From Candidatus Zixiibacteriota bacterium (GTDB taxonomy: Bacteria > Zixibacteria > MSB-5A5 > GN15 > JACZUZ01): 64,000 nt of DNA. Positions 1 to 64,000 of the stretch are shown here, one piece after another (position 1 is the first letter of the stretch; each line of letters opens with the position of its first letter). The DNA lies in assembly GCA_024280835.1 (NCBI GenBank), contig JAJRPJ010000012.1, forward strand, positions 1-64,000, given 5' to 3'. A program made the position numbers and the translations under genes. The notes under the pieces were generated by a model. That model saw nothing but the letters and a program-made list of their open reading frames with translations, had not been told where the DNA came from and searched no databases.

Positions 1-641
1 AGAGTCATAATCGTCGAGATATAACTTACTATCTCCTCAGGAGAGAAAAGCATTTCATCGCTGATGGCTCTTTGCCTGAGGTTAAGATTCAAATAGGATT
101 CGATTTCGATACGATCATATGAGCCGTCGGTACAGACCCAAGGTCCGATCGGACAAAAAGTATCGAAGCCTTTCGCTCTGGTCCATTGTTTGTCACTCTG
201 TTGAAAGTCTCTGGCGGTGATGTCATTGGCGCAGGTGATTCCGAAAATGTATTCAGAAGCCTCGGGCCTTGGGATATTTCTTCCTTTCTTCCCGATTACT
301 AAAGCCAGTTCACCTTCAAAGTCTACTCTGTTAGATGAGTTCGGCAGTATAATCGGAGCTCCAGGACCAATGATTGATGAAGGAGGTTTGAGGAATATGA
401 AAGGCTCCTTGGGAGGTTCGTTGGCGGTTGCGGACTCTTCTATGTGAGCAGTGTAATTGAGGCCGACACAGATGACTTTCGTTGGAGCCACTGGGGCTAA
501 CAATCGGATCGCTCCATGCTGATGGAGAATTGTGTCCAAACGATTGGTACCAAATGGATTGCCAATCATTGGGGCCACACCCTCTGGTTGGAACTCCCCC
601 CAAAAAATACCTTGCTCGGATTCAAATCTTACCAGACGCAC
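1..641 (-). CDS. Fumarylacetoacetate hydrolase family protein (3' end missing)
   Basis: Reading the minus strand from a GTG at 641 gives an open frame to the window edge (about 213 residues, C-terminus cut off). It opens with VRFESEQGIFWGEF, then a proline-rich linker, then the FAH catalytic fold with KVICVGLNY, PFIFLKPPSS, VDFEGELALVIGK and GITCANDITARD. The Glu of the DFEGELA motif and the Asp of NDITARD are the family's metal ligands. Relatives of this short type (about 250 residues) are hydrolases, isomerases or decarboxylases of 2-oxo acids (often annotated 2-hydroxyhepta-2,4-diene-1,7-dioate isomerase); the substrate cannot be told. AAAGGA lies about 8 bases before the GTG and supports that start. 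It is downstream of the MATE gene on the same strand after a 250-bp gap. Confidence 0.85.
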   Translation of the reverse strand, partial: MRLVRFESEQGIFWGEFQPEGVAPMIGNPFGTNRLDTILHQHGAIRLLAPVAPTKVICVGLNYTAHIEESATANEPPKEPFIFLKPPSSIIGPGAPIILPNSSNRVDFEGELALVIGKKGRNIPRPEASEYIFGITCANDITARDFQQSDKQWTRAKGFDTFCPIGPWVCTDGSYDRIEIESYLNLNLRQRAISDEMLFSPEEIVSYISTIMT

Positions 642-891
642 AGTTGTTTTCCTTTAGCGTTGAGCTACCGTTATTGCCGAGGCGGTTGTACTGTTTCCTC
701 GCATGAAAGCTCCGCAAGAATGGAAACTCTCTATAATAGTGAAGTTACACAAAGATATAGCTTCTTGTCAGCCATAAACTTCTGTAATGCTATGATTGGG
801 GACTACGATTTATGTATTATGGTTTGCTTGCGTATCAGTAATTAAGGGCTACCACAACAAGAGTAATTGACTAGCAACTTCGTGGACAATT
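642..891. other. Intergenic spacer, no gene seen
   Basis: About 250 bp between the FAH-family gene and the MATE gene. Short frames exist but show no recognisable protein. It probably holds the promoter of the FAH-family gene (AT-rich stretch with TATTATAGA near 732-742 on the minus strand), but I find no convincing -35/-10 pair and no terminator hairpin. Confidence 0.4.
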
Positions 892-2262
892 CTAATGAAC
901 TACTTTATCACGCCAACGACCACGTTTCCACCAGATAACGAGAAGTACGGCTTTGATAACAGTTGTAGAGCCAATAGTTATCCAAACACCATTGACACCC
1001 ATACCGAAAGGAATCGCCAGAAAATATGCAACAGGGATACGGGCTAGCGACCATGGGATAGAAATCACCATTGGTGGAACAGTATCTCCTGCGCCGGAAA
1101 AGGCGCCGTCGATCACGATTTCAACGCCCATGAATACCTGTGAGAGTCCAATAATCACCAAATATCCCTTGGCTATTTCTATTACTTGGGGATCATCAGA
1201 GAACACTGAGGCAATTTGTTCTGGGAAAAAGATGAAGAATAGCGACAGAGAGAAAGCGAAACCGCCTCCCAACGCGGCAGCAATCCAACCAACTTTAGCG
1301 GCCCTCTCTGGTTTACCTGCGCCGAGATTTTGACCTACAAGAGCGCTGGCAGCTATGGCTATTGCGGTGACGACTAGGTAATTCAGTGATTCCATGCGAT
1401 TTCCGATGCCCATCGCAGCTCCAGCGACATAGCCGAATTGATGGACGATTTGAATTACCACAGAGTAGACACTGACAAAAATCAAATGTTGCATAGAAAT
1501 TGGTAAACCAACTTTTGTGATGGCTTTGCATGTCACTTTGTCTAGTTTGTCTGACTTGATTCCCCTAAGTGAAAACGGTAATGCTTTTTGTTTTAGGAAG
1601 TAGAGATAGACAAAGACATCGACAAAAAGTGAAATGAAGGTTCCCCATGCCGCTCCAGCCATTCCCAGCTCAGGAGCGCCAAACCACCCGAAAATCAATA
1701 TGGGATCGAGGATAATATTGAGTCCGACGCCTGTTAAACTGACTATCATCGGGCGTTTTGTGTCCCCAGAGGCGCGGAATATCGCTCCAAGAGTGTCAGC
1801 GAAGAAAAACGCTGGCACGGCAAGAAAAAATATGCGCAGGTATTCTGTGCCATAGCGAGCAACCTCTTCATCGGCGCCCATATAAGTCATGATATGCTCG
1901 CTGAAGAGCAATCCCACAATCATAAACAGGACTCCCCCGATCAAGGACAGTTTTAGCCCTTGAGCGCCAACAAACCCAGCGCGAGTCAAATCACCAGACC
2001 CAACATTCCGCGAGACAATTGCTGTGACTCCAATTGTGATGACGCTGACAATTGAAAACATTGTCCAAACAACAATCATACAACTGGTCATTGCGTCTTG
2101 CTGTTGAGCGCCTAGCCATCCGATCCAATAGAAATCAGTTATACCCAGAGCGAATTCTAAAAAGAGCGCGGCGGCTGTCGGCCAAGCCAAGGCTATGACA
2201 CCGCGCAAGATTGGCCCTTCAGTCAGTATTTTGCGAGTATTTGATTTTTCTGGAGTTGTCAT
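892..2262 (-). CDS. MATE family efflux transporter
   Basis: A 456-residue polytopic inner-membrane protein with about twelve hydrophobic segments, the normal MATE length and count. The N-terminus has the family pattern (ILRGVIALAWPTAAALFLEF, then TDFYWIGWLGA) and the two halves are related, as in NorM/DinF-type antiporters. Such proteins expel cationic drugs or metabolites in exchange for Na+ or H+; the substrate is not predictable here. It follows the aro operon and the peptidase-like lipoprotein on the same strand with a 97-bp gap, so it may have its own promoter or be a weak tail of that transcript. Confidence 0.9.
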   Translation of the reverse strand: MTTPEKSNTRKILTEGPILRGVIALAWPTAAALFLEFALGITDFYWIGWLGAQQQDAMTSCMIVVWTMFSIVSVITIGVTAIVSRNVGSGDLTRAGFVGAQGLKLSLIGGVLFMIVGLLFSEHIMTYMGADEEVARYGTEYLRIFFLAVPAFFFADTLGAIFRASGDTKRPMIVSLTGVGLNIILDPILIFGWFGAPELGMAGAAWGTFISLFVDVFVYLYFLKQKALPFSLRGIKSDKLDKVTCKAITKVGLPISMQHLIFVSVYSVVIQIVHQFGYVAGAAMGIGNRMESLNYLVVTAIAIAASALVGQNLGAGKPERAAKVGWIAAALGGGFAFSLSLFFIFFPEQIASVFSDDPQVIEIAKGYLVIIGLSQVFMGVEIVIDGAFSGAGDTVPPMVISIPWSLARIPVAYFLAIPFGMGVNGVWITIGSTTVIKAVLLVIWWKRGRWRDKVVH

Positions 2263-2359
2263 GACTTTTGTGAAAATCTAAGCGGGAAATTATCTATTTG
2301 AATACTTAGAAGAAAGAGCAAGAACTTGTTTGTTTAAATATCTCTAAGATCAAAATACC

Positions 2360-3979
2360 TTATCTAAGGTATTGTTCAAGGAAGTAATTGGGGTCAAGCT
2401 TTTCGCCTGTACCCTCCAGCAACATCCTTGGCCAATCAACTCTACTGGCAGGCTCAAAGTAGGTCTTTTGTAAGTAGGCGCCAAACTGAGGATTCCCCGC
2501 CAACGTTCCGTGCTCTCTTAGAGCTGCTGAATAGATTTGCGCTGAAATCAACGAACCATACAACCGACAATATTGTGTTGCTGGCTCTAGGAGCAAGTCC
2601 GCTTGGCTGCTCCATAACTGGTATTTACTGTCTGGTTTGACTAGTAGAACATTGCCAACAACTTGCTCATAGACTTCACTCATGTCTCGGTTCGGATTGT
2701 CATATAGAGCAATTTCAAACGATATCAAAGTTAACAGACGGCGCAGTTTTAGTAGTTCAGAGTCGGCGTATGCCCTAGCGAAGTTATCATAGTTCTCTGC
2801 CGGAATTCTGAGATATTTCCTCTGTAAATTACGGCGATTAAGCAAATCAGTGAACAGTTGCCCTGTGGCGCTTTCCCATAGTGGGTCCGACGGCTTTCGG
2901 AGCATGTAGTTAGAAGCGCCATTGGTAAGTAATTGAACGCTTTGCCCAAGTTTACTCAAGAGGTCGCTAATATCATTGGCGGCGCTGCTAGCCGAACTTG
3001 ACAAATAGAGGATTCTTATATCATCTGGCGCGTGGGGCGTTACTAGCCAAGGCCTCCCCTTAAGCTGAGACGTTGAATCAATAAAGACTGAGGCGAAACG
3101 GATTTTTATTCCAAGGTCCGTAATTGTTTCTAGAGCAAAATTGAGAGTTCTTGATCGAGTACGATGGCGTAGAAAGCTATTCATTATCTTTTGTTCATAG
3201 AAAAAGACGTCGCCTTCTTCAAGATTGCGACGTGATAACGTATCGGAGATGCGGCTCAGTAGCGCTTTGTATTGTCCCACGGTCATCGAATCGATCAAGG
3301 CGAGTGTTTGATTCAACTCATCTCTACTTACATCGCTGAGGTGTAGATTCAAATCAAGAAGTGAATTATATCCCAAGGCCTGCGCACGTTGATTTCGTAG
3401 TCGAGCGAGTCGCACAATCGCCGATGACAAATCGCGCGTCGAACCGTTGAGGTACCTATATATGTCACGGCGACGATACAAAAGCGGGATGCCACTGCTG
3501 TCCAGTTCTGAAAATGAAGCTGCTGACTTTGAAACATCTGTTAGAGCGAAGACACGCAGGCTATCGACAATGCGCGAAATTTCTGGATCATTGATTAGCA
3601 ACGAACGGAGTATCTGCCTTCTTGAGACAGTCAATCGCCGTAGCTGCAGTGAATCGCTGGTTGACTTTTTGAGAAGGTCAATTCTAGTTAGCGCTTGGCT
3701 GGAACTCAGACGGTCAAACCATTGGCGGCGCACTGAGTTTAGTGAGTCGAGGTTCCCGCCTCTGGTGACGAGCCTCCAAAGTCCTTTTCCTAAATTAATT
3801 TCAACTGTTTCAAACTCTGTTTCTAGGCTGTCGCAAAAAAAGCTGGCTTTGTTTTCTACTTGTGAGGGGCTCTTACAAGAAGTAGCGCCAAGTAGAGCTA
3901 GTATTAAGAAGAGTCCGTATGGAATGACATTGCGCATGAACAGTGTGATTGCAGTATGTGGGAAGGACGATTTTGGCAT
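2360..3979 (-). CDS. Lipoprotein with degenerate M2/M3-type metallopeptidase fold
   Basis: A 539-residue exported protein. Residues 15-35 (MRNVIPYGLFLILALLGATS then Cys) look like a lipoprotein signal; start could be the first Met or Met15 (base 3937), neither with a strong Shine-Dalgarno. The body is alpha-helical and resembles peptidyl-dipeptidase/oligoendopeptidase families M2/M3: ARLRNQRAQALGYNSLLDL matches the helical lid, and the C-terminus (GNPQFGAYLQKTYFEPASRV ... WPRMLLEGTGEKLDP ... FLEQYLR) matches the family tail. Where the zinc motif HExxH should stand the sequence reads LLSKLGQSVQ, while a Glu equivalent to the third ligand (LWESATGQLF) remains. It is probably a non-catalytic relative. 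It starts 18 bp after aroQ. Confidence 0.65.
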   Translation of the reverse strand: MPKSSFPHTAITLFMRNVIPYGLFLILALLGATSCKSPSQVENKASFFCDSLETEFETVEINLGKGLWRLVTRGGNLDSLNSVRRQWFDRLSSSQALTRIDLLKKSTSDSLQLRRLTVSRRQILRSLLINDPEISRIVDSLRVFALTDVSKSAASFSELDSSGIPLLYRRRDIYRYLNGSTRDLSSAIVRLARLRNQRAQALGYNSLLDLNLHLSDVSRDELNQTLALIDSMTVGQYKALLSRISDTLSRRNLEEGDVFFYEQKIMNSFLRHRTRSRTLNFALETITDLGIKIRFASVFIDSTSQLKGRPWLVTPHAPDDIRILYLSSSASSAANDISDLLSKLGQSVQLLTNGASNYMLRKPSDPLWESATGQLFTDLLNRRNLQRKYLRIPAENYDNFARAYADSELLKLRRLLTLISFEIALYDNPNRDMSEVYEQVVGNVLLVKPDSKYQLWSSQADLLLEPATQYCRLYGSLISAQIYSAALREHGTLAGNPQFGAYLQKTYFEPASRVDWPRMLLEGTGEKLDPNYFLEQYLR

Positions 3980-3997
3980 CGCGTAGAATTCACTTCG

Positions 3998-4429
3998 CTA
4001 CTTAATAAGTGAAAGACGCTCTAAAGCGAAGAGGTAACCATCAAGGCCAAGTCCGCTGATTTGCCCCATGACAATATCAGCAATAACTGATTTGGCTCGA
4101 AACTCCTCGCGGGCGTAGATGTTTGAGATGTGTACTTCTATCACTGGCAGTTCAATGGCGAGGAGAGTGTCACGGAGTGAGACGCTGTAGTGCGTCAGTC
4201 CGCCAGGATTGATGATAATTCCCTGACATTGTTTTGAGCAGGATTGGATTTTGTCAATAATTTCGCCTTCCGAATTAGATTGGAAGAAATCGACTTCGAC
4301 ACCTAGGGCTTGGGCGCGTTCGGTAATTAGCTTCTCTAAGTCGTCGAGGTTGGCTGAGCCATAGATTTCCGGTTCACGTGAGCCAAGCAGATTGAGATTT
4401 GGACCATTGACAATCAGGATTCGTTTCAT
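3998..4429 (-). CDS. aroQ: 3-dehydroquinate dehydratase, type II
   Basis: A 143-residue cytoplasmic enzyme, the usual type II length, converting 3-dehydroquinate to 3-dehydroshikimate (third step of the shikimate pathway). Visible hallmarks are the N-terminal ILIVNGPNLNLLGSREPEIYG with the flexible-loop Arg and the catalytic Tyr, SNSEGEIIDKI, INPGGLTHYSVSLRD and EVHISNIYAREEFR with the catalytic His. It is the last shikimate gene of the supra-operon, 10 bp after aroB. Confidence 0.97.
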   Translation of the reverse strand: MKRILIVNGPNLNLLGSREPEIYGSANLDDLEKLITERAQALGVEVDFFQSNSEGEIIDKIQSCSKQCQGIIINPGGLTHYSVSLRDTLLAIELPVIEVHISNIYAREEFRAKSVIADIVMGQISGLGLDGYLFALERLSLIK

Positions 4430-4439
4430 AGAGATTCTC

Positions 4440-5531
4440 TTACTTTACCAGCGCTTGAATTGATAACTCGACGGCTTTTCTCAGCGCACGTTTGTTCGGC
4501 GCTTGGGTAAGGTACGGCTTTCCAATATCTTTCAAAAGCACAAACATTAGCTTCCCGCTCCGTCGCTTTTTATCATAGATTAATGAATCCAGCGCGTCTT
4601 CAACGCCTATTTTCACTTTCGGACCTTTTGCCAGAGCGCGGCAGTGTTCTTCAAAGCCAGAAACTCGGCCTGTCATTGGCATACCTGCTTGGGCAGAGAG
4701 ATATATAGCCCCCACCATGCCAGCGGCGACAGCTCGTCCGTGTGCAATTTTCCCGTAGCCACCACAAAACTCAAGGGCATGGCCGATGGTATGGCCAAAA
4801 TTCAGGAATGCTCTGGCGCCACTTTCACGTTCATCGGAGCTGACTAACTGTGCTTTGTAACGTGCGCAGGTTTGAATAATCTTCCGAGCTAACCTCGCGT
4901 CATGCTCTGGAAACGTGCGTTGCAATTCTTCTATGTCTGCTACCAATGGTTTACCAGTCAAGGCATAATATTTGAGAGCCTCACCAAGACTACCGGCGAA
5001 CTCTGTTTTTGGTTGTGTGCGAACAAAGTCCTCAGCGATTATCACAGCTTGAGGTGGCCAGAATGTTCCAATGAGATTCTTGCCGTGATTTGAATTGACG
5101 GCAGTTTTGCCGCCGATAGCCGCATCAATCGTCCCTAAGAAGGTCGTTGGAATCGCTATCCATTTTACACCACGTAAGAGTAATGAAGCGACACATCCAG
5201 CAATATCAGTTGTGACACCGCCACCAAAGGCGACAATTGTTGTTGAGCGATCAACACCTAATGAGATAATAGATTCTAGAAGACTCAGCAGCTGCTTGCC
5301 GCTTTTATGTCGTTCGCCACTTGGTATCGTTAGGAGAGTTGCTTTCTTTCCTAACTTTTTGGTCAACTTGGCCATCAAGGTTGGATAAAGAGCATGGGCT
5401 GTTGCATCGGCGATTATGATTACCGCTTGTGACGTTTTAGCAAGAGCATATGTTGAGGTCACAATACCAGTAGAGGTAGTGAACATGATAGGATATTTGC
5501 TTTTGCCTTGACCAACTAGAATTGACTTCAT
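4440..5531 (-). CDS. aroB: 3-dehydroquinate synthase
   Basis: A 363-residue NAD- and metal-dependent enzyme that cyclises DAHP to 3-dehydroquinate. It shows the nucleotide-binding core GGGVTTDIAGCVASLLLRGV, the IPTTFLGTIDAAIGGKTAVN signature with the substrate lysine, and the metal-binding FLNFGHTIGHALE and AHGRAVAAGM. Length is typical. It lies between aroK (28 bp upstream) and aroQ (10 bp downstream), an arrangement expected for co-transcription. Confidence 0.97.
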   Translation of the reverse strand: MKSILVGQGKSKYPIMFTTSTGIVTSTYALAKTSQAVIIIADATAHALYPTLMAKLTKKLGKKATLLTIPSGERHKSGKQLLSLLESIISLGVDRSTTIVAFGGGVTTDIAGCVASLLLRGVKWIAIPTTFLGTIDAAIGGKTAVNSNHGKNLIGTFWPPQAVIIAEDFVRTQPKTEFAGSLGEALKYYALTGKPLVADIEELQRTFPEHDARLARKIIQTCARYKAQLVSSDERESGARAFLNFGHTIGHALEFCGGYGKIAHGRAVAAGMVGAIYLSAQAGMPMTGRVSGFEEHCRALAKGPKVKIGVEDALDSLIYDKKRRSGKLMFVLLKDIGKPYLTQAPNKRALRKAVELSIQALVK

Positions 5532-5559
5532 GAGTACTTAGCTTTCTTTGGCGTCAGCT

Positions 5560-6111
5560 TTACTTTTGCTTTAGATAGTTTGAGATGTCCTGACAAATAT
5601 CATCGATTGACCGAGAAGAAACCTTGACCACATGATTTGCAGCAGAATAGCCCTCAATACGTGAGTCCAATAGTGTTTGGAGTCGCTTGACCAAATCAGC
5701 CTGTGATAGAACTTGATTGTCTCTGAGCGTCAGAGGACGATTGTCGCACGCCAGTAGTCTTTCAGCTGCAGATTCACAAGTTACTTTCAAATAAATTAGG
5801 TCTCCCTTTTCAGCAATCAACTTGCGCGTTGCGGTAGACAATAGAGCTCCACCTCCTAGAGCGACAATTGCATCTGTGGCGCCCGTGGCGACAATTTGCT
5901 CAATAGCTTTGGCTTCAATGGCTCTGAAACGCTCTTCTCCCATGGAATCAAAGATTTTTCTAATACTCAGATTCTCTTCCGTGACTATTAGCGCATCGCT
6001 ATCAATGAACTCTCTGTCCAATTGTGCGGCGAGTTTTTCACCTATAGTTGACTTGCCTGCTCCTGAAAGTCCAGTTAGAAATACTTGGCCTGTGGGTCTA
6101 CGTGTTATCAT
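5560..6111 (-). CDS. aroK: Shikimate kinase
   Basis: A 183-residue P-loop kinase that phosphorylates shikimate at the 3-OH using ATP. Walker A is GLSGAGKSTIGEKLA near residue 15; EFIDSDALI supplies the shikimate-binding Asp, ERFRAIEAKAI the conserved Arg, VALGGGALL the Walker-B-like glycine motif, and CDNRPLTL the lid. It lies 9 bp downstream of aroE in the same operon. Confidence 0.95.
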   Translation of the reverse strand: MITRRPTGQVFLTGLSGAGKSTIGEKLAAQLDREFIDSDALIVTEENLSIRKIFDSMGEERFRAIEAKAIEQIVATGATDAIVALGGGALLSTATRKLIAEKGDLIYLKVTCESAAERLLACDNRPLTLRDNQVLSQADLVKRLQTLLDSRIEGYSAANHVVKVSSRSIDDICQDISNYLKQK

Positions 6112-6120
6112 TATTGATAA

Positions 6121-6990
6121 TCATTGTTTGGTAGCATTGCTATCTATCAATTTACGAACTGTGTCGTATTCAATTTTGCGCCCAGTCCACAAGTAATAAC
6201 TTCGCAGCGCCTGATGAATTAGCATTGGGAAACCATCAAGAGTCACTCGACACACTTGCTGCGCCTCGGCGGTCATAATACCGTTGCCGTTGTAATTCAA
6301 ATCATAGAACACTGTTGCCGATGAGATATTGTCGAACAGCTTGTGTGTACTGGTAATTGCCACATTTGGGCCACCTAAGGGTGTGGCATTTACTATTATG
6401 GCCAGACCATCAACTGTCGGTATGGATTGCTCGGGAGTCCAAACATTTGTTTTGATTCTAAGTTTCGGGAAAACATCGTTTAGCATCAACGCTGTTTTCT
6501 TGAGGCGCTCCTCTCCCTTGCTAAAGAACTGAACTTCAACAATTTCACAATCTAACGCCAAACTATAGGCCACAGAGCGCGCAGCCCCCCCAGCTCCTAG
6601 TACGATTGCGGTCTTGCCTTTTAATTGCTGGGCGTACGCCGAAAGCGGTTGAGCGAAACCGTAAGTGTCTGTATTTAGACCACAAATGTCTGATTCTGTA
6701 AACTTAACAGAGTTAACTGAGCGTAGAGCTTTTGCAACTTGGTCGACATTGTCGAGAAACGGGACTATTGCTTCCTTGTGTGGGATAGTCACACAGAGGG
6801 CGTCATAGCCGCTCTGCTTTAGCTCGGTGAGTTTTTCTCCAAGACATTCAACTGGACAATTAATAATTTCAAATGTACCTTCGACATTATCAGCCGCAAA
6901 GATACTTTGGAAGATTTCAGGTGACCGTGAATAGTCAACCCGCTCGCCGAGTAGGCCGAAAGTGTATTTTGCCTTAGAGTTAGATGTCAT
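6121..6990 (-). CDS. aroE: Shikimate 5-dehydrogenase
   Basis: A 289-residue NADPH-dependent reductase of 3-dehydroshikimate. The N-terminal substrate domain has GERVDYSRSPEIFQSIF (serines that bind shikimate), VTIPHKEAI with the catalytic Lys, and GLNTDTYGF with the Asn/Asp pair; the Rossmann part has VLGAGGAARSVAYSL. The C-terminal FPMLIHQALRSYYLWTG is family-typical. It starts 5 bp after aroA. Confidence 0.96.
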   Translation of the reverse strand: MTSNSKAKYTFGLLGERVDYSRSPEIFQSIFAADNVEGTFEIINCPVECLGEKLTELKQSGYDALCVTIPHKEAIVPFLDNVDQVAKALRSVNSVKFTESDICGLNTDTYGFAQPLSAYAQQLKGKTAIVLGAGGAARSVAYSLALDCEIVEVQFFSKGEERLKKTALMLNDVFPKLRIKTNVWTPEQSIPTVDGLAIIVNATPLGGPNVAITSTHKLFDNISSATVFYDLNYNGNGIMTAEAQQVCRVTLDGFPMLIHQALRSYYLWTGRKIEYDTVRKLIDSNATKQ

Positions 6991-6995
6991 GGGTA

Positions 6996-8339
6996 CTATT
7001 GCTTTATCGAGTCCAGTAATTCATAGAAATGCGGACAACTCACTGCCACACAATCCGCATCATCGATAGTCGATTCTCCAGCAAGAAATAGAGCTGCAAT
7101 TGACATAGCCATTGCAATTCTATGGTCGCCGAATGATTTGAAATCAGTCGGTTGCATTTCTCCTTTGGCCTCAACAACGATACCATCGTTTTCGACCGAA
7201 CCTACTTTAGCTCCCATGCGACGTAGGTTATCAATCAAGGCCTCCAAACGATCGCATTCTTTGACACGTAGTTCCTCTACGTCTCGAATTATAGTTGGAC
7301 CATCCGCAAAACAGGCCATAACTGCGATAATAGGAATTTCATCAATCAATTGTGCTGCCAACGCGCCTGAGATTTTGCGGCCTTTCAATTTGGAGCCACG
7401 GACTGTCACTACACCGCGTGGCTCCTCTGAGATAGTGACACGACTTTCTACATGAGTCTCGCAGCCGATAGCTCGCAAATGATCTAGAAAGGCTGTTCGT
7501 GTGGGGTTTAGACCTAAGTTTTCGATTGTCACTTCGCCTTTGCCGATGGCGGCTGCGGCAAAGAAAAATGCGGCGGTGGACATATCGCCTGGGATATCAA
7601 TATCCCCTCCCGCGAGTTTGCCATTGCCCTTGACTACAATACGAGCCTTCCAATCATCTAGGACAGTTCGTGTCTTTTTGCGCGGATCATTTGGATCCTC
7701 TTTCAATTCAACTCGTGGGTGATGTGTTGTGATTGTGGCGCCTAGGTGCTTAAGGAGGCGTTCGCTATGGTCGCGTGTGCGAACATCTTCAATTACAGCC
7801 ACTTCCCCACCGCCAGCGCAGGCAGCAAAAAGTATTGAAGATTTCACTTGAGCCGAAGCCACTGGCATGCGGTAGTTGAGACTGCCATGCGCCCCACCCT
7901 TTATATGCAATGGCAACGTTTCAGCTGACTCGGCAAAGCTCGCCCCTAGTTCTCGCAGTGGATCAATCACTCGTTTCATTGGACGTTTACTCAACGATTC
8001 GTCGCCGACTATTTCTGCGGGAATATCCAGACCCGATAAGATGCCAGCTAGCAAACGCGCGGTTGTGCCGGAGTTACCACAGTCAATCTTCACAGAGTCT
8101 TTTGGCGCTGATTGCGGTGGAGTGATAGTTAAGGAGCGTTTGCTGGATGATTCGACAGTACAACCAAGTGTTTGAACCGCCTTTAGTGATGCGGCGCAGT
8201 CTTCTCCATCGGAGAAGTTTAGAATGCGAAGACTCTCTCCACAGAGTAATGACAGCAGAGCTGCTCGATGGGAAATTGATTTATCGCCTGGAAGGGTTAG
8301 AGCCCCTTGTATTTTGCGATGCGGTTTCAGAGTTTTCAT
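6996..8339 (-). CDS. aroA: 3-phosphoshikimate 1-carboxyvinyltransferase (EPSP synthase)
   Basis: This enzyme joins shikimate-3-phosphate with phosphoenolpyruvate. It has GDKSISHRAALLS at the N-terminus, GNSGTTARLLAG, SAQVKSSILFA, DIPGDMSTAAFFFAAAA, IRDVEELRVKECDRLEAL and FGDHRIAMAM, all on a two-domain inverse beta-alpha barrel. I chose the ATG at 8339 (447 residues) because it places the family's usual MKTLKPHRKIQG start; an in-frame TTG at 8357 adds six residues and cannot be excluded. The loop GNSGTTAR has Thr-Ala rather than a divergent class II pattern. A 74-bp spacer separates it from the upstream DAHP synthase. Confidence 0.96.
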   Translation of the reverse strand: MKTLKPHRKIQGALTLPGDKSISHRAALLSLLCGESLRILNFSDGEDCAASLKAVQTLGCTVESSSKRSLTITPPQSAPKDSVKIDCGNSGTTARLLAGILSGLDIPAEIVGDESLSKRPMKRVIDPLRELGASFAESAETLPLHIKGGAHGSLNYRMPVASAQVKSSILFAACAGGGEVAVIEDVRTRDHSERLLKHLGATITTHHPRVELKEDPNDPRKKTRTVLDDWKARIVVKGNGKLAGGDIDIPGDMSTAAFFFAAAAIGKGEVTIENLGLNPTRTAFLDHLRAIGCETHVESRVTISEEPRGVVTVRGSKLKGRKISGALAAQLIDEIPIIAVMACFADGPTIIRDVEELRVKECDRLEALIDNLRRMGAKVGSVENDGIVVEAKGEMQPTDFKSFGDHRIAMAMSIAALFLAGESTIDDADCVAVSCPHFYELLDSIKQ

Positions 8340-8413
8340 AAGTGCAATAGCGCTCAATGGTTAATGGTTCGGTGATGAGAGTTAATAGACGTTTTTACAA
8401 ACATAGTACGTCT

Positions 8414-9427
8414 CTAGAAGCTACGCCCAAGTATCTGCGCTATATCTTCAGTTTCTTTGGCGATTGTCTCAAACGTGCCTATCGTGACAGTTTGAAAAGC
8501 ATCTGAGAGAGCTTTATCTGGCGAAGTATGAGTTTCTATGATTAGTCCATCGGCGCCAACAGCAACCGAGGCGCGTGAAAGCGCCGCGACCATTTCGCGG
8601 ACGCCTGTTCCGTGACTCGGATCAGCGACGATTGGCAAATGGCTCCTAGCTTTGACATATGGAATAGCGGAAAGGTCTAGCGTATTGCGTGTATGCGCTG
8701 CAAAGGTTCTTACGCCTCGTTCGCAGAGTATGACACGGTTATTGCCTTCGGCCATGACGTATTCGGCGGCCATGAGTAATTCATCTACAGTGCTAGACAT
8801 GCCGCGTTTGATCATGACTGTCTTACCGGATTTACCAGCGGCCTTTAGAAGAGAGAAGTTCTGCATATTGCGCGCGCCGATTTGGATAATGTCTGTGTAT
8901 TTAGCAACAAGGCGGAGGTTTTCAGGGTCAATGGCTTCGGTGATTATTTTGAGACCAGTTTCTTGACGCACTTGCGCTAGAATCTTTAGACCGTCTTCAC
9001 CAAGGCCTTGGAACGAATACGGGGAGGTGCGAGGTTTGAAGGCGCCGCCGCGAAATACTTTCCCACCAGCTTTCTTGACAGCTCGAGCGATTTCTAGTGT
9101 GACTTCAAGCGGCTCTACTGAACAAGGCCCGCCCATAAGAACAACTTCTTTGCCGCCAATTGTGACACCATCAACATCGACTACACTATCTTGCGGATGG
9201 AAGTCTCGGCCAACTAGCTTATATGGCGCTGTGACATGCACCAAATCTTCTACGCCTACTAAAGCACGCAGAGCTGTGTCGTTGACTTGGGCTTTGTTAC
9301 CAGTTATCCCAATCGCTGTACGGTTGGCCCCTGGGATTGGATGCGCTTTTAGTCCCATCTCTGAAACAGCTTTTACTACCGCTTCCACCATTTCGGATGT
9401 AGCAGTGGATTTCATTACCACAAGCAT
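8414..9427 (-). CDS. aroF: 3-deoxy-7-phosphoheptulonate synthase, type I-beta (copy 1)
   Basis: A 337-residue first enzyme of the shikimate pathway, condensing phosphoenolpyruvate with erythrose-4-phosphate. Residues 1-70 form a ferredoxin-like regulatory domain as in Thermotoga-type enzymes; the barrel follows with VVLMGGPCSVEP, FRGGAFKPRTSPYSFQGLG, IQIGARNMQNF, VMIKRGMSST, ILCERGVRTF and PIVADPSHGTG, which supply PEP, metal and sugar-phosphate contacts. The start overlaps the tyrA 3' end by 13 bp. A clear paralogue sits at 12210-13253 in the same operon. Gene symbol aroF is used only in the sense of a DAHP synthase. Confidence 0.95.
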   Translation of the reverse strand: MLVVMKSTATSEMVEAVVKAVSEMGLKAHPIPGANRTAIGITGNKAQVNDTALRALVGVEDLVHVTAPYKLVGRDFHPQDSVVDVDGVTIGGKEVVLMGGPCSVEPLEVTLEIARAVKKAGGKVFRGGAFKPRTSPYSFQGLGEDGLKILAQVRQETGLKIITEAIDPENLRLVAKYTDIIQIGARNMQNFSLLKAAGKSGKTVMIKRGMSSTVDELLMAAEYVMAEGNNRVILCERGVRTFAAHTRNTLDLSAIPYVKARSHLPIVADPSHGTGVREMVAALSRASVAVGADGLIIETHTSPDKALSDAFQTVTIGTFETIAKETEDIAQILGRSF

Positions 9428-10359
9428 GAATAACTCCTCTTTGCTTTTTGGAAACTCTTAGTTAGTGACTCCCCTGCGTCAATCTTGTTGCGAACAGTCT
9501 TCAGTTCATCGATGAGACTGTCGAGGCGCTCACAAATCTGTGTGCGATTGTCTGAAAACACGTCACTCCAATTGCTATATGGTGAACCACCGAGACGAAT
9601 CATTGACTTCAATCCTGTTCCAGCTAGATGAATAGTTTGTTTGTCATAGTGATTCACAAAGCCGCTAATCACGGTTGATAGTAGTTGTGGAATATGTGAG
9701 ATGTCGGTCATCACTGTATCGTGACGTAGGTTGTTGACATACAAAGGAAAAGCGCCGAGAACTTGCGTGAACCAATCTATCTTCAGTTTTTGCGTCGCGC
9801 TTAGTTTCACGGATTCATCAAAGAAAAACGGGTGTCCTGCGAACAGGTCGGCTAGGCGGTTATTGATTCCCTGAACTTCCCTACCAGCCATCGGATGTCC
9901 AGCGATGAAGGCAACATCGGCACTCCAACTCATCGCTTGCCCTAAACTTGCAATCTCTGATTGCGTGGAACCCGTGTCAAGAATCAAAGTTCTGGCGCCA
10001 GTGACTTGCTTGCGGTCTTGTTTGTTTATCTGCTTAAGAAATGTTTGATTGGTTGCAGGATTTGCTGAGAGAACAATTAAGTCACAGGCATCAAGCATTT
10101 CGGCTGGTTTCAAAGAGCTATCAATTAACTTTTGCTTCTTTGCCAATGCGACGATGTTGGACTTGTCGTAGCCGACTATTTTCAGCGAACGACTGGACTT
10201 TCGCAAACATTCAGCTATTGAACCACCAATTAGACCTACACCACAAATACCGACCGTCCTTATCTTTGCTTCTCGCAGAGACACTTTTCTCTTGGTCTTT
10301 TGCCTACGTGTGCCATCGGTAAACAGCGACGTTGGTTTCATGTTTTGTTTTGTGGCCAC
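9415..10359 (-). CDS. tyrA: Prephenate dehydrogenase
   Basis: A 314-residue enzyme that oxidatively decarboxylates prephenate to 4-hydroxyphenylpyruvate on the tyrosine branch. After a short basic N-terminal extension, the Rossmann motif GICGVGLIGGSIAECL begins near residue 34; later come ILDTGSTQSEI, FIAGHPMAGREVQGI with the catalytic His, and DISHIPQLLSTVI. There is no fused chorismate mutase, matching the separate mutase gene at 13298. It begins 3 bp after argS and overlaps the downstream DAHP synthase. Confidence 0.92.
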   Translation of the reverse strand: MATKQNMKPTSLFTDGTRRQKTKRKVSLREAKIRTVGICGVGLIGGSIAECLRKSSRSLKIVGYDKSNIVALAKKQKLIDSSLKPAEMLDACDLIVLSANPATNQTFLKQINKQDRKQVTGARTLILDTGSTQSEIASLGQAMSWSADVAFIAGHPMAGREVQGINNRLADLFAGHPFFFDESVKLSATQKLKIDWFTQVLGAFPLYVNNLRHDTVMTDISHIPQLLSTVISGFVNHYDKQTIHLAGTGLKSMIRLGGSPYSNWSDVFSDNRTQICERLDSLIDELKTVRNKIDAGESLTKSFQKAKRSYSCLW

Positions 10360-10362
10360 TGC

Positions 10363-12213
10363 TTACATTTCCTCTGGAGCTTCTAGACCTAGCAAATGTA
10401 AGCCAGTTGCGATTGTTGCGCGTGTCATTATGACAATTGACATTAAGGAATCTGTCAGGGCTTTATTATCAGATAAAATTTTCACGATCTTACCGTTTTC
10501 GTCACGGCGTTGGTAGAAAGAGTTGAACAAAGCTGTTAACTCCAACAAATAGGAAGAAATGAGAAACGGCTCGTATTCTTTCGCGGCGTTTTCAACTGTT
10601 GCTGGAAAACGAGCAATTGTCGCCATTAATTGATGAGTATTTGTGTCGTTGATGACGGTGTAATCTAATTCGTTATAGTTTGGAACACTTTGTTCATCAG
10701 ACTGTGAGTGATAGCGCCGCAGCAATGAACTCAATCGCGCATGTGTGTATTGCAGGTAAGGACCAGTTTCACCTTCATAGTTCAAGGCCCCCTCCCAAGT
10801 GAAATTTACATCCTTTTGCCTGCGCACCGATAGCTGACTGAAGACAATTGCGCCGACTCCGATTTGCTTGGCAACATTGGATAAATCTGCTAACTCAGCA
10901 TTCTTGTCGCGAATTTTCGACTCAGCGAGAGAGATAGCTTTTTGGAGAACATCATCGAGATAGATGACATGCCCAGCGCGAGTTTTTAGCGCTTGGTCTT
11001 CAAATTTCACCCACCCGAACGGAATGTGCTTTACTTTGCCAGTCATGCGTTCATCTGGCGCTGCTCCTTCGGCGTCCTCGAGCAATTCGAGAACTTTGAA
11101 GACTTGTTTGAAATGGTCGGCCTGAGCTGAACCGACGATATAAAGTGATTCACAAAAGCGATAGGTGTCCCAGCGATACATTAAGCCAGCGATGTCACGT
11201 GTGGCATATAATGTAGCGCCATCTTGTTTGCGTAGCAGACACGGCGGCAAGTTGAACTCTCCTAAGTCCACGACCTCGGCGCCTCGTGATTCGGATGTTA
11301 GGCCAGCTTTTTCTAAGCGAGAGATAGCCTCATCCATTTTGTCATTGAAGAACGATTCGCCTGTTATTAAATCAAACTTGATTCCTAGAACATTGTAGAC
11401 ACGCTCGAACTCTTTCCAAGAAACAGTCTTGAACATCTCCCAGAGTTCGGTCATCTCTGGATCACCATCTTCTAACTTCTTGAAAGCCAAACGAGCGGCT
11501 TCAGAAAGTGTGGGGTCGTTTTTCTCTTCCTCGTGAAAGCGCACGTACAGAGATAGAGCGCCTTTGATAGCATTTTCGGCGAGTTCCTTTTCGCCATCCC
11601 ATTTTTGATAAGCGACAATCATTTTGCCGAATTGTGTGCCCCAGTCACCGAGATAGTTGATACTGACTGTCTCATAGCCCAAGAATGCGAAGATTCTGTT
11701 TAGGCTGGCCCCGATTACAGTTGTCCTGAGATGACCTATACCAAATGGTTTGGCGATATTCGGAGAGGAGAACTCCACTAACATGCGCTTACCTGCTCCA
11801 AATGATGAGGAGCCAAACTGATCAGGGGCTGGTAGAATTTCTGCGGCTAAGGCCTTGGCTAGGCGAGTTGTGTTGAGTGTTAGATTGAGATAGCCACCTG
11901 CGAAGGTCACTTCTCCCAAATCATCGGGTAGATATAGTTTAGCAAATATTTTTTCAAAGACAACTGGAGGCGCTTCTTTGACTAGTTTGACATAAGGGAA
12001 TAATGGGAATGCCAAATCACCGAATTGCGCTTTACGCGGCCTCTCTATCAGAGCTGCGACATGTGTGTCGCTATATAGACTGGCATCGTCGATTGATTCG
12101 CTATAGGCTGCCTCAATTGCTGAAGCCAAGCCTGTGGCGAATTCTTGTTGAAAGCGTGTATACGAAGTAAGCATGGGCTTTTCTGTTTGAGTGGGGCTAG
12201 TCAATCGAGTCAT
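10363..12213 (-). CDS. argS: Arginyl-tRNA synthetase
   Basis: A 616-residue class I synthetase charging tRNA-Arg. The N-terminal additional domain precedes FSSPNIAKPFGIGHLRTTVI, whose GIGH is a known ArgRS variant of HIGH; GDWGTQFGKMIVAY and the KTRAGHVIYLDDVL loop (in place of KMSKS) follow, and the C-terminal helical anticodon-binding domain carries YLQYTHARLSSLLRR. Why it lies between two aromatic-pathway genes is unclear: its stop abuts tyrA and its start overlaps the DAHP synthase stop by 4 bp, so it is certainly embedded in the transcript. Met14 is an alternative start. Confidence 0.95.
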   Translation of the reverse strand: MTRLTSPTQTEKPMLTSYTRFQQEFATGLASAIEAAYSESIDDASLYSDTHVAALIERPRKAQFGDLAFPLFPYVKLVKEAPPVVFEKIFAKLYLPDDLGEVTFAGGYLNLTLNTTRLAKALAAEILPAPDQFGSSSFGAGKRMLVEFSSPNIAKPFGIGHLRTTVIGASLNRIFAFLGYETVSINYLGDWGTQFGKMIVAYQKWDGEKELAENAIKGALSLYVRFHEEEKNDPTLSEAARLAFKKLEDGDPEMTELWEMFKTVSWKEFERVYNVLGIKFDLITGESFFNDKMDEAISRLEKAGLTSESRGAEVVDLGEFNLPPCLLRKQDGATLYATRDIAGLMYRWDTYRFCESLYIVGSAQADHFKQVFKVLELLEDAEGAAPDERMTGKVKHIPFGWVKFEDQALKTRAGHVIYLDDVLQKAISLAESKIRDKNAELADLSNVAKQIGVGAIVFSQLSVRRQKDVNFTWEGALNYEGETGPYLQYTHARLSSLLRRYHSQSDEQSVPNYNELDYTVINDTNTHQLMATIARFPATVENAAKEYEPFLISSYLLELTALFNSFYQRRDENGKIVKILSDNKALTDSLMSIVIMTRATIATGLHLLGLEAPEEM

Positions 12214-13253
12214 CCGACTGTTACCTTTTGGCTTTCGGGCGCGATTGTTCGATCCACTGCTTGGGAAATAATTCTTAGCTGTTTCATCAGGTCATTCAAC
12301 TGTTCGGGATATAGCGACTGCGCTCCGTCGGATAACGCATTATCTGGATCCTGATGCGCCTCAATAAGTAATCCATCGGCTCCTGCGGCGACCGACGCGC
12401 GAGCCATAGGAGCGACTTTATCGCGGATTCCAGTGCCATGACTCGGGTCAGCAATTACTGGCAAATGCGACAGGGACTTCAAAATCGGTATAGCTGAAAT
12501 ATCCATAGTGTTCCGTGTGTAGTTTTCAAATGTGCGGATGCCACGTTCGCAAAGCATCACTTCATGATTTCCACCAGCCATTATATACTCAGCGGACATC
12601 AAAAGCTCCTTAATAGTCGCAGACATGCCACGTTTTAGGAGAACTGGTTTGGGCATATTGCCTAGTTCTCGCAAAAGGGTGTAATTTTGCATATTGCGGG
12701 CGCCAACTTGAATGATATCAATGTATTTCAAAGCAGTCGGTAATTCGGATTTGTCCATAATCTCTGAAATCACAATCAAACCATATTCATCAGCAGCCTC
12801 TCGCATGTGCTTGAGACCTTCGATGCCCATACCTTGGAATGAATATGGAGAGCTTCGCGGTTTGAAGGCTCCACCTCGCAGAATTTTGCCGCCAGCCTCT
12901 TTAACGAACTTGGCGGATTCAAATATCTGGCTGCGAGATTCAATCGAGCATGGCCCAGCCATGAGGACAATTTCATTGCCTCCAATTTTGACACCTCGGA
13001 CATCAATGACAGTATCTTCTTTTCGAAATAACCTGCCAACAAGTTTGTACGGCTCGCTAATCCGAATGACTTCGCCGACTCCTGGCAACAATTCGTAATC
13101 CCGAGCATCTACCGCCACCGAGCCACCAACGACACCCAAGACAGTATGTTGGGCGCCTGTGGATTTGTGGATATCGAAACCGCGCTCAGTTAAGCGTTCG
13201 ACAACAGCTTGTATGTCTTCAGTTGTCGCTGTGGCGTTCATTACTATTATCAT
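12210..13253 (-). CDS. 3-deoxy-7-phosphoheptulonate synthase, type I-beta (copy 2)
   Basis: A 347-residue paralogue of the enzyme at 8414-9427 with the same architecture: N-terminal ferredoxin-like domain (to about residue 70) and a barrel with IVLMAGPCSIES, LRGGAFKPRSSPYSFQGMG, IQVGARNMQNY, VLLKRGMSAT, MLCERGIRTF and PVIADPSHGTG. All PEP and metal positions seem intact. The N-terminal domains of the two copies are more different from each other than the barrels, so they may be tuned to different effectors. It lies 44 bp after the chorismate mutase gene and overlaps argS by 4 bp. Confidence 0.94.
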   Translation of the reverse strand: MIIVMNATATTEDIQAVVERLTERGFDIHKSTGAQHTVLGVVGGSVAVDARDYELLPGVGEVIRISEPYKLVGRLFRKEDTVIDVRGVKIGGNEIVLMAGPCSIESRSQIFESAKFVKEAGGKILRGGAFKPRSSPYSFQGMGIEGLKHMREAADEYGLIVISEIMDKSELPTALKYIDIIQVGARNMQNYTLLRELGNMPKPVLLKRGMSATIKELLMSAEYIMAGGNHEVMLCERGIRTFENYTRNTMDISAIPILKSLSHLPVIADPSHGTGIRDKVAPMARASVAAGADGLLIEAHQDPDNALSDGAQSLYPEQLNDLMKQLRIISQAVDRTIAPESQKVTVG

Positions 13254-13297
13254 TATTGCCGTAACCTCATTACTCTAATTCAATGCTTATGCTTGCG

Positions 13298-13660
13298 CTA
13301 CTTATCATAGGCTTGGGTTCGCTCGACTTTGCGAGACTCATCTATGATTCTTTCAAACAGTCGCAGAACCGCTTCATTGGCAAGTGGTCCTTTGTTAATT
13401 TCTACTAAACGTCGCAAAACTTTCGCTTCACGCTCAGGATCAAATAGACGTTGGCCGTGCTGTTTTTTCACCAAACCGACTTCAATTGCACATTTTGCTC
13501 TTTCATTCAAATCACGCAAGATACGCTCATCAAGTTCATCGATTTTATCCCGATACTCTAGTCTCAACTTCTCAAGCTCAGCCAAAGCTCCAGAGTTATC
13601 AGAGTTATCTTGGGCTTTATCTTTCCCATTCTCTGCTGAATCTGATTTGGCTTGGCTCAT
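13298..13660 (-). CDS. Chorismate mutase, AroQ fold
   Basis: A 120-residue protein with a low-complexity acidic N-terminus (residues 1-27) followed by the all-helical AroQ-class domain: LEYRDKIDELDERILRDLNE, then AIEVGLVKKQHG, FDPEREAKVLRRL and LFERIIDESRKVE. The arginines and the Lys of GLVKKQ correspond to the active site that rearranges chorismate to prephenate. It is monofunctional, with no attached dehydratase or dehydrogenase, and lies between trpA and the second DAHP synthase, where its product feeds tyrA further down. Confidence 0.9.
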   Translation of the reverse strand: MSQAKSDSAENGKDKAQDNSDNSGALAELEKLRLEYRDKIDELDERILRDLNERAKCAIEVGLVKKQHGQRLFDPEREAKVLRRLVEINKGPLANEAVLRLFERIIDESRKVERTQAYDK

Positions 13661-13707
13661 TGCTTATTCCCTCTCGCCGCTCTTGTGCGAGCTGCGCCTC
13701 AAGAGTA

Positions 13708-14547
13708 TTATTTATTGTTACCAGAATCCAGAGATTTTCTAATTTCTTCGATTAATCGTCCAACTTGTTTTCTGGCGGCTGTGCGAGAATTGTTGCGCAT
13801 CAATTCGATAAAAGCCGAACCGACAACTACTCCATCAACGTGGCGAACCATTTTGCGCGCGGTTGGGCCGTTGGCAATCCCAAATCCAGCAATAATTGGC
13901 TTTGAGATATTGCTCTTTAGCTCTCGCAAATACGTGTCTGTGCTTGTCGAAAACGAAGTTCTGGCCCCCGTAACGCCTGCGACTGTCACAGCATAGACAA
14001 ACCCTGTTGATGATTTTGCGATGGTCGAATATCGTTTTGGATTCGTTGTTGGGGCCACCAAAAAGCAAAGCGCCATGTTTTGCTCTTGCGCCGATTCCTG
14101 CAATTCAACGGCTTCTTCAGGTGGCAGGTCAGGAATAATTAGGCCGCCGACTCCCGATGATTTTGCTGATTTTATGAAACGTGAGATTCCCTTAGCTAGG
14201 ATAGGATTGTAGTAGCCCATCAAAGCGACTGGTAGTTCTGTCTTATTTGTGATTCTCTCAACGAGCGAGAACGTATCTTTCATCTTCAAACCTGTACTAA
14301 GCGCTTGATGACTTGAGAATTGAATCGCAGGTCCATCGGCCATTGGGTCACTGAATGGCATACCGATTTCCAAAAAGTCCGCTCCAGCGGAAGCAGCTAT
14401 TGAAGCTAAACGCTCTGTTTCGGCTAATGACGGGTAGCCTGATGTGAAAAACGGGATTAGCGCCTTTCGTTTTGACTTCTTTAGCTCTTCGAATTTGCGA
14501 GCGAAGTCTGTTATTGTTTTGGCAGTTTTCATTGTGTTTGCAGTCAT
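13708..14547 (-). CDS. trpA: Tryptophan synthase alpha subunit
   Basis: A 279-residue TIM-barrel protein cleaving indole-3-glycerol phosphate to indole and glyceraldehyde-3-phosphate, partner of TrpB. The signature LEIGMPFSDPMADGPAIQFS carries the catalytic Glu; the second catalytic Asp is in GGLIIPDLPPEE; phosphate loops VAGVTGAR and GFGIANGPT follow. Nine bases separate it from trpB upstream, so the two are co-translated neighbours as usual. Confidence 0.97.
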   Translation of the reverse strand: MTANTMKTAKTITDFARKFEELKKSKRKALIPFFTSGYPSLAETERLASIAASAGADFLEIGMPFSDPMADGPAIQFSSHQALSTGLKMKDTFSLVERITNKTELPVALMGYYNPILAKGISRFIKSAKSSGVGGLIIPDLPPEEAVELQESAQEQNMALCFLVAPTTNPKRYSTIAKSSTGFVYAVTVAGVTGARTSFSTSTDTYLRELKSNISKPIIAGFGIANGPTARKMVRHVDGVVVGSAFIELMRNNSRTAARKQVGRLIEEIRKSLDSGNNK

Positions 14548-14556
14548 ATTCAGGCT

Positions 14557-15801
14557 CTACTCGATTTCTAGCTTACTTTGGACGATGTCCATGTCCTTAT
14601 CTCCGCGTCCAGAGAGACAGAGTAACACTACAGGCGACTTGGCTGACAGCATCTTTGTCGATTTGGACTTGAACTCTTCACCAGTCATTAGATATGCTAA
14701 AGCATGAGAACTTTCCAAGGCGGGTATGATTCCTTCAGTGATTGAAAGTGTTTTGAAGGCCTTCAGCGCCTGCTTGTCAGTTACACTGCGATATTGAACT
14801 CGTCCTGCATCGTGCAAGAATGAATGCTCAGGACCAACACCAGGATAGTCCAGCCCAGCGGAGATAGAATGTGGCAATATTACTTGTCCCTCATTGTCGA
14901 ATAATAAATAGCTATAGGAACCATGCAAAACGCCTGGTTTGCCTTTGGTTAAGGTTGCGCTGTGTTTGCCACTTGCGAGACCATGACCACCTGCTTCCAC
15001 TCCGATTAATTTCACAGAGGTATCTTTCAAGGCAGTGTCTTTCAAAAACGCGCTCATAATGCCAATGGCATTCGAGCCACCACCAACGCAGGCGACCACA
15101 TAGTCGGGTAGTTTTCCGAGACGCTTGAGCATTTGGCGCCGAGCTTCTTTGCCGATGACACTCTGAAACTCTCTGACAATCATTGGGTATGGATGTGGGC
15201 CAACGGCTGAACCGATTATGTAAAAAGTTGTTTCGATGTTCGTGACCCAATCGCGCATTGCTTCGTTTGTTGCATCTTTAAGAGTCTCGGCGCCACTGGT
15301 AACAGGGATAACTTTGGCGCCAAGGAACTTGATTTTGCGAACATTGGGCGCCTGACGTTTGACATCTTTGGCTCCCATGTAAATCACACATTCCAGACCA
15401 AAGAGCGCGCATACAGTTGCAGTGGCCAGACCGTGCTGACCTGCGCCTGTTTCGGCGATGATTCGTTTTTTGCCCATACGAACAGCCAATAGAGCTTGGC
15501 CAAGGCAATTATTGATTTTATGCGCTCCAGTGTGATTGAGGTCTTCGCGTTTGAGGTAGACCTGCGCCCCAACTTGTGCAGAGAATCGCTCGGCAAAATA
15601 CAAGGGAGACTCGCGGCCGACATAGTCCCGGAGCAAGTTTGCAAAGCGGCGCTTAAACTCTTTGTCTGATTTGGCTAATTTGAAGGCCTGTGTCAATTCA
15701 TCGAGAGCTACATTAACAGTCTCAGGAACAAACCTACCACCGTAGTCGCCAAACCGCCCTCGCGTATCGGGCATAGCAAGTGACGCTTTCTTAGTTGGCA
15801 T
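14557..15801 (-). CDS. trpB: Tryptophan synthase beta subunit
   Basis: A PLP enzyme joining indole and serine. It has [15 protein letters not shown] at the N-terminus, [16 protein letters not shown] with the PLP lysine, [16 protein letters not shown] with the catalytic Glu, and [12 protein letters not shown], which binds the cofactor phosphate. I chose the ATG at 15801 (414 residues) because GGAGA lies 7-8 bases upstream; the longer frame to 15831 would add ten residues inside trpF. The start overlaps the end of trpF by 11 bp. Confidence 0.97.
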
Positions 15802-16453
15802 GGTTTTGTCTCCATTTCTCCACTGCGGCAAAGAGTTTTTTTAGTTTTGTGAGTGACTTAACTCCAGGGGCTGACTCTACGCCTGAATTGAAATCCAAGA
15901 TGAGTGGGTCTGTAAACTGTAGAGCGGATTCAAAGTTCTCGACTGTGAGACCACCGGCAAGTACTAAATTCTTTGGGCAAGTTGTCTTGTCTTTTAGTAA
16001 GGTCCAGTCAAATGTTTGGCCAGTGCCACCATAGATACTTTTGGCGCCTTGTTTCTTATTATCCAGTAGAACAAAATCCGCGCGTGATGAGAAAGCGCTT
16101 TTCACATCTGAACCTGAACCAATTTGGAAAGCTCTGATAACTTTCAGACCAGACCTTTGAATAGTAACTATTTCTTTGGCGCTGTATGAGCCATGCAATT
16201 GTACGACAGCGCATTGCAGTTTTCTGGCCGTGGCAATAACACTCTCCACTGGTTCATTGACAAACACTAAGACGAATTGGACAGTTGGAGGCGTTGCCGC
16301 AATGATTGTCCGTGCGAGTTTCTGTGTGACTTTGCGTGGTGATTCTTTGTAGAATATCAGGCCTAGATAGTCAACTCCAAGATTGGCGGCATGCTTAGCG
16401 TCGTTGGGACGAGTGATCCCGCAAACCTTTATGCGAGGAAATGAGTTTAGCAT
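15791..16453 (-). CDS. trpF: Phosphoribosylanthranilate isomerase
   Basis: A 220-residue TIM-barrel enzyme performing the Amadori rearrangement in Trp synthesis. Diagnostic segments are [15 protein letters not shown] with the catalytic Cys, [33 protein letters not shown] with the catalytic Asp, [10 protein letters not shown] and [16 protein letters not shown]. It overlaps trpC by 7 bp upstream and trpB by 11 bp downstream, consistent with translational coupling. Confidence 0.95.
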
Positions 16454-17217
16454 GTCTGACCTCGCAAATCTATAACCGCCTGCGTTTTATCCTCGGAGCG
16501 CATCAGTGAACCGCCGATCAGAAATGTGTTGAAGCCAGCGGTTTGCAGTCTTTTGATATCAGTATTTGAATTGATGCCGGACTCAGCTATTGGTAAAACC
16601 GACTCAGGTAAGTACTTCACCAGTCTTTCAGAGACATCCAGAGAAGTTTCGAAAGTATTCAAATCTCGATTATTGACACCAATCATATTTGATCCCAACA
16701 TCAAAGCTCGCTCAACATCTTCCTCATCATGGGTTTCGACAAGGGCTTCTAATCCAGATTCAGAACTAGCTGCGAATAATTCCTCGGCCTGATCATCAGA
16801 GAGGATACGCATGATTAGGAGGATGGCATCAGCGCCAAGTTTTTTGGCCCATTGCATTTGACGCGGGTCAATAAAAAAGTCTTTGCATAGGACTGGCAAC
16901 CCACTGGCGCTTTTGGCCAGAGATACATTTTCGGGAGCGCCTTGGAAGAAAGGCACATCAGTCAATACAGATAACGCTCCTGCCCCACCCTTTTGATAGG
17001 CCTGTGCAATTTGACTTGGATCGAAATCAGCGCAAATGACACCCTGTGATGGTGAGGCCTTTTTGATTTCACAAATTATGGCGGGCGATGAAGTCTTTGT
17101 TAGAGATTCCTGAAACGGAATGTCCTGCAAATGTTCAGGTCGTTCGATTGCGGCGCTCAAAATTGTACTTAGGTCTCTTTTCTTGGCGCTTATGATTTCT
17201 TGCAATAGACGGTTCAT
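16447..17217 (-). CDS. trpC: Indole-3-glycerol phosphate synthase
   Basis: A 256-residue TIM barrel closing the indole ring. It shows IICEIKKASPSQGVI with the catalytic Lys, LSVLTDVPFFQGAPE, VLCKDFFIDPRQMQWA, GADAILLIMRIL, VETHDEEDVERAL, IGVNNRDLNTFE and IAESGINSNTDI with the phosphate-site residues. It begins in the 4-bp overlap with the MFS gene stop and runs into trpF, not fused to it. Confidence 0.96.
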   Translation of the reverse strand: MNRLLQEIISAKKRDLSTILSAAIERPEHLQDIPFQESLTKTSSPAIICEIKKASPSQGVICADFDPSQIAQAYQKGGAGALSVLTDVPFFQGAPENVSLAKSASGLPVLCKDFFIDPRQMQWAKKLGADAILLIMRILSDDQAEELFAASSESGLEALVETHDEEDVERALMLGSNMIGVNNRDLNTFETSLDVSERLVKYLPESVLPIAESGINSNTDIKRLQTAGFNTFLIGGSLMRSEDKTQAVIDLRGQTC

Positions 17218-18572
17218 GTATTGAGTCCTCCTGCATTTACAACATAGAGACCATTTTCTTTTGTCTCAGATTTGCGGAAGAACACATAGTATGAAATAGC
17301 TGAAGCCATGTACAATGTTATCGCGATGAGCATGGGAATCTCATAACCGTGCTTCTCAATTAGCGCCCCCCCGATATTGGTTGAAAGAGTCCAACTGCCA
17401 GTCCAGGCCAGCATCAATAGAGCATTTACTAAGCCCTGCTCTTTTTCGGTGACGATTTCCATTGAGAAGTTTGTCGAAACTGGTTGGCCCATATTCATAA
17501 ACGCCGCCCGCAACAGAAAAGCCGCAATAGCCCAATTGACATTGCTTGTATAAGCCAAAATGATCATAAACGGAATTGAGAAAAGTTCTGTGAATACTAC
17601 AGTTTTGATTTTGCCTAGTTTGTGGACCAGCGCTGGCGCGGCCATTGTCCCTAGGAATGTTGCCACAGAAACCGCGAAGTAATAAACACCGATTTCTTCT
17701 GTAGTCTGGTGAAAGCGATCACGGAAATAGATATTCAAGAATGGTATGATAAAGCCAGCGCCAAGACCGACTAGAAAAAACGGAATGAAGAGCTTTGTAT
17801 ATATCCCAATCCTACCACGAACGACATCCCATGAGATGGCTAGTCTTCCCTCTTCTGCGCTGGGTTTCTTTGATTTTATCAACGAGAATGGAATAGTTGC
17901 GAACAGGCCCGCTGAAACACCGACATAGAGCGCGTAACGATGTGCCCAGATGGCATCTACTCCAGCTAAGTCTTGGAACAATTTCACGAGATAGCCAGCT
18001 CCCAAAGAGCCAACTGCTCCTGAGAGTGTCAACATGCCGAAACCAAGCGCGAACAACATTGGTCTTTCTGTGGGAGTCGAATTACGCATATAGAAAGGCG
18101 CGGCGGCAACTCGGTAGAAAGTGAACGCCATGCCGCCGACCATGCCATATATCCAAAGAGTGTTCACATCTTCCCAAGCCACCATTAGCCCGATGGCAAT
18201 ACTAAAAACCAACGCCGAGGCAATTAGCACAGGTTTTAGTTTCGTGCGCAGGAGCAAGTACCCCGCTGGTAAGGCCATCAGAGCGGCGCCAATTGCACGT
18301 GACGAGAGGATATTTCCTATTACAGATTCTGTAACTTCACGTTCGCGCAAATACAGATTGAACAAGAGTTGAATATTGGCTTGCGTGATTCCAAGTAAGA
18401 ATGCTCCCAATAAATATCTCTTGGCGTTGGCGCTCAGAAGTCGCAAGGACACCATATAACGCTCAACCCAACCGACATCAGCCGCTAATTGCTCAAGCTG
18501 TACATCAGAAGTTTTACTACCAGACGTATCTACTGGAGTTGAGCGTATGTTTTTTTTGCAGTCTTTACTCAC
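17214..18572 (-). CDS. MFS transporter inside the trp operon
   Basis: A 452-residue protein with about twelve hydrophobic segments in two six-helix halves and a 35-residue polar N-terminus; LLFNLYLREREVTESVIG and YFRDRFHQTTEEIGVYY follow the positions of MFS loop motifs. It is not one of the well-known trp genes. Its stop overlaps the trpC start by 4 bp, and it lies 26 bp after trpD, so it is translated as part of the Trp block. Export of tryptophan, anthranilate or another aromatic compound is a reasonable inference from position alone; the sequence does not reveal the substrate. Confidence 0.85.
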   Translation of the reverse strand: MSKDCKKNIRSTPVDTSGSKTSDVQLEQLAADVGWVERYMVSLRLLSANAKRYLLGAFLLGITQANIQLLFNLYLREREVTESVIGNILSSRAIGAALMALPAGYLLLRTKLKPVLIASALVFSIAIGLMVAWEDVNTLWIYGMVGGMAFTFYRVAAAPFYMRNSTPTERPMLFALGFGMLTLSGAVGSLGAGYLVKLFQDLAGVDAIWAHRYALYVGVSAGLFATIPFSLIKSKKPSAEEGRLAISWDVVRGRIGIYTKLFIPFFLVGLGAGFIIPFLNIYFRDRFHQTTEEIGVYYFAVSVATFLGTMAAPALVHKLGKIKTVVFTELFSIPFMIILAYTSNVNWAIAAFLLRAAFMNMGQPVSTNFSMEIVTEKEQGLVNALLMLAWTGSWTLSTNIGGALIEKHGYEIPMLIAITLYMASAISYYVFFRKSETKENGLYVVNAGGLNT

Positions 18573-18598
18573 TAAAGATGATTCACTCTCTTGGTTAC

Positions 18599-19597
18599 TC
18601 AGAAGTTAATCCATTCATTCAAAACTTCACGTGCCGCGCCACTTTCAACTGATTCAGTTGCTTTGCGAACACCGTCTTCAATGCTCGCTGAGATTCCGGC
18701 GAGATAAATTATTGCTCCAGCGTTGATCAACGTTGCTGGACGGGCCCCTGTGTCGCGACCATTCAAGAGAGCCATTAGCAAAGCTTCATTGGCCTTTGCG
18801 TCACCGCCAGCGATTGCTTCCAAGCCGACAGTATTGACGCCAACCGATTCTGGCGTGATGGTGTAAGACTTTAGTTTACCGTCACGTAATTCGATAATGT
18901 CAGTCGGAGCGGAAGCGGAGATTTCATCAAGGCCGTCATGTGAATGAACAACCAAAGCTCTTTTTGACCCAAGCTCCTTGAGAGCCTCAGCGAAAAGTGG
19001 CATCACTTCTTTATTATAGACACCCAATAATTGCCTAGTCACGCGCGCTGGGTTCAGCAAAGGCCCCAACATATTGAAGACAGTACGAACTGCTAGCGCT
19101 TTACGGGCGGGCATAACATTCTTAATTCCAGGATGAAATCTCGGAGCAAACATGAAACAAACACCCAATTCATCAAAACAGCTTTGAACGGCCTCCACGC
19201 CTGGATCAATCTTGATCCCGCAGGATTCAAGCAAATCGGCGGAACCGCACTTGGATGAAACTGAACGATTGCCATGTTTGGCGATTTTGACACTAGCGCC
19301 TGCGGCAACTATTGCAGCGGCGGTTGAGATATTGAAACTACCTGAACCATCGCCACCAGTGCCGCAACAATCAACAGCAGAGTCATCATGAATTTCTATT
19401 TTATTTGCGCAGTCTAGCAAAGCCTCGGCGAAACCAGCTATTTCGGATGTTGTTTCACATTTGGTTTTTAGCGCCATTAGCAAACCTGAAATTTGCATGT
19501 CGCTGTATTGGCCAGCTATGATACCAGTCATCAACTCTCTCGCTTCTTGGCGAGACAGGCTGGCGCCACTGCCGATTTGTTCTAAGAATGTTCTCAT
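18599..19597 (-). CDS. trpD: Anthranilate phosphoribosyltransferase
   Basis: A 332-residue enzyme transferring phosphoribose from PRPP to anthranilate. The PRPP and Mg sites are visible as DCCGTGGDGSGSFNISTAAA, KHGNRSVSSKCGSADLLE and the DE pair in HSHDGLDEIS. Length is standard and the domain is not fused to TrpG, which is encoded separately and overlaps by 4 bp (ATGA). Confidence 0.96.
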   Translation of the reverse strand: MRTFLEQIGSGASLSRQEARELMTGIIAGQYSDMQISGLLMALKTKCETTSEIAGFAEALLDCANKIEIHDDSAVDCCGTGGDGSGSFNISTAAAIVAAGASVKIAKHGNRSVSSKCGSADLLESCGIKIDPGVEAVQSCFDELGVCFMFAPRFHPGIKNVMPARKALAVRTVFNMLGPLLNPARVTRQLLGVYNKEVMPLFAEALKELGSKRALVVHSHDGLDEISASAPTDIIELRDGKLKSYTITPESVGVNTVGLEAIAGGDAKANEALLMALLNGRDTGARPATLINAGAIIYLAGISASIEDGVRKATESVESGAAREVLNEWINF

Positions 19598-20178
19598 ACT
19601 GTAGCCACTATCCCAACTTCACTCAAGAAGTTTCTCAAAATGTCTTTACCATCAGGTGTCATAATAGACTCAGGATGGAACTGAACTCCGAACAGTCTTA
19701 GCGCTTTGTTTTCGAGAGCCATGATAACTCCATCAGCAGTTTTGGCGGTGACGGTAAAACCATCTGGCACGGTATCAGGTTTCACCACCAATGAATGGTA
19801 GCGTGTGGCCACAAATGGATTAGTGAGACCTTTGAAGAGAATTGACTCTTCATGATTGATTGCGGATGTCTTGCCGTGCATTAGAGTCGGCGCATAGTCG
19901 ATAGTTGCTCCGAAGGCCTGAGCTATTGATTGGTGGCCTAGGCAAACACCTAGTAGCGGGATATTTCCAGCAGCAGCTTTAATCAATTCTAAGCAAACGC
20001 CAGCTCCCTCCGGACGCCCAGGGCCTGGTGAGATAACAATACCTTGCGGCTTGAGCGCCAGTAGCTGATCGACAGTTCGCTCGTCGTTGCGCACAACTTT
20101 TAGCTCTGCGCCAATCTCGGAGAGATACTGCACAAGGTTATAAGTAAAAGAATCGTAGTTATCAATCATCAATATCAT
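19594..20178 (-). CDS. trpG: Anthranilate synthase glutamine amidotransferase subunit
   Basis: A 194-residue class I glutaminase that supplies ammonia to TrpE. It begins ILMIDNYDSFTYNLVQYL, has the oxyanion segment VISPGPGRPEGAG, the nucleophile elbow LLGVCLGHQSIA with the catalytic Cys, and the His-Glu pair in VQFHPESIMT. In many bacteria the same protein also serves PabB; no pabB is in the window. Confidence 0.96.
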   Translation of the reverse strand: MILMIDNYDSFTYNLVQYLSEIGAELKVVRNDERTVDQLLALKPQGIVISPGPGRPEGAGVCLELIKAAAGNIPLLGVCLGHQSIAQAFGATIDYAPTLMHGKTSAINHEESILFKGLTNPFVATRYHSLVVKPDTVPDGFTVTAKTADGVIMALENKALRLFGVQFHPESIMTPDGKDILRNFLSEVGIVATV

Positions 20179-20211
20179 AATTTATTTGTCACTTTGCTTG
20201 CAATGACGCCT

Positions 20212-21717
20212 CTAACCATTTAGAGCCTCAAATAATACTTCCGCTTTGTGGGCGGTTTCGTCATACTCTCGTGCAGGGACAGAATCAGCGACGATACCCG
20301 CCCCTGCCTGCAAATGTAAACTGTCGCCTTGTTTAACAATTGTCCGAATGGCAATACAAGAATCCAGATTCCCCCAGAAATCCAAATACGCTACGGCGCC
20401 AGCATAGACACCGCGCCGTAATTCCTCAAGTTCGGCTATTATCTCCATCGCTCGAATCTTCGGCGCTCCACTAACAGTGCCTGCAGGAAAACAACTGAAC
20501 ATACCTTCAAGACCAGTCACACTGCGCGGCAGCTCACCTTCAACGGCAGAAACCAAGTGCATGACATGCGAGTAACGCTCAATTTCCATCTGCCTTATCA
20601 CCTTAACTGAGCCAGTTTTGGAAACGCGGCCAATGTCGTTTCTACCAAGATCAAGGAGCATCGTATGTTCGGCTAATTCTTTCTTGTCGTGAATCAATGA
20701 TTGTTCGTTGCGACGATCTTCTTTTTCATTGGCCCCACGCGGACGAGTTCCAGCGATTGGATGTGTGATAATTGACCTGCGTTCGATACGCGCTAACATT
20801 TCTGGTGATGACCCGATAACCGCTGCGTCTCCCAGTTGCAGAAGGAACATATACGGAGACGGATTAATCCGACGTAAGCGACGATAGATTTCAATGGCTG
20901 TTAGAGTGGATTTCGTTTTCCAGCGTCTTGAGAGAACTACCTGAAAAATATCTCCCTCTTTTATGTACTTCTTAGCCTTGCGCACTATACGCTCAAAATC
21001 TTTACGCGCTGTCAGTGAAACCAGCTTTGATTTGCTCTTGATCGTTGAAGTATTCGCACCTTTTTTACTAATACTTTTGAGTAGGCGCTTTTCGGTTGCT
21101 TCTAACCACTGTTTGGCTGAGTCGTATTTCTCTTTGAGCGAAAGAGACGCCTCTGGGATGGGTTCATCAACAAGGATATTTGAGATGAGAATAATTTCTT
21201 GTTTTAGATGATCAAAGACTACTACAGATTGATAGAAACCCAGAACACAATCTGGCATGTCTATCTCGTCTGAATTAATATCTGAGTAGTTTTCTATCCA
21301 ACCAATTGTGTCATAGGCAAAGTATCCGACAGCTCCACCAGAAAAACGAGGAATGCCTTCAATCTTGACGGGCTTAAAGCGCTTCAGGATTCGATTGATG
21401 ACTTTTAGAGGAGTTGCTACCAAAGTTTCTCGCTCCGAGCCACAAATGACTTTAATCTGTCGTTCTTTGGAATCGTCAGTCTTGTTAATTGGAGCTGACA
21501 CTTCTACACGCATGAACGGATCGAATGCTATGAACGAATACCGCGCTAGCTTTTCGCCGCCTTCAATTGACTCTAGTAAGAACGAATATCGTTTGCCTTT
21601 GGCTAAGCGCAAGAATGTCGAGACAGGAGTATCGAGGTCGGCCGAGACACGGACAAAGAGTGGGATGACGTTTCCTTCTTTGGCCAGGTGTTTCACTTTT
21701 GAGAATGAAAACATCAT
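20212..21717 (-). CDS. trpE: Anthranilate synthase component I
   Basis: A 501-residue chorismate-using enzyme making anthranilate with TrpG. The N-terminal region retains the tryptophan feedback site (FLLESIEGGEKLARYSF). The C-terminal chorismate-binding domain has IFQVVLSRRW, GSSPEMLARIE, HPIAGTRPRG, DLGRNDIGRVS, GTVSGAPKIRAMEII and the final QAGAGIVADSVP. Its start overlaps the stop of the DapF-like gene by 4 bp, so that gene is truly the first structural gene of the operon. Confidence 0.97.
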   Translation of the reverse strand: MMFSFSKVKHLAKEGNVIPLFVRVSADLDTPVSTFLRLAKGKRYSFLLESIEGGEKLARYSFIAFDPFMRVEVSAPINKTDDSKERQIKVICGSERETLVATPLKVINRILKRFKPVKIEGIPRFSGGAVGYFAYDTIGWIENYSDINSDEIDMPDCVLGFYQSVVVFDHLKQEIILISNILVDEPIPEASLSLKEKYDSAKQWLEATEKRLLKSISKKGANTSTIKSKSKLVSLTARKDFERIVRKAKKYIKEGDIFQVVLSRRWKTKSTLTAIEIYRRLRRINPSPYMFLLQLGDAAVIGSSPEMLARIERRSIITHPIAGTRPRGANEKEDRRNEQSLIHDKKELAEHTMLLDLGRNDIGRVSKTGSVKVIRQMEIERYSHVMHLVSAVEGELPRSVTGLEGMFSCFPAGTVSGAPKIRAMEIIAELEELRRGVYAGAVAYLDFWGNLDSCIAIRTIVKQGDSLHLQAGAGIVADSVPAREYDETAHKAEVLFEALNG

Positions 21718-22613
21718 ACTGTTACCTGTACGGTAAAGAGTTCCTTAGCTAGGCCTTCAACAATGATTGGACTATCTATTGATTTCCAATTGACTGTTAA
21801 CTGCTCTTGAGGAAACTGAACTTTGACTTTTGATGATACAAGTCTGAGGATTTTCGAAACAGAGACAGCTGCGCAGGCGCCTGTACCTGAAGAACTGGTT
21901 GGCCCAACTCCACGCTCGAAGATACGAACCTCGACTTTGCCTCTATTAACAACTTTGACAAATTCGACATTGGCGTCGTTTTTGAAAGCCCGATGTTTCG
22001 AAACTCGGTGTCCGATAGTTTCCCAATCGCGCGGAAAAGCTCGAACTGGAATAACAGCATGTGGGTTGCCTATTTCTACAGGCATATATTTGATAGTCTT
22101 CGCGCCAATCTTGAGAGTTTGGAGTTGTGGAATTCTGTTTACGGTTAGATTTGCCATTGTTGTTTGTGCAAAAACTGGCGAACCAACTTCCGCCGAGATT
22201 AGAACGCCCACTTTGGGAGATTGTTCAATTATTCTGGCAGCGACTACATCTGAGCCACATGAGACTGTCCAGCTCTTTTTTCGTTTTAGGCTTTGGCTGG
22301 CATAAGCGACTGTGGCTCGCAGGCCATTGCCTGATCGTTCAGCCCAGCTTCCATCAGCATTAAAGACATCCATGCTAAAGTCTGCGTTTGTAGCAGAGCT
22401 AACTACCAACAGTCCATCGGCGCTAGCGCCAGTCAAATTAGCACACATTTTCAGCGCTAGCTTGGCGTAGATAGCTTTTTGCTTTTGAGTTGCAATAGAC
22501 GATTTTGAGCGGACAATGAGAAAGATATTACCTGCGGCGTCATATTTTGTGAGTATGTATTTCAAAGTCCTCTTGTCTCTTCTTTTTTCTAAAACCTGTA
22601 ACAAGCGCTTCAC
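21714..22613 (-). CDS. DapF-family protein lacking both catalytic cysteines
   Basis: A diaminopimelate-epimerase-fold protein. It has the family spacing KYDAAGNIFLIV, MDVFNADGSWAERSGNGLRA, PVEIGNPHAVI, VRIFERGVGPTSSSGTGACA. In DapF the two active-site cysteines stand in CGNG and CGTG; here the codons are TCA and TCA, giving SGNG and SGTG, so a two-base cysteine epimerase mechanism is impossible as written. Start choice: the longest frame (TTG at 22727) runs through the attenuator hairpin and is unlikely; GTG at 22613 has GGAG 6-7 bases upstream, and TTG at 22565 would begin exactly at the domain. It overlaps trpE and is the first gene after the leader, so an aromatic-amino-acid role is inferred. 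Function unknown. Confidence 0.75.
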   Translation of the reverse strand: MKRLLQVLEKRRDKRTLKYILTKYDAAGNIFLIVRSKSSIATQKQKAIYAKLALKMCANLTGASADGLLVVSSATNADFSMDVFNADGSWAERSGNGLRATVAYASQSLKRKKSWTVSCGSDVVAARIIEQSPKVGVLISAEVGSPVFAQTTMANLTVNRIPQLQTLKIGAKTIKYMPVEIGNPHAVIPVRAFPRDWETIGHRVSKHRAFKNDANVEFVKVVNRGKVEVRIFERGVGPTSSSGTGACAAVSVSKILRLVSSKVKVQFPQEQLTVNWKSIDSPIIVEGLAKELFTVQVTV

Positions 22614-22663
22614 GCACGTCTCCAGAATACTCGCTAGTATATGGCGACTGTATGAGCCAGTCG

Positions 22664-22690
22664 AGTATAGCATTTGGGATTCATCCCAAA
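22664..22690 (-). promoter_or_regulatory. Possible second trp promoter with palindromic operator
   Basis: Just past the attenuator, the minus strand has the perfect inverted repeat TTTGGGAT-2-ATCCCAAA (22673-22690) followed directly by TGCTATACT, an extended -10 motif (TATACT at 22664-22669). The palindrome would fill the -10/-35 spacer, the usual place for a repressor. The -35 is poor (T-run). The repeat could equally be an RNA hairpin after the terminator. Further down CGACTG-7-CAGTCG forms another hairpin. Confidence 0.35.
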
Positions 22691-22693
22691 AAC

Positions 22694-22716
22694 AAAAAAG
22701 CCCGCACTTGGCGGGC
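22694..22716 (-). terminator. trp attenuator terminator
   Basis: On the minus strand GCCCGC-caagt-GCGGGC (22700-22716) is followed by six T (22694-22699), a textbook intrinsic terminator placed between the leader peptide and the first structural gene. CCGCC in its 5' arm (22710-22714) can instead pair with GGCGG at 22781-22785, three bases after the leader stop codon, giving an antiterminator that destroys the terminator. Confidence 0.85.
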
Positions 22717-22788
22717 AAAACAATCAATTTTCAAAACCAATCAATTTAAGGACATTCAGTCCCAGACAAAGTTCAGTCAGCCGCCTAA

Positions 22789-22866
22789 TTATATGGGCAC
22801 ACTCCACCAATAACTGCGAGCAGAATTGTGGCTAAAACTAGGGCTTATGGTCTTCGCGAGCTTCAT
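22789..22866 (-). CDS. trpL: trp operon leader peptide
   Basis: A 25-codon frame, MKLAKTISPSFSH then NSARSYWWSVPI, with tandem Trp codons at positions 20-21 (22804-22809) and stop TAA at 22789-22791. It lies just upstream of the terminator and antiterminator arms. A ribosome stalled on the Trp codons would leave GGCGG (22781-22785) free to pair; a ribosome reaching the stop codon would cover it. No Shine-Dalgarno is visible and the predicted transcript begins only a few bases before the ATG, so it may be translated from a nearly leaderless 5' end. Confidence 0.85.
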   Translation of the reverse strand: MKLAKTISPSFSHNSARSYWWSVPI

Positions 22867-22875
22867 CTTGAATGG

Positions 22876-22903
22876 ACTATAATAGATTATTCGAATTACG
22901 CAA
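22876..22903 (-). promoter_or_regulatory. trp supra-operon promoter
   Basis: TTGCGT (22898-22903), a 16-bp spacer and TATAGT (22876-22881) on the minus strand; five of six bases fit the -10 consensus, the -35 is moderate. It lies between the aminotransferase stop (22948) and the leader peptide ATG (22866). Predicted start of transcription is near 22869. Confidence 0.6.
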
Positions 22904-22947
22904 GGACTTTTTCGGAGACTTTTCAAAAGCTTGCTCCAATACTGACG

Positions 22948-24258
22948 CTATTTCGGCAGATGTTTGTCGAACACTCTCCCGAGTCGTTTGATACCTTCAA
23001 CTATATTTTCATGATTAGCGCTTGAGAAATTCAACCTGAAAGTATTTTTGCCACCGTCATCGGGATGGAAGGCCTGCCCGATAACATAGGTCACCTTCTC
23101 ATCAATTGCGTGCATCAGCAACTCATGAGCATCGGCGCCTTCTGGTAATTCGCACCAGAGGAATAACCCACCTTCGGGACGTGTAAAGGTGATGGATTTC
23201 GGAAAATATTCTTCTATGGATTTAATCATCAAATCACGTTTAGCAGAATAATCTGCGCGAATGTCGTCTATATGGCCTTCAAGTAGACCTCGTTTGAGGT
23301 AATCATAAACCATATATTGGGTAAATGTATTGGCGTGTAAGTCGCTAACTTGTTTGACTCTTTCAAATAGAGGCATGACTACTTTAGGACCGTTAATCCA
23401 ACCGATTCTTAGGCCAGGAGCTAGTAGTTTTGAAAATGTGCCCAGTGAGATAACAATATCGCCGCCGATTTCTTTTAGCGAAGTTATCGGATCGCCATTG
23501 AAACGGAGCTCACTATATGGGTCATCATCGACAATCGGGATATTGTATTTTATGGCAATTTCGACCAATTTATGACGGCGTTCGAGCGACATGGTTATGC
23601 CGCTTGGGTTTTGATAAGTGGAGACAACATAAATTAACTTTGGGTGTTGCTTCTTTATCAATTCCTCTAAGAGATCAACTTGCATGCCGTTTTCATCTAA
23701 TGGCACATAAGCGTATTTGGCGCGGTGATAGTTAAAGGCCTGAATTGCTCCGACATAGGTTGGATATTCTGTGATGATTGTATCGCCTGGATCGATAAAT
23801 GCGCGGGCTATCATTTCGAGACCCTGCTGGGCGCCAGAGGTAATCAGAATATTGTCAATTGATGAGACAATCCCACGTTGATTGGAGCGTTTGGCAATAG
23901 CCTCACGCAAGGGAGCTATTCCCATTGATTGAGAGTATTGCATTGAACCCGACCCAAACTCGTCGATTATTGACACGCAAGTTTTTTTGAGTTCGTCAAG
24001 TGGGAACATCTCTGGGGCGGGCAAACCACCTGCAAATGAGATGACGCCTTTCATACGCGAGTATTTTAGCATCTCGCGAATGATAGATGCTTTTAGCGAT
24101 GCTACATGCTCGGTGATGCCCCATTGTTTGGGGTCAACTTGCTTCGAGTTTTCTTGATTCGGGTCGGAACCCTGTTTGTTCTTCATAGAGTTTGTTGTAA
24201 CTGGAGTATTCTCCATAGTAATCTCGAGAGTGTTAGAGAAAGATTTGCTTGGAATCAT
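22948..24258 (-). CDS. PLP-dependent aminotransferase, class I/II (LysN/KAT II-like)
   Basis: A protein of up to 436 residues. After a polar, non-conserved N-terminus comes the fold type I core: GVISFAGGLPAPEMFPLDE, TSGAQQGLEMIARAFIDPGD, YVVSTYQNPSGITMSLERR, PIVDDDPYSELRF, SLGTFSKLLAPGLRIGW with the PLP lysine, and RPEGGLFLWCELP. This subgroup (2-aminoadipate/aromatic aminotransferases, multi-substrate) often accepts Phe, Tyr or Trp keto acids. It sits directly upstream of the trp leader on the same strand, so an aromatic aminotransferase role is plausible but inferred. The start is uncertain: Met1, Met15 (24216) and Met25 are possible. Confidence 0.88.
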   Translation of the reverse strand: MIPSKSFSNTLEITMENTPVTTNSMKNKQGSDPNQENSKQVDPKQWGITEHVASLKASIIREMLKYSRMKGVISFAGGLPAPEMFPLDELKKTCVSIIDEFGSGSMQYSQSMGIAPLREAIAKRSNQRGIVSSIDNILITSGAQQGLEMIARAFIDPGDTIITEYPTYVGAIQAFNYHRAKYAYVPLDENGMQVDLLEELIKKQHPKLIYVVSTYQNPSGITMSLERRHKLVEIAIKYNIPIVDDDPYSELRFNGDPITSLKEIGGDIVISLGTFSKLLAPGLRIGWINGPKVVMPLFERVKQVSDLHANTFTQYMVYDYLKRGLLEGHIDDIRADYSAKRDLMIKSIEEYFPKSITFTRPEGGLFLWCELPEGADAHELLMHAIDEKVTYVIGQAFHPDDGGKNTFRLNFSSANHENIVEGIKRLGRVFDKHLPK

Positions 24259-24407
24259 ATATTAGATTCAGACAACTGTCATGTGGGAAATCAGCATATT
24301 GGCGACTCATCCACTGACAGATTGATACGAATCTCCAGCAAGAAAAGCAAGTCGGTCATGGAGGGGTTCAGTCTATCGGGAGATATTCTCAGTACTTGGA
24401 ATTTGAG

Positions 24408-25702
24408 CTATTGCTCTTGTGATTTTATCAAAGAAGCCATCTTCAAGGCGCTATCACCATATTTATCCTGCACAGAATCCATGGCAGCGATTAGTTCTTT
24501 GCGATGTCTTTCTATACTATCATTCTTTTGTTCAATATCATCAACGGTTTGTGTCGCTGCAAAGAGAGATAATTGCGGGTCAAACCCCTCTTTGATTAGA
24601 TTGCCTGCTTTGACTCCAATTAGTCTCACAGCAATCTTATCTCCATATTCAACTGGAATCAATGAGCGAGCTGTTTCATAAATAGTTTTGGATCTGAGGT
24701 TGGCTTTGATAGAGTTTTATCGCGAGTAATTGTTTTGAATGAATCTGAGCGGACTTTCACTGACACTGTTCTGGCTAAAAATGTTCCTTTACGCAAACGC
24801 CTCGCGACTCGTCCACTAAGAGATAAAAGCGCTCGTTTCAAAAATGCTTTATCGAGTGAGTCATGCGGAAATGTAGTTTCATGGGAGATGGACTTTTCAT
24901 CAGGTAATAGGTCAAGTCTTCTAACTTCACTGTCGTCGATTCCATTGGCGAGCGCTAAAGCGTGTAATCCGAATTTACCCAGCTTATGTATCAGGATCTC
25001 TGGCTTTGTCTTGGCTAGATCGTTGACTGTTTGAATACCAATTTTGTTAAACCCCACAACAGACTTTTTCCCTATCCCCCATAAAACCGAGACAGGTTGA
25101 GGACCAAACTTTTCTCTGTAAAGAAATGAGTCGAGAATTGTCAGACCGTTGGGCTTATCCAATTTCGAGGCCATTTTGGCCATGATTTTATTTTCTGATA
25201 CTCCAATTGAACAGGTTAACTCAAGCTTATTATTGATCGATTCTTTGATTAATTGCGCAAGATGGCTTGGACTTCCATGTAGGCGCATTGAACCTGTCAC
25301 ATCCAGAAAAGCTTCATCAATTGAAAAGGGCTCGACTTGTGGAGTAAATTTAGAAAGCAGATTCATCAATTCTGCTGAGTCATACCCGTATTGCTTCAAG
25401 CTCCCACTGATAATTATCGCCTCGGGACAGCGTTGAAGCGCTTGCCTGATTGGCATTCCTGAACGAACTCCAAACGGACGAGTTTCATAAGAGCAGGCGC
25501 TGACAACTCCCCTTGAATCAATTGGACCACCGACAATAACTGGTTTGCCACGTAATTCTGGATTATTGCGAATTTCTATTGAGGCAAAGAACGCATCCAT
25601 ATCCACATGGAAAATCACTCGTTTCCATGTGCGCCAATCCAGTTTATGCAGTTCATGCGCTGCTTGATGCTCTGTCTTTGGACTGTTCATTATTCTGTAC
25701 AA
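24408..25702 (-). pseudogene. dinB: DNA polymerase IV, split by a frameshift
   Basis: Frame 1 (24659-25702) encodes the Y-family catalytic part: VIFHVDMDAFFASIEIRNNP, GKPVIVGG, CSYETRPFGVRSGMP, SIDEAFLDVTGS, CSIGVSENKIMAKMAS, WGIGKKS and most of the little-finger domain, then leaves the family sequence at SDPK. Frame 2 carries on as TIYETARSLIPVEYGDK, AVRLIGVKAGN and QLSLF, the normal DinB C-terminus including the clamp-binding QLSLF, ending at 24408. The switch is at bases 24687-24692 (CCAAAACT); one extra A would restore a single protein. Either an indel error, a recent mutation, or a -1 slip. The neighbours lexA and the DUF6504-like gene fit an SOS polymerase. Confidence 0.85.
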
Positions 25703-25950
25703 TGGTCTTGCAAAACTCTGGTAATTTTCCAGTCACTTTTGGCGAGATCATAGCATAGTTGAAAATAATTCTCTGATGTGTCGATTGCAGTGAATCGTTT
25801 TTGGATGTAAATCCCGCGACGTGTTTGCCAGTTGGCGGTTACTTCTTTGATACGATAGATTCGACCATTCCAACGAAACCGTAGCGGTTTGATTCTCGCT
25901 CCTTCGAAAAATACTAACGCATCGATTGGTTCATTGAGTTTTTCGTACAT
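25690..25950 (-). CDS. DUF6504-like small protein, partner of dinB
   Basis: An 86-residue protein with the beta-rich pattern of a small family found beside dinB or other SOS polymerase genes: KPLRFRWNGRIYRIKEV, a tryptophan, then ENYFQLCYDLAKSDWKITRV. Role unknown. Its 3' end overlaps dinB by 13 bp, so the two are probably co-expressed. There is no signal peptide or membrane segment. Confidence 0.7.
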   Translation of the reverse strand: MYEKLNEPIDALVFFEGARIKPLRFRWNGRIYRIKEVTANWQTRRGIYIQKRFTAIDTSENYFQLCYDLAKSDWKITRVLQDHCTE

Positions 25951-26003
25951 TCTTTCGATTTAATTTTTGGGTTGAATCTTAGATTGAATTACTTAATCCA
26001 GTA

Positions 26004-26153
26004 TTAAACTACACTGCGCAATAATTCCACCAACCAACCATTGATATCAAGCGGAACAATCACTAGTACAGCGGTACCACAAAAAACCGTTAAACGGAAA
26101 ATGTTTTGCCAGCGTTTGGTGTTTCTGTTATCTGCTTGTCCGTGAATATTCAT
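26004..26153 (-). CDS. Small single-span membrane protein in the SOS cassette
   Basis: A 49-residue protein starting at the ATG at 26153, which has AAAGGA 7 bases upstream; an upstream in-frame ATG (26192) lacks such a site. Residues 1-17 are polar and basic (NIHGQADNRNTKRWQ), followed by one hydrophobic helix (IFRLTVFCGTAVLVIVPL) and a short tail. It does not match a family I recognise. It lies 55 bp after lexA and before the DUF6504/dinB pair. Small SOS-induced membrane proteins in other bacteria (SidA, YneA) block division, but nothing in the sequence proves that here. Confidence 0.55.
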   Translation of the reverse strand: MNIHGQADNRNTKRWQNIFRLTVFCGTAVLVIVPLDINGWLVELLRSVV

Positions 26154-26208
26154 TCTTTTTCCTTTATATATGTTTGCTATGTATACTTTCAAAGACTCTG
26201 TTTTAGAC

Positions 26209-26826
26209 TCAGTTAATCCGTCTCATCAATCCGACAACTTTGCCCGCGATATAAAAATCTACTTCTCTTGGATCTACTAGAATAGGGCTGAATGAGTCGT
26301 TTTCTGGTTGCAAACGAATTGTCTTGTCGTCCTCATAGTAAATGCGTTTGACTGTCGCAGAATCTTCAAGAACAGCGACAACAATTTCTCCTGATCTAGC
26401 GTCACTTTGTTTTTGCACTACTACAATGTCACCATCATGGATGCCTGCATCGCGCATTGAGTTACCTGTTATGCGAAGTGTAAAAGCCTCCGCCGATGGC
26501 AAGAAGCTCTTGTCGATAGCTATTTCGCCCTCGTAGTTTTCGATGGCTGTCAATGGATAACCAGCTGGAGCTGAACCGACGAGCGGCAGACTGCTAACCT
26601 CACGAGTAATATCTTCAACCAATCGAATCCCTCGTGAGAGCATACTGTCTTTTTCGAGATAGCCTTTATGGATTAGCGCTTTGATGTGATCACGGATACC
26701 GTTGGTTGAGCGAATCTCAAACTGCTCGCACATCTCACGTATCGTTGGGGCGCGCCCATCATTGACTATGCAGTCACGGATATAAGACAGTATTGATTGC
26801 TGTCTGTCGGTTAGTTTTTCACCCAT
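26209..26826 (-). CDS. lexA: LexA repressor
   Basis: A 205-residue SOS repressor and self-cleaving protease. Winged-helix domain: LTDRQQSILSYIRDCI, GRAPTIREMCEQFEI, RSTNGIRDHIKALIHKGYL. The cleavage site Ala-Gly is in VGSAPAGYPL (near residue 92), the catalytic Ser in ITGNSMRDAGI, and the catalytic Lys in DSATVKRIY. AGGAG precedes the ATG. Downstream genes on the same strand (small membrane protein, DUF6504, dinB) make an SOS cassette. Confidence 0.97.
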   Translation of the reverse strand: MGEKLTDRQQSILSYIRDCIVNDGRAPTIREMCEQFEIRSTNGIRDHIKALIHKGYLEKDSMLSRGIRLVEDITREVSSLPLVGSAPAGYPLTAIENYEGEIAIDKSFLPSAEAFTLRITGNSMRDAGIHDGDIVVVQKQSDARSGEIVVAVLEDSATVKRIYYEDDKTIRLQPENDSFSPILVDPREVDFYIAGKVVGLMRRIN

Positions 26827-26861
26827 GTATATTTCTCCTAATTACTTCCTTGCAAATTGGC

Positions 26862-26881
26862 CTGTGACATCGATGACACAG
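26862..26881. promoter_or_regulatory. Candidate LexA operator
   Basis: CTGTGACATCGATGACACAG is a 20-bp palindrome with a single mismatched pair. It starts 35 bp before the lexA ATG and begins about 10 bp after the predicted transcription start, the right place for autorepression. The outer CTGT...ACAG recalls the gammaproteobacterial LexA box, but with a 12-base interior rather than 8, so identity is a guess. Confidence 0.4.
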
Positions 26882-26897
26882 AATTTCTCGCCCTTAA

Positions 26898-26926
26898 CCA
26901 ATACTGCACATTCGGGCAGATGTCAA
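26898..26926 (-). promoter_or_regulatory. lexA promoter
   Basis: Perfect -35 TTGACA (26921-26926), 17-bp spacer, and weak -10 TATTGG (26898-26903) on the minus strand, about 70 bp upstream of the lexA start codon. Confidence 0.5.
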
Positions 26927-26974
26927 TATCTTTTCCCTATTTCTATATCACATCTCATTTTGACGCTTTCAAGT

Positions 26975-27003
26975 TTGCAGGTTGGCCTTGGAGATATGAT
27001 ATT
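26975..27003 (+). promoter_or_regulatory. Possible queG promoter
   Basis: TTGCAG (26975-26980), 17-bp spacer, GATATT (26998-27003). Transcription would start near 27010, at the first arm of the 28-bp palindrome. Confidence 0.35.
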
Positions 27004-27006
27004 CAT

Positions 27007-27034
27007 TTGGAATGTTTACTATTAAACATTCCAA
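27007..27034. repeat. Perfect 12-bp inverted repeat between lexA and queG
   Basis: TTGGAATGTTTA, four bases (CTAT), then TAAACATTCCAA. All 12 pairs match. It lies 46 bp before queG and 180 bp before lexA, in a divergent intergenic region. It could be an operator (for LexA or another dimeric regulator) or a hairpin at the 5' end of the queG transcript. Confidence 0.7.
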
Positions 27035-27079
27035 AAACATGACTTTAACCAAGTTTTTTTAAATAACTGCTTTAGATAA

Positions 27080-28063
27080 ATGACCATAACCTCCGAACTG
27101 ATAAAATATTACGCCAAGGCCGCGGGCTTTGACTTGTGTGGTATTACGAATCCTGATGCGCCTGATCGCGATACTTCTCGGTATCAGAAGTGGCTCGATC
27201 GTGGGTTGCATGCGGATATGGATTATATGTCCGCTAAGGTTGAGCGTCGCTGTGATCCTTCGTTGAGTTTGGAAGGTGTGCGCTCGATTATCATGTTGGG
27301 ATTGAATTATTATCAACCCAATTCTGAGCAGGACGAACCTGAATCTGGACTTGTGGCGCGTTATGCTCGTGGTCGGGATTATCATAAGATTTTTGAGACA
27401 CGGATTCGCGCGATGCTTCGGGCTGTGCATGACGCGCATCCGCAGTTGGATATCCGTAGTGATTTCAGATATTTTGTGGACTATGGACCGTGTTTGGAGC
27501 GTGCTTATGCTGAGAAAGCTGGGCTGGGATATATTGGACGTAACTCGATGTTGATTACTGAGGAGTTTGGCTCGTGGGTTATGTTGGCTGAAATTTTGAC
27601 GACAGTTGAACTGGCGCCTGATGAACCGAATCAAAAACGTCATGGTCACTGCGGAAATTGTCAACGTTGTTTGGTCCATTGCCCGACTGGCGCGATTATC
27701 TCACCTGGTGTAGTCGACGCCAGCAAATGTATTTCATATCTGACAATCGAAAAGCGCAACGAAATCGAACCACTCCTCCGCGCCAAAATCGGAAATAGAA
27801 TCTTCGGCTGTGATGTCTGTCAGGAAGTCTGCCCTCACAACCATCCTCAACAAAGACCACAGTATCTTTCAAACCAAACCACAAACAAAGAGTTCCTCCC
27901 CGAATCAGGGGTGGGTGAATTTGTGAATCTCAAGGATGTTTTGGAGTTAGAATCACAAGAGCAATTTCTGGAGCTAACGGCCGGAACACCTTTGACGCGC
28001 CCGAAACTTGAAGGATTAAAGCGCAATGCTCGGATTTGTCTTGAGAATGGTGAGATTGAGTAG
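27080..28063 (+). CDS. queG: Epoxyqueuosine reductase
   Basis: A 327-residue enzyme for the last step of queuosine tRNA modification. It has the N-terminal cobalamin-binding half (AAGFDLCGIT, ARGRDYHKIF, FVDYGPCLERAYAEKAGLGY, GRNSMLI), then two 4Fe-4S cluster motifs, HCGNCQRCLVHCPTGAI and CDVCQEVCPHN, and DASKCISYLTIE between them. The QueG form without the HEAT extension. It is divergent from lexA. Confidence 0.95.
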   Translation: MTITSELIKYYAKAAGFDLCGITNPDAPDRDTSRYQKWLDRGLHADMDYMSAKVERRCDPSLSLEGVRSIIMLGLNYYQPNSEQDEPESGLVARYARGRDYHKIFETRIRAMLRAVHDAHPQLDIRSDFRYFVDYGPCLERAYAEKAGLGYIGRNSMLITEEFGSWVMLAEILTTVELAPDEPNQKRHGHCGNCQRCLVHCPTGAIISPGVVDASKCISYLTIEKRNEIEPLLRAKIGNRIFGCDVCQEVCPHNHPQQRPQYLSNQTTNKEFLPESGVGEFVNLKDVLELESQEQFLELTAGTPLTRPKLEGLKRNARICLENGEIE

Positions 28064-28170
28064 AATGTGATACTGGGGGGCAAGTCTTGCTTGTTGAGGG
28101 TTGTTTGTTGTCGTATCTTGCGACCTGAGTATGTCAGGAGACTTGTGAGTTTGAGACAAAAGTCAAATTC

Positions 28171-28281
28171 GTAGGTCGGGTTCCGAAGTGAGCGCAAGCG
28201 AACAAGAAACCCGACATGTATGCTGTATAGGAGATGTCGGGTTTCTACATCCCATAAATGGGACTCCGGAACCCGACCTAC
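28171..28281. repeat. Nested palindromic element (REP/MITE-like)
   Basis: Outer arms GTAGGTCGGGTTCCG (28171) and CGGAACCCGACCTAC (ending 28281) are perfect reverse complements; inside them AGAAACCCGACAT and ATGTCGGGTTTCT form a second perfect pair around a 16-base centre. The inner and outer arms share the core TCGGGTT/AACCCGA. The whole 111 bp could fold as a hairpin with two side arms. No coding potential. It resembles dispersed TAGGTCGGGTT-type repeats mobilised by RAYT-like transposases; no transposase is present here. Confidence 0.8.
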
Positions 28282-28306
28282 AATACTAGTTTTGAGGAGT
28301 GTCGCA

Positions 28307-29137
28307 ATGCTAAGAGTCACTATAATATGTGCAGACTTGGGGAAATTGCCAATTCCTGCACTTGAATATCTAGTGCTATACCTCAATCGACTTCAAAGCG
28401 ATGTTGAATTTCAAATTGCTCCAGCTTTCAATGACAACCTTTTCATGGATGAGCTTGCTCCTGATCGTGTTATCAATTGGGATGAATTTGAAAGCAAAAT
28501 TGCGGATTTTGTGAAATGGGTGAATGTGACAACTCAAGATCTCGAAATTGGATATGAGTTACAACATACAGAATTAGGTTCGATCGCAATTATTTCACTT
28601 TCATCATTGAATACCAATTGGTACAGTGTTTATCAACCAGATGTCTCTACATATTTCTTGGGAAAGTGGGAAACGCATATGGCCCCTCCTTCGATATTGG
28701 AGTCAATTATCACATTGATAATCTCAGAAGGTATTTACCGACTAATTGGACTTGATGCGACGAGAATGGCACACATAACAACTAGGGGATGTCCAGGAGA
28801 TTTCAATATGTCGCTAATTGATACCAGATATAAGACACTGGTTGGCTCTTTATGCAAAGACTGTCTCTCCCAACTCGAGGAGGCGATTGGGGTAGAGCAT
28901 GCAAATCTATGGAATAAATTACTAAAGAAAAGGTGGATCGGCACTCTTGACGATCCGTACTCTCCAGCAAGTCACGTTTCTAAGTTGGGTTACAATCTTT
29001 TCGTCACTAAGGGATTGGCACCAACCCCACAAGAAAAAGTGGTAGCCTTTCTCAAAGATGAAGGTTCAAAACAAATAATACAAATATTCGGTGCCGTACT
29101 GGTGGCGCTCGTACTCGTTTGGCTGGGGTTAGGTTAA
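28307..29137 (+). CDS. Unknown protein with Cys cluster and C-terminal membrane anchor
   Basis: A 276-residue protein; I use the ATG at 28307 because GAGGAG lies about 8 bases upstream, whereas the longer frame starts inside the palindromic repeat. It opens with a beta-strand-like LRVTIICADLGKLPIPALEY, has a conserved-looking cysteine cluster TTRGCPGDFNMSLIDTRYKT followed by LCKDCLSQL (C...CxxC, possibly metal-binding), and ends with one hydrophobic helix (IFGAVLVALVLVWLGLG). I recall GC..DF...C..C patterns in predicted metal-binding proteins, but no family can be assigned with confidence. It stands between the repeat element and a gene fragment, a typical accessory spot. Confidence 0.65.
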   Translation: MLRVTIICADLGKLPIPALEYLVLYLNRLQSDVEFQIAPAFNDNLFMDELAPDRVINWDEFESKIADFVKWVNVTTQDLEIGYELQHTELGSIAIISLSSLNTNWYSVYQPDVSTYFLGKWETHMAPPSILESIITLIISEGIYRLIGLDATRMAHITTRGCPGDFNMSLIDTRYKTLVGSLCKDCLSQLEEAIGVEHANLWNKLLKKRWIGTLDDPYSPASHVSKLGYNLFVTKGLAPTPQEKVVAFLKDEGSKQIIQIFGAVLVALVLVWLGLG

Positions 29138-29218
29138 CTGTGAAATTTGATCTCGTACTAGCCGAGTAGATACCGTCTTGTTGGTCAAGCGTAATTTGGG
29201 TTAAAAGGCTGTTGTTTT

Positions 29219-29593
29219 TTGAGCATTGCCTGCATAATCGCAACAGTGTTAAGAGCACACATTTTAGAAGTTGGTCGCATCAAAAGAGCTTCTGTTGGTA
29301 AAAACGAAAAGATGGAGATGCTTCACAATTACATTACAGGCGCGGAGTTCGCGCAGCGCGTGGAAGTCTTTTCTCAAACACACATTGATATGAAAAGTCA
29401 ACTCGATCAGGAAAAACGAGCCATGAAGGCGATTTGGTCAAAACGTGAGAAGCAAATTGAAAGAGCCGAATCAAACTTGGCCTCCATGTTTGGAGGGTTA
29501 CGAGAAATAACAGGCGCCTCGCTCCCTCAAATAAAGTCCTTCGAATTGACAGCATTGCCCGAACCAGCGGGCTCGGGCAATGGACCTACTTGA
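29219..29593 (+). pseudogene. C-terminal fragment of a DUF2130 protein
   Basis: About 95 residues match the tail of DUF2130 proteins: NEKMEMLHNYITGAEFAQRV, DMKSQLDQEKRAMKAIWSK, REKQIERAESNLASMFGGLR, EITGASLPQIKSFEL. The intact family is around 400 residues with a long coiled-coil N-terminus, which is absent; the sequence before residue 18 is unrelated and no Shine-Dalgarno is seen. Probably a deletion remnant. DUF2130 proteins are often associated with mobile or accessory regions. Confidence 0.7.
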
Positions 29594-29617
29594 CAAAATA
29601 AATTTGCTACTATAGCT

Positions 29618-31912
29618 ATGAACTTAGAACAGATACTTGATCGATTTCGGAATGATGCTGCGATATCACAGAATATTGCGCTTTGGAAAACTCTTGATCC
29701 TGTTGAGGGGCGGTTTGCGGAGTTTCCTGACTACTTGCATCCAGCTTTGAAGCAAGCGCTGGAGAAACGTGGTGTCAAAGAATTGTATATTCATCAACGC
29801 TTGGCGATTGATTCGGTTTGTGGTGGCGCTGATACAGTGATTGTTACACCGACTGCTTCAGGTAAGACGCTTTGCTATAACTTGCCTGTGCTTAATACGA
29901 TTTTGGAAAATCCATCGGCGCGCGCATTGTACCTCTTCCCTACTAAAGCGTTGGGGCAAGATCAATCGGTTGAGCTTAATGAATTGATAACCGAACTTGG
30001 CGCTGATATTAAGACCTATACTTTCGATGGTGACACACCAGGAGCGGTGCGTAAATCGATTCGTAGCGCCGGACATATTGTGATTACCAATCCAGATATG
30101 CTCCATAGCGGGATTTTGCCACATCATACGCGCTGGATAAAGCTCTTTGAGAACTTGCAGTTTATTGTGATTGATGAGATGCATCACTATCGCGGTGTTT
30201 TTGGTTCGCATTTGTCGAATGTGATTCGGCGTTTGAAACGTATTTGTGAGTTCTATGGTTCAAGTCCGCAGTTTGTGCTCAGTAGCGCAACGATTGCCAA
30301 TCCTGAGGAACTCGCCGAGCGAATGATCGGTGGACCTGTCAAATTGATAAACGAAAACGGCGCGCCATCGGGTCGGAAACATGTGATAATGTATAATCCA
30401 CCAGTGATAGATGAACGATTGGGAGTGCGCAAGTCCGCGCTGAATGAGACACAGCGGCTGGCCGAATGGTTTTTGCGCGAACGAATCCAGACAATTATTT
30501 TCGGGCAATATCGAACACAAGTTGAGACTCTTCTTTTATATCTGCGGAAATCAGTCGGTAAGGCTTTTGGCCGTGGGATTAAAGTCGCTGGGTATCGTGG
30601 TGGCTATTTGCCAAATGAACGCAGAGCAATTGAACGTGGTTTGCGCAATGGTTCGATTACTGGCGTTGTCTCGACTAATGCCTTGGAACTTGGAGTTGAT
30701 ATTGGCTCTCTGGATGTTTCGATTATTCTCGGCTATCCTGGTTCGATTTCTTCACTTTGGCAACAGGCGGGGCGCGCTGGGCGACGACGTGGAACTTCGG
30801 TGACTATTTTTGTAGCGACTAGCGCCGCTATCAATCAGTTTCTTTGCGCACATCCTGAATATATTTTTGAACGCTCACCTGAAATGGGGATTATTGATCC
30901 TGACAATTTGATAATTCGCGCGAGTCATCTCAAATGCGCGGCATTTGAATTGCCTATGCGTGACGATGAAGAGTTCGGCGCCGATGGCACACTTGGGATG
31001 CTGGAATATCTTGAAGAGGCGAAACTATTGCGACGCTCTGGTAACAAGTTTCATTGGTCTACTGAGATTTATCCAGCGGAGAATGTTTCATTGCGTTCGG
31101 CCTCGCCTGAGAATTTTGTGATTATGAACCTTAGTGACAACGACCGCGCAATCGGCGAGGTGGATTATTTTTCGGCGCCATATTATTTGCACGAAGAGGC
31201 TATTTATATTCACAACGGCGTGACCTATCAAGTTGACACACTCGACTGGGATGGCCGCAAGGCCTATGTCAAAGAAGTGCGGATTGATTATTATACTGAC
31301 GCAGAAACCAAGACGGATTTGCATGTTTTGGTGATCAATGATGAAAACGAAAGCGAGCATGGTAGTCGTTGTGTCGGTGAGGTGACTGTTCGCTCGGTGA
31401 CAACTATGTATAAGAAGATAAAGTTCCATACGCATGAGAATGTCGGTTTTGGGCAGTTGAATATGCCTGAAATGGAAATGTCGACCGAAGCGTTTTGGTA
31501 TGCGTTTCCTGAGAATTTGGGAGAGTTAATGGGATTCACGGGCGAGCAGCTTGGCGGTGCATTGCGAGCGACTTCAACAGTCTTGGGCAAAATAGCGCCA
31601 CTATGGGTGATGTGTGATCATCGTGATTTGCGCAGAGTCTCTCAAGTACGCGCGCCATTCACAGAAAAGCCTACTATCTATCTCTATGAGAACATACCAG
31701 GCGGTGTGGGGCTATCTCAAAAGCTTTTCACAGTTTCAGACGACCTCTTCTCTGCCTGTATTGACCATATCAAAAACTGCGCCTGCGATATCGGTTGTCC
31801 GTCATGCGTCGGCCCATCGATGGAAGTCGGCGCCAGTGGAAAGCTCGGGGCGATGAAGTTGTTGGAATTGATGAGAAGCGGAGTACTGCAAGAGACTTCA
31901 AGCGCTTCGTAG
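29618..31912 (+). CDS. MrfA/YprA-type DEAD/DEAH helicase with DUF1998
   Basis: A 764-residue superfamily 2 helicase. Motif I TPTASGKTLCYNLP, motif Ia FPTKALGQDQ, motif II DEMHHYRG, motif III LSSATIANP, motif IV region FGQYRTQVET, motif V STNALELGVDIGSLD, motif VI QQAGRAGRR. The C-terminal DUF1998 zinc domain has KNCACDIGCPSCVGPS, the four-cysteine signature of Bacillus MrfA, which acts in mitomycin-type lesion repair. TTGACA-15-TATAGC ends one base before the ATG, hinting at a very short leader. A decayed copy of its 3' end lies at 34374. Confidence 0.93.
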   Translation: MNLEQILDRFRNDAAISQNIALWKTLDPVEGRFAEFPDYLHPALKQALEKRGVKELYIHQRLAIDSVCGGADTVIVTPTASGKTLCYNLPVLNTILENPSARALYLFPTKALGQDQSVELNELITELGADIKTYTFDGDTPGAVRKSIRSAGHIVITNPDMLHSGILPHHTRWIKLFENLQFIVIDEMHHYRGVFGSHLSNVIRRLKRICEFYGSSPQFVLSSATIANPEELAERMIGGPVKLINENGAPSGRKHVIMYNPPVIDERLGVRKSALNETQRLAEWFLRERIQTIIFGQYRTQVETLLLYLRKSVGKAFGRGIKVAGYRGGYLPNERRAIERGLRNGSITGVVSTNALELGVDIGSLDVSIILGYPGSISSLWQQAGRAGRRRGTSVTIFVATSAAINQFLCAHPEYIFERSPEMGIIDPDNLIIRASHLKCAAFELPMRDDEEFGADGTLGMLEYLEEAKLLRRSGNKFHWSTEIYPAENVSLRSASPENFVIMNLSDNDRAIGEVDYFSAPYYLHEEAIYIHNGVTYQVDTLDWDGRKAYVKEVRIDYYTDAETKTDLHVLVINDENESEHGSRCVGEVTVRSVTTMYKKIKFHTHENVGFGQLNMPEMEMSTEAFWYAFPENLGELMGFTGEQLGGALRATSTVLGKIAPLWVMCDHRDLRRVSQVRAPFTEKPTIYLYENIPGGVGLSQKLFTVSDDLFSACIDHIKNCACDIGCPSCVGPSMEVGASGKLGAMKLLELMRSGVLQETSSAS

Positions 31913-31947
31913 CTTCCATTGTATCTTCCCCATTCCGATTTTACAAA

Positions 31948-31997
31948 ACTAGACTCATTCTATAATACTAGACTCTTGGCGTCTAATCGTGTATAAT
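31948..31997 (+). promoter_or_regulatory. copA promoter region with direct repeats
   Basis: TAGACT (31969-31974), 17-bp spacer, TATAAT (31992-31997) form a good promoter 40 bp before copA. ACTAGACTC occurs twice (31948-31956 and 31967-31975), 19 bp apart on the same helical side, with another TATAAT between them. The repeats could be binding sites for a copper-responsive regulator; none is encoded in the window. Confidence 0.5.
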
Positions 31998-32036
31998 TGC
32001 ACGAAAGATGTTAACACATCGACAAAAAGGGAAATT

Positions 32037-34319
32037 ATGTCTGCGAATAATCCAGTAGAAATTGACACGGTCGACAGCGCCGTTTGGACTTGCCCAATGC
32101 ATCCCGAGGTGCGTGAGACACAAGCGGGCTCCTGCCCGAAATGTGGCATGGCTCTTGAATTGTTGTCACCCACAATATCTCCGCCAAAGACCCAATGGAC
32201 TTGCCCAATGCATCCAGAGGTTGTTAGCGATAAGCCAGGTTCATGTCCGAAGTGCGGTATGGCTCTTGAGCCATCGACGGTGTCTCTTGATGATGAAGAG
32301 GATACATCTGAGTTAAAGGATATGACGAAGCGGTTTTGGTTTTCAACGGCTTTGACTATACCGTTGGTAGTTATTGCAATGGGAGATTTGCTACCTGGGG
32401 AACCGATTTCCAAGCTTTTTCCACACGGCTGGCGTGTTTTCATAGAGCTGGCTTTGGCTACTCCGATATGCCTGTGGTCGGCTTGGCCATTCTATAAGCG
32501 CGCAGTGCAGTCTGTCAAAACTATGAATCTCAATATGTTCACGCTCATCGGACTCGGTGTGAGCGTCGCATATATATATAGCCTAATCGCCGCTGTCGCT
32601 CCAGATATTTTCCCCGCTTCGTTCCGCGAGGCCTCAGGCTCAGTGGCTGTGTATTTTGAGGCCGCTGGAGTAATTGTGACTTTGATACTGCTCGGTCAGG
32701 TCTTGGAGTTGCGTGCTCGAAGCCAAACCAATTCTGCGATTAAGAAATTGCTGGGAATGGCGGCTATTTCGGCTAGGCGAGTATCTGCAGATGGCTCTGA
32801 GGAAGAAATTCCGCTTGAAGAAGTGCAGGTTGGTGACAGTCTGCGAGTTCGTCCAGGCGAAAAAACACCTGTTGACGGAGTTGTTCTCGAAGGCAGCAGT
32901 TCGATAGACGAGTAATTGGTCACTGGAGAGCCGATTCCTGTTGAAAAGTCTGCTGGTGACAAAGTTATCGGCGCTACTATCAATGGCCCTGGCTCTTTTA
33001 TCATGCGTGCAGAGAAAGTTGGCTCCGACACACTTCTCTCTCGCATTGTCAAGATGGTCTCCGAGGCGCAGCGTAGTCGCGCGCCGATTCAGAAATTGGC
33101 CGATGTTGTGGCAGGGTATTTTGTACCTATTGTGATTTTGATTTCCGTCATGACCTGCGGCGCTTGGGCAATGTGGGGACCAGAGCCAGCAATGGCTTTG
33201 GCTCTTATCAATTCGGTTGCTGTGTTGATAATAGCTTGTCCCTGCGCATTGGGGCTGGCTACGCCGATGTCGATTATGGTAGCAACTGGTAAAGGGGCTA
33301 GTATCGGTGTACTATTTAAGAACGCTGAGGCAATTGAGGTTTTGCGCAAGGTTGATACGCTGGTTGTCGATAAAACTGGCACACTTACCGAGGGCAAGCC
33401 GACATTGGTCACAGTCAAATTCACTGGCAAATCCACTGGCGCAATTGATGAGTCACGGATGTTGGCTCTTGTCGCCAGTTTGGAACGAGGTAGTGAGCAT
33501 CCATTGGCCGAGTCTATTGTCCGTGGCGCCGAGGAGCGCAGAGCGCAACTGACCAAAGCGACAGACTTTGAATCAATCACTGGCAAGGGAGTCCGTGGGA
33601 AGGTTGATGGAGTTAAGGTTGAGCTTGGCAACCTCAAGCTGATGGCCGACATTGGCGCCAATATAAGCGGGTTGACAAATGAAGTCGATGCACTACGGGC
33701 TGAAGGACAGACGGTGATGTTTGTGGCTCTTGATGGCGCTCTATCTGGATATATCGGGGTGGCTGATCCTATCAAAAAAAGTACACCTGCGGCAATCAAG
33801 GCGCTACATGCAGAGGGAATCACTATTGTCCTTCTGACAGGCGATAACAAGACCACTGCGCAGGCTGTGGCCGACAAGCTCGGCATTGATGACGTAATAG
33901 CCGAGGCCATGCCCGACACTAAGGCTGAAGTTGTGAAGAAGTTGCAAAGTGAGGGTCATGTTGTGGCTATGGCTGGTGATGGTGTCAATGACGCTCCCGC
34001 TTTGGCCTTAGCTCAAGTTGGAATTGCAATGGGCGCTGGCTCCGATGTCGCAATGGAAAGCGCAGGCGTGACGTTGGTCAAGGGTGACCTAAACGGCATT
34101 GTCCGCGCACGAGTTTTGAGTCGCAAAACTATGTCAAATATTAAGCAGAACCTGTTTTTTGCGTTTATTTACAATGCCGCCGGAGTGCCGATTGCCGCTG
34201 GAGTATTGTTCCCTGCTTTTGGGATATTGTTGAGTCCTATAATTGCCGCCGCCGCGATGAGCTTTAGTTCGGTGTCGGTCATTTTGAATTCACTGCGACT
34301 GCGTGGGGTGAAGATTTGA
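32037..34319 (+). pseudogene. copA: Copper-translocating P-type ATPase, interrupted by an in-frame stop
   Basis: A P1B-type ATPase reading in one frame from ATG 32037 (AAGGG upstream) to 34319 apart from TAA at 32913-32915. Two heavy-metal-binding domains (WTCPMHPEV ... CPKCGMALE) open the protein, then membrane helices, the actuator domain, the CPC metal site ([13 protein letters not shown]), [33 protein letters not shown] and [15 protein letters not shown]. The stop replaces the Ser of the conserved DES.VTGEP (SIDE[15 protein letters not shown]); TCA to TAA is one base. Unless read through, the product is a 292-residue fragment; a TTG restart at 32916 is conceivable but would lose the metal-binding and first membrane segments. 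Confidence 0.9.
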
Positions 34320-34325
34320 TTTGGC

Positions 34326-34340
34326 ACGTCTCGTAGACGT
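34326..34340 (+). terminator. Weak hairpin after copA
   Basis: ACGTCT-cgt-AGACGT, 7 bp after the copA stop codon. A six-pair stem with no U-run, so termination is doubtful. Confidence 0.25.
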
Positions 34341-34373
34341 TTGAACTTGCCTGCTTATCCATGGGGAAACTTA

Positions 34374-34455
34374 TCCGTCATGCGTCGGATCATAACTTGA
34401 AGTCGGCTTCAGCGGTACAGTCGGGGAGATTAAGTTGTTGAAGTTAGTGCGCAGC
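34374..34455 (+). pseudogene. Remnant of the MrfA-type helicase 3' end
   Basis: This 82-bp stretch aligns without gaps to bases 31798-31879 of the helicase gene, about three quarters of the bases identical by hand count, beginning with the shared TCCGTCATGCGTCGG. Translated it reads SCVGS-stop-LEVGFSGTVGEIKLLKLV against SCVGPSMEVGASGKLGAMKLLELM. It holds a stop codon and no start and is a decayed duplicate. Confidence 0.75.
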
Positions 34456-34533
34456 AATGAAGTAGCGAACATTTCCGAAAACTCGCCCGTTTGAAGCAAG
34501 ATTCTGACCGTAAGACCTAGCCATTTTTTTGAA

Positions 34534-34583
34534 TTGACATAAGCGCTCGAAATATATACGTTATTAACGTCAGAATTTGACGT
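34534..34583 (+). promoter_or_regulatory. Promoter and inverted repeat of the lipoprotein operon
   Basis: TTGACA (34534-34539) with TACGTT 17 bp later, or TATATA at 13 bp; the -10 is unclear. Just downstream ACGTCA-5-TGACGT (34567-34583) is a perfect 6-bp inverted repeat 22 bp before the first lipoprotein ATG, a possible operator. Confidence 0.45.
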
Positions 34584-34604
34584 CCGTTTAACAAACAGGT
34601 AATT

Positions 34605-35687
34605 ATGAAATTCACAAGACATTTGAAAATCATAACGCTTTGCACCATGATATTCGGAGCGCTACTATCCTGCTCGTTTCTAACAAACGGCCCAGTAGAG
34701 CCAGAGCTAACCCCAGAATATTTCCCCAACCAAGTGGGCAACCGCTGGACCTACAGCGTCCCAATCGAAGCTGACACAGCAACTGGCCAACCGGCCGGAG
34801 TCGCAACATTTGTCATTGCAATCGTCGATAGTACCGAGGTTCTCAATGGTATGCCAGTCTCAATTTGGGTTCGTACGCAACCGGACTCCAAAGTCTGCCC
34901 CGAATGCGAAGACACTACTTTTGTCTTCACAGATGAAACCTTCGTCAGATTTATAGAGTGGGTCGAAGTTACAGAAAACTCCCGTGAACTACGGATAGTT
35001 TCCGAATTCAGGGTTCCTTTCCGCGCTGATGAAACCTGGGACTGGAACCCTTTCACCGATGGCAAAGAAGCGCCTGACTTCGGTCCATCGGGAACTACTG
35101 TGCGCACTACCTCAATCCAGATTGGCGTTGGAGAATTTGAGCGGGCTCACCTAATCTCTATAGACCCGAATTCAATTTTAACCATTGGAGAAAGAAAACC
35201 AATTAGTTACTATTGGTTCGTTCCACATATTGGAATCGTTAGTTTCTTGGAGAAGACAAACAGAAACGGTGTTTACTCTACTCCAGAAGAGTATCTGGAC
35301 ATTTTGCCAGATACAATTACAAACTTTGCCACTCTCGGCCCTCCTGACTTCACCTTCAGGTCACTAAGCAATCGTTGCAGTTCAATTTTTGATGTGAATG
35401 AAAACGGTTTTCTAGATGAAGGAGATCTCTTAAGTTGTGCTTTCTTTAGTTCCACTTCCGGCCCAAGAGAATCTATTGGCAATCCCCCGCTAGGCTCGCG
35501 TTGTGATACACTATTCGACAGAAACGGAAATGGAATATTTGACGAAGAGGATGCACTTGGTTGCTCTATCTTCAAATCTCCTTACTATTATGACATAGAA
35601 GATTCCTTTTTGGATATTCATTTTCAAACACTTTCGTTACCGGTAATGTGGGAACTACAAGATATCTCTTTAGTCGAGGTGAAATAG
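34605..35687 (+). CDS. Lipoprotein with two EF-hand/dockerin-like loops
   Basis: A 360-residue exported protein with signal MKFTRHLKIITLCTMIFGAL ending in the lipobox LLSC (Cys near residue 23). The mature part begins with EYFPNQVGNRWTYSVP, a module shared with the next gene. Near the C-terminus two calcium-loop patterns, DVNENGFLDEGD and DRNGNGIFDEED, each flanked by paired cysteines (SSIFDVN..LLSC; DTLFDRN..ALGC), look like half-dockerin repeats. Function unknown; surface attachment or scaffold binding is possible. Confidence 0.75.
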   Translation: MKFTRHLKIITLCTMIFGALLSCSFLTNGPVEPELTPEYFPNQVGNRWTYSVPIEADTATGQPAGVATFVIAIVDSTEVLNGMPVSIWVRTQPDSKVCPECEDTTFVFTDETFVRFIEWVEVTENSRELRIVSEFRVPFRADETWDWNPFTDGKEAPDFGPSGTTVRTTSIQIGVGEFERAHLISIDPNSILTIGERKPISYYWFVPHIGIVSFLEKTNRNGVYSTPEEYLDILPDTITNFATLGPPDFTFRSLSNRCSSIFDVNENGFLDEGDLLSCAFFSSTSGPRESIGNPPLGSRCDTLFDRNGNGIFDEEDALGCSIFKSPYYYDIEDSFLDIHFQTLSLPVMWELQDISLVEVK

Positions 35688-35688
35688 A

Positions 35689-36414
35689 ATGAAGACATTC
35701 ACCAAAACTTGTATATCGTCGATTTCGTTCTTAGCTGCAACTCTCATTCTGGCAGCATGTTCTAATATCCCTGGACTTGTAGGAACTGATAGTGCACCAG
35801 AATATTTCCCCAATCGAATTGGAACAAGCTGGACTTTTGCTCCTCCAAACACCACCGATGAGCCACCTAGCTACACAAAGACAGTCAGCATAATAGGCCA
35901 GACGACTATTCTAAACGGAATGACAGTTTCACTCTTACGATCAATATATGAGTACGAATCAGATTCATTGGTAGACACTCAATACGTATTCACCAACAAA
36001 GACAGCGTCGTAATCTTTAGCAAATCGAACTATGACAGCTTCACACGCGAGCACAAATTCTTGCTTCCTCTAAGGGTAGGCGATAAAGTGCGCTGGACCA
36101 GGAAAGTAAGAGCGCTATCACAAGATTCGGGTTTCATCATTGACGGTGCGCCAGACATCGGTGAAGTACTGAGCCAGGGTTCAATGCGTATCGGCTCAAA
36201 ACAATACGACAATGTATTTATGGTTCAAAATGTAGATGGGACGGATTGGAGGCGTTTTGTTGAAACCACATTTTGGATCGTTCCAGAACTCGGAATAGTC
36301 AAGCGAGTAGAATCTTCATGTTCTATCTCTCCTTACACAGGTAGAGAAGGCGGTGGCGTCAAAAGTTGTTATCCATACGACAGGTGGGAACTAAGAGATT
36401 TTGAAACGAAGTAG
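35689..36414 (+). CDS. Lipoprotein, paralogue of its upstream neighbour
   Basis: A 241-residue lipoprotein with signal MKTFTKTCISSISFLAATLI and lipobox LAAC (Cys near residue 24). The mature start EYFPNRIGTSWTFAPP and the end YDRWELRDFETK parallel the upstream protein (EYFPNQVGNRWTYS and MWELQDISLVEVK), so the two arose by duplication; this copy lacks the EF-hand loops. GAGGTGA precedes the ATG. It is 1 bp from the upstream gene and overlaps the selenoprotein gene by 14 bp. Confidence 0.75.
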   Translation: MKTFTKTCISSISFLAATLILAACSNIPGLVGTDSAPEYFPNRIGTSWTFAPPNTTDEPPSYTKTVSIIGQTTILNGMTVSLLRSIYEYESDSLVDTQYVFTNKDSVVIFSKSNYDSFTREHKFLLPLRVGDKVRWTRKVRALSQDSGFIIDGAPDIGEVLSQGSMRIGSKQYDNVFMVQNVDGTDWRRFVETTFWIVPELGIVKRVESSCSISPYTGREGGGVKSCYPYDRWELRDFETK

Positions 36415-37129
36415 CAATATCTCAAGGTCAACGTTCATTGTAGTCACTATAGGAATGTTGGCTATTAGTGTTAGTTCATTCGATATCTCCAACGCCCAGC
36501 AAGGCCGAAGAGGAAAAGGCAGACAAACCAGACCTGACCGAATAGACAAAGCCCCAAAAGTTGGCGAAACCGCTCCGCTCTTCATACTCTCTTCGCAAGA
36601 CGGTGAATCTAAAACATCTTTGGCATATTTTGAGGGTAAGAAACCAGTGGTGCTGTTTCTTGGTAGTTATACGTGACCGCCATTTTTTCGTCAGGTTGAC
36701 GAAATGGAAAAGATGTACCAAAAGTACAAAGACATCGCCGAATTTCGTTTAGTCTATATCCGCGAAGCGCACGCTCTCGGTAGTCGCCGCGAATCAGCTC
36801 AAGCCAAAGAACACAATATCAAAGATCCCAATACATTCGGTGAACGTTGTTCCTTGGCTGCTTCATTTCTTGACAATGAAAAATTAACCGTGCCAACTAT
36901 CGTGGATGATATTGACAATACTGTCAGTGAAGCCTATGGTGCATTTCCTGATCGATTATTTATTGTTGGCATTGACGGCAAGATTGCATATGCAGCAGAC
37001 CGTGGCCCAAGAGGTTTTAGACCTGCCCTACAGGAGACAGACAAATGGCTGTCTAAACTTAGAGCTAAACTCAATAGAAACAAGCCTGCGATGGGTATTC
37101 GTATACGTGATTCACTTTCTAGACGGTGA
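36401..37129 (+). CDS. Iodothyronine-deiodinase-like selenoprotein (UGA = Sec)
   Basis: One 242-residue reading frame containing a single TGA at 36674-36676. Around it the protein reads VVLFLGSYT-U-PPFFRQVDEM, the active-site pattern GS.T(U/C)PPF of the deiodinase-like thioredoxin-fold family, where U is selenocysteine. Frame and family similarity continue after the TGA (FRLVYIREAH, VPTIVDDIDNTVSEAYGAFP, LFIVGIDGKIAYAADRGP). A hairpin 4-31 bases after the UGA (see 36680-36707) fits a bacterial SECIS. The N-terminus is a signal peptide (RSTFIVVTIGMLAISVSS then NA-QQ), so it acts outside the cytoplasm. Start TTG at 36401 overlaps the lipoprotein gene; no better start keeps the signal. Natural substrate is unknown; a redox role is inferred. 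Confidence 0.88.
36680..36707 (+). promoter_or_regulatory. SECIS-like hairpin for UGA recoding
   Basis: CCATTT (36680-36685) pairs with AAATGG (36702-36707), TTT (36686-36688) bulges, CGTCA (36689-36693) pairs with TGACG (36697-36701), and GGT forms the tip. The G-containing loop starts 18 bases after the UGA, within the distance used by bacterial SelB, and the bulged U's next to the upper stem recall the bulged U of known elements. Confidence 0.8.
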
Positions 37130-38029
37130 ACAGCAGTAGCAAACCCATGCGCCTTGTTGGCTCTGTGACCAAGACATGACGCCGCGAGCGCGTAGGGCGC
37201 TTTCAATTTCTTGCGCGTCGAATTGCATGATGCCTGAGAGAATCAACATTCCATCTGATTTGACTATCTTTAGTAAGTCGTCAAGGAGTTCCAAGAGAAT
37301 TTTGCTGATGATATTTGCGACAACGATATTGTAGGTTCCATGCTCGGAGCTGTAACTATCTGTTGAACCGCATGATATTTCGACAGTGTCAGAGACATTG
37401 TTGAGACGCTGATTTTCTTTGCCGTTGACGATGGCCACTGGGTCATTGTCAACAGCTTTGACGTAGCTGGCGCCAAGTTTTGCGGCTAAGATTGATAGAA
37501 TTAGAGAGCCACAACCGATGTCGGCGACTCTTTGGCCGGGTTTGACTGCGTCCTTGAGAGCGCACATAGCGAGTTGTGTAGTCTCATGTGAACCGACTCC
37601 AAATGCCATTTTGGGGTCTATGACAATATCAATTTTCACGTCTGGCGCATCCACACTCTCTCTCTCGACCCAGGTTGGTCGCACAAGAACAGTGTCAGCG
37701 ACAATTACTGCTTTTGTCTCTCGACGGAACTTTTCCTGCCAATCTATATTGGCGACAAATTCAACTTCAAATTCTGGACATGACTCAGAAAAGCGCTCTT
37801 GAACAAACTCTTCTGCACGAGCGCGAAACGAATCTACGAGAGATTCATCCAAATAGAAGCGGAGTTTTGCAAGCGATGCGTCTTTTGAATCAATTTCTTG
37901 GAAGCCTGCTGGAAGTTCAGTAGTTAGAAAATCTGTGAATAACTCAGATTGTGACGAATCAATGCAAATAGTTATTTGCGAATAGCCATCAACTTTGGCG
38001 TTGCTGTCACTCATACCAGCATAGTTCAT
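37112..38029 (-). CDS. prmA: Ribosomal protein L11 methyltransferase
   Basis: A 305-residue SAM-dependent methyltransferase that trimethylates L11. After an N-terminal substrate domain come VDIVIDPKMAFGVGSHETTQ, VADIGCGSLILSILAAKLGA (motif I), VKAVDNDPVAI and NIVVANIISKILLELL (motif IV). Its ATG directly follows the dnaJ stop (TAAATG), so it ends the heat-shock operon. Its 3' end overlaps the selenoprotein gene tail-to-tail by 18 bp. Confidence 0.93.
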   Translation of the reverse strand: MNYAGMSDSNAKVDGYSQITICIDSSQSELFTDFLTTELPAGFQEIDSKDASLAKLRFYLDESLVDSFRARAEEFVQERFSESCPEFEVEFVANIDWQEKFRRETKAVIVADTVLVRPTWVERESVDAPDVKIDIVIDPKMAFGVGSHETTQLAMCALKDAVKPGQRVADIGCGSLILSILAAKLGASYVKAVDNDPVAIVNGKENQRLNNVSDTVEISCGSTDSYSSEHGTYNIVVANIISKILLELLDDLLKIVKSDGMLILSGIMQFDAQEIESALRARGVMSWSQSQQGAWVCYCCSPSRK

Positions 38030-39181
38030 TTAGACACCGAGTGATTCACGGAGCTTTTGCAGAAATGACTTATTATGTTTCGGAGGCTGGAACGACTCGG
38101 ATTGTTCAAGTTGCTCAAGTAGTTTCTTGTCGGCGCTGGAAAGTTTTGTTGGAGTCCAAACCGTAATTAAAACGATTTGGTCACCTCGGCCATAGCTCCT
38201 CAAATGCGGTATGCCCTCGCCGCGTAATTTGATGGCTTTGCCACTTTGTACACCAGCAGGGATTTTGATTGTCTCCGAACCACGCAAAGTTGGGACTTCG
38301 AGCTTTGTCCCTAGGGCTGCGGTGGCAAAAGAAATCATCTTCTGGTAAATGATGTCATCACCTTGACGGACAAAGTGGTCATGTTCTTTTTCTTCGATGA
38401 CCACCTGCAAATCACCAGGTGTGCCACTGTGAGGACCGAAGTTACCTTTGCCCTCGACTGTCAAATAGTTGCCTTCACTAACACCCGCAGGAATTTCAAC
38501 TTCAGTGTCTGTTGAGATTTTGGCGCGTCCTTCACCATGACATTCTGGGCAAGGACTGGTAATTGTCTTGCCACTGCCTTGACACTCAGGGCAGGGTCGA
38601 ACTTGCTGAATTGATCCAATGAATGTACGAGTGACTGTGCGAACCTGTCCCGCTCCACCACATTGACGGCATGTCTCAGCGCTAGTCCCCGCAGCAGCCC
38701 CCGACCCTGAACAACTTTGGCAGGCGCCTAGACGATTAACTTTCAATTGCTTGGTGACACCCATCGCTATTTCTTCGAGGGTCAGAGACATTCGAATACG
38801 GAGGTCTTCACCACGATTTGAACGAGCCCGACCACCGCCGAACATATCCTGAAAGCCACCGCCGCCACCGCCGAAGTCACGCATAAATGAGCGCAGCGCT
38901 TCGTTGATATCGAATCCACCGAAGCCAGACTGGAAGCCGCCACCTCCACCCTGCCCATTGAAGGCGGCATGGCCAAATTGGTCATAGCGCTGACGTTTCT
39001 CAGGGTCTTTAAGGATTTCATAGGCCTCAGTGGCCTCTTTGAATTTATCCTCAGCGGAACTGTCACCTGGATTTCTATCAGGATGAAACTTCATCGCCAA
39101 TTTGCGGTAGGCGGACTTTATTTCGCCTTCGCCAGCTCCACGGTCGACTGACAGGACTTCGTAATAATCTCTTTCAGACAT
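38030..39181 (-). CDS. dnaJ: Chaperone DnaJ
   Basis: A 383-residue Hsp40. J-domain residues 1-70 with HPD in [10 protein letters not shown]; Gly/Phe region about 75-120; four zinc-binding CxxCxGxG-type repeats ([35 protein letters not shown]); then the C-terminal substrate domains with [19 protein letters not shown]. It stimulates DnaK, encoded 58 bp upstream. Confidence 0.97.
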
Positions 39182-39239
39182 ATATATACTTATAGCTTGC
39201 TATCTAAGGGTTGAACTAGAACTTCCCTACGCCACTAAA

Positions 39240-41171
39240 CTACTTCTTTTCCTCATCAACGACTTCAAAGTCCGCGTCGACAGCATCATCATTTTCAGAA
39301 GATTTCTCTTCGGCTGATTCATCAGTTTTGGCTTCGCCATCAGGGGCTTGCTGAGCTTCTTGCTCAGCGGTGGCCGCTTTATACATCTCTTCAACAAGCT
39401 TGTGAGCGACTTTGGTAAGTTCTTCTTTGGCTGTGTTAATCTCTTCAAGCGATTCACCAGCTAGAACTTCCTTGAGTTTGTCGAGAGCAGCTTGAACAGC
39501 AGTCTTCTCTTCGTCACTGATTTTGTCGCCATGTTCTTTAAGAGTTTTCTCAGTCTGATAATGCAACTGATCTGCGTCATTACGGGCTTTGACTAACTCT
39601 TCGCGAGTTTTGTCCTCATCAGAATGCGCCTCGGCGTCTTTCACCATACCATCTATTTCGGTGTCCGATAGACCAGATGACGCTTCAATGCGAATCGACT
39701 GCTCTTTGCCTGTGGCCTTGTCTTTGGCGCTAACATGAACAATGCCATTAGCGTCGATGTCGAAAGAGACTTCAATTTGAGGGATACCACGTGGTGCAGG
39801 TGGAATGCCGACCAAATCAAAGCGACCTAGTGTTCGACCATCGGCGGACATTTTACGTTCGCCTTGGAGGACGTGAATATTCACTGCTGGCTGGTTATCA
39901 GCGGCAGTTGAAAACACTTGGGACTTCTTGGTTGGAATTGTCGTATTACGCTCAATCAATGGGGTCATACCTCCACCGAGAGTTTCGATTCCCAATGTCA
40001 GCGGTGTGACATCCAGCAAGACGACATCTTTAAGATCACCAGCGAGGACACCACCTTGAATTGCGGCGCCGATAGCTACGACTTCATCTGGGTTAACACC
40101 CTTATGCGGCTCGCGTCCAAAGATTTCTTTGACTATCTCATGAACTTTCGGCATGCGTGTCATACCGCCAACTAGAACAACTTCGTCCATGTCGGAGGCT
40201 TTCAGTTTCGAATCAGCTAGGGCCTGTTTGCAAGGTCCGACTGTTCTTTGGAGAAGCTCTTCGGTCAATTGCTCAAGTTTGGCACGTGAGAGAGTTAGAT
40301 CAAGATGCTTGGGGCCGTCTTGATCGGCAGTTACGAATGGCAAATTGATATTGGTTTGCATCGCGCTTGAAAGCTCGATTTTGGCTTTTTCGGCTGCTTC
40401 ACGCAAACGTTGGAGAGCGATTTTGTCTTTGCGTAAATCTATACTGTTGGTCTTTTTGAACTCTTCGGCCATCCAGTCAATGATTTTCTGGTCGAAATCA
40501 TCACCACCCAGATGCGTATCACCTGACGTTGAATGAACTTCAAAGACACCATCACCAATTTCCAAGACAGAAACGTCGAAAGTTCCACCACCAAGATCAA
40601 AGACAACAATTTTCTTGTTGCCACCTTTGTCGAGTCCATAGGCTAATGAAGCGGCTGTAGGTTCATTGATGATTCTTAAAACTTCCAGTCCTGCAATTTT
40701 GCCAGCGTCTTTGGTGGCTTGACGTTGTGAGTCATTGAAATATGCAGGAACAGTGATTACCGCTTTGGTGACTTCAGACCCGAGATGGTTCTCAGCGGCT
40801 TTCTTCAAATACTGCAGAATCATCGCAGATATTTCTGGAGGGGCATAGGACTTATCACCAACATTAATCACAACATTGTCACTATCGCCATCGGTCACAG
40901 TGTAGGGTACTAGCTTCTCTTCAGAGGACACTTCGATATGTTTGCGGCCCATGAAACGCTTAATTGAATACAGGGTGTTTTCAGGGTTCGTGACAGCCTG
41001 ACGTTTGGCGGCGGCTCCAACGAGTCTTTCGCCAGTCTTTGAAAATGCGACAACCGACGGGGTTGTGCGAGCGCCTTCCTGATTTGGAATTACAGTCGGT
41101 TCGTTGCCTTCGAGCACCGCAACACAACTATTTGTGGTCCCGAGGTCTATTCCAATTACTTTGTTTGACAT
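39240..41171 (-). CDS. dnaK: Chaperone DnaK (Hsp70)
   Basis: A 643-residue ATP-dependent chaperone. Signatures: [50 protein letters not shown], then the linker [16 protein letters not shown] and a helical lid with an acidic tail ending EVVDEEKK. I use the ATG at 41171, which has GGAG about 10 bases upstream; a TTG three codons earlier is too close to that site. Confidence 0.98.
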
Positions 41172-41180
41172 CTTGTACAA

Positions 41181-41280
41181 ACTCCATTCAACAATGATTT
41201 ATGAGGGGAATTAGGAGAAACTGCTAGCTCCTAAATCCTGTCTTATTATTTACTTTGTCATGCGACTTAGAGTAGCGCTA
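41181..41280 (-). repeat. Inverted repeat between grpE and dnaK
   Basis: TTAGGAG-10-CTCCTAA (41211-41234) is a perfect seven-pair inverted repeat in the 100-bp spacer. It has no U-run, so a mid-operon RNA hairpin is more likely than a terminator. Its arms resemble but do not equal those of CIRCE. Confidence 0.45.
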
Positions 41281-41883
41281 CTACTCTTTTGTCTTTTTCT
41301 TTGCCGAGACTCCGACTTGCGAGTGACGCAAGACTCTATCACCGCGCTTGTAACCTTTTGAGACGACTTGTGCGACCTGGTCTTCAGGCTGTTCATCTGT
41401 TTCTATTTGTATAACCGCTTCATGGTAAGTTGGATCAAACGGTTTGCCTTCGGTTTCAATCGCTTCAACACCGTGAGATTTCAAAATATTTACCAGCTGC
41501 TGGTGAATCATCTTCGCGCCTTCATGGAGCGCTTGATAAAGCTTTTGCGGATTGTCATCATTTTGACCTTTTTCAGCCGACTCCAAAGCGCGCTCGAAGT
41601 TGTCAACTGTGTCAATCATTTGCAACAAGATTCGGTCATTGGCTGAATTAATCAAATCCAGCCGTTCTCGAGCGTTTCGTTTTTTGAAGTTCTCAAACTC
41701 AGCAGCCAATCTTATGTACTTGTCTTGCGCATCAGCCAAGGCCGTGTCGCTATCTGATACTTTCTCTGAAGCTCTCGCCTCAGTAGTTTCAGAATTATCG
41801 CAAGTTTCTTCTGATGGTGAAGCGCTGTCACTGGTCACATCAGATCCTCTTGTCTCTTTTGATTCAGTTGATTCTGTTGTCAT
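41281..41883 (-). CDS. grpE: GrpE nucleotide exchange factor
   Basis: A 200-residue co-chaperone of DnaK. The acidic, Ser/Thr-rich N-terminus (residues 1-50) is followed by the long coiled coil (ALADAQDKYIRLAAEFENFK), then KRNARERLDLI, DNFERALES and the beta-domain segment VEAIETEGKPFDPTYHEAVI and SKGYKRGDRVLRHSQVGVS. Typical length and position between hrcA and dnaK. Confidence 0.95.
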   Translation of the reverse strand: MTTESTESKETRGSDVTSDSASPSEETCDNSETTEARASEKVSDSDTALADAQDKYIRLAAEFENFKKRNARERLDLINSANDRILLQMIDTVDNFERALESAEKGQNDDNPQKLYQALHEGAKMIHQQLVNILKSHGVEAIETEGKPFDPTYHEAVIQIETDEQPEDQVAQVVSKGYKRGDRVLRHSQVGVSAKKKTKE

Positions 41884-41910
41884 TTGAAAATATTTCTATT
41901 GTCTAAACGT

Positions 41911-42963
41911 TTACGATTTACTTGAATCGGACAAACTCGCCGAAATCGATTTTGCGGTGAATTCCACCATCGATAACAGTTTAGAATACCGCATTCTTGT
42001 CGGTCCAATAACGGCAATTCTGCCGACAATCGAGCCAACCTTGTATGTGGCGCTAACTACAGAACAGCGTTTCATCTCTTTGAGATTGTTTTCATCACCA
42101 ATTTTAACCAGAACCCCTGGAGCTGATTCACATTCGCCATTGTCACTGACGAGTTCTTTCGAAAGTTTCTCCTGATTGTCAAGAGTCTTAACGAAATCGA
42201 CTAATTGCGTCCGATCGGCAAACTCTGGTTGTCCTAGTAGATTATCCGCCCCGACCACATGAAACTGCGTATCGGAAGCGCCTTCCCAAAGTCCTGATTC
42301 TGGATCTACAAACATCTTCAAAAGTCGTGCATTGCCACCAACATCAGCTAATCGCTTGCTTATCGTTCGCCTGATTTCACCAAGTGTCAGACCGCACAAT
42401 TTCTCATTCAAGATATGCTCAAGAGTGTGCATATTCTCATCCGGCAGTGAAGCATCTACCTCTAAAATAACAGAACGAGCCAGACCAGACTTGATGACCA
42501 AAACAACCAGCGCTTTGTCTGCGCTTAACTGAACTAGCTCTAGCCTTGTCAAGGTCCCTGCATCGAATCTAGGGCCGATAGTAATTCCCATTTGCATGGC
42601 GATATCCGCCAATGCTCGTGTTGACTGGCCCAGAATCGCATCAATCGATTTACCAGAACCAGACAATGAATTACGAATTTTCTTACGTTCGGAAACACTC
42701 AGAGTTTCTGGCTTCAGTAAACTATCGACATAGAGTCGATAGCCAATGTCAGTTGGGACTCTTCCAGCTGATGTATGGGGCTGGGAAATATATCCCATGT
42801 CCTCTAGGTCTTGCATTGTATTTCTAATTGTCGCCGGTGAAAGCCCCATATCATACTTGGTGGCAATCACACGAGAGCCGACTGGATCGGCTGTCGCGAT
42901 ATAATGGTCAATTAGGTTTTGCAGGACCTGCTGCTCGCGTGGATTTAAGTTTTCAAATGCCAT
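41911..42963 (-). CDS. hrcA: Heat-inducible transcription repressor HrcA
   Basis: A 350-residue repressor of heat-shock operons. N-terminal winged helix: LNPREQQVLQNLIDHYIATA, DPVGSRVIA, GLSPATIRNTMQDLEDMGYI, SQPHTSAGRVPTDIGYRLYVD, followed by the GAF-like dimerisation core and the end VVSATYKVGSIVGRIAVIGP ... RMRYSKLLSMVEF. It normally binds CIRCE; I do not see a CIRCE sequence in the 300 bp upstream. Confidence 0.95.
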   Translation of the reverse strand: MAFENLNPREQQVLQNLIDHYIATADPVGSRVIATKYDMGLSPATIRNTMQDLEDMGYISQPHTSAGRVPTDIGYRLYVDSLLKPETLSVSERKKIRNSLSGSGKSIDAILGQSTRALADIAMQMGITIGPRFDAGTLTRLELVQLSADKALVVLVIKSGLARSVILEVDASLPDENMHTLEHILNEKLCGLTLGEIRRTISKRLADVGGNARLLKMFVDPESGLWEGASDTQFHVVGADNLLGQPEFADRTQLVDFVKTLDNQEKLSKELVSDNGECESAPGVLVKIGDENNLKEMKRCSVVSATYKVGSIVGRIAVIGPTRMRYSKLLSMVEFTAKSISASLSDSSKS

Positions 42964-43055
42964 CTGTAAATTGCCAAAAAGTATTTCTTTAAGTAAATGT
43001 TCTTTTCAAGTGAATTGTCAGCCCCAACATTGCGACTTGCAAGAAAGGACGCAGA

Positions 43056-43082
43056 CAAAAAAACTGGCAGTCAGACTGCCAG
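43056..43082 (-). terminator. Intrinsic terminator between nadK and hrcA
   Basis: On the minus strand CTGGCAG-tctga-CTGCCAG followed by seven T. It would end the dxs-nadK transcript and insulate the hrcA operon. Confidence 0.85.
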
Positions 43083-43142
43083 AGCGCTAACAATCTACAC
43101 ACCGAGGATTATATGTCAACTAATATGATGAAGTTCCCCACA

Positions 43143-43176
43143 GGATAATATTATTCGAATTCGAAAAGGATAATAT
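43143..43176. repeat. Small palindrome with flanking direct repeats
   Basis: TTCGAATTCGAA (43154-43165) is a perfect 12-bp palindrome flanked by two copies of GGATAATAT (43143-43151 and 43168-43176). It lies in the spacer between nadK and the terminator; no function known. Confidence 0.4.
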
Positions 43177-43260
43177 ATCTTTGGTTTGGGCGGGCTATGA
43201 GTTGATTCGAGGTCAAAAAAGCCTCTATAAGGTTGGTTATTCTATTCGATGCCACAAGAC

Positions 43261-44151
43261 TTACTCTGGAGCTACCATTGGCGCTCTACCCCAGTGCAAT
43301 TTCTGGCGAATCACCTTATAGAAGGAGCTATTCTTAAAGCGAATGAGCTTGACTGTACTCCGACCTTTACGAACTACAAACTCGGCGGATTCAGGCAATT
43401 CTTTGGTAAATTGGCCATCGATAGTAAGTGCGCTGCACCCATGATTGGAGTATACGCGAACTATCAATTCCATGTCATCAGCAAAAACAAACGGCCTGCT
43501 AAAGAATCCAAAAGCTGAAATCGGGGAGACGACAATCGCCTGCATTTCTGGGGCAAGGATCGGCCCACCAACCGACAACGAGTAGGCGGTTGAACCAGTT
43601 GGGGTTGCGATAATCAATCCATCGGCGCGATAATTGGCAATTGCACGTTCACCGCTGTAGAGGTCAATCGTAATAATTCTGCTGGTTGCGCCACGGTCAA
43701 TTACCACTTCGTTCAAAGCAGGAGGTGTCTCGACTCCCTCTAGAATCATCTCAAGAGTCATTCTCGCATCAATATGATAATCGCCAGCGACTATTCTCTC
43801 TAAATTTGCATCGACATCGGCAAGCGAAGATTCGGTTAAGAACCCAAGAGTGCCAACATTAACGCCAAGAATTGAAACATCAGATCCAGCCACTAGGCGA
43901 GCAGAAGTGATAATAGTGCCATCTCCACCGAGCGAAATTAAGACATCAATTGAATCTCGTAAGTCTTTGTCAGAGAGAACATTGTCCAAGCCGCCAACAC
44001 CGCTGCCAGACTTTTGCAATAACTCGCCAGTTGCCGTAGAAAGCTTGACAGCATGGCCAGTGCGATGCCCCCAAGCAATAATTTGCTGGGCAGTTGGCGC
44101 AGTTTCAGGGCGTTTTGAATTGGGATTGACGTTGAGTCCGAAAGTCAACAC
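43261..44151 (-). CDS. nadK: NAD kinase
   Basis: A 296-residue ATP-NAD kinase making NADP. It contains LISLGGDGTIITSARLV (GGDGT motif), ILGVNVGTLGFLTE, NEVVIDRG, YRADGLIIATPTGSTAYSLS and GGPILAPEMQAIVVSPISA. It begins 18 bp after dxs and is likely co-transcribed. Confidence 0.95.
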   Translation of the reverse strand: MLTFGLNVNPNSKRPETAPTAQQIIAWGHRTGHAVKLSTATGELLQKSGSGVGGLDNVLSDKDLRDSIDVLISLGGDGTIITSARLVAGSDVSILGVNVGTLGFLTESSLADVDANLERIVAGDYHIDARMTLEMILEGVETPPALNEVVIDRGATSRIITIDLYSGERAIANYRADGLIIATPTGSTAYSLSVGGPILAPEMQAIVVSPISAFGFFSRPFVFADDMELIVRVYSNHGCSALTIDGQFTKELPESAEFVVRKGRSTVKLIRFKNSSFYKVIRQKLHWGRAPMVAPE

Positions 44152-44169
44152 AGTGCAGAAACCGTTGTT

Positions 44170-46209
44170 TTAGTCAGTTCCGTTCGCGGATGAAGAACTT
44201 GGCGAAGCATTTGTTGAGACCAGAGATTCATTTTCGGCAGTCTTCTGGATTTGGGGACGTTGATTTTGGGGACGCTGGCCTTGGCGGCCAAACCCGAGTC
44301 TTCCGAGAAAACTACGTTTGCCATTTGTGTGCCCGCTGGACTTCATGGACAATATTATTTTTTGAGCAATTGATTCAGAATCTAGGCCCAACTCTTTCCA
44401 CAGTTCTGCGACCGTACCATGCCAGATGAACTCATCGGCAATTGCGCAATTCACCACCTTGCCAGTATAGTTGGCTTCGTGCATGAGACGCGAGATTGTC
44501 GAACCAAAACCACCGATTAAGGCATTCTCCTCAATTGTCATTATTGTTGAGTGAGAATCGGCTAATTGGCCTAACATCTCCATGTCGATTGGCTTAACAA
44601 AGCGGGCATTGATAACCGTGATAGACTTACCTGTTTCGGCGAGGACCTTGTCGGCAGCCTCAAGCGCATTGATAACCATCGTACCGACAGCCAAAATGCA
44701 AAGTTCACTACCCTCACGCAGAGATTCCCATTTGCCCCACTCTATGGGCGCAAATCCAGCCTTTACTTCATTTGGCACAGGCCCACGTGGGTAACGAATT
44801 GAAATCGGGCCACCAATGTCCTCCTCGATTGCATAGCGAAGCATCGAGCGCAATTCGTTGCCGTCTTTTGGTGCGGCGACTGTAAAATTCGGCGCAGTTT
44901 GCATAAAGCTTAAGTCAAAGACTCCATGGTGTGTCGGGCCATCGGCGCCGACAATACCAGCTCTATCGAGGCATAGAATCGCAGGCAGATTTTGCAAGGC
45001 AATGTCATGCATGACTTGATCATAGCCACGCTGCAAGAAAGACGAATAGACAGCGAACAGCGGGCGCACTCCCCCTGCGGCTAGACCTGCTGTGAAACAG
45101 ACGCCATGCTCTTCGGCGATTCCTACATCGTGATAACGCTCGGGGAATTTTTCGCCAAATGGCAAAACACCAGAACCAGTAGGCATGGCCGCCGTAATGA
45201 CATTGAGGCTTTTGTTCTTTTCACCAAGTTCGACTATCGCGTCACCAAAGACTTTTGTGTAGGCAGGTAATGATTTCGGTTGGGCGTGCATTTTGCCTGT
45301 CTTCAAATCGAATGGCTGAACCGAATAGAATTTCAACGCATCCTCTTCAGCTAACTTGTAACCTTTACCTTTTTTTGTGAAGACATGCAAAACACGCGGG
45401 CCAGTCATTTCCCGCAATTCACTTAGAGTTTTGCGGAGCAATGGAATATCATTGCCGTCAATTGGCCCGAAATATCGCAAGCCAAGATTTTCGAAAAGAG
45501 CCCCTGGTTGGACAAGAGTCTTGAAAGATTTCTCTAAACGCCGGACAGTTTCACGGATTTGCTCACGGCGCTTGAATTTGCCTGTCAACTGCCAAACCTC
45601 TGAGCGAATTTTGTTGTAGCGTTCGTCGGTCATAATTCCTGTGAGATATTTCGATAGCGCTCCCACAGTTTTTGAAATTGCCCAACTATTATCGTTAAGG
45701 ATTATCAAGACATCTTTTTTGGCGCCACCTAGGTGATTCATGCCTTCGTAGCATAAACCTCCAGTCATCGCTCCATCACCTGTGACAGCAACTACTTTGT
45801 GGTCCTCACCCCGTGAATCTCGCGCACAAGCATAGCCCATAGCCGCTGAAATTGAAGTCGAGGCATGACCAGCAATAAAGGCGTCATATTCAGACTCTTC
45901 CCTGCGAGTGAAACCGGAGAGGCCATGACGTTTGCGGATAGTAGTCATTCGGTCGGCGCGACCAGTCAGAATCTTATGTGGATAGCATTGATGGCTAACA
46001 TCCCAGATTAGTTTGTCAGTAGGAGTATCAAAGACGGCATGGATTGCCACAGCCAATTCTACAACACCTAAATTGGAGGCAAAGTGTCCACCAACTTCGG
46101 CAACTGACGTCAGTAAGACTTCACGAACTTCATCAGCCAATTGGATCAATTGTTCGTCGGTGAAGCTCTTTAGTTCTGAGGTCGCTTTGAGATTCTTTAA
46201 CAAGGACAT
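44170..46209 (-). CDS. dxs: 1-deoxy-D-xylulose-5-phosphate synthase
   Basis: A 679-residue thiamine-diphosphate transketolase-like enzyme that starts the MEP isoprenoid pathway. Seen: GGHFASNLGVVELAVAIHAV, WDVSHQCYPHKILTGR, GHASTSISAAMGYA, VTGDGAMTGGLCYEGMNH, NDNSWAISK, VGIAEEHGVCFTAGLA, FLQRGYDQVMHDIALQNLP and DGPTHHGVFDLSFM. The last 50 residues (QGQRPQNQRPQIQ and a Ser/Thr-rich end) are a low-complexity extension beyond the usual length of about 620-630. Confidence 0.97.
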   Translation of the reverse strand: MSLLKNLKATSELKSFTDEQLIQLADEVREVLLTSVAEVGGHFASNLGVVELAVAIHAVFDTPTDKLIWDVSHQCYPHKILTGRADRMTTIRKRHGLSGFTRREESEYDAFIAGHASTSISAAMGYACARDSRGEDHKVVAVTGDGAMTGGLCYEGMNHLGGAKKDVLIILNDNSWAISKTVGALSKYLTGIMTDERYNKIRSEVWQLTGKFKRREQIRETVRRLEKSFKTLVQPGALFENLGLRYFGPIDGNDIPLLRKTLSELREMTGPRVLHVFTKKGKGYKLAEEDALKFYSVQPFDLKTGKMHAQPKSLPAYTKVFGDAIVELGEKNKSLNVITAAMPTGSGVLPFGEKFPERYHDVGIAEEHGVCFTAGLAAGGVRPLFAVYSSFLQRGYDQVMHDIALQNLPAILCLDRAGIVGADGPTHHGVFDLSFMQTAPNFTVAAPKDGNELRSMLRYAIEEDIGGPISIRYPRGPVPNEVKAGFAPIEWGKWESLREGSELCILAVGTMVINALEAADKVLAETGKSITVINARFVKPIDMEMLGQLADSHSTIMTIEENALIGGFGSTISRLMHEANYTGKVVNCAIADEFIWHGTVAELWKELGLDSESIAQKIILSMKSSGHTNGKRSFLGRLGFGRQGQRPQNQRPQIQKTAENESLVSTNASPSSSSANGTD

Positions 46210-46557
46210 ATTAGTAAGAGACGGCTTAGTTAAGACTGTGCTGTATTGGGTCTATGTTTTATGAAAACACGTTTTTTAGTGAGAACATTTCTTGAAACAA
46301 AAGTATTGATATTGTGATTTCTTGCGGACAATTCTCTTCGTCCATTTTCACTTATACTAAAGATGTGTAAGTCAGGCCATAATTAGCAAATAAAACTGCC
46401 TATGAGCCGCGACTTCCCACTAGGATAATAGTGGGTAATGTGAATCAGGGCAAGTTTGAGGCTCTGTGAAGTATCGGATTATGTTTGATTGTACCTGCAA
46501 TATCTTGCTCACCTTTCCTGGATAGCTCGGGGGGACAATACAAATGGTACTAAATAA
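46210..46557. other. Spacer between dxs and the flagellin terminator
   Basis: About 350 bp upstream of dxs and downstream of the flagellin gene with no convincing gene. It holds a CCCACTA-6-TAGTGGG hairpin near 46408-46427. It should contain the dxs promoter on the minus strand, but I could not pick a strong -35/-10 pair. Confidence 0.4.
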
Positions 46558-46590
46558 GAAAAGGAGCCCTCGTTTGAGGGCTCCTTTTTG
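46558..46590 (-). terminator. Flagellin gene terminator
   Basis: AAGGAGCCCTC-4-GAGGGCTCCTT, eleven perfect pairs with A-runs and T-runs on both sides, so it can work in both directions. It begins about 65 bp after the flagellin stop codon. Confidence 0.92.
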
Positions 46591-46654
46591 ATAAAACTAA
46601 TGCTGTAAAACCATTGTTACCGAATTAACGGTTAAATGTTCACCAAAGCTATGA

Positions 46655-48835
46655 CTATCTGAACAATGACAAGACGGCCTGAGGAATCTGGTTCGCCTGA
46701 GCAAGCATCGCGGTGCCAGCCTGGACGAGAATCTGATTCTTGGTAAACTCAGACATCTCTTTAGCGATATCAGCGTCACGGATATTTGACTCAGAAGCGG
46801 TCAAGTTCTGTGAAGCGATACGCAAGTTACGCAAGTTGGATTCCAAAGTATTCTTCTGGAATGAACCGAGCGTACCACGTGTGGTTGAGACTTCGTCAAT
46901 TGAAGCGTCAATGATGGCCAAAGCATCCTGAGCGCCTTGCACAGAGGTAACATCAATCTGGGCTAGACTTGTAAACAAGTTGCCTGTGAGACCTTTACCA
47001 AGTGACTTTCCAGCCATGCCACGCAAGCCGATTGAAGCAGTCTGACCGACTGAACCACCGATTTGGAAGACAAGTGACTGATCAGTATTGAACATTGTCT
47101 CTGTTCCACCAGTCGAGCTCAAAGCATAATTCACTTTGACAGACTGTGAACGGTCAGCTGTGAAGACTACAAAGTCCTTACCAGCTGTAACGGCAGTTGC
47201 TGGGCCAGCATCCAAACGGACAGCAAATGTGGCGGCCTTGGCGTCAAGCAACAGGTTACCGATATTGATACCAGTCTGCGCGCTAGCGACAGCCATTTTG
47301 ATGGTACCAGTGTTAGCGGCGCCTGTTGTGCCATTTGACAAAGTGACATCATTATTGGTTCCAGCATATTTCACTGAAGTCAACGTGTTGGTGAAGTTAT
47401 TGAAACTAACCAATGCGTCAGTACCAGAGATGGCAACTGTGTCATTAGTCAGCTTCAAGACGTTTTCAAGATCACCTGAATCACCATTGATGGCATTATA
47501 CTTGAGTTTGAAGTCAGAACCCTCATCACGCGTCGCGAACTGAATCTTGTCGCTAGATGTTCCAGTGACTGTTGAAACGATATCGTTGATAGTGTTATCG
47601 CCCTGAACTTTTGCAAACGCAGTTCCTAAAGCAGTGTTAACCGCTGTATTCAAAGCAGTAACTGATGTGTATGTTCCTGTTCCAACTGTGACAGCTGAAG
47701 TCGCTCCACTATTAGAAGCGGTTGTAGCTGTAAAGTTAAGAACGTTATCAGAAACACCGCGATCGGTGCTACCTGCTGTGAAAGCGAAGTAATCAGCAGT
47801 AGCTGTACTTGAAGATGATGTAGTCTTGATTGAATAGTTAGCTCCAAGGTTTGAAGCCTCAAGACGGATGCTATTAGAGACAACCGATGTCTCTACTTTA
47901 CCTTGCAACGAAGCATTAGCTGTAATAGCAGCTTCGAACTTGGCCTCGGCTTGAGCAGTTGTATCTCCAGCAACTAATGTAAATGTTACTGTTTGATCGC
48001 CTGTTGTTGACTCACCGTTCTCCTGATAGTTGATTACGACACTGTAATCACCAGCTGTCGAAGCATCAACCGTGGCGGCGCCAACTGTCGCTGTTGTATC
48101 AACGCTAGCCTTGTCCGCTGTGGCAGCCAAGACGAGTGAGTTTGAGAACGCATCAGCAATTGTGATGGAACCTGACTCTTTTTTGGCAACTTCTGAAGCC
48201 TGAAGAACATCGATATTGTGAATCTTCTCTTGCAGGTTCGTCGGTGTGCCATTACCAACCAATGACAAACCGAGCGATGTGGTATTCAATGTCGCAGTGG
48301 CGTCAGCGGTTTTGGTAGCGGAGATAGAATGTGTGCCAGATTTCAAGCCAGACTGAACAACCGTCACACCAGAGGTATTGGCGCTGGTGATAGTCGCGAT
48401 ATTGTCTTTGGAACCATCAAGCAACTTCTTGGTGCCAAACTCAGTGTTCGCGGCGATACGATCAATTGTCTTGAGAGCATTTGCAATTTCCGCCTGATCA
48501 GCAGCGAGCTGATTGACATCGTTGAAACCCTCGTTAGCGGCGTGAATAGCCAGCTCTCTCATCGAGATGAGAAGTGAGTTGATTTCGGTTAGAGCTCCCT
48601 CAGCGGTTTGGATCATGTTGATTGATCCTTCTGAGTTCTCAATAGCGCGGTTAAGACCGGCAATCTGAGCGCGGAACTGTTCGGAGATAACGAGACCAGC
48701 CGGGTTATCGGCGGCTCTGTTGATTCTGAAACCTGAAGAGAGTTTCTCCATCGACTTCGAGAGCATATTGCTCGAGTTGATGAGGTTTCTGTTCGCGTTT
48801 AACGCGGCTACATTACTATTAATACGAAGCGCCAT
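46655..48835 (-). CDS. fliC: Flagellin
   Basis: A 726-residue filament protein. The N-terminal D0/D1 is canonical (ALRINSNVAALNANRNLI, SMEKLSSGFRINRAADNPAG, AIENSEGSINMIQTAEGALT), as is the C-terminus (TLGSFQKNTLESNLRNL, ATAKEMSEFTKNQILVQ-type segment and ending QIPQAVLSLFR). Between about residues 150 and 620 lies a Thr/Ser/Ala/Asp-rich variable region much longer than in a 500-residue flagellin, giving large surface-exposed D2/D3 domains and many possible O-glycosylation sites. AAGGAGGAAG precedes the ATG and is itself a CsrA-type GGA site. Confidence 0.96.
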   Translation of the reverse strand: MALRINSNVAALNANRNLINSSNMLSKSMEKLSSGFRINRAADNPAGLVISEQFRAQIAGLNRAIENSEGSINMIQTAEGALTEINSLLISMRELAIHAANEGFNDVNQLAADQAEIANALKTIDRIAANTEFGTKKLLDGSKDNIATITSANTSGVTVVQSGLKSGTHSISATKTADATATLNTTSLGLSLVGNGTPTNLQEKIHNIDVLQASEVAKKESGSITIADAFSNSLVLAATADKASVDTTATVGAATVDASTAGDYSVVINYQENGESTTGDQTVTFTLVAGDTTAQAEAKFEAAITANASLQGKVETSVVSNSIRLEASNLGANYSIKTTSSSSTATADYFAFTAGSTDRGVSDNVLNFTATTASNSGATSAVTVGTGTYTSVTALNTAVNTALGTAFAKVQGDNTINDIVSTVTGTSSDKIQFATRDEGSDFKLKYNAINGDSGDLENVLKLTNDTVAISGTDALVSFNNFTNTLTSVKYAGTNNDVTLSNGTTGAANTGTIKMAVASAQTGINIGNLLLDAKAATFAVRLDAGPATAVTAGKDFVVFTADRSQSVKVNYALSSTGGTETMFNTDQSLVFQIGGSVGQTASIGLRGMAGKSLGKGLTGNLFTSLAQIDVTSVQGAQDALAIIDASIDEVSTTRGTLGSFQKNTLESNLRNLRIASQNLTASESNIRDADIAKEMSEFTKNQILVQAGTAMLAQANQIPQAVLSLFR

Positions 48836-48841
48836 CTCTGA

Positions 48842-48851
48842 CTTCCTCCTT
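48842..48851 (-). promoter_or_regulatory. Flagellin Shine-Dalgarno and proximal CsrA site
   Basis: CAAGGAGGAAG lies 7-16 bases before the flagellin ATG and contains two GGA cores, the form CsrA covers in Bacillus hag. Confidence 0.6.
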
Positions 48852-48942
48852 GAATGACTCGCTAGTCAATTTAGTTTTCTTATTTCTTTGCGAGAACGTA
48901 GACAGCTATCTAATCTTTAGATTTCCAAAAATATCTACGCAG

Positions 48943-48956
48943 GAACATCCATGTTC
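48943..48956 (-). promoter_or_regulatory. Distal CsrA-binding hairpin in the flagellin leader
   Basis: GAACATGGATGTTC is a palindrome that presents GGA near its tip. ACATGGATGT fits nine of the ten bases of the CsrA consensus core ACARGGAUGU. It lies about 95 bases upstream of the second GGA site. Confidence 0.65.
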
Positions 48957-49181
48957 ACTTCGGTACAATCTTGTGACTATTATTTTGCTTCCCTCCAGTT
49001 TGACGTAGTCACATTCGTCACGTATTTGTTTTTCCCTCCCCTATTTCCTATAGTTCTTTTCTTGTAGCATTTATTATCTATTTTACAGTCTTACTTGTAC
49101 GTGAGACTTTGACAGTCTCATAACTTCTCTTTGCGACATCCAATAATGCATTAACAGCGAAGAGGTTCTCATGTATCATTT
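48957..49181 (-). other. Long flagellin leader, remaining part
   Basis: Untranslated leader implied by the sigma-28-like promoter upstream. No ORF is convincing. It contains TGAGACT-5-AGTCTCA (49102-49120), a stable hairpin of unknown role. Confidence 0.45.
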
Positions 49182-49208
49182 ATTTCGGTCAATAGGACAA
49201 AACCTTCA
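49182..49208 (-). promoter_or_regulatory. Sigma-28-type flagellin promoter
   Basis: TGAAGGTT (49201-49208), exactly 11 bases, then ACCGAAAT (49182-49189) on the minus strand. It matches TAAAGTTT-N11-GCCGATAA at eleven of sixteen positions with the correct spacing. The start of transcription would be near 49175, giving a leader of about 340 bases. Confidence 0.6.
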
Positions 49209-49415
49209 CTGCTAATCCGAACGTTTTGAGTTTTCCCCAAAAGGTTCTCCAAGAGGACTCCCAATAGGTATTGCTGTTTTGAACCAACGCGTATCAATTC
49301 AACTAGATATACCTGTTATTGTTTCAGTATGAATTGTTCACATACTTTTCGAAATCCCAAACCACTGAATTTCTTATTCGCTTAATAAACTGCCGTACCT
49401 ACAAATCTACCTCTG
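49209..49415. other. Spacer upstream of the flagellin promoter
   Basis: About 200 bp between the TPR-glycosyltransferase stop and the flagellin promoter. No gene or strong terminator seen. Confidence 0.35.
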
Positions 49416-51998
49416 TTAAGAAATTGAATGTATTTGTTGTGCTTCAATATCTTGTAATCGCTTCTTGGCAATCGCATGATTCGGATTAGCTTGCAATAGT
49501 CGCTTGTAGCCAACCTCGGCTGCTTGCGAGCCACCTAAAGACAAATAGCAATCCGACAATGCCAATAGCGCTTCTTCATCGGATGGTTCTTGTAATAATA
49601 GCTCTTCATAGACTTGCAACGCCTCGGCGCCACGTTCCAGACGTAACAATAAAGCGCCCATAATGAAACGTGATTCTCTGTCATCGGGGGCTATTGGGGT
49701 ATATTCTGCGAATCGTTCGACCGCCTGTACCAATTGTCCAGTTCTAGCTAGAGCAATAGCGTAATTCCGTAGCAAATGCGCAGAATGTGGCTCATCTTCC
49801 AATGCAAGAACATACCATTTGCAAGCCTCAGAGTTGTTTTCAAGAATCAAGTTTGAATCGGCCAACCCAGTTCTGACTCTTACATCTCCTGCAAAGATAT
49901 CTTCAGAAGCCAAGAATGACTCACGGGCCTCGGCGGTACGGTTAAAAGCCAACTCTGCTCTACCTCTGGCGGCCAGTAGTTTTGGATCTGTAGAAGTTGT
50001 TTTTTGATGACTTGCCAATAATTCAAGAGCTTGATTGGCACGACCACTTTCGGAGAGGATATCACTATAGCGTTCAAGAATCATACTTGCGGAATTAGTT
50101 GCTTTCAAACCGCTTCGCAGGGTAGCCTCTGACGCCCCCAGATCACCAGAGTCTGAAAATGTCTCTACCAATCCAAGATAAGCAGACGCTCGTTGCGGGT
50201 TTACTTCTATATCTCGACGGAAATATTTTTGCGCAGTTTTGTTATCGGCCAAACGATAGCACATCCAGCCAACACGCGTGTTCGCATCCAGATAATCAAC
50301 TGTTTCGGTCAAAGCTTGTTGATACTGGGCCTGTGCCTGTGCGAAGTTGCTTTGCGCTTCAGCAATTAGGCCTAGGTTGTAATAAGCATTGGCGCGTGAA
50401 TTGAGGTGAATAATAATGAGTGTATTTGTTTGCTGGTGCGCAGAATAATTCTTCTGCAACTCCAAATATTTTGTGTACCACTCCGCAGCTTTTGTATAAA
50501 GCTGTTGCGAACGAAAGCTATGAGCCAGCGTTATCACGCAGTCCAAATACGAACTATCAATTTTGAGAGCGTATAGACAAGCCTCTGCGGCTTGCTCATA
50601 CTTGCCAAGTTCGTGCAAGGCAGTCGCCTGTTGATGATAGGCCATCAAATGAATACTTCCGAACTCAAGTGATTCTGGATCGGTTAGTTCAATTACACGT
50701 GTTGCATGCAGCAAGACATTCTGACAATCGGATTCACTACCAAGATTTCCGCGCGCTCGAATCAATTGCGCGAGATTGAAGTGTGCAAAAGCGTTCTTCT
50801 CGTCTTGCTCAATTTGTTTCTGCAACAAGGCCATTGAGCGCTCATGCTTGAGCTTCATTTTCTCAGGAGTCAAATCGTATCCATGATGAAGCAAACCAAC
50901 AGGGCAACGCAATTCTTTCATAGAATCTGAGAAATTGAGGCGATTGTGGACTATCCCTTCATAGCGCAACTGTAAGTCTCGCCGGAATATTCTCACCGAT
51001 GGCAGTACAGTTGTATCACCACCAGACCTCTCAGCAACATTGTAGACCGTCAATGAAAGCAAGTCATATTCGCTTTTCTGCAAATATTGTTTCAAATGAG
51101 GAATATCTTTCTCAACTAGTCGTTCATCAGCGTCAATGATGAAAATCCAGTCGGATGAGGCCTGTTCAATTGAATAATTCCGATGCTTAGAGAAGTCACT
51201 CTCCCAAGGTTGATGATATATCTTACATCCAAAGGATTCGGCAATTTCAATGGTTCTATCATCAGAGCCTGTATCGACCAAAATAATTTCATCCGCTATG
51301 TCTCTGATTGAGAGCAAACAGCCTTCAAGGAACTCTTCTTCGTTCTTGACAATCATACACACTGATACGGTCTGGCGATTGGTTACCGCTTGTTGGTACA
51401 TGCGTAGTTCTGGAGAGCTAGGTATTTGTTTTAGTCCTGCTATGACAATGCGTTCAGCCAAGTCACGCATTTCAAGTTGTTGTGCTAACTCAGCCCAGTG
51501 CAAATAACCACTCTGCATGCCTGGGTTTAACTCAATAGCAGTTTCAAAACAAATTGCCGCCTGATGATAATTTTCGAGGTGGACATAACTCTGTCCAACA
51601 ATTTCTATTAAGAAACCTGCATTTCTGCGACATTGTTCCTGGCGTTTCGACGAGCTCTCTTCAACTAATAGCTCATCTATCTCGCTAAGAAATGTTTCAC
51701 TGGCTCGACAAACTTCTTGCCAAAGACCAAGCTTATGGCATAGTAACGCTGTCAATAGCGATGCTTCGCACGCGTGTAGACTTGCAAACTCATCTTCTGC
51801 CGTTCCCTCTTGCCATAGAGCTAATTGACTTAGGCTTTCCGTTTGTAGAAGACCATATAAGTCTTTAGCGCTTTGACTCTCAAAGATTGGCGGCTGCAGG
51901 AACTCTGCCTTCACCACAGGATTTGTACTTGATTCAGTACTGGGCACAGACTTATGCCCTGCCACAGACTTACGTTTGCCTTGCTTCTTCTTCACCAC
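49416..51998 (-). CDS. TPR protein with family 2 glycosyltransferase domain
   Basis: An 860-residue protein. Residues about 60-200 carry TPR helices (YHQAAICFETAIELNPGMQS), then a GT2 domain at about 208-330: VSVCMIVKNEEEFLEGCLLS, DEIILVDTGSDDRTIEIAES, WIFIIDADERL with the DxD-like metal site, and HHGYDLTPEKM. The remaining half is many more TPR units (GLIAEAQSNFAQAQAQYQQA; SAYLGLVETFSDSGDLGASE). The order TPR-GT2-TPR resembles protein-glycosylating transferases. No signal peptide. It lies next to flagellin and heads toward it in transcription order, so flagellin glycosylation is inferred. Confidence 0.8.
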   Translation of the reverse strand: MVKKKQGKRKSVAGHKSVPSTESSTNPVVKAEFLQPPIFESQSAKDLYGLLQTESLSQLALWQEGTAEDEFASLHACEASLLTALLCHKLGLWQEVCRASETFLSEIDELLVEESSSKRQEQCRRNAGFLIEIVGQSYVHLENYHQAAICFETAIELNPGMQSGYLHWAELAQQLEMRDLAERIVIAGLKQIPSSPELRMYQQAVTNRQTVSVCMIVKNEEEFLEGCLLSIRDIADEIILVDTGSDDRTIEIAESFGCKIYHQPWESDFSKHRNYSIEQASSDWIFIIDADERLVEKDIPHLKQYLQKSEYDLLSLTVYNVAERSGGDTTVLPSVRIFRRDLQLRYEGIVHNRLNFSDSMKELRCPVGLLHHGYDLTPEKMKLKHERSMALLQKQIEQDEKNAFAHFNLAQLIRARGNLGSESDCQNVLLHATRVIELTDPESLEFGSIHLMAYHQQATALHELGKYEQAAEACLYALKIDSSYLDCVITLAHSFRSQQLYTKAAEWYTKYLELQKNYSAHQQTNTLIIIHLNSRANAYYNLGLIAEAQSNFAQAQAQYQQALTETVDYLDANTRVGWMCYRLADNKTAQKYFRRDIEVNPQRASAYLGLVETFSDSGDLGASEATLRSGLKATNSASMILERYSDILSESGRANQALELLASHQKTTSTDPKLLAARGRAELAFNRTAEARESFLASEDIFAGDVRVRTGLADSNLILENNSEACKWYVLALEDEPHSAHLLRNYAIALARTGQLVQAVERFAEYTPIAPDDRESRFIMGALLLRLERGAEALQVYEELLLQEPSDEEALLALSDCYLSLGGSQAAEVGYKRLLQANPNHAIAKKRLQDIEAQQIHSIS

Positions 51999-52025
51999 AG
52001 TAAACCTATATTGACTTTCTATTTA

Positions 52026-52993
52026 TTATACCAAAGCTGGTACACGCTCAATGACGCCTGTCTTGCTTGCTTGCTTCGTACCAAGACCATACTCTTTCAT
52101 CATCCATTCAATTGTCCGCGGAACACCTTCTTCGAGAGTTACATTCAGTTATGATCGAAGTGTTCTTGAGCTAAAGCGATTGACGGCCTCTTGTTGACGA
52201 CATTGTGCTTGTCTTCTGGCATATAGTTCACCAGCGACGGATCTGCGCCTGTGTATTTGATGATAATCTCTGACAGCTCTTTTACAGAGCGATACTCAGA
52301 GCCACCAATGTTGAATACACGACCAGGAGCGAAGCGCTCACAAGCATTTGCAAGTGTCGGGATGAAGTCATCGATATACATGAAAACACGATGATAGCCT
52401 TCGAAGACATCATATGGAATGCCCATCAAGGCACGGTAAACAAATAGGCACACTACAGAGCGATAGCGATGATAATGCTCACCTGGACCGTAGGCGTTGA
52501 AGAAGCGTAGGCGCATTGTTTGTGAGTCATGGCGTTTTTCAAAGTTCATAATCTGAACTTCATTGACCCACTTCGTTACGGCATAGTCATTGTGTTGAAG
52601 GATGGGCTCTTGCAAAGGCAGGTCTTCGGTCAAGACTTCGGCAGGACAATCGCCATAGATTTCTGACGAAGATGCAAAGATGAGTTTGAAGCCTTTGATC
52701 TTCTGCCATTCGAGAATGTTTCTTGTGCCGATGACATTTGTCGCCCAAAGTGTGTCATAGTATTCTTCACCATTAATTCGACCAAACTCAGCGGCCAAAT
52801 GATAAACGAAATCATAGTCGTTCTCGAAGACTCTTTCCATTTGACGATAATTACTGATATCCGCACGGATATAATTGTCTAAGCCGTGATGCTGTAAATC
52901 ACAACCCCAAACTTCGTGTCCACGTTTTTTCAATTCGTTCATGAGCGGCTTTCCGAGCGTGCCCATACAACCTGTTACTAGTATTCTAGCCAT
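52026..52993 (-). pseudogene. NAD-dependent epimerase/dehydratase, 3' frameshift
   Basis: A short-chain sugar-nucleotide enzyme: ILVTGCMGTLGKPLMNELKK (NAD motif), VYHLAAEFGRING, FASSSEIYGDCP, then the YxxxK pair in NDYAVTKWVNEVQ, and GRVFNIGGSEYRSVKELSEI. The main frame ends at 52145 after EHFDHN, but the adjacent frame continues directly with LNVTLEEGVPRTIEWMMKEY and stops at 52026; this VTLEEG..RTIEW motif is the normal C-terminus of the family. Adding one A near base 52150 fuses the frames. The truncated form lacks only about 40 residues, so activity could persist. Confidence 0.8.
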
Positions 52994-53048
52994 CTTACTA
53001 CTCTCCTTGTAATGCGTCTATTAATTCTAATTTCTCTTTCATACTGCT

Positions 53049-53633
53049 CTATAGTCTGCGAAGCGCTACGATAGCCCGAGAATCACACTCAGGTTTGTCA
53101 TCAAAAAAGCCATCTATGACTACAGTTGCAAAACCTTTGCTCTCCAACTCCTCAGGTTCCCACGAGCTGCGATGCAATTGAAACTCTTCGCCACCGAGAC
53201 CAAACGCGTCACCCGCCTGAGGATGATTTCCAGCTGGACAGTGAACAAAGATTGTCTTACGAGCGATTCGTGCGACATCATCGAGTAATTGAAGCGCCGT
53301 ATCTTTTTCTAAGTGCTCAATAAAGTCAATCAAAATCACTCCATCAAAACTATTCTCTGTGAACAATTCAGCGACTCTTGTAGCGTCATATCTAATCGCG
53401 ACAACACTACTGCTACAGCTACGGCGTTCGATATAGGGAGGATGAATTTCAACTCCAACTCGGACTGGAGCTGTTAGTGCATCTATCATTTCGAAATGAC
53501 CTGCGCCAAGCTCAAGTACCGATTCGCAATTTTTCATTTGCTCCTGTAACACTTGAATAATCTGACCACGAATCGAATTTTCAGGTGAAAACACACCTTT
53601 TACGCTATCTGGCGGCAATGTAACTGTTGGCAT
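53049..53633 (-). CDS. SAM-dependent methyltransferase, class I
   Basis: A 194-residue protein with the Rossmann methyltransferase core: VLELGAGHFEMIDAL (motif I), RVGVEIHPPYIE, and FDGVILIDFIEHLEKDTALQ (motif IV/V), as in UbiE/sugar-methyltransferase-like proteins. Target unknown. Located among glycosyltransferases and the epimerase in the flagellar glycosylation segment, so methylation of a surface sugar is a fair guess. It begins 5 bp after the giant glycosyltransferase gene. Confidence 0.8.
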   Translation of the reverse strand: MPTVTLPPDSVKGVFSPENSIRGQIIQVLQEQMKNCESVLELGAGHFEMIDALTAPVRVGVEIHPPYIERRSCSSSVVAIRYDATRVAELFTENSFDGVILIDFIEHLEKDTALQLLDDVARIARKTIFVHCPAGNHPQAGDAFGLGGEEFQLHRSSWEPEELESKGFATVVIDGFFDDKPECDSRAIVALRRL

Positions 53634-53638
53634 GGTCT

Positions 53639-56600
53639 CTATTCTCCCAGTATCGCTGAAGTTAGATGGTGAACTAGCTTAGATGGCTGCCAATATTGAC
53701 GCATCCAATTGTAGGTCTCTTGCTGTAATTGCAATATGCGCTCTGGAGTTTTCATTAAGTCTTCGATTCCAGACTTTAGCTCAGATTCACTGCTAACAAT
53801 TTGCCATGGCAATTTGTCGGTTTGCAATGTTTTGGCAATCATATCTCTTCCGAATTTGTCAACATAGACAAAGTTCACTAATCCTAACGCCGAGTTTTCC
53901 AATGACGACATGCAGTAATAGCCATCGTCGATTTGCATTTGATCAAGAGCTATCTGCCCTCGTCTTTTGAGGTTCAACGATTCTTCATAGGATAATCCAG
54001 TTTTAATAGCCAAGCCGATATTTGGATATTTAGCTGAAAGTTCGCTGACAACACGTTCCAATTCGGCAGAGTTCTTAATGGGCGGATCAGTCGGCGTTTG
54101 AACTATTAGAGTCTTATTCGAGGGCTGTAAATCACGTTGATACCTCTTGGCGTCAATGTCAAGCCAAGTTGGAACATAATGTGCATCTTGCCAGCGTCTC
54201 TTCAGATCGATTTGACCTGTCGCAACTCGCCACTTCTTTTCATTGGCAAAGCGGTTCCAATACCAATCTGCATTTTGTCTAGTTGCTGTCGAGCCGAAGA
54301 AGAAAGCGACACATTCTTTTCGTTTGCTATAGTCTGCCCAATCTAGATTCCCCCAGAGAAGTCCATCGGTGTCATCCAACATTTGGCTCTTTTGGCTCAT
54401 TTTCGAATAAGTGCAGGCCGAGAAGACCAAAACATCAGCTCGTTCAGCCAAGTCACGCAAACGCTCATTTTCGGAATTGGTTAACTCATTTGTGTGAATA
54501 TCATCCCCAGCCCAATCTTGGTTACGGAGAACTATGTCATGATCAAACCCACGAGTTTCTTTGAAAGTCACGACACGACAAAGATGTTCAGTGTGACGAT
54601 TTATTGAGCGCGCGTACATCGCAGCGTTACCACATGGATCAGCTGTGCCAATCCAAAGAATACGTTTTCCACCTGATTTCTCTTCAGGAAAGTCAGGATC
54701 AGCGCCATATCCCAAACGCTCTGATGAACCCATTGCGGTTACTCGTGGTCCAGGAGATGCGACAATAGCCACTTTCTCTTTCTTGTGCTTAACTTCCGAA
54801 AAATAGTCTTCCATATACTTGCGGTACTCTTTTTGCGATTTTGGTATATCCGCTTGATGAGTTACCTGTCCAGGATGTAAACGATAGTAGACTAGGGCCT
54901 TGGGGATAAACTCAAATGGGAAGTGATAGCCCATCTTGTGCCACAGAGCGCCATCGGCTCCATAGCCGATTTTCCCACCCAAAATTTCATCAAAGTGCCC
55001 AGTTGCTTCAAGCACGCTCTTGCGGAACATCACCGAACAGCCATGAATTGAATTTCCTTTGAACATTTCTTCAACAAAAGAGTCATTATCCAATGGTTTG
55101 ACATTCGCGCGCCCTTGCAAGTGTGACTGTGCAGTCATATAGTAGAAATCGCTATACACCCACCCAAGCTTCGTCTTGTTAGCTAAGACATTGATATCTT
55201 CCCAAAGTTTATCTGGATGGTATGCGTCATCGGATGACAACCATGAAATATATTCACCCTTTGATTGCCGCATCGCGGCATTTAGCGCGGCGGAGACACC
55301 CTTGTTCTCTTGTGTGATGACTGTCACTGTATCAGGACATTCTAACTTGAACTGTGCAAGAATTTCTTGCGTGTTGTCTGTTGAGCCGTCGTCGACAACC
55401 ACTATTTCAAAGTGCGGATACGTTTGCGACAAAGCGGAAGATAGAGCTTCTGGTAAATAGTCGGCGCGATTGTAAGTCGGAATAATAATTGAGACTAGAC
55501 CAAGATTAATGGACTTGTCCACATTGGCTTCTTTGCTTGCGCTCACACTTTCGATAGCCTCGGCTACTTCTGCTATTTGCTTATCCAGTTTGAAATTGGA
55601 CATGATATGCTCACGATAACTTTGCGCTAATTCCGCTCTATCACTTTCCATGACTTTTTGGATAAGCGCTAGACAGTCTTCAGCGGTCAGAAACCTGCAT
55701 GATTCTGGGTAGATATTGTCAGCGCCGAACCAGTCATGTACTAGCGGAATCACACCACTGGACATACCCTCGGCTATTGATAGGTGAAAAGACTCGAAAA
55801 TCGAGGTAGAAATGACAAAATCCATCTCTTTGTAAAACTTAGGCATATCTTTAATCCAACCATGATAGTGGATTTCGATACCGAGCTTACGCGCCATGTC
55901 GCGCATATATAATTCGAGACGTGGATCTTGTTGCTCTCCAGCTATGTGAAGTTCAAACTCAGGGTCCCAGTCGTGTATGGCTTTGAAACAATACAATAGT
56001 AACTGCGGATTTTTCTTGTAATTGATATAGCCAACCGATGCGATTTTTTTGCCGTATTGCTTATCAGTAGGAATTGTAAACTTGTCCAAATCAATCGCAT
56101 TGTGGATTACGGTTTGATTTACAGAAGACGGAATTCTCATTTCCATGAGGGTCTTGACAGATTCATTGACATAAACAATCTTATCGACCTTGCTCCAGTC
56201 AACTTGTGAAGGCATATCTGTGAAGGTCTCGTAGCTATGCAAACGGCATATTATCGGACACACTTTTGGCAGATGATTTGTGACTTGAATTAATAATGAG
56301 TCGCACCAATCGAACCAAGCCACATCACACCAATCAAGAATTCGGCGCATATCGGCGACATTACCCTGCTGAAATAGTTGCGTTTCATTTTCAGCGCCCA
56401 GCTCTGTCATTATTTCTGTTAGAAAAGAAGGCTGGGTGGCAAAGAAAGCTATTTTTTTACCCTTAAGTGATCTTGATAAAGACGTGTCAATTCTATCAAT
56501 CGCGTCAATATTTTCTGAGCTTTCACTTTCTATTGCAAAGCGCTCTTGCCACTGAATTGGAACTTCATTAGGGCTGTTTTCCTTCCAAATTCTTAGGTAA

Positions 56601-57145
56601 CGCCTTCCACGACGCATCTCCTTGGCTGCATAACAAAGCTCTAACAAAGATTCATAGCTTTCGTCAGGATTATTTGAGATGCGGATTGAGGAATGAAAAC
56701 ATTTTAGCGCATTGCCAAATTGAGCCATTCTTGTGAATGTTAACCCGATATCTCGCAACATACTTCCATCAGCAATACCCGCGCTTTTCGCTCTTCCGAA
56801 CACTTCAGCGGCAATAGCGAAATCACCTTGCTGAAAATGAGTCAGGGCGAGATTATGATACGCGTCCGGATTGGCAGGATCGAGATTTACTCCACGTTCA
56901 AACCAAGCAACTGCATCTGTAGGCTTGTTCAAAGTCGCCGCCACACAACCAGCCATCAGCGCCAGACGTCCATCGCTACCTCCAATGGACTCTTCTTTAT
57001 TTGCAAGATCACAAATAAGTGGGTACGCATCAGATGTGGCTCCACGCTCAAGTAGAGCATTGGCCTCATTTATAGATGTCTCAATTGCGCTTAGCGCCTC
57101 TTGGGCGGTATTGTCGTCTGTTTGTAGTGTTGAAGCAGGTTCCAT
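53639..57145 (-). CDS. Giant multidomain glycosyltransferase (TPR, GT4-like, GT2, third GT-B-like)
   Basis: An 1168-residue protein. Residues 1-190 are TPR helices (DAVAWFERGVNLDPANPDAY). Residues about 230-540 are GT-B/GT4: VIHNAIDLDKFTIPTDKQYG, ASVGYINYKKNPQLLLYCFK, STSIFESFHLSIAEGMSSGV with the Glu of the EGMxxG sugar-nucleotide site. Residues about 550-780 are GT2: LVSIIIPTYNRADYLPEALS, VVVDDGSTDNTQEI, WLSSDDAYHPDKLW. The last 340 residues (RILWIGTADPCGNAAMYARS ... PTWLDIDAKRYQRD) look like another GT-B-type domain. Probably builds or elongates a glycan in one polypeptide. It lies between fliW and the methyltransferase. Confidence 0.78.
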   Translation of the reverse strand: MEPASTLQTDDNTAQEALSAIETSINEANALLERGATSDAYPLICDLANKEESIGGSDGRLALMAGCVAATLNKPTDAVAWFERGVNLDPANPDAYHNLALTHFQQGDFAIAAEVFGRAKSAGIADGSMLRDIGLTFTRMAQFGNALKCFHSSIRISNNPDESYESLLELCYAAKEMRRGRRYLRIWKENSPNEVPIQWQERFAIESESSENIDAIDRIDTSLSRSLKGKKIAFFATQPSFLTEIMTELGAENETQLFQQGNVADMRRILDWCDVAWFDWCDSLLIQVTNHLPKVCPIICRLHSYETFTDMPSQVDWSKVDKIVYVNESVKTLMEMRIPSSVNQTVIHNAIDLDKFTIPTDKQYGKKIASVGYINYKKNPQLLLYCFKAIHDWDPEFELHIAGEQQDPRLELYMRDMARKLGIEIHYHGWIKDMPKFYKEMDFVISTSIFESFHLSIAEGMSSGVIPLVHDWFGADNIYPESCRFLTAEDCLALIQKVMESDRAELAQSYREHIMSNFKLDKQIAEVAEAIESVSASKEANVDKSINLGLVSIIIPTYNRADYLPEALSSALSQTYPHFEIVVVDDGSTDNTQEILAQFKLECPDTVTVITQENKGVSAALNAAMRQSKGEYISWLSSDDAYHPDKLWEDINVLANKTKLGWVYSDFYYMTAQSHLQGRANVKPLDNDSFVEEMFKGNSIHGCSVMFRKSVLEATGHFDEILGGKIGYGADGALWHKMGYHFPFEFIPKALVYYRLHPGQVTHQADIPKSQKEYRKYMEDYFSEVKHKKEKVAIVASPGPRVTAMGSSERLGYGADPDFPEEKSGGKRILWIGTADPCGNAAMYARSINRHTEHLCRVVTFKETRGFDHDIVLRNQDWAGDDIHTNELTNSENERLRDLAERADVLVFSACTYSKMSQKSQMLDDTDGLLWGNLDWADYSKRKECVAFFFGSTATRQNADWYWNRFANEKKWRVATGQIDLKRRWQDAHYVPTWLDIDAKRYQRDLQPSNKTLIVQTPTDPPIKNSAELERVVSELSAKYPNIGLAIKTGLSYEESLNLKRRGQIALDQMQIDDGYYCMSSLENSALGLVNFVYVDKFGRDMIAKTLQTDKLPWQIVSSESELKSGIEDLMKTPERILQLQQETYNWMRQYWQPSKLVHHLTSAILGE

Positions 57146-57261
57146 CTGCGTTCCTATCGCATCTGTGGGTAGCGCTTTTTATCCATTGCGCTGCTACTAA
57201 TGAATTTGTTTCTATCTTGCTAGCTTTGCATTGTATCGACTAGTTCTTACTTGTCTTAGAT

Positions 57262-57810
57262 CTAGACATTCGCAGTTTGCTTTTTCTTGGCAGTGTCAAT
57301 TGAGCTCTTGCTAGATGATGATTCATTGAAGAGTGGCTCGCGGACTGAATGTCTTGAATTAGCTAGAACTAATTGCTTGGCCTGTTTAGTGAACATATTG
57401 ATAACAATCGGTCCCTGTAAATTGGCAGTCATTTGTTTAGCATCACTAGGGACTGTCACTATTGCATAGGTCTCGACTTCGGAACCATCGACAACACCGA
57501 TGTCCTCAACTTCTTTGGGATTGACTTCAATACTGTAATCAGGGAAGAACAAAGTCGGGTTAATCATTAGAAACGCCAACTCTGGCTCATCAATGGCTTG
57601 AAGCCAAACAAATGGCGCCATCTCTTCATGTTCCACTAAGATAAAGCGACTATGAGTTTCAAAGCCCAACACTGGCTTTTCCAATTCAATAACTTTGTCC
57701 AGAGTTACATTCAACTCACCAAAACGAGTTGTGGTAACCTTAAGAGTTGCGTGGACTCCGTCCTGTCTCTCTGGGTTCTTTGAGCGTGCTTGCTCTTGTT
57801 CTTTCGACAT
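57262..57810 (-). CDS. fliW: Flagellar assembly factor FliW
   Basis: A 182-residue FliW. After a charged N-terminus the family core is LGFETHSRFILVEHEEMAPF, WLQAIDEPELAFLMINP, and FTKQAKQLVLANSRHSVREP, which is the flagellin/CsrA-binding region. FliW binds flagellin or antagonises CsrA allosterically. I start at the ATG at 57810, which has AGGAT eight bases upstream, rather than the ATG two codons earlier. Carried together with csrA and flagellin in this window, it completes the FliW-CsrA-Hag circuit. Confidence 0.92.
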   Translation of the reverse strand: MSKEQEQARSKNPERQDGVHATLKVTTTRFGELNVTLDKVIELEKPVLGFETHSRFILVEHEEMAPFVWLQAIDEPELAFLMINPTLFFPDYSIEVNPKEVEDIGVVDGSEVETYAIVTVPSDAKQMTANLQGPIVINMFTKQAKQLVLANSRHSVREPLFNESSSSKSSIDTAKKKQTANV

Positions 57811-57911
57811 ATTCATATCCTATATGATAGAGCGTCCCTTAGTGGCGCCTTCTTATTCACGATTCTTTCAATAACATTTCTCAATAACAATATTGTTGTC
57901 TTCTCTTATTA

Positions 57912-59846
57912 CTATCTCAAAAAGTCCATTAGCGATGGTTGAATAATCTTTGAGGCCGCAATAAGTCCAGCGCGATAGTTATTTTCATGCGACGCCAATC
58001 GAGTGACTAGCTCTGTAATGTCAGCATCTTCTATTTCGCTCATTTGCCTGACAGCTTCAAATTCTGTATTCCCGAGTTGGGCCGAAGTTGCATCTAATCT
58101 CTTTTGCTTGGAGCCAACCCCGCCGCGAAGGTTCAACAATTGATCCATGCCGAGTTTTAGGACTTCCATGATCTTATCAAGATCATCTTTGCCAATAGTT
58201 TCAGAGCCAGTTTTTTCTAACTCATGTTTCAGCAAAATCATTGAACCCATCATATCAGCAGCGCCAAATATGCCCAGTTGGGTTGCTGAGTCTGTACTGT
58301 CGGCATTCTCGACCGTAAAGGAATCATTTGGATTATTGGAAATGATCTGAAAACCACTATTACTTGAATTGATTGTCGCAGTTACATTCAATCCACTGGT
58401 ATTGATAGCATCGAGCATATCACCAATTGTCACGATCGATGGATCGGAAAGATTAATAACCTGCGTATTCATCCCTTGCGTTAATTTGATCGATCCAAGC
58501 GTTAGACTATTTGAATTGTTTAGTAGAGCGACTGGAGTGTTTAATGTCAAATTAGCATCTACATCCGCACCAGCCATCTTCCCTGAGAACGAACCTAATA
58601 AGCCGAGGTTTGCCGCGGTCGTACCACCGCCTTCAGAAACTGTGAATGAAGTCGCTGGCAAAAGGTCGCTTCCATTGAGGACAGGAGACGCCGTTCCCTT
58701 AATTCCGAGATTGGATGCCGTTGTCGAGTTCAAAGTATCTTCAAAAACTAGATCGAGGGGTACCCCATTGCTATCTGTGATATCAATACCAGTTCCAGCA
58801 ACATTGATAGAAGCTGTAACATTGCTGACTCCGTTGGCGCTCAATTGCGTATTGATAGCGGTGATAACATCACCAATTGAGGCCGCCCCTGTTATGTCTA
58901 TTTCTAAGTCAATTGCCGCTGATTGACTAGAGACATGAATGCCACCTGTTAGGTCGATTCCAGCGCCTTCATTCAACGTCTGAACATTGGTTGTGCTTGA
59001 AATCAGGCCAGTGGCAGTCGAAGTGAAAGAGATATTGTTGCTATCGCCTACTGCTGCGGTCACATTTGTGATTCCACCAGCTACAAGGGCGTTATTTATC
59101 TGTGTCAACGCATCGTCAATTGTTGTTGGTGGCGAAGGTACGTTTAAGTCAATTGTAACACTCGTTCCTACGTTATTATCGGTAAACGTAAATGTATTTA
59201 TGTCTACTCCCGAACCACCCTGTAAATCCGCAAGTGGCGTTCCGCCGTCAACACCAACCTGTAGGTCAGATTTGTCGCCCTGAATCGCTAGTCGATTGAG
59301 CAGTGTTTCCTGAGCATTCAAATTTAATTGCAGAGTAACACTATCGTCTATTTCCACATTCAATGCGCCACTGTCTCCAACATAACTAATCCCATCTGGT
59401 GACATAATCACTGGGACAGTGTCAGTTCTATGTCCTGCAAAAATACGCCTTCCGCTCTGCGAAGTGTTTACCAACTGCAAAATGCGATCAATTGACGATT
59501 GCACTTCATTGAGAAACGCTGGTCGCGCCTCTGCTGTGTCATTACTTTCATTAGAAACTGCTAGGGCTACATCCATTGACAGATTCGCCAAATTGTTCAT
59601 ATCCGTGAGAATTGTCTCATATGTACCCAGAACACTAGTACCCAGGCTTATATTTGTATTGAACTGATCAATGCGTGACAATTGACTACGGAACTCAAGA
59701 GTTCTCTGTAGGCCTAATGGGTCATCCGATGGACGGTTGATCCGCTTGCCTGTTGTCATCTGTTCTTGTAGGCCAAGAAATGATGTCAGAGACCGTTGGA
59801 GATTGACCAATGTCTGATCGGCTATCATATTGTTTGTTACACGCAT
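57912..59846 (-). CDS. flgL: Flagellar hook-filament junction protein FlgL, enlarged
   Basis: A 644-residue HAP3, about twice the usual 300. N-terminus RVTNNMIADQTLVNLQRSLT, TTGKRINRPSDDPLGLQRTL and C-terminus VRQMSEIEDADITELVTRLA, ASKIIQPSLMDFLR are standard. The insert (residues about 190-560) has repeated flagellin-hook IN-type blocks (TIDDALTQINNALV, SIGDVITAINTQLSANGVSN, TIGDMLDAINTSGLNVTATI), normally seen in flagellins or FlgK rather than FlgL. They may form an exposed adhesive ring. Confidence 0.9.
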   Translation of the reverse strand: MRVTNNMIADQTLVNLQRSLTSFLGLQEQMTTGKRINRPSDDPLGLQRTLEFRSQLSRIDQFNTNISLGTSVLGTYETILTDMNNLANLSMDVALAVSNESNDTAEARPAFLNEVQSSIDRILQLVNTSQSGRRIFAGHRTDTVPVIMSPDGISYVGDSGALNVEIDDSVTLQLNLNAQETLLNRLAIQGDKSDLQVGVDGGTPLADLQGGSGVDINTFTFTDNNVGTSVTIDLNVPSPPTTIDDALTQINNALVAGGITNVTAAVGDSNNISFTSTATGLISSTTNVQTLNEGAGIDLTGGIHVSSQSAAIDLEIDITGAASIGDVITAINTQLSANGVSNVTASINVAGTGIDITDSNGVPLDLVFEDTLNSTTASNLGIKGTASPVLNGSDLLPATSFTVSEGGGTTAANLGLLGSFSGKMAGADVDANLTLNTPVALLNNSNSLTLGSIKLTQGMNTQVINLSDPSIVTIGDMLDAINTSGLNVTATINSSNSGFQIISNNPNDSFTVENADSTDSATQLGIFGAADMMGSMILLKHELEKTGSETIGKDDLDKIMEVLKLGMDQLLNLRGGVGSKQKRLDATSAQLGNTEFEAVRQMSEIEDADITELVTRLASHENNYRAGLIAASKIIQPSLMDFLR

Positions 59847-59913
59847 GGTATGACTCTGTCTTTTTGACGAACGCTCCTAGAGTATTGCTACACTCCACGA
59901 GCCTCTCTGAGGG

Positions 59914-60126
59914 TTATTCTTCGTGGTATACGAAACCGCTATCATAGCCAGAATCGCGAAACCGCTCCAAAATTGTTTTGCGCTTGCGACGCTTATCGTT
60001 GTCATCCTTGACTCGAAGTGCATCGCTTTTCTTATTGTCGTTTTTTTGCGAAATGTCGTTATCTGTCTTCTGTTGTCTGCCAAACACAATTACTCTCCCC
60101 TGCTTTATCAACCTATTTATCTCTTT
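59914..60126 (-). CDS. Small charged protein between csrA and flgL
   Basis: A 70-residue frame starting with [20 protein letters not shown], followed by a very hydrophilic Asn/Asp/Lys-rich region and ending [17 protein letters not shown]. It begins inside the last 14 bases of csrA with GAGG a few bases upstream, so coupled translation is possible. No family recognised; it may be a flagellar accessory protein or a chance frame. Confidence 0.45.
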
Positions 60127-60427
60127 CATCAGCCTCAGAACGACCACGCTTGCCACGCTTCAGTGACATCCGCGGTTTTTCATCCGACGAACCAGTAAGC
60201 TTGCCTTTCAAGGAACTCACGACACTCATGATGTCATCCTTGAGCGTCTTGGACGCTTTACGGTTCTCTTCCTGTATCTTGACGTAAATTTCTTCGCGAT
60301 GAACGATAATATCGATGGGCGCATCGACACCCAAACGAACCTGTCGTCCATAAACGCCAAGCACGGTAACTTTGATATTGTCACCGATGGTGATTGACTC
60401 ACCCAACTTCCGTGTTAAAATCAGCAC
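60113..60427 (-). CDS. csrA: Carbon storage regulator CsrA, with C-terminal extension
   Basis: A 104-residue RNA-binding regulator. [40 protein letters not shown] and [14 protein letters not shown] give the full CsrA dimer fold (residues 1-56), including Arg and Leu residues that touch GGA. The usual protein is 60-80 residues; here about 40 extra basic residues follow ([20 protein letters not shown]). Start is a GTG with GGAGG just upstream, itself a possible autoregulatory GGA site. Confidence 0.94.
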
Positions 60428-60580
60428 CTCACCCTCCGTGGTGGTTTGCTATTAACGATTCAATTGCCTCAAAATAATTCCAAAACAATCCTTGCTTCGG
60501 CTCTCATTTGACACAATACATATTTGATGCGGTCATTCGACTGCTTTGTTTACTGCTCAATTGCAATTATTACAATTCTA

Positions 60581-61990
60581 TTATCTTCCAACCATGCCCA
60601 TTCCGTTGATAACCGTTTCAAAGGCTTGATCTACTGCTGTTATCATTCTAGCTGCGGCATCATAGGCGCGTTGTGCGCGTATCAATTCGGTCATCTCTTC
60701 ATCTAAAGAGACACCTTGTACAGATTCTTTATTGGCTGTTATCTGCTCCACAACTAATTCAAAGTTGCTCCGAAAATTCTTTGATTGACGAGCTTCAACA
60801 CCGACACCACCCACAAGCGAGCCATAGAAGTCATTAAATGTTCTTGTTCCTCCACTTAGTAGACGCGTGTTTCGCATCTTTGATAACGCAAGGGCGTTAG
60901 AGGAGTCACCAGGTTCACCAGATTGGGAAGCGGCGATAAGAGAAACGTCATTGAGAACCCCAGCGTCAACTGCAAATGTTTGAGCGCTAATCGAACCTGG
61001 ATCAAAAAAGTTATTTCCAGTTGGAGCGCTTGTATCGCCAAGTCCTTTTAATCCATACCCAGTTGAATGCACTGCGTTGAATTCTTTGGCTATTGATCGC
61101 GCCAATTCATCAAGTTGCGCCAGATATTTTGGTATCACCTCATCACGAGTTTCAACCAAGCCTCTCAATTCACCATCAAGGTTCTTGATAACAACATCGG
61201 TGCCCTTCATAACAATTGAGCTCTTTTGTTGCCCTTGAACAGTTTCGGTTTTTGTCTCGATTTCATACTGCACATTGCCATCAACTATGACCATGCTCCC
61301 AATATAGACACGCGCAGCTCCGTTGGAATCCTCGACGACATTCACGTCCACAAGACTCGAGAGTCGATCAATCAACAAATCTCTACGGTCACGAATATCA
61401 TTGGCACGTGTTCCACCAAGTTCCATCCGCGCCACTTGCTGATTTAGGTCGGCAATTTCAGAGCTGAGACGATTTACTTCACCAACACGACTACCAAGAT
61501 CGCGATCGACAGAGTCTCGCAAAGAAATCAGTTGTGCGCTAAGTTGCCTAAAGTCATTAGCGACTGTAACTGCCTTGGCGACAATGTCATTTCTCGCTGT
61601 ATTCGATTCTGGCGCATTCTCCAATTGGGCAAAAGCATTGAACATATCGTCCATATGAGTTCGCAGGGATGTCTCACTTGGTTCGATGAACATAGTTTCC
61701 ATTTGAGAAATGATTTTCTCGCGGAACTGCCATCTACTAAGAGACTTGTTTTCCTTACGCAATTGCTCACCCAAGAATAAGTCCCGCACTTGACGGACAT
61801 CACGAACTTGGACACCAGTGCCAACTAGCCCCAACCCACTATTAAGCGGTTGGGTTGCTGAGAGACGAACGCGCTGACGCGAATAACCAGGTGTATTAAC
61901 ATTGGCAATATTCTGACCAATAGTTGTTAGCGTTAACTGTTGGCTCAATAGAGCGCGTTTACCAGATTCTAATGTTTGGAATAGTCCCAT
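60581..61990 (-). CDS. flgK: Flagellar hook-associated protein FlgK
   Basis: A 469-residue HAP1. N-terminus GLFQTLESGKRALLSQQLTL and TTIGQNIANVNTPGYSRQRV (the NVNTPGYSRQ signature), QVRDVRQVRDLFLGEQLRKE; C-terminus EQITANKESVQGVSLDEEMT, RAQRAYDAAARMITAVDQ and FETVINGMGMVGR. A little shorter than the typical 540 residues but complete at both ends. Confidence 0.94.
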   Translation of the reverse strand: MGLFQTLESGKRALLSQQLTLTTIGQNIANVNTPGYSRQRVRLSATQPLNSGLGLVGTGVQVRDVRQVRDLFLGEQLRKENKSLSRWQFREKIISQMETMFIEPSETSLRTHMDDMFNAFAQLENAPESNTARNDIVAKAVTVANDFRQLSAQLISLRDSVDRDLGSRVGEVNRLSSEIADLNQQVARMELGGTRANDIRDRRDLLIDRLSSLVDVNVVEDSNGAARVYIGSMVIVDGNVQYEIETKTETVQGQQKSSIVMKGTDVVIKNLDGELRGLVETRDEVIPKYLAQLDELARSIAKEFNAVHSTGYGLKGLGDTSAPTGNNFFDPGSISAQTFAVDAGVLNDVSLIAASQSGEPGDSSNALALSKMRNTRLLSGGTRTFNDFYGSLVGGVGVEARQSKNFRSNFELVVEQITANKESVQGVSLDEEMTELIRAQRAYDAAARMITAVDQAFETVINGMGMVGR

Positions 61991-61994
61991 TATT

Positions 61995-62516
61995 CTAAAT
62001 CCGCCTGTCCAAAGTCATGCTTAGTCTTTTTGTATTGGAATCCGTAAGTTTGAGAGTCGAATTCTTATTGCTATACTCTGAACCTTTGGTTTTCGAATTC
62101 CCCATACGATTTATCATCTTGAGCGTTTCCGAAACCAAATACCGAGACTTTTCAATCAAAAACGAATTGCGCTGGCGGCCTTCCTCAATTTTTTCATTGA
62201 TATCTAATATTGTGTCTCTCATGAGGTTTAATTGGGCGCCTTGTTCATCGCTAACTGATTCTAGCAAGCGTGTAACAGTGATATCTCCATCAATGTCGTT
62301 CTGTCGTGCTATTTTCTCAACAAGATTGCGCCTGCGTAAATCCAGAATATGGCTATGAGCAAACTTCTCTCGTTGCTCTATAGTCACTTGATTCAAGCCG
62401 TCTATATTATTGCTTACCAGCATATCTCGCTGACGATCGAGCAAATCAAGGAACGACGAAAACAATTCCGCCTCTTGATTAAGCACTGCTATTAATTCAC
62501 TCACATCTGTCGCCAT
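61995..62516 (-). CDS. flgN: Flagellar export chaperone FlgN
   Basis: A 173-residue protein, mostly helical: ELIAVLNQEAELFSSFLDLL, DRQRDMLVSNNIDGLNQVTI, EQREKFAHSHILDLRRRNLV. The pattern fits FlgN, which chaperones FlgK and FlgL; FlgN is a low-conservation family, so position (4 bp from flgK) is the stronger evidence. No flgM precedes it. Confidence 0.75.
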   Translation of the reverse strand: MATDVSELIAVLNQEAELFSSFLDLLDRQRDMLVSNNIDGLNQVTIEQREKFAHSHILDLRRRNLVEKIARQNDIDGDITVTRLLESVSDEQGAQLNLMRDTILDINEKIEEGRQRNSFLIEKSRYLVSETLKMINRMGNSKTKGSEYSNKNSTLKLTDSNTKRLSMTLDRRI

Positions 62517-62659
62517 TGTTTATGCTCCGTTATCTCTACGATCGTTATCAGATTTCTCTTGGTCTCTCAGACCGTTTAACGCCTCGTTGGTATGGGAATC
62601 ATCCTATATGGGAAGTTTCCCCTACTTCTTGTGTCGGTAATTGATTAACTTCCTTTAGA

Positions 62660-63070
62660 CTACTGCTTATCCTTCATGATCTTAAGCGTCTGCTGGTTAG
62701 ATTCTGCCCCTTTGACCTCGTTGGGGTACTTCGCCTCGATTCGTTTGACTAGATTTTTGTACATAATATCCCCTAGTCCTCCAGTGGATCCAGTTGCCAT
62801 CTTTTGTGCCAATTCTTCATCAAACATTGACTGGTAAATGTCTTTTCCGAGTCCAGACCCACCCATTGCTCCATTTTCTTCACCCTTAGGAATCGTCTGA
62901 CGCATAGATTTCAGCATTGACGACATGAAAAATGATTCAAATTCATGTGTAGCCTTTTTTAATTTGACTTTGTCACGCTCTAAATCGCTCATAGCTCGCT
63001 TTTGAGGATTGAGCTTTTCAGGCTTGGCAGACTTTATTTCAATCGGAATTGATAAACTTATCGGTTTCAT
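62660..63070 (-). CDS. flgJ: FlgJ-type rod-binding protein (no muramidase domain)
   Basis: A 136-residue protein equal to the N-terminal rod-binding half of FlgJ: KKATHEFESFFMSSMLKSMR, GLGKDIYQSMFDEELAQKMA, GGLGDIMYKNLVKRIEA. The glucosaminidase domain of enterobacterial FlgJ is absent, as in many other phyla. It lies 33 bp after flgI. Confidence 0.88.
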   Translation of the reverse strand: MKPISLSIPIEIKSAKPEKLNPQKRAMSDLERDKVKLKKATHEFESFFMSSMLKSMRQTIPKGEENGAMGGSGLGKDIYQSMFDEELAQKMATGSTGGLGDIMYKNLVKRIEAKYPNEVKGAESNQQTLKIMKDKQ

Positions 63071-63103
63071 TGGTTAACTTTCAGATAATTGATGTTATTC
63101 CGA

Positions 63104-64000
63104 TTAGAGAATTATCAATTCCGCTCTCAATGCGCCAGCCTGTTTCAGCGCCTGAAAAATTGCAATAATATCGCGAGGAGCTGCGCCGATTGTGTTAAGC
63201 GCTTGGGCAACATCGGCGATTGAGACAGCTTCATCCATAAACATGACACGCGCGGTTTCATCCTGAACCGAAATTTGTGACTCAGAAGTCACTACAGTCT
63301 CACCAAGAGAAAATGCCTCTGGCTGTGAGATTACTGGTGTGACGCTAATGTTGATCGTTATAGTTCCATGAGCAATCGCTACAGGAGCGATTGAGACATG
63401 TTCGCCAGCCACAATCGTTCCTGTTTTCTCATTGATCACGACACGAGCGGCAACATCTGGATTGACTTTCAATTGACCTATCGTCGAAATGAACTTTATT
63501 CGTTCAATTGGAGAGCGCAGTGAATCAGGGAGATCGATTTTTATATTTGCGTCATCCAGTGGATAGGCAATTTCGCCATAGATAATATTGATTTTTTGGG
63601 CAACTCGTGACGAAGTGGTAAAGTCTGGCGCATTCAAAGTAAGTTCAATCTCTTTCGCAGTTTCGACACCTTCAATTGGTTGCGGCAATTTCGCAGTGAT
63701 ACGCGCTCCATTGGGCACGCGTCCAACTAGCGTATAGTTATTGACAATCCGATTACCATCATCCACTTGAACATTAAAGCCACCGATTGACACAGGCCCT
63801 TGGGCAACACCATATGACTTGCCCGTAATATCCGACAAAGGTGTCATCAACAAAGTTCCGCCTTGAAGTGATTGGGCGTCACCTATCGAACTAACTGTCA
63901 CATCCACCAAAGTTCCAGGCTTAGTTGTATTGCTGACTCTCGCTGTAACAATTACAGAGGCGACGTTTTTGACCTTAATGATATTGGCATTGACGGTCAG
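63104..64000 (-). CDS. flgI: Flagellar P-ring protein FlgI (5' end missing)
   Basis: The frame is open to the window edge, so at least 298 residues of about 360 are present. Seen: NVASVIVTARVSNTTKPGTL, VDVTVSSIGDAQSLQGGTLL, MTPLSDITG, IGGFNVQVDDGN, VARVSVIN-like NPDVAARVVINEKTGTIVAG and the C-terminal SIADVAQALNTIGAAPRDII, AIFQALKQAGALRAELIIL. Builds the periplasmic P-ring around the rod. Confidence 0.95.
   Translation of the reverse strand: MTVNANIIKVKNVASVIVTARVSNTTKPGTLVDVTVSSIGDAQSLQGGTLLMTPLSDITGKSYGVAQGPVSIGGFNVQVDDGNRIVNNYTLVGRVPNGARITAKLPQPIEGVETAKEIELTLNAPDFTTSSRVAQKINIIYGEIAYPLDDANIKIDLPDSLRSPIERIKFISTIGQLKVNPDVAARVVINEKTGTIVAGEHVSIAPVAIAHGTITINISVTPVISQPEAFSLGETVVTSESQISVQDETARVMFMDEAVSIADVAQALNTIGAAPRDIIAIFQALKQAGALRAELIIL

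Follow-up and report, generated by a model that had tools for sequence, protein, structure and literature searches.

Organization of the locus

The window, a stretch of 64,000 nucleotides from a Candidatus Zixiibacteriota contig, contains a gene that standard ORF calling divides into two frames, 36401–36676 (91 aa) and 36704–37129 (141 aa). Both lie in the same reading frame, and when TGA is translated as U, positions 36401–37129 read as one uninterrupted frame that encodes 242 residues, the 92nd of which is U. The initial annotation had proposed that a deiodinase-like selenoprotein gene is split in this manner by its UGA codon, and the translation agrees. The features of the locus are as follows.

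34605..35687, + strand: upstream lipoprotein 1, with a lipobox and EF-hand-like repeats (weak matches)
35689..36414, + strand: upstream lipoprotein 2 (ORF call), a paralogue of lipoprotein 1
36401..37129, + strand: deiodinase-like selenoprotein gene, with an inferred TTG start and a TGA stop at 37127–37129
36401..36502, + strand: probable signal peptide, residues 1–34 (MKRSSNISRSTFIVVTIGMLAISVSSFDISNA-QQ), with cleavage near residue 33
36674..36676, + strand: UGA codon of Sec92, motif GSYTUPPF, context FLGSYTUPPFFRQ
36680..36707, + strand: bacterial SECIS-type hairpin, tip GGU at 36694–36696
36848..36850, + strand: Cys150, the sole cysteine of the protein and the candidate partner of Sec92
37112..38029, − strand: convergent prmA-like gene, named from sequence, that closes the locus; the same neighbour is found in the same-genus genome G003

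The putative TTG start codon was chosen from the signal-like amino terminus that follows it; it overlaps the stop of the upstream gene by 14 bases. The signal peptide is predicted from a basic amino terminus followed by a hydrophobic stretch. Relatives have a similar kind of amino terminus, and in some of them (L063, L064, L066 and L074) a lipobox takes its place. The protein is thus predicted to be exported. Past the hydrophobic segment, it consists of a single thioredoxin-like domain.

The two lipoproteins (34605–36414) are 28.5% identical (E = 1e-14) and are separated by one base. While the pair does precede the selenoprotein gene in what had been described as an apparent operon, it is not a conserved set of partners. 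In G003, a genome that has selA, prmA and dnaJ come directly after the lipoprotein pair and no deiodinase gene intervenes, and no such lipoproteins were found near the deiodinase-like gene in the other relatives that have it. As a result, the lipoproteins give no firm clue to function, and an operon-based functional inference was rejected. The deiodinase-like gene was either gained in the lineage of the window or lost in G003; the occurrence of the lipoprotein pair without the gene in a genome of the same genus is new among open-licence PMC papers. No neighbour of the gene points to a substrate.

Selenocysteine machinery and relatives

The host genome (3.3 Mb, 96% complete) encodes all four components expected for selenocysteine insertion. 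The selA and selB genes are adjacent, a tRNA-Sec with anticodon UCA is located 12 kb away, and selD is present. The host selD gene has a TGA of its own in frame at the active site (ACAGUASKLGP; L018:1441-2517, G000:C8:144518), and SelD is therefore itself a selenoprotein.

Relatives of the gene were found in genome contigs with a four-sequence alignment; a scan of the contigs with a single sequence returned none. TGA occurs at the same codon in 14 relatives, consisting of three Zixibacteria orthologues (52–55% identity) and eleven Planctomycetota genes, a recurrence that chance does not explain. The UGA lies at the catalytic position of the motif, as first suggested. The named relatives JACZWU01, JACZXB01 and JADFNA01 assign the window to Candidatus Zixiibacteriota. 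With the window gene included, all 15 close members have TGA at the Sec92 codon, while the Cys homologues that had been called for were also found, with TGC in eight. The selA gene was detected in each of the 15 Sec-type genomes tested (one as a partial match) and is absent from six of the seven Cys-type genomes. In a Phycisphaerales genome (L056), the deiodinase-like gene directly follows selB-selA-selC, and in another (L057) it directly follows selC. Near the L056 cluster, 6247-7437 partially matches a ResA-like WAxxUGC family and may encode another selenoprotein.

Among the relatives, both sides of the UGA are under purifying selection. The dN/dS ratio is approximately 0.03–0.2 on either side for pairs with unsaturated dS, and 0.3–0.4 for L056/L057.

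One could suppose that the UGA is read as another residue through a changed genetic code or a suppressor tRNA. The open frame agrees with this supposition, and nothing further does. A tRNA-Sec with anticodon tca is present, the gene itself ends in TGA as do 10 of the 38 window ORFs of at least 250 codons, and the homologues have Cys, rather than Trp or Gly, in place of Sec92. The tRNA-Sec, the TGA stops and the Cys homologues refute this reading in practice, and it can be given practically no weight.

The SECIS-type hairpin

A hairpin with a G-containing tip had been noted four bases past the UGA. It is present, with a stem that begins at 36680 after three unpaired bases and a GGU tip, and in a covariance scan of the host genome the model matches only the 36680–36707 region. 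Considered alone, the window hairpin has a folding energy that is modestly unusual (z = −1.1 to −2.0), and 53 of 5000 synonymous recodings of the window gene (approximately 1%) match its hairpin score. Since these recodings do equally well, the proof must be carried by the relatives. Across 55 Sec-type genes, the family-wide synonymous-recoding test gave z = 16 (0 of 500 nulls), while the same test in 10 Cys-type genes gave z = 1.4.

The hairpin is found in all 15 close Sec-type members and is absent from the Cys homologues. In the 15 members, synonymous positions scarcely change over codons +4 to +10 downstream of the UGA (Leu is CTT in 14 of 14 cases, Val is GTT in 15 of 15 and Gly is GGC in 14 of 14), whereas the flanking codons are free to vary. 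Over this stretch, the Cys homologues show variation at the level of protein as well as DNA. The upper stem is 100% paired in the 15 sequences. At columns 18–26 the stem pair is C-G in thirteen sequences, U-G in L074 as an intermediate and U-A in the window, where residue 100 has changed from Gly to Asp with the pair kept. Covariation shuffles of the 15-sequence hairpin alone were not significant (59 of 500) because the stem hardly varies, and it is the freezing of codons together with the family-wide recoding test that carries the argument. An Rfam search at the gathering threshold returned no match in the window, which has no bearing on the hairpin.

These observations also bear on the simplest reading, in which the UGA is an ordinary stop and the locus holds a disrupted gene or a pair of short ones. 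Standard gene calling does yield two frames, and the window hairpin by itself is only modestly better than its synonymous recodings. Against this stand the same TGA in relatives from two phyla, a complete Sec machinery, purifying selection upstream and downstream of the UGA and the frozen hairpin codons. An ordinary stop is thereby refuted in practice and is very improbable. The outcome is the opposite of the one that the initial annotation had named as refuting it, namely a genome devoid of Sec machinery and relatives with ordinary stops at this place. From these data, the UGA at 36674–36676 is most simply explained as being read as selenocysteine by SelB and tRNA-Sec.

Fold and conserved residues

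The deiodinase-like identity first assigned to the protein is supported by profile, sequence and fold. The Pfam family T4_deiodinase (PF00837) matches residues 48–220 with E = 4.3e-29 and 101.9 bits relative to a gathering cut-off of 27. NCBIfam NF038285 (deiodinase_rel) matches residues 50–210 (E = 7e-46), but the score of 157.3 bits is below the curated cut-off of 250 so the window protein is not a member of that equivalog. By sequence, the best matches in the PDB are mouse DIO2 (3.5e-26) and DIO3 (8.6e-24). An AlphaFold2 model was calculated with a mean pLDDT of 85 and a core above 90, and the best fold matches are again mouse DIO2 (3.9e-14, TM to target 0.75) and DIO3 (1.1e-13, TM to target 0.81).

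Ser89, Thr91, Tyr119 and Glu122 align with S167, T169, Y197 and E200 of DIO3, which form the Ser/Thr-Tyr-Glu proton network. Among 65 aligned members, Ser89, Thr91, Sec/Cys92, Glu122, Arg149 and Asp169 are invariant. Asp127, nearly invariant in the other members, is Gly in the window protein. The solvent-side relay histidine (His174 of DIO1) is replaced by Pro143; of the 15 close Sec members, 12 have a histidine there. The H174A mutant of DIO1 is active (PMC9141512). The proximal cysteine of DIO1 and DIO3 corresponds to Tyr90, and the distal cysteine of all DIOs to Val164.

Deiodinases are not the only thioredoxin-fold proteins to which the protein is similar. A weak ResA-like NCBIfam match, many ResA/DsbE structures returned by the fold search and the predicted export could suggest a ResA/TlpA-like thiol-disulfide oxidoreductase that acts on envelope disulfides. 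Since the window protein has UPPF rather than a CxxC or UxxC motif, and deiodinases outscore ResA by far in both sequence and fold, this assignment is quite unlikely.

A closer competitor is the same selenoprotein acting as a cell-envelope hydroperoxide reductase of the peroxiredoxin/GPx-like type rather than as a dehalogenase. Secondary Pfam matches to AhpC/TSA and Redoxin were obtained, peroxiredoxin structures were among the fold matches, and Ser89, three residues before Sec92, fits the T/S-x-x-C of the peroxiredoxin motif. A partner cysteine on helix 3, described below, recalls Tpx-type peroxiredoxins, and bacterial selenocysteine-containing thioredoxin-fold proteins are mostly presumed to be antioxidant. 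However, the proline of the peroxiredoxin PxxxTxxC motif is Leu85 in the window protein, and a deiodinase-specific Y-x-x-E-A-H block is invariant in the 65 members, although the pattern by which members were selected itself favoured Y, A and H. To our knowledge, this block has no role in peroxiredoxins. A hydroperoxide reductase is a credible candidate that falls somewhat short of probable.

A candidate partner cysteine at alternative positions

Cys150 is found in all 17 members of the subclade to which the window protein belongs, while 48 members have Cys156/157 instead. In the members parsed first, exactly one of these helix 3 positions is a cysteine (65 of 65). The count was later widened to members that the first motif pattern had missed. 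Of these, six UPPC members have the partner cysteine at the UxxC place (one with a further Cys), one GSCTU member has only the proximal cysteine as in DIO1 and DIO3, and both helix 3 positions are cysteine in two members, including L104. Thus, in nearly all aligned members a partner cysteine occupies one of four alternative places, from which a movable resolving cysteine is predicted. Given that Cys150 is the only cysteine of the window protein, its predicted resolving cysteine can only be Cys150. The four-place pattern is new among open-licence PMC papers.

Mouse DIO2 has a cysteine in the same alignment column as Cys150, presumably residue 189 by our own count. In DIO1, the proximal cysteine forms a selenenylsulfide (Cys124-Sec126; PMC9141512), while the re-reduction of DIO2 is unexplained (PMC11592359).

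Extent of the family

Bacterial deiodinase-like selenoproteins are already known as a kind, having been described in 2005 from the Sargasso Sea (PMC1088965) and again in 2008 from the GOS data (PMC2398784). What is new among open-licence PMC papers is the large size of the family in Planctomycetota. A search of 294 Planctomycetota genomes listed 103 matches at E = 1e-40 or better, of which 95 have an in-frame TGA; by a hand count from the match list, these are spread over approximately 73 genomes with up to several per genome. In the Planctomycetota members that were retrieved and parsed, the TGA lies at the catalytic place. Since ordinary gene calling truncates such genes, a family this numerous in Planctomycetota is easily missed.

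In a phylogenetic tree, the window protein belongs to a 17-member clade with support 100/100. Within this clade the Zixibacteria cluster together (100/96) among members from Planctomycetota, an arrangement that would fit a possible transfer between phyla. Cys forms are located at four separate places in the tree.

Two further observations concern the margins of the family. Lower-scoring deiodinase-like genes of Planctomycetota (L117–L124) also have an in-frame TGA, and several have UPPC instead of UPPF. A Cys homologue in Pontiella (L071:4716-7982) lies within a long frame alongside regions that appear to be amidohydrolase- and phosphoesterase-like.

Proposed mechanism and significance

Considering the evidence together, the protein is probably an exported thioredoxin-fold selenoenzyme of the deiodinase type, with catalysis by Sec92 and resolution by Cys150. 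Selenocysteine would be inserted at residue 92 by SelB and tRNA-Sec under the guidance of the hairpin that directly follows the UGA. Outside the cytoplasm, the Sec92 selenolate would accept an oxidizing group from the substrate, either a halogen or a peroxide oxygen, with a proton supplied by the conserved Ser89/Thr91-Tyr119-Glu122 network as has been proposed for animal deiodinases. Cys150 of helix 3 may then capture the oxidized selenium in a selenenylsulfide bond, and this bond could be reduced by an external thioredoxin-like protein. Because the invariant residues are those specific to deiodinases and not to peroxiredoxins, we lean slightly towards a reaction in which halogen is reductively removed from small aromatic compounds.

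A broader proposal may be made tentatively, and as a whole it is rather unlikely: that Planctomycetota and Zixibacteria possess in this family a major group of envelope selenoenzymes, which act on iodinated or brominated aromatics as reductive dehalogenases, use the proton relay of the animal enzymes and have a resolving cysteine that has moved among four places during evolution. If so, the DIO2 cysteine at the corresponding point of the helix would be a candidate for the re-reduction of that enzyme. The bacterial relatives, as soluble proteins that are predicted to be exported, may allow aspects of the deiodinase mechanism such as the proton relay and the resolving cysteine to be approached without membrane anchors, and they also bear on the origin of the animal deiodinases.

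Comparison with known systems

Tpx-type atypical 2-Cys peroxiredoxins have a catalytic residue after a strand and a partner cysteine on helix 3. The window protein shares this arrangement but differs in having selenocysteine and a deiodinase insertion, and in lacking the PxxxTxxC proline.

With vertebrate DIO1–3 (4tr3, 9h48), enzymes that take iodine off thyroid hormone, the window protein has in common the fold, the GSxTUPPF motif and the Y-x-x-E-A-H block, at 27–31% identity by structure. Arg275 of DIO3, a proposed substrate clamp, corresponds to the conserved Arg201. Unlike the vertebrate enzymes, the window protein is bacterial and predicted to be exported.

Since Pro143 replaces the solvent-side relay histidine, and both the proximal and distal deiodinase cysteines are absent, the protein is best placed with the bacterial deiodinase-like selenoproteins and not with the iodothyronine deiodinases. 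Like these, it has the Pfam00837 domain, selenocysteine at the catalytic place, a bacterial SECIS directly after the UGA and Cys homologues. A 2026 review gives UxxC as the motif of the bacterial family (PMC13188914), while the window member has UPPF with its sole cysteine on helix 3, and its host belongs to a different phylum, Zixibacteria. As the table of the 2008 GOS paper gives no motif for the family (PMC2398784), UxxC is not treated here as defining.
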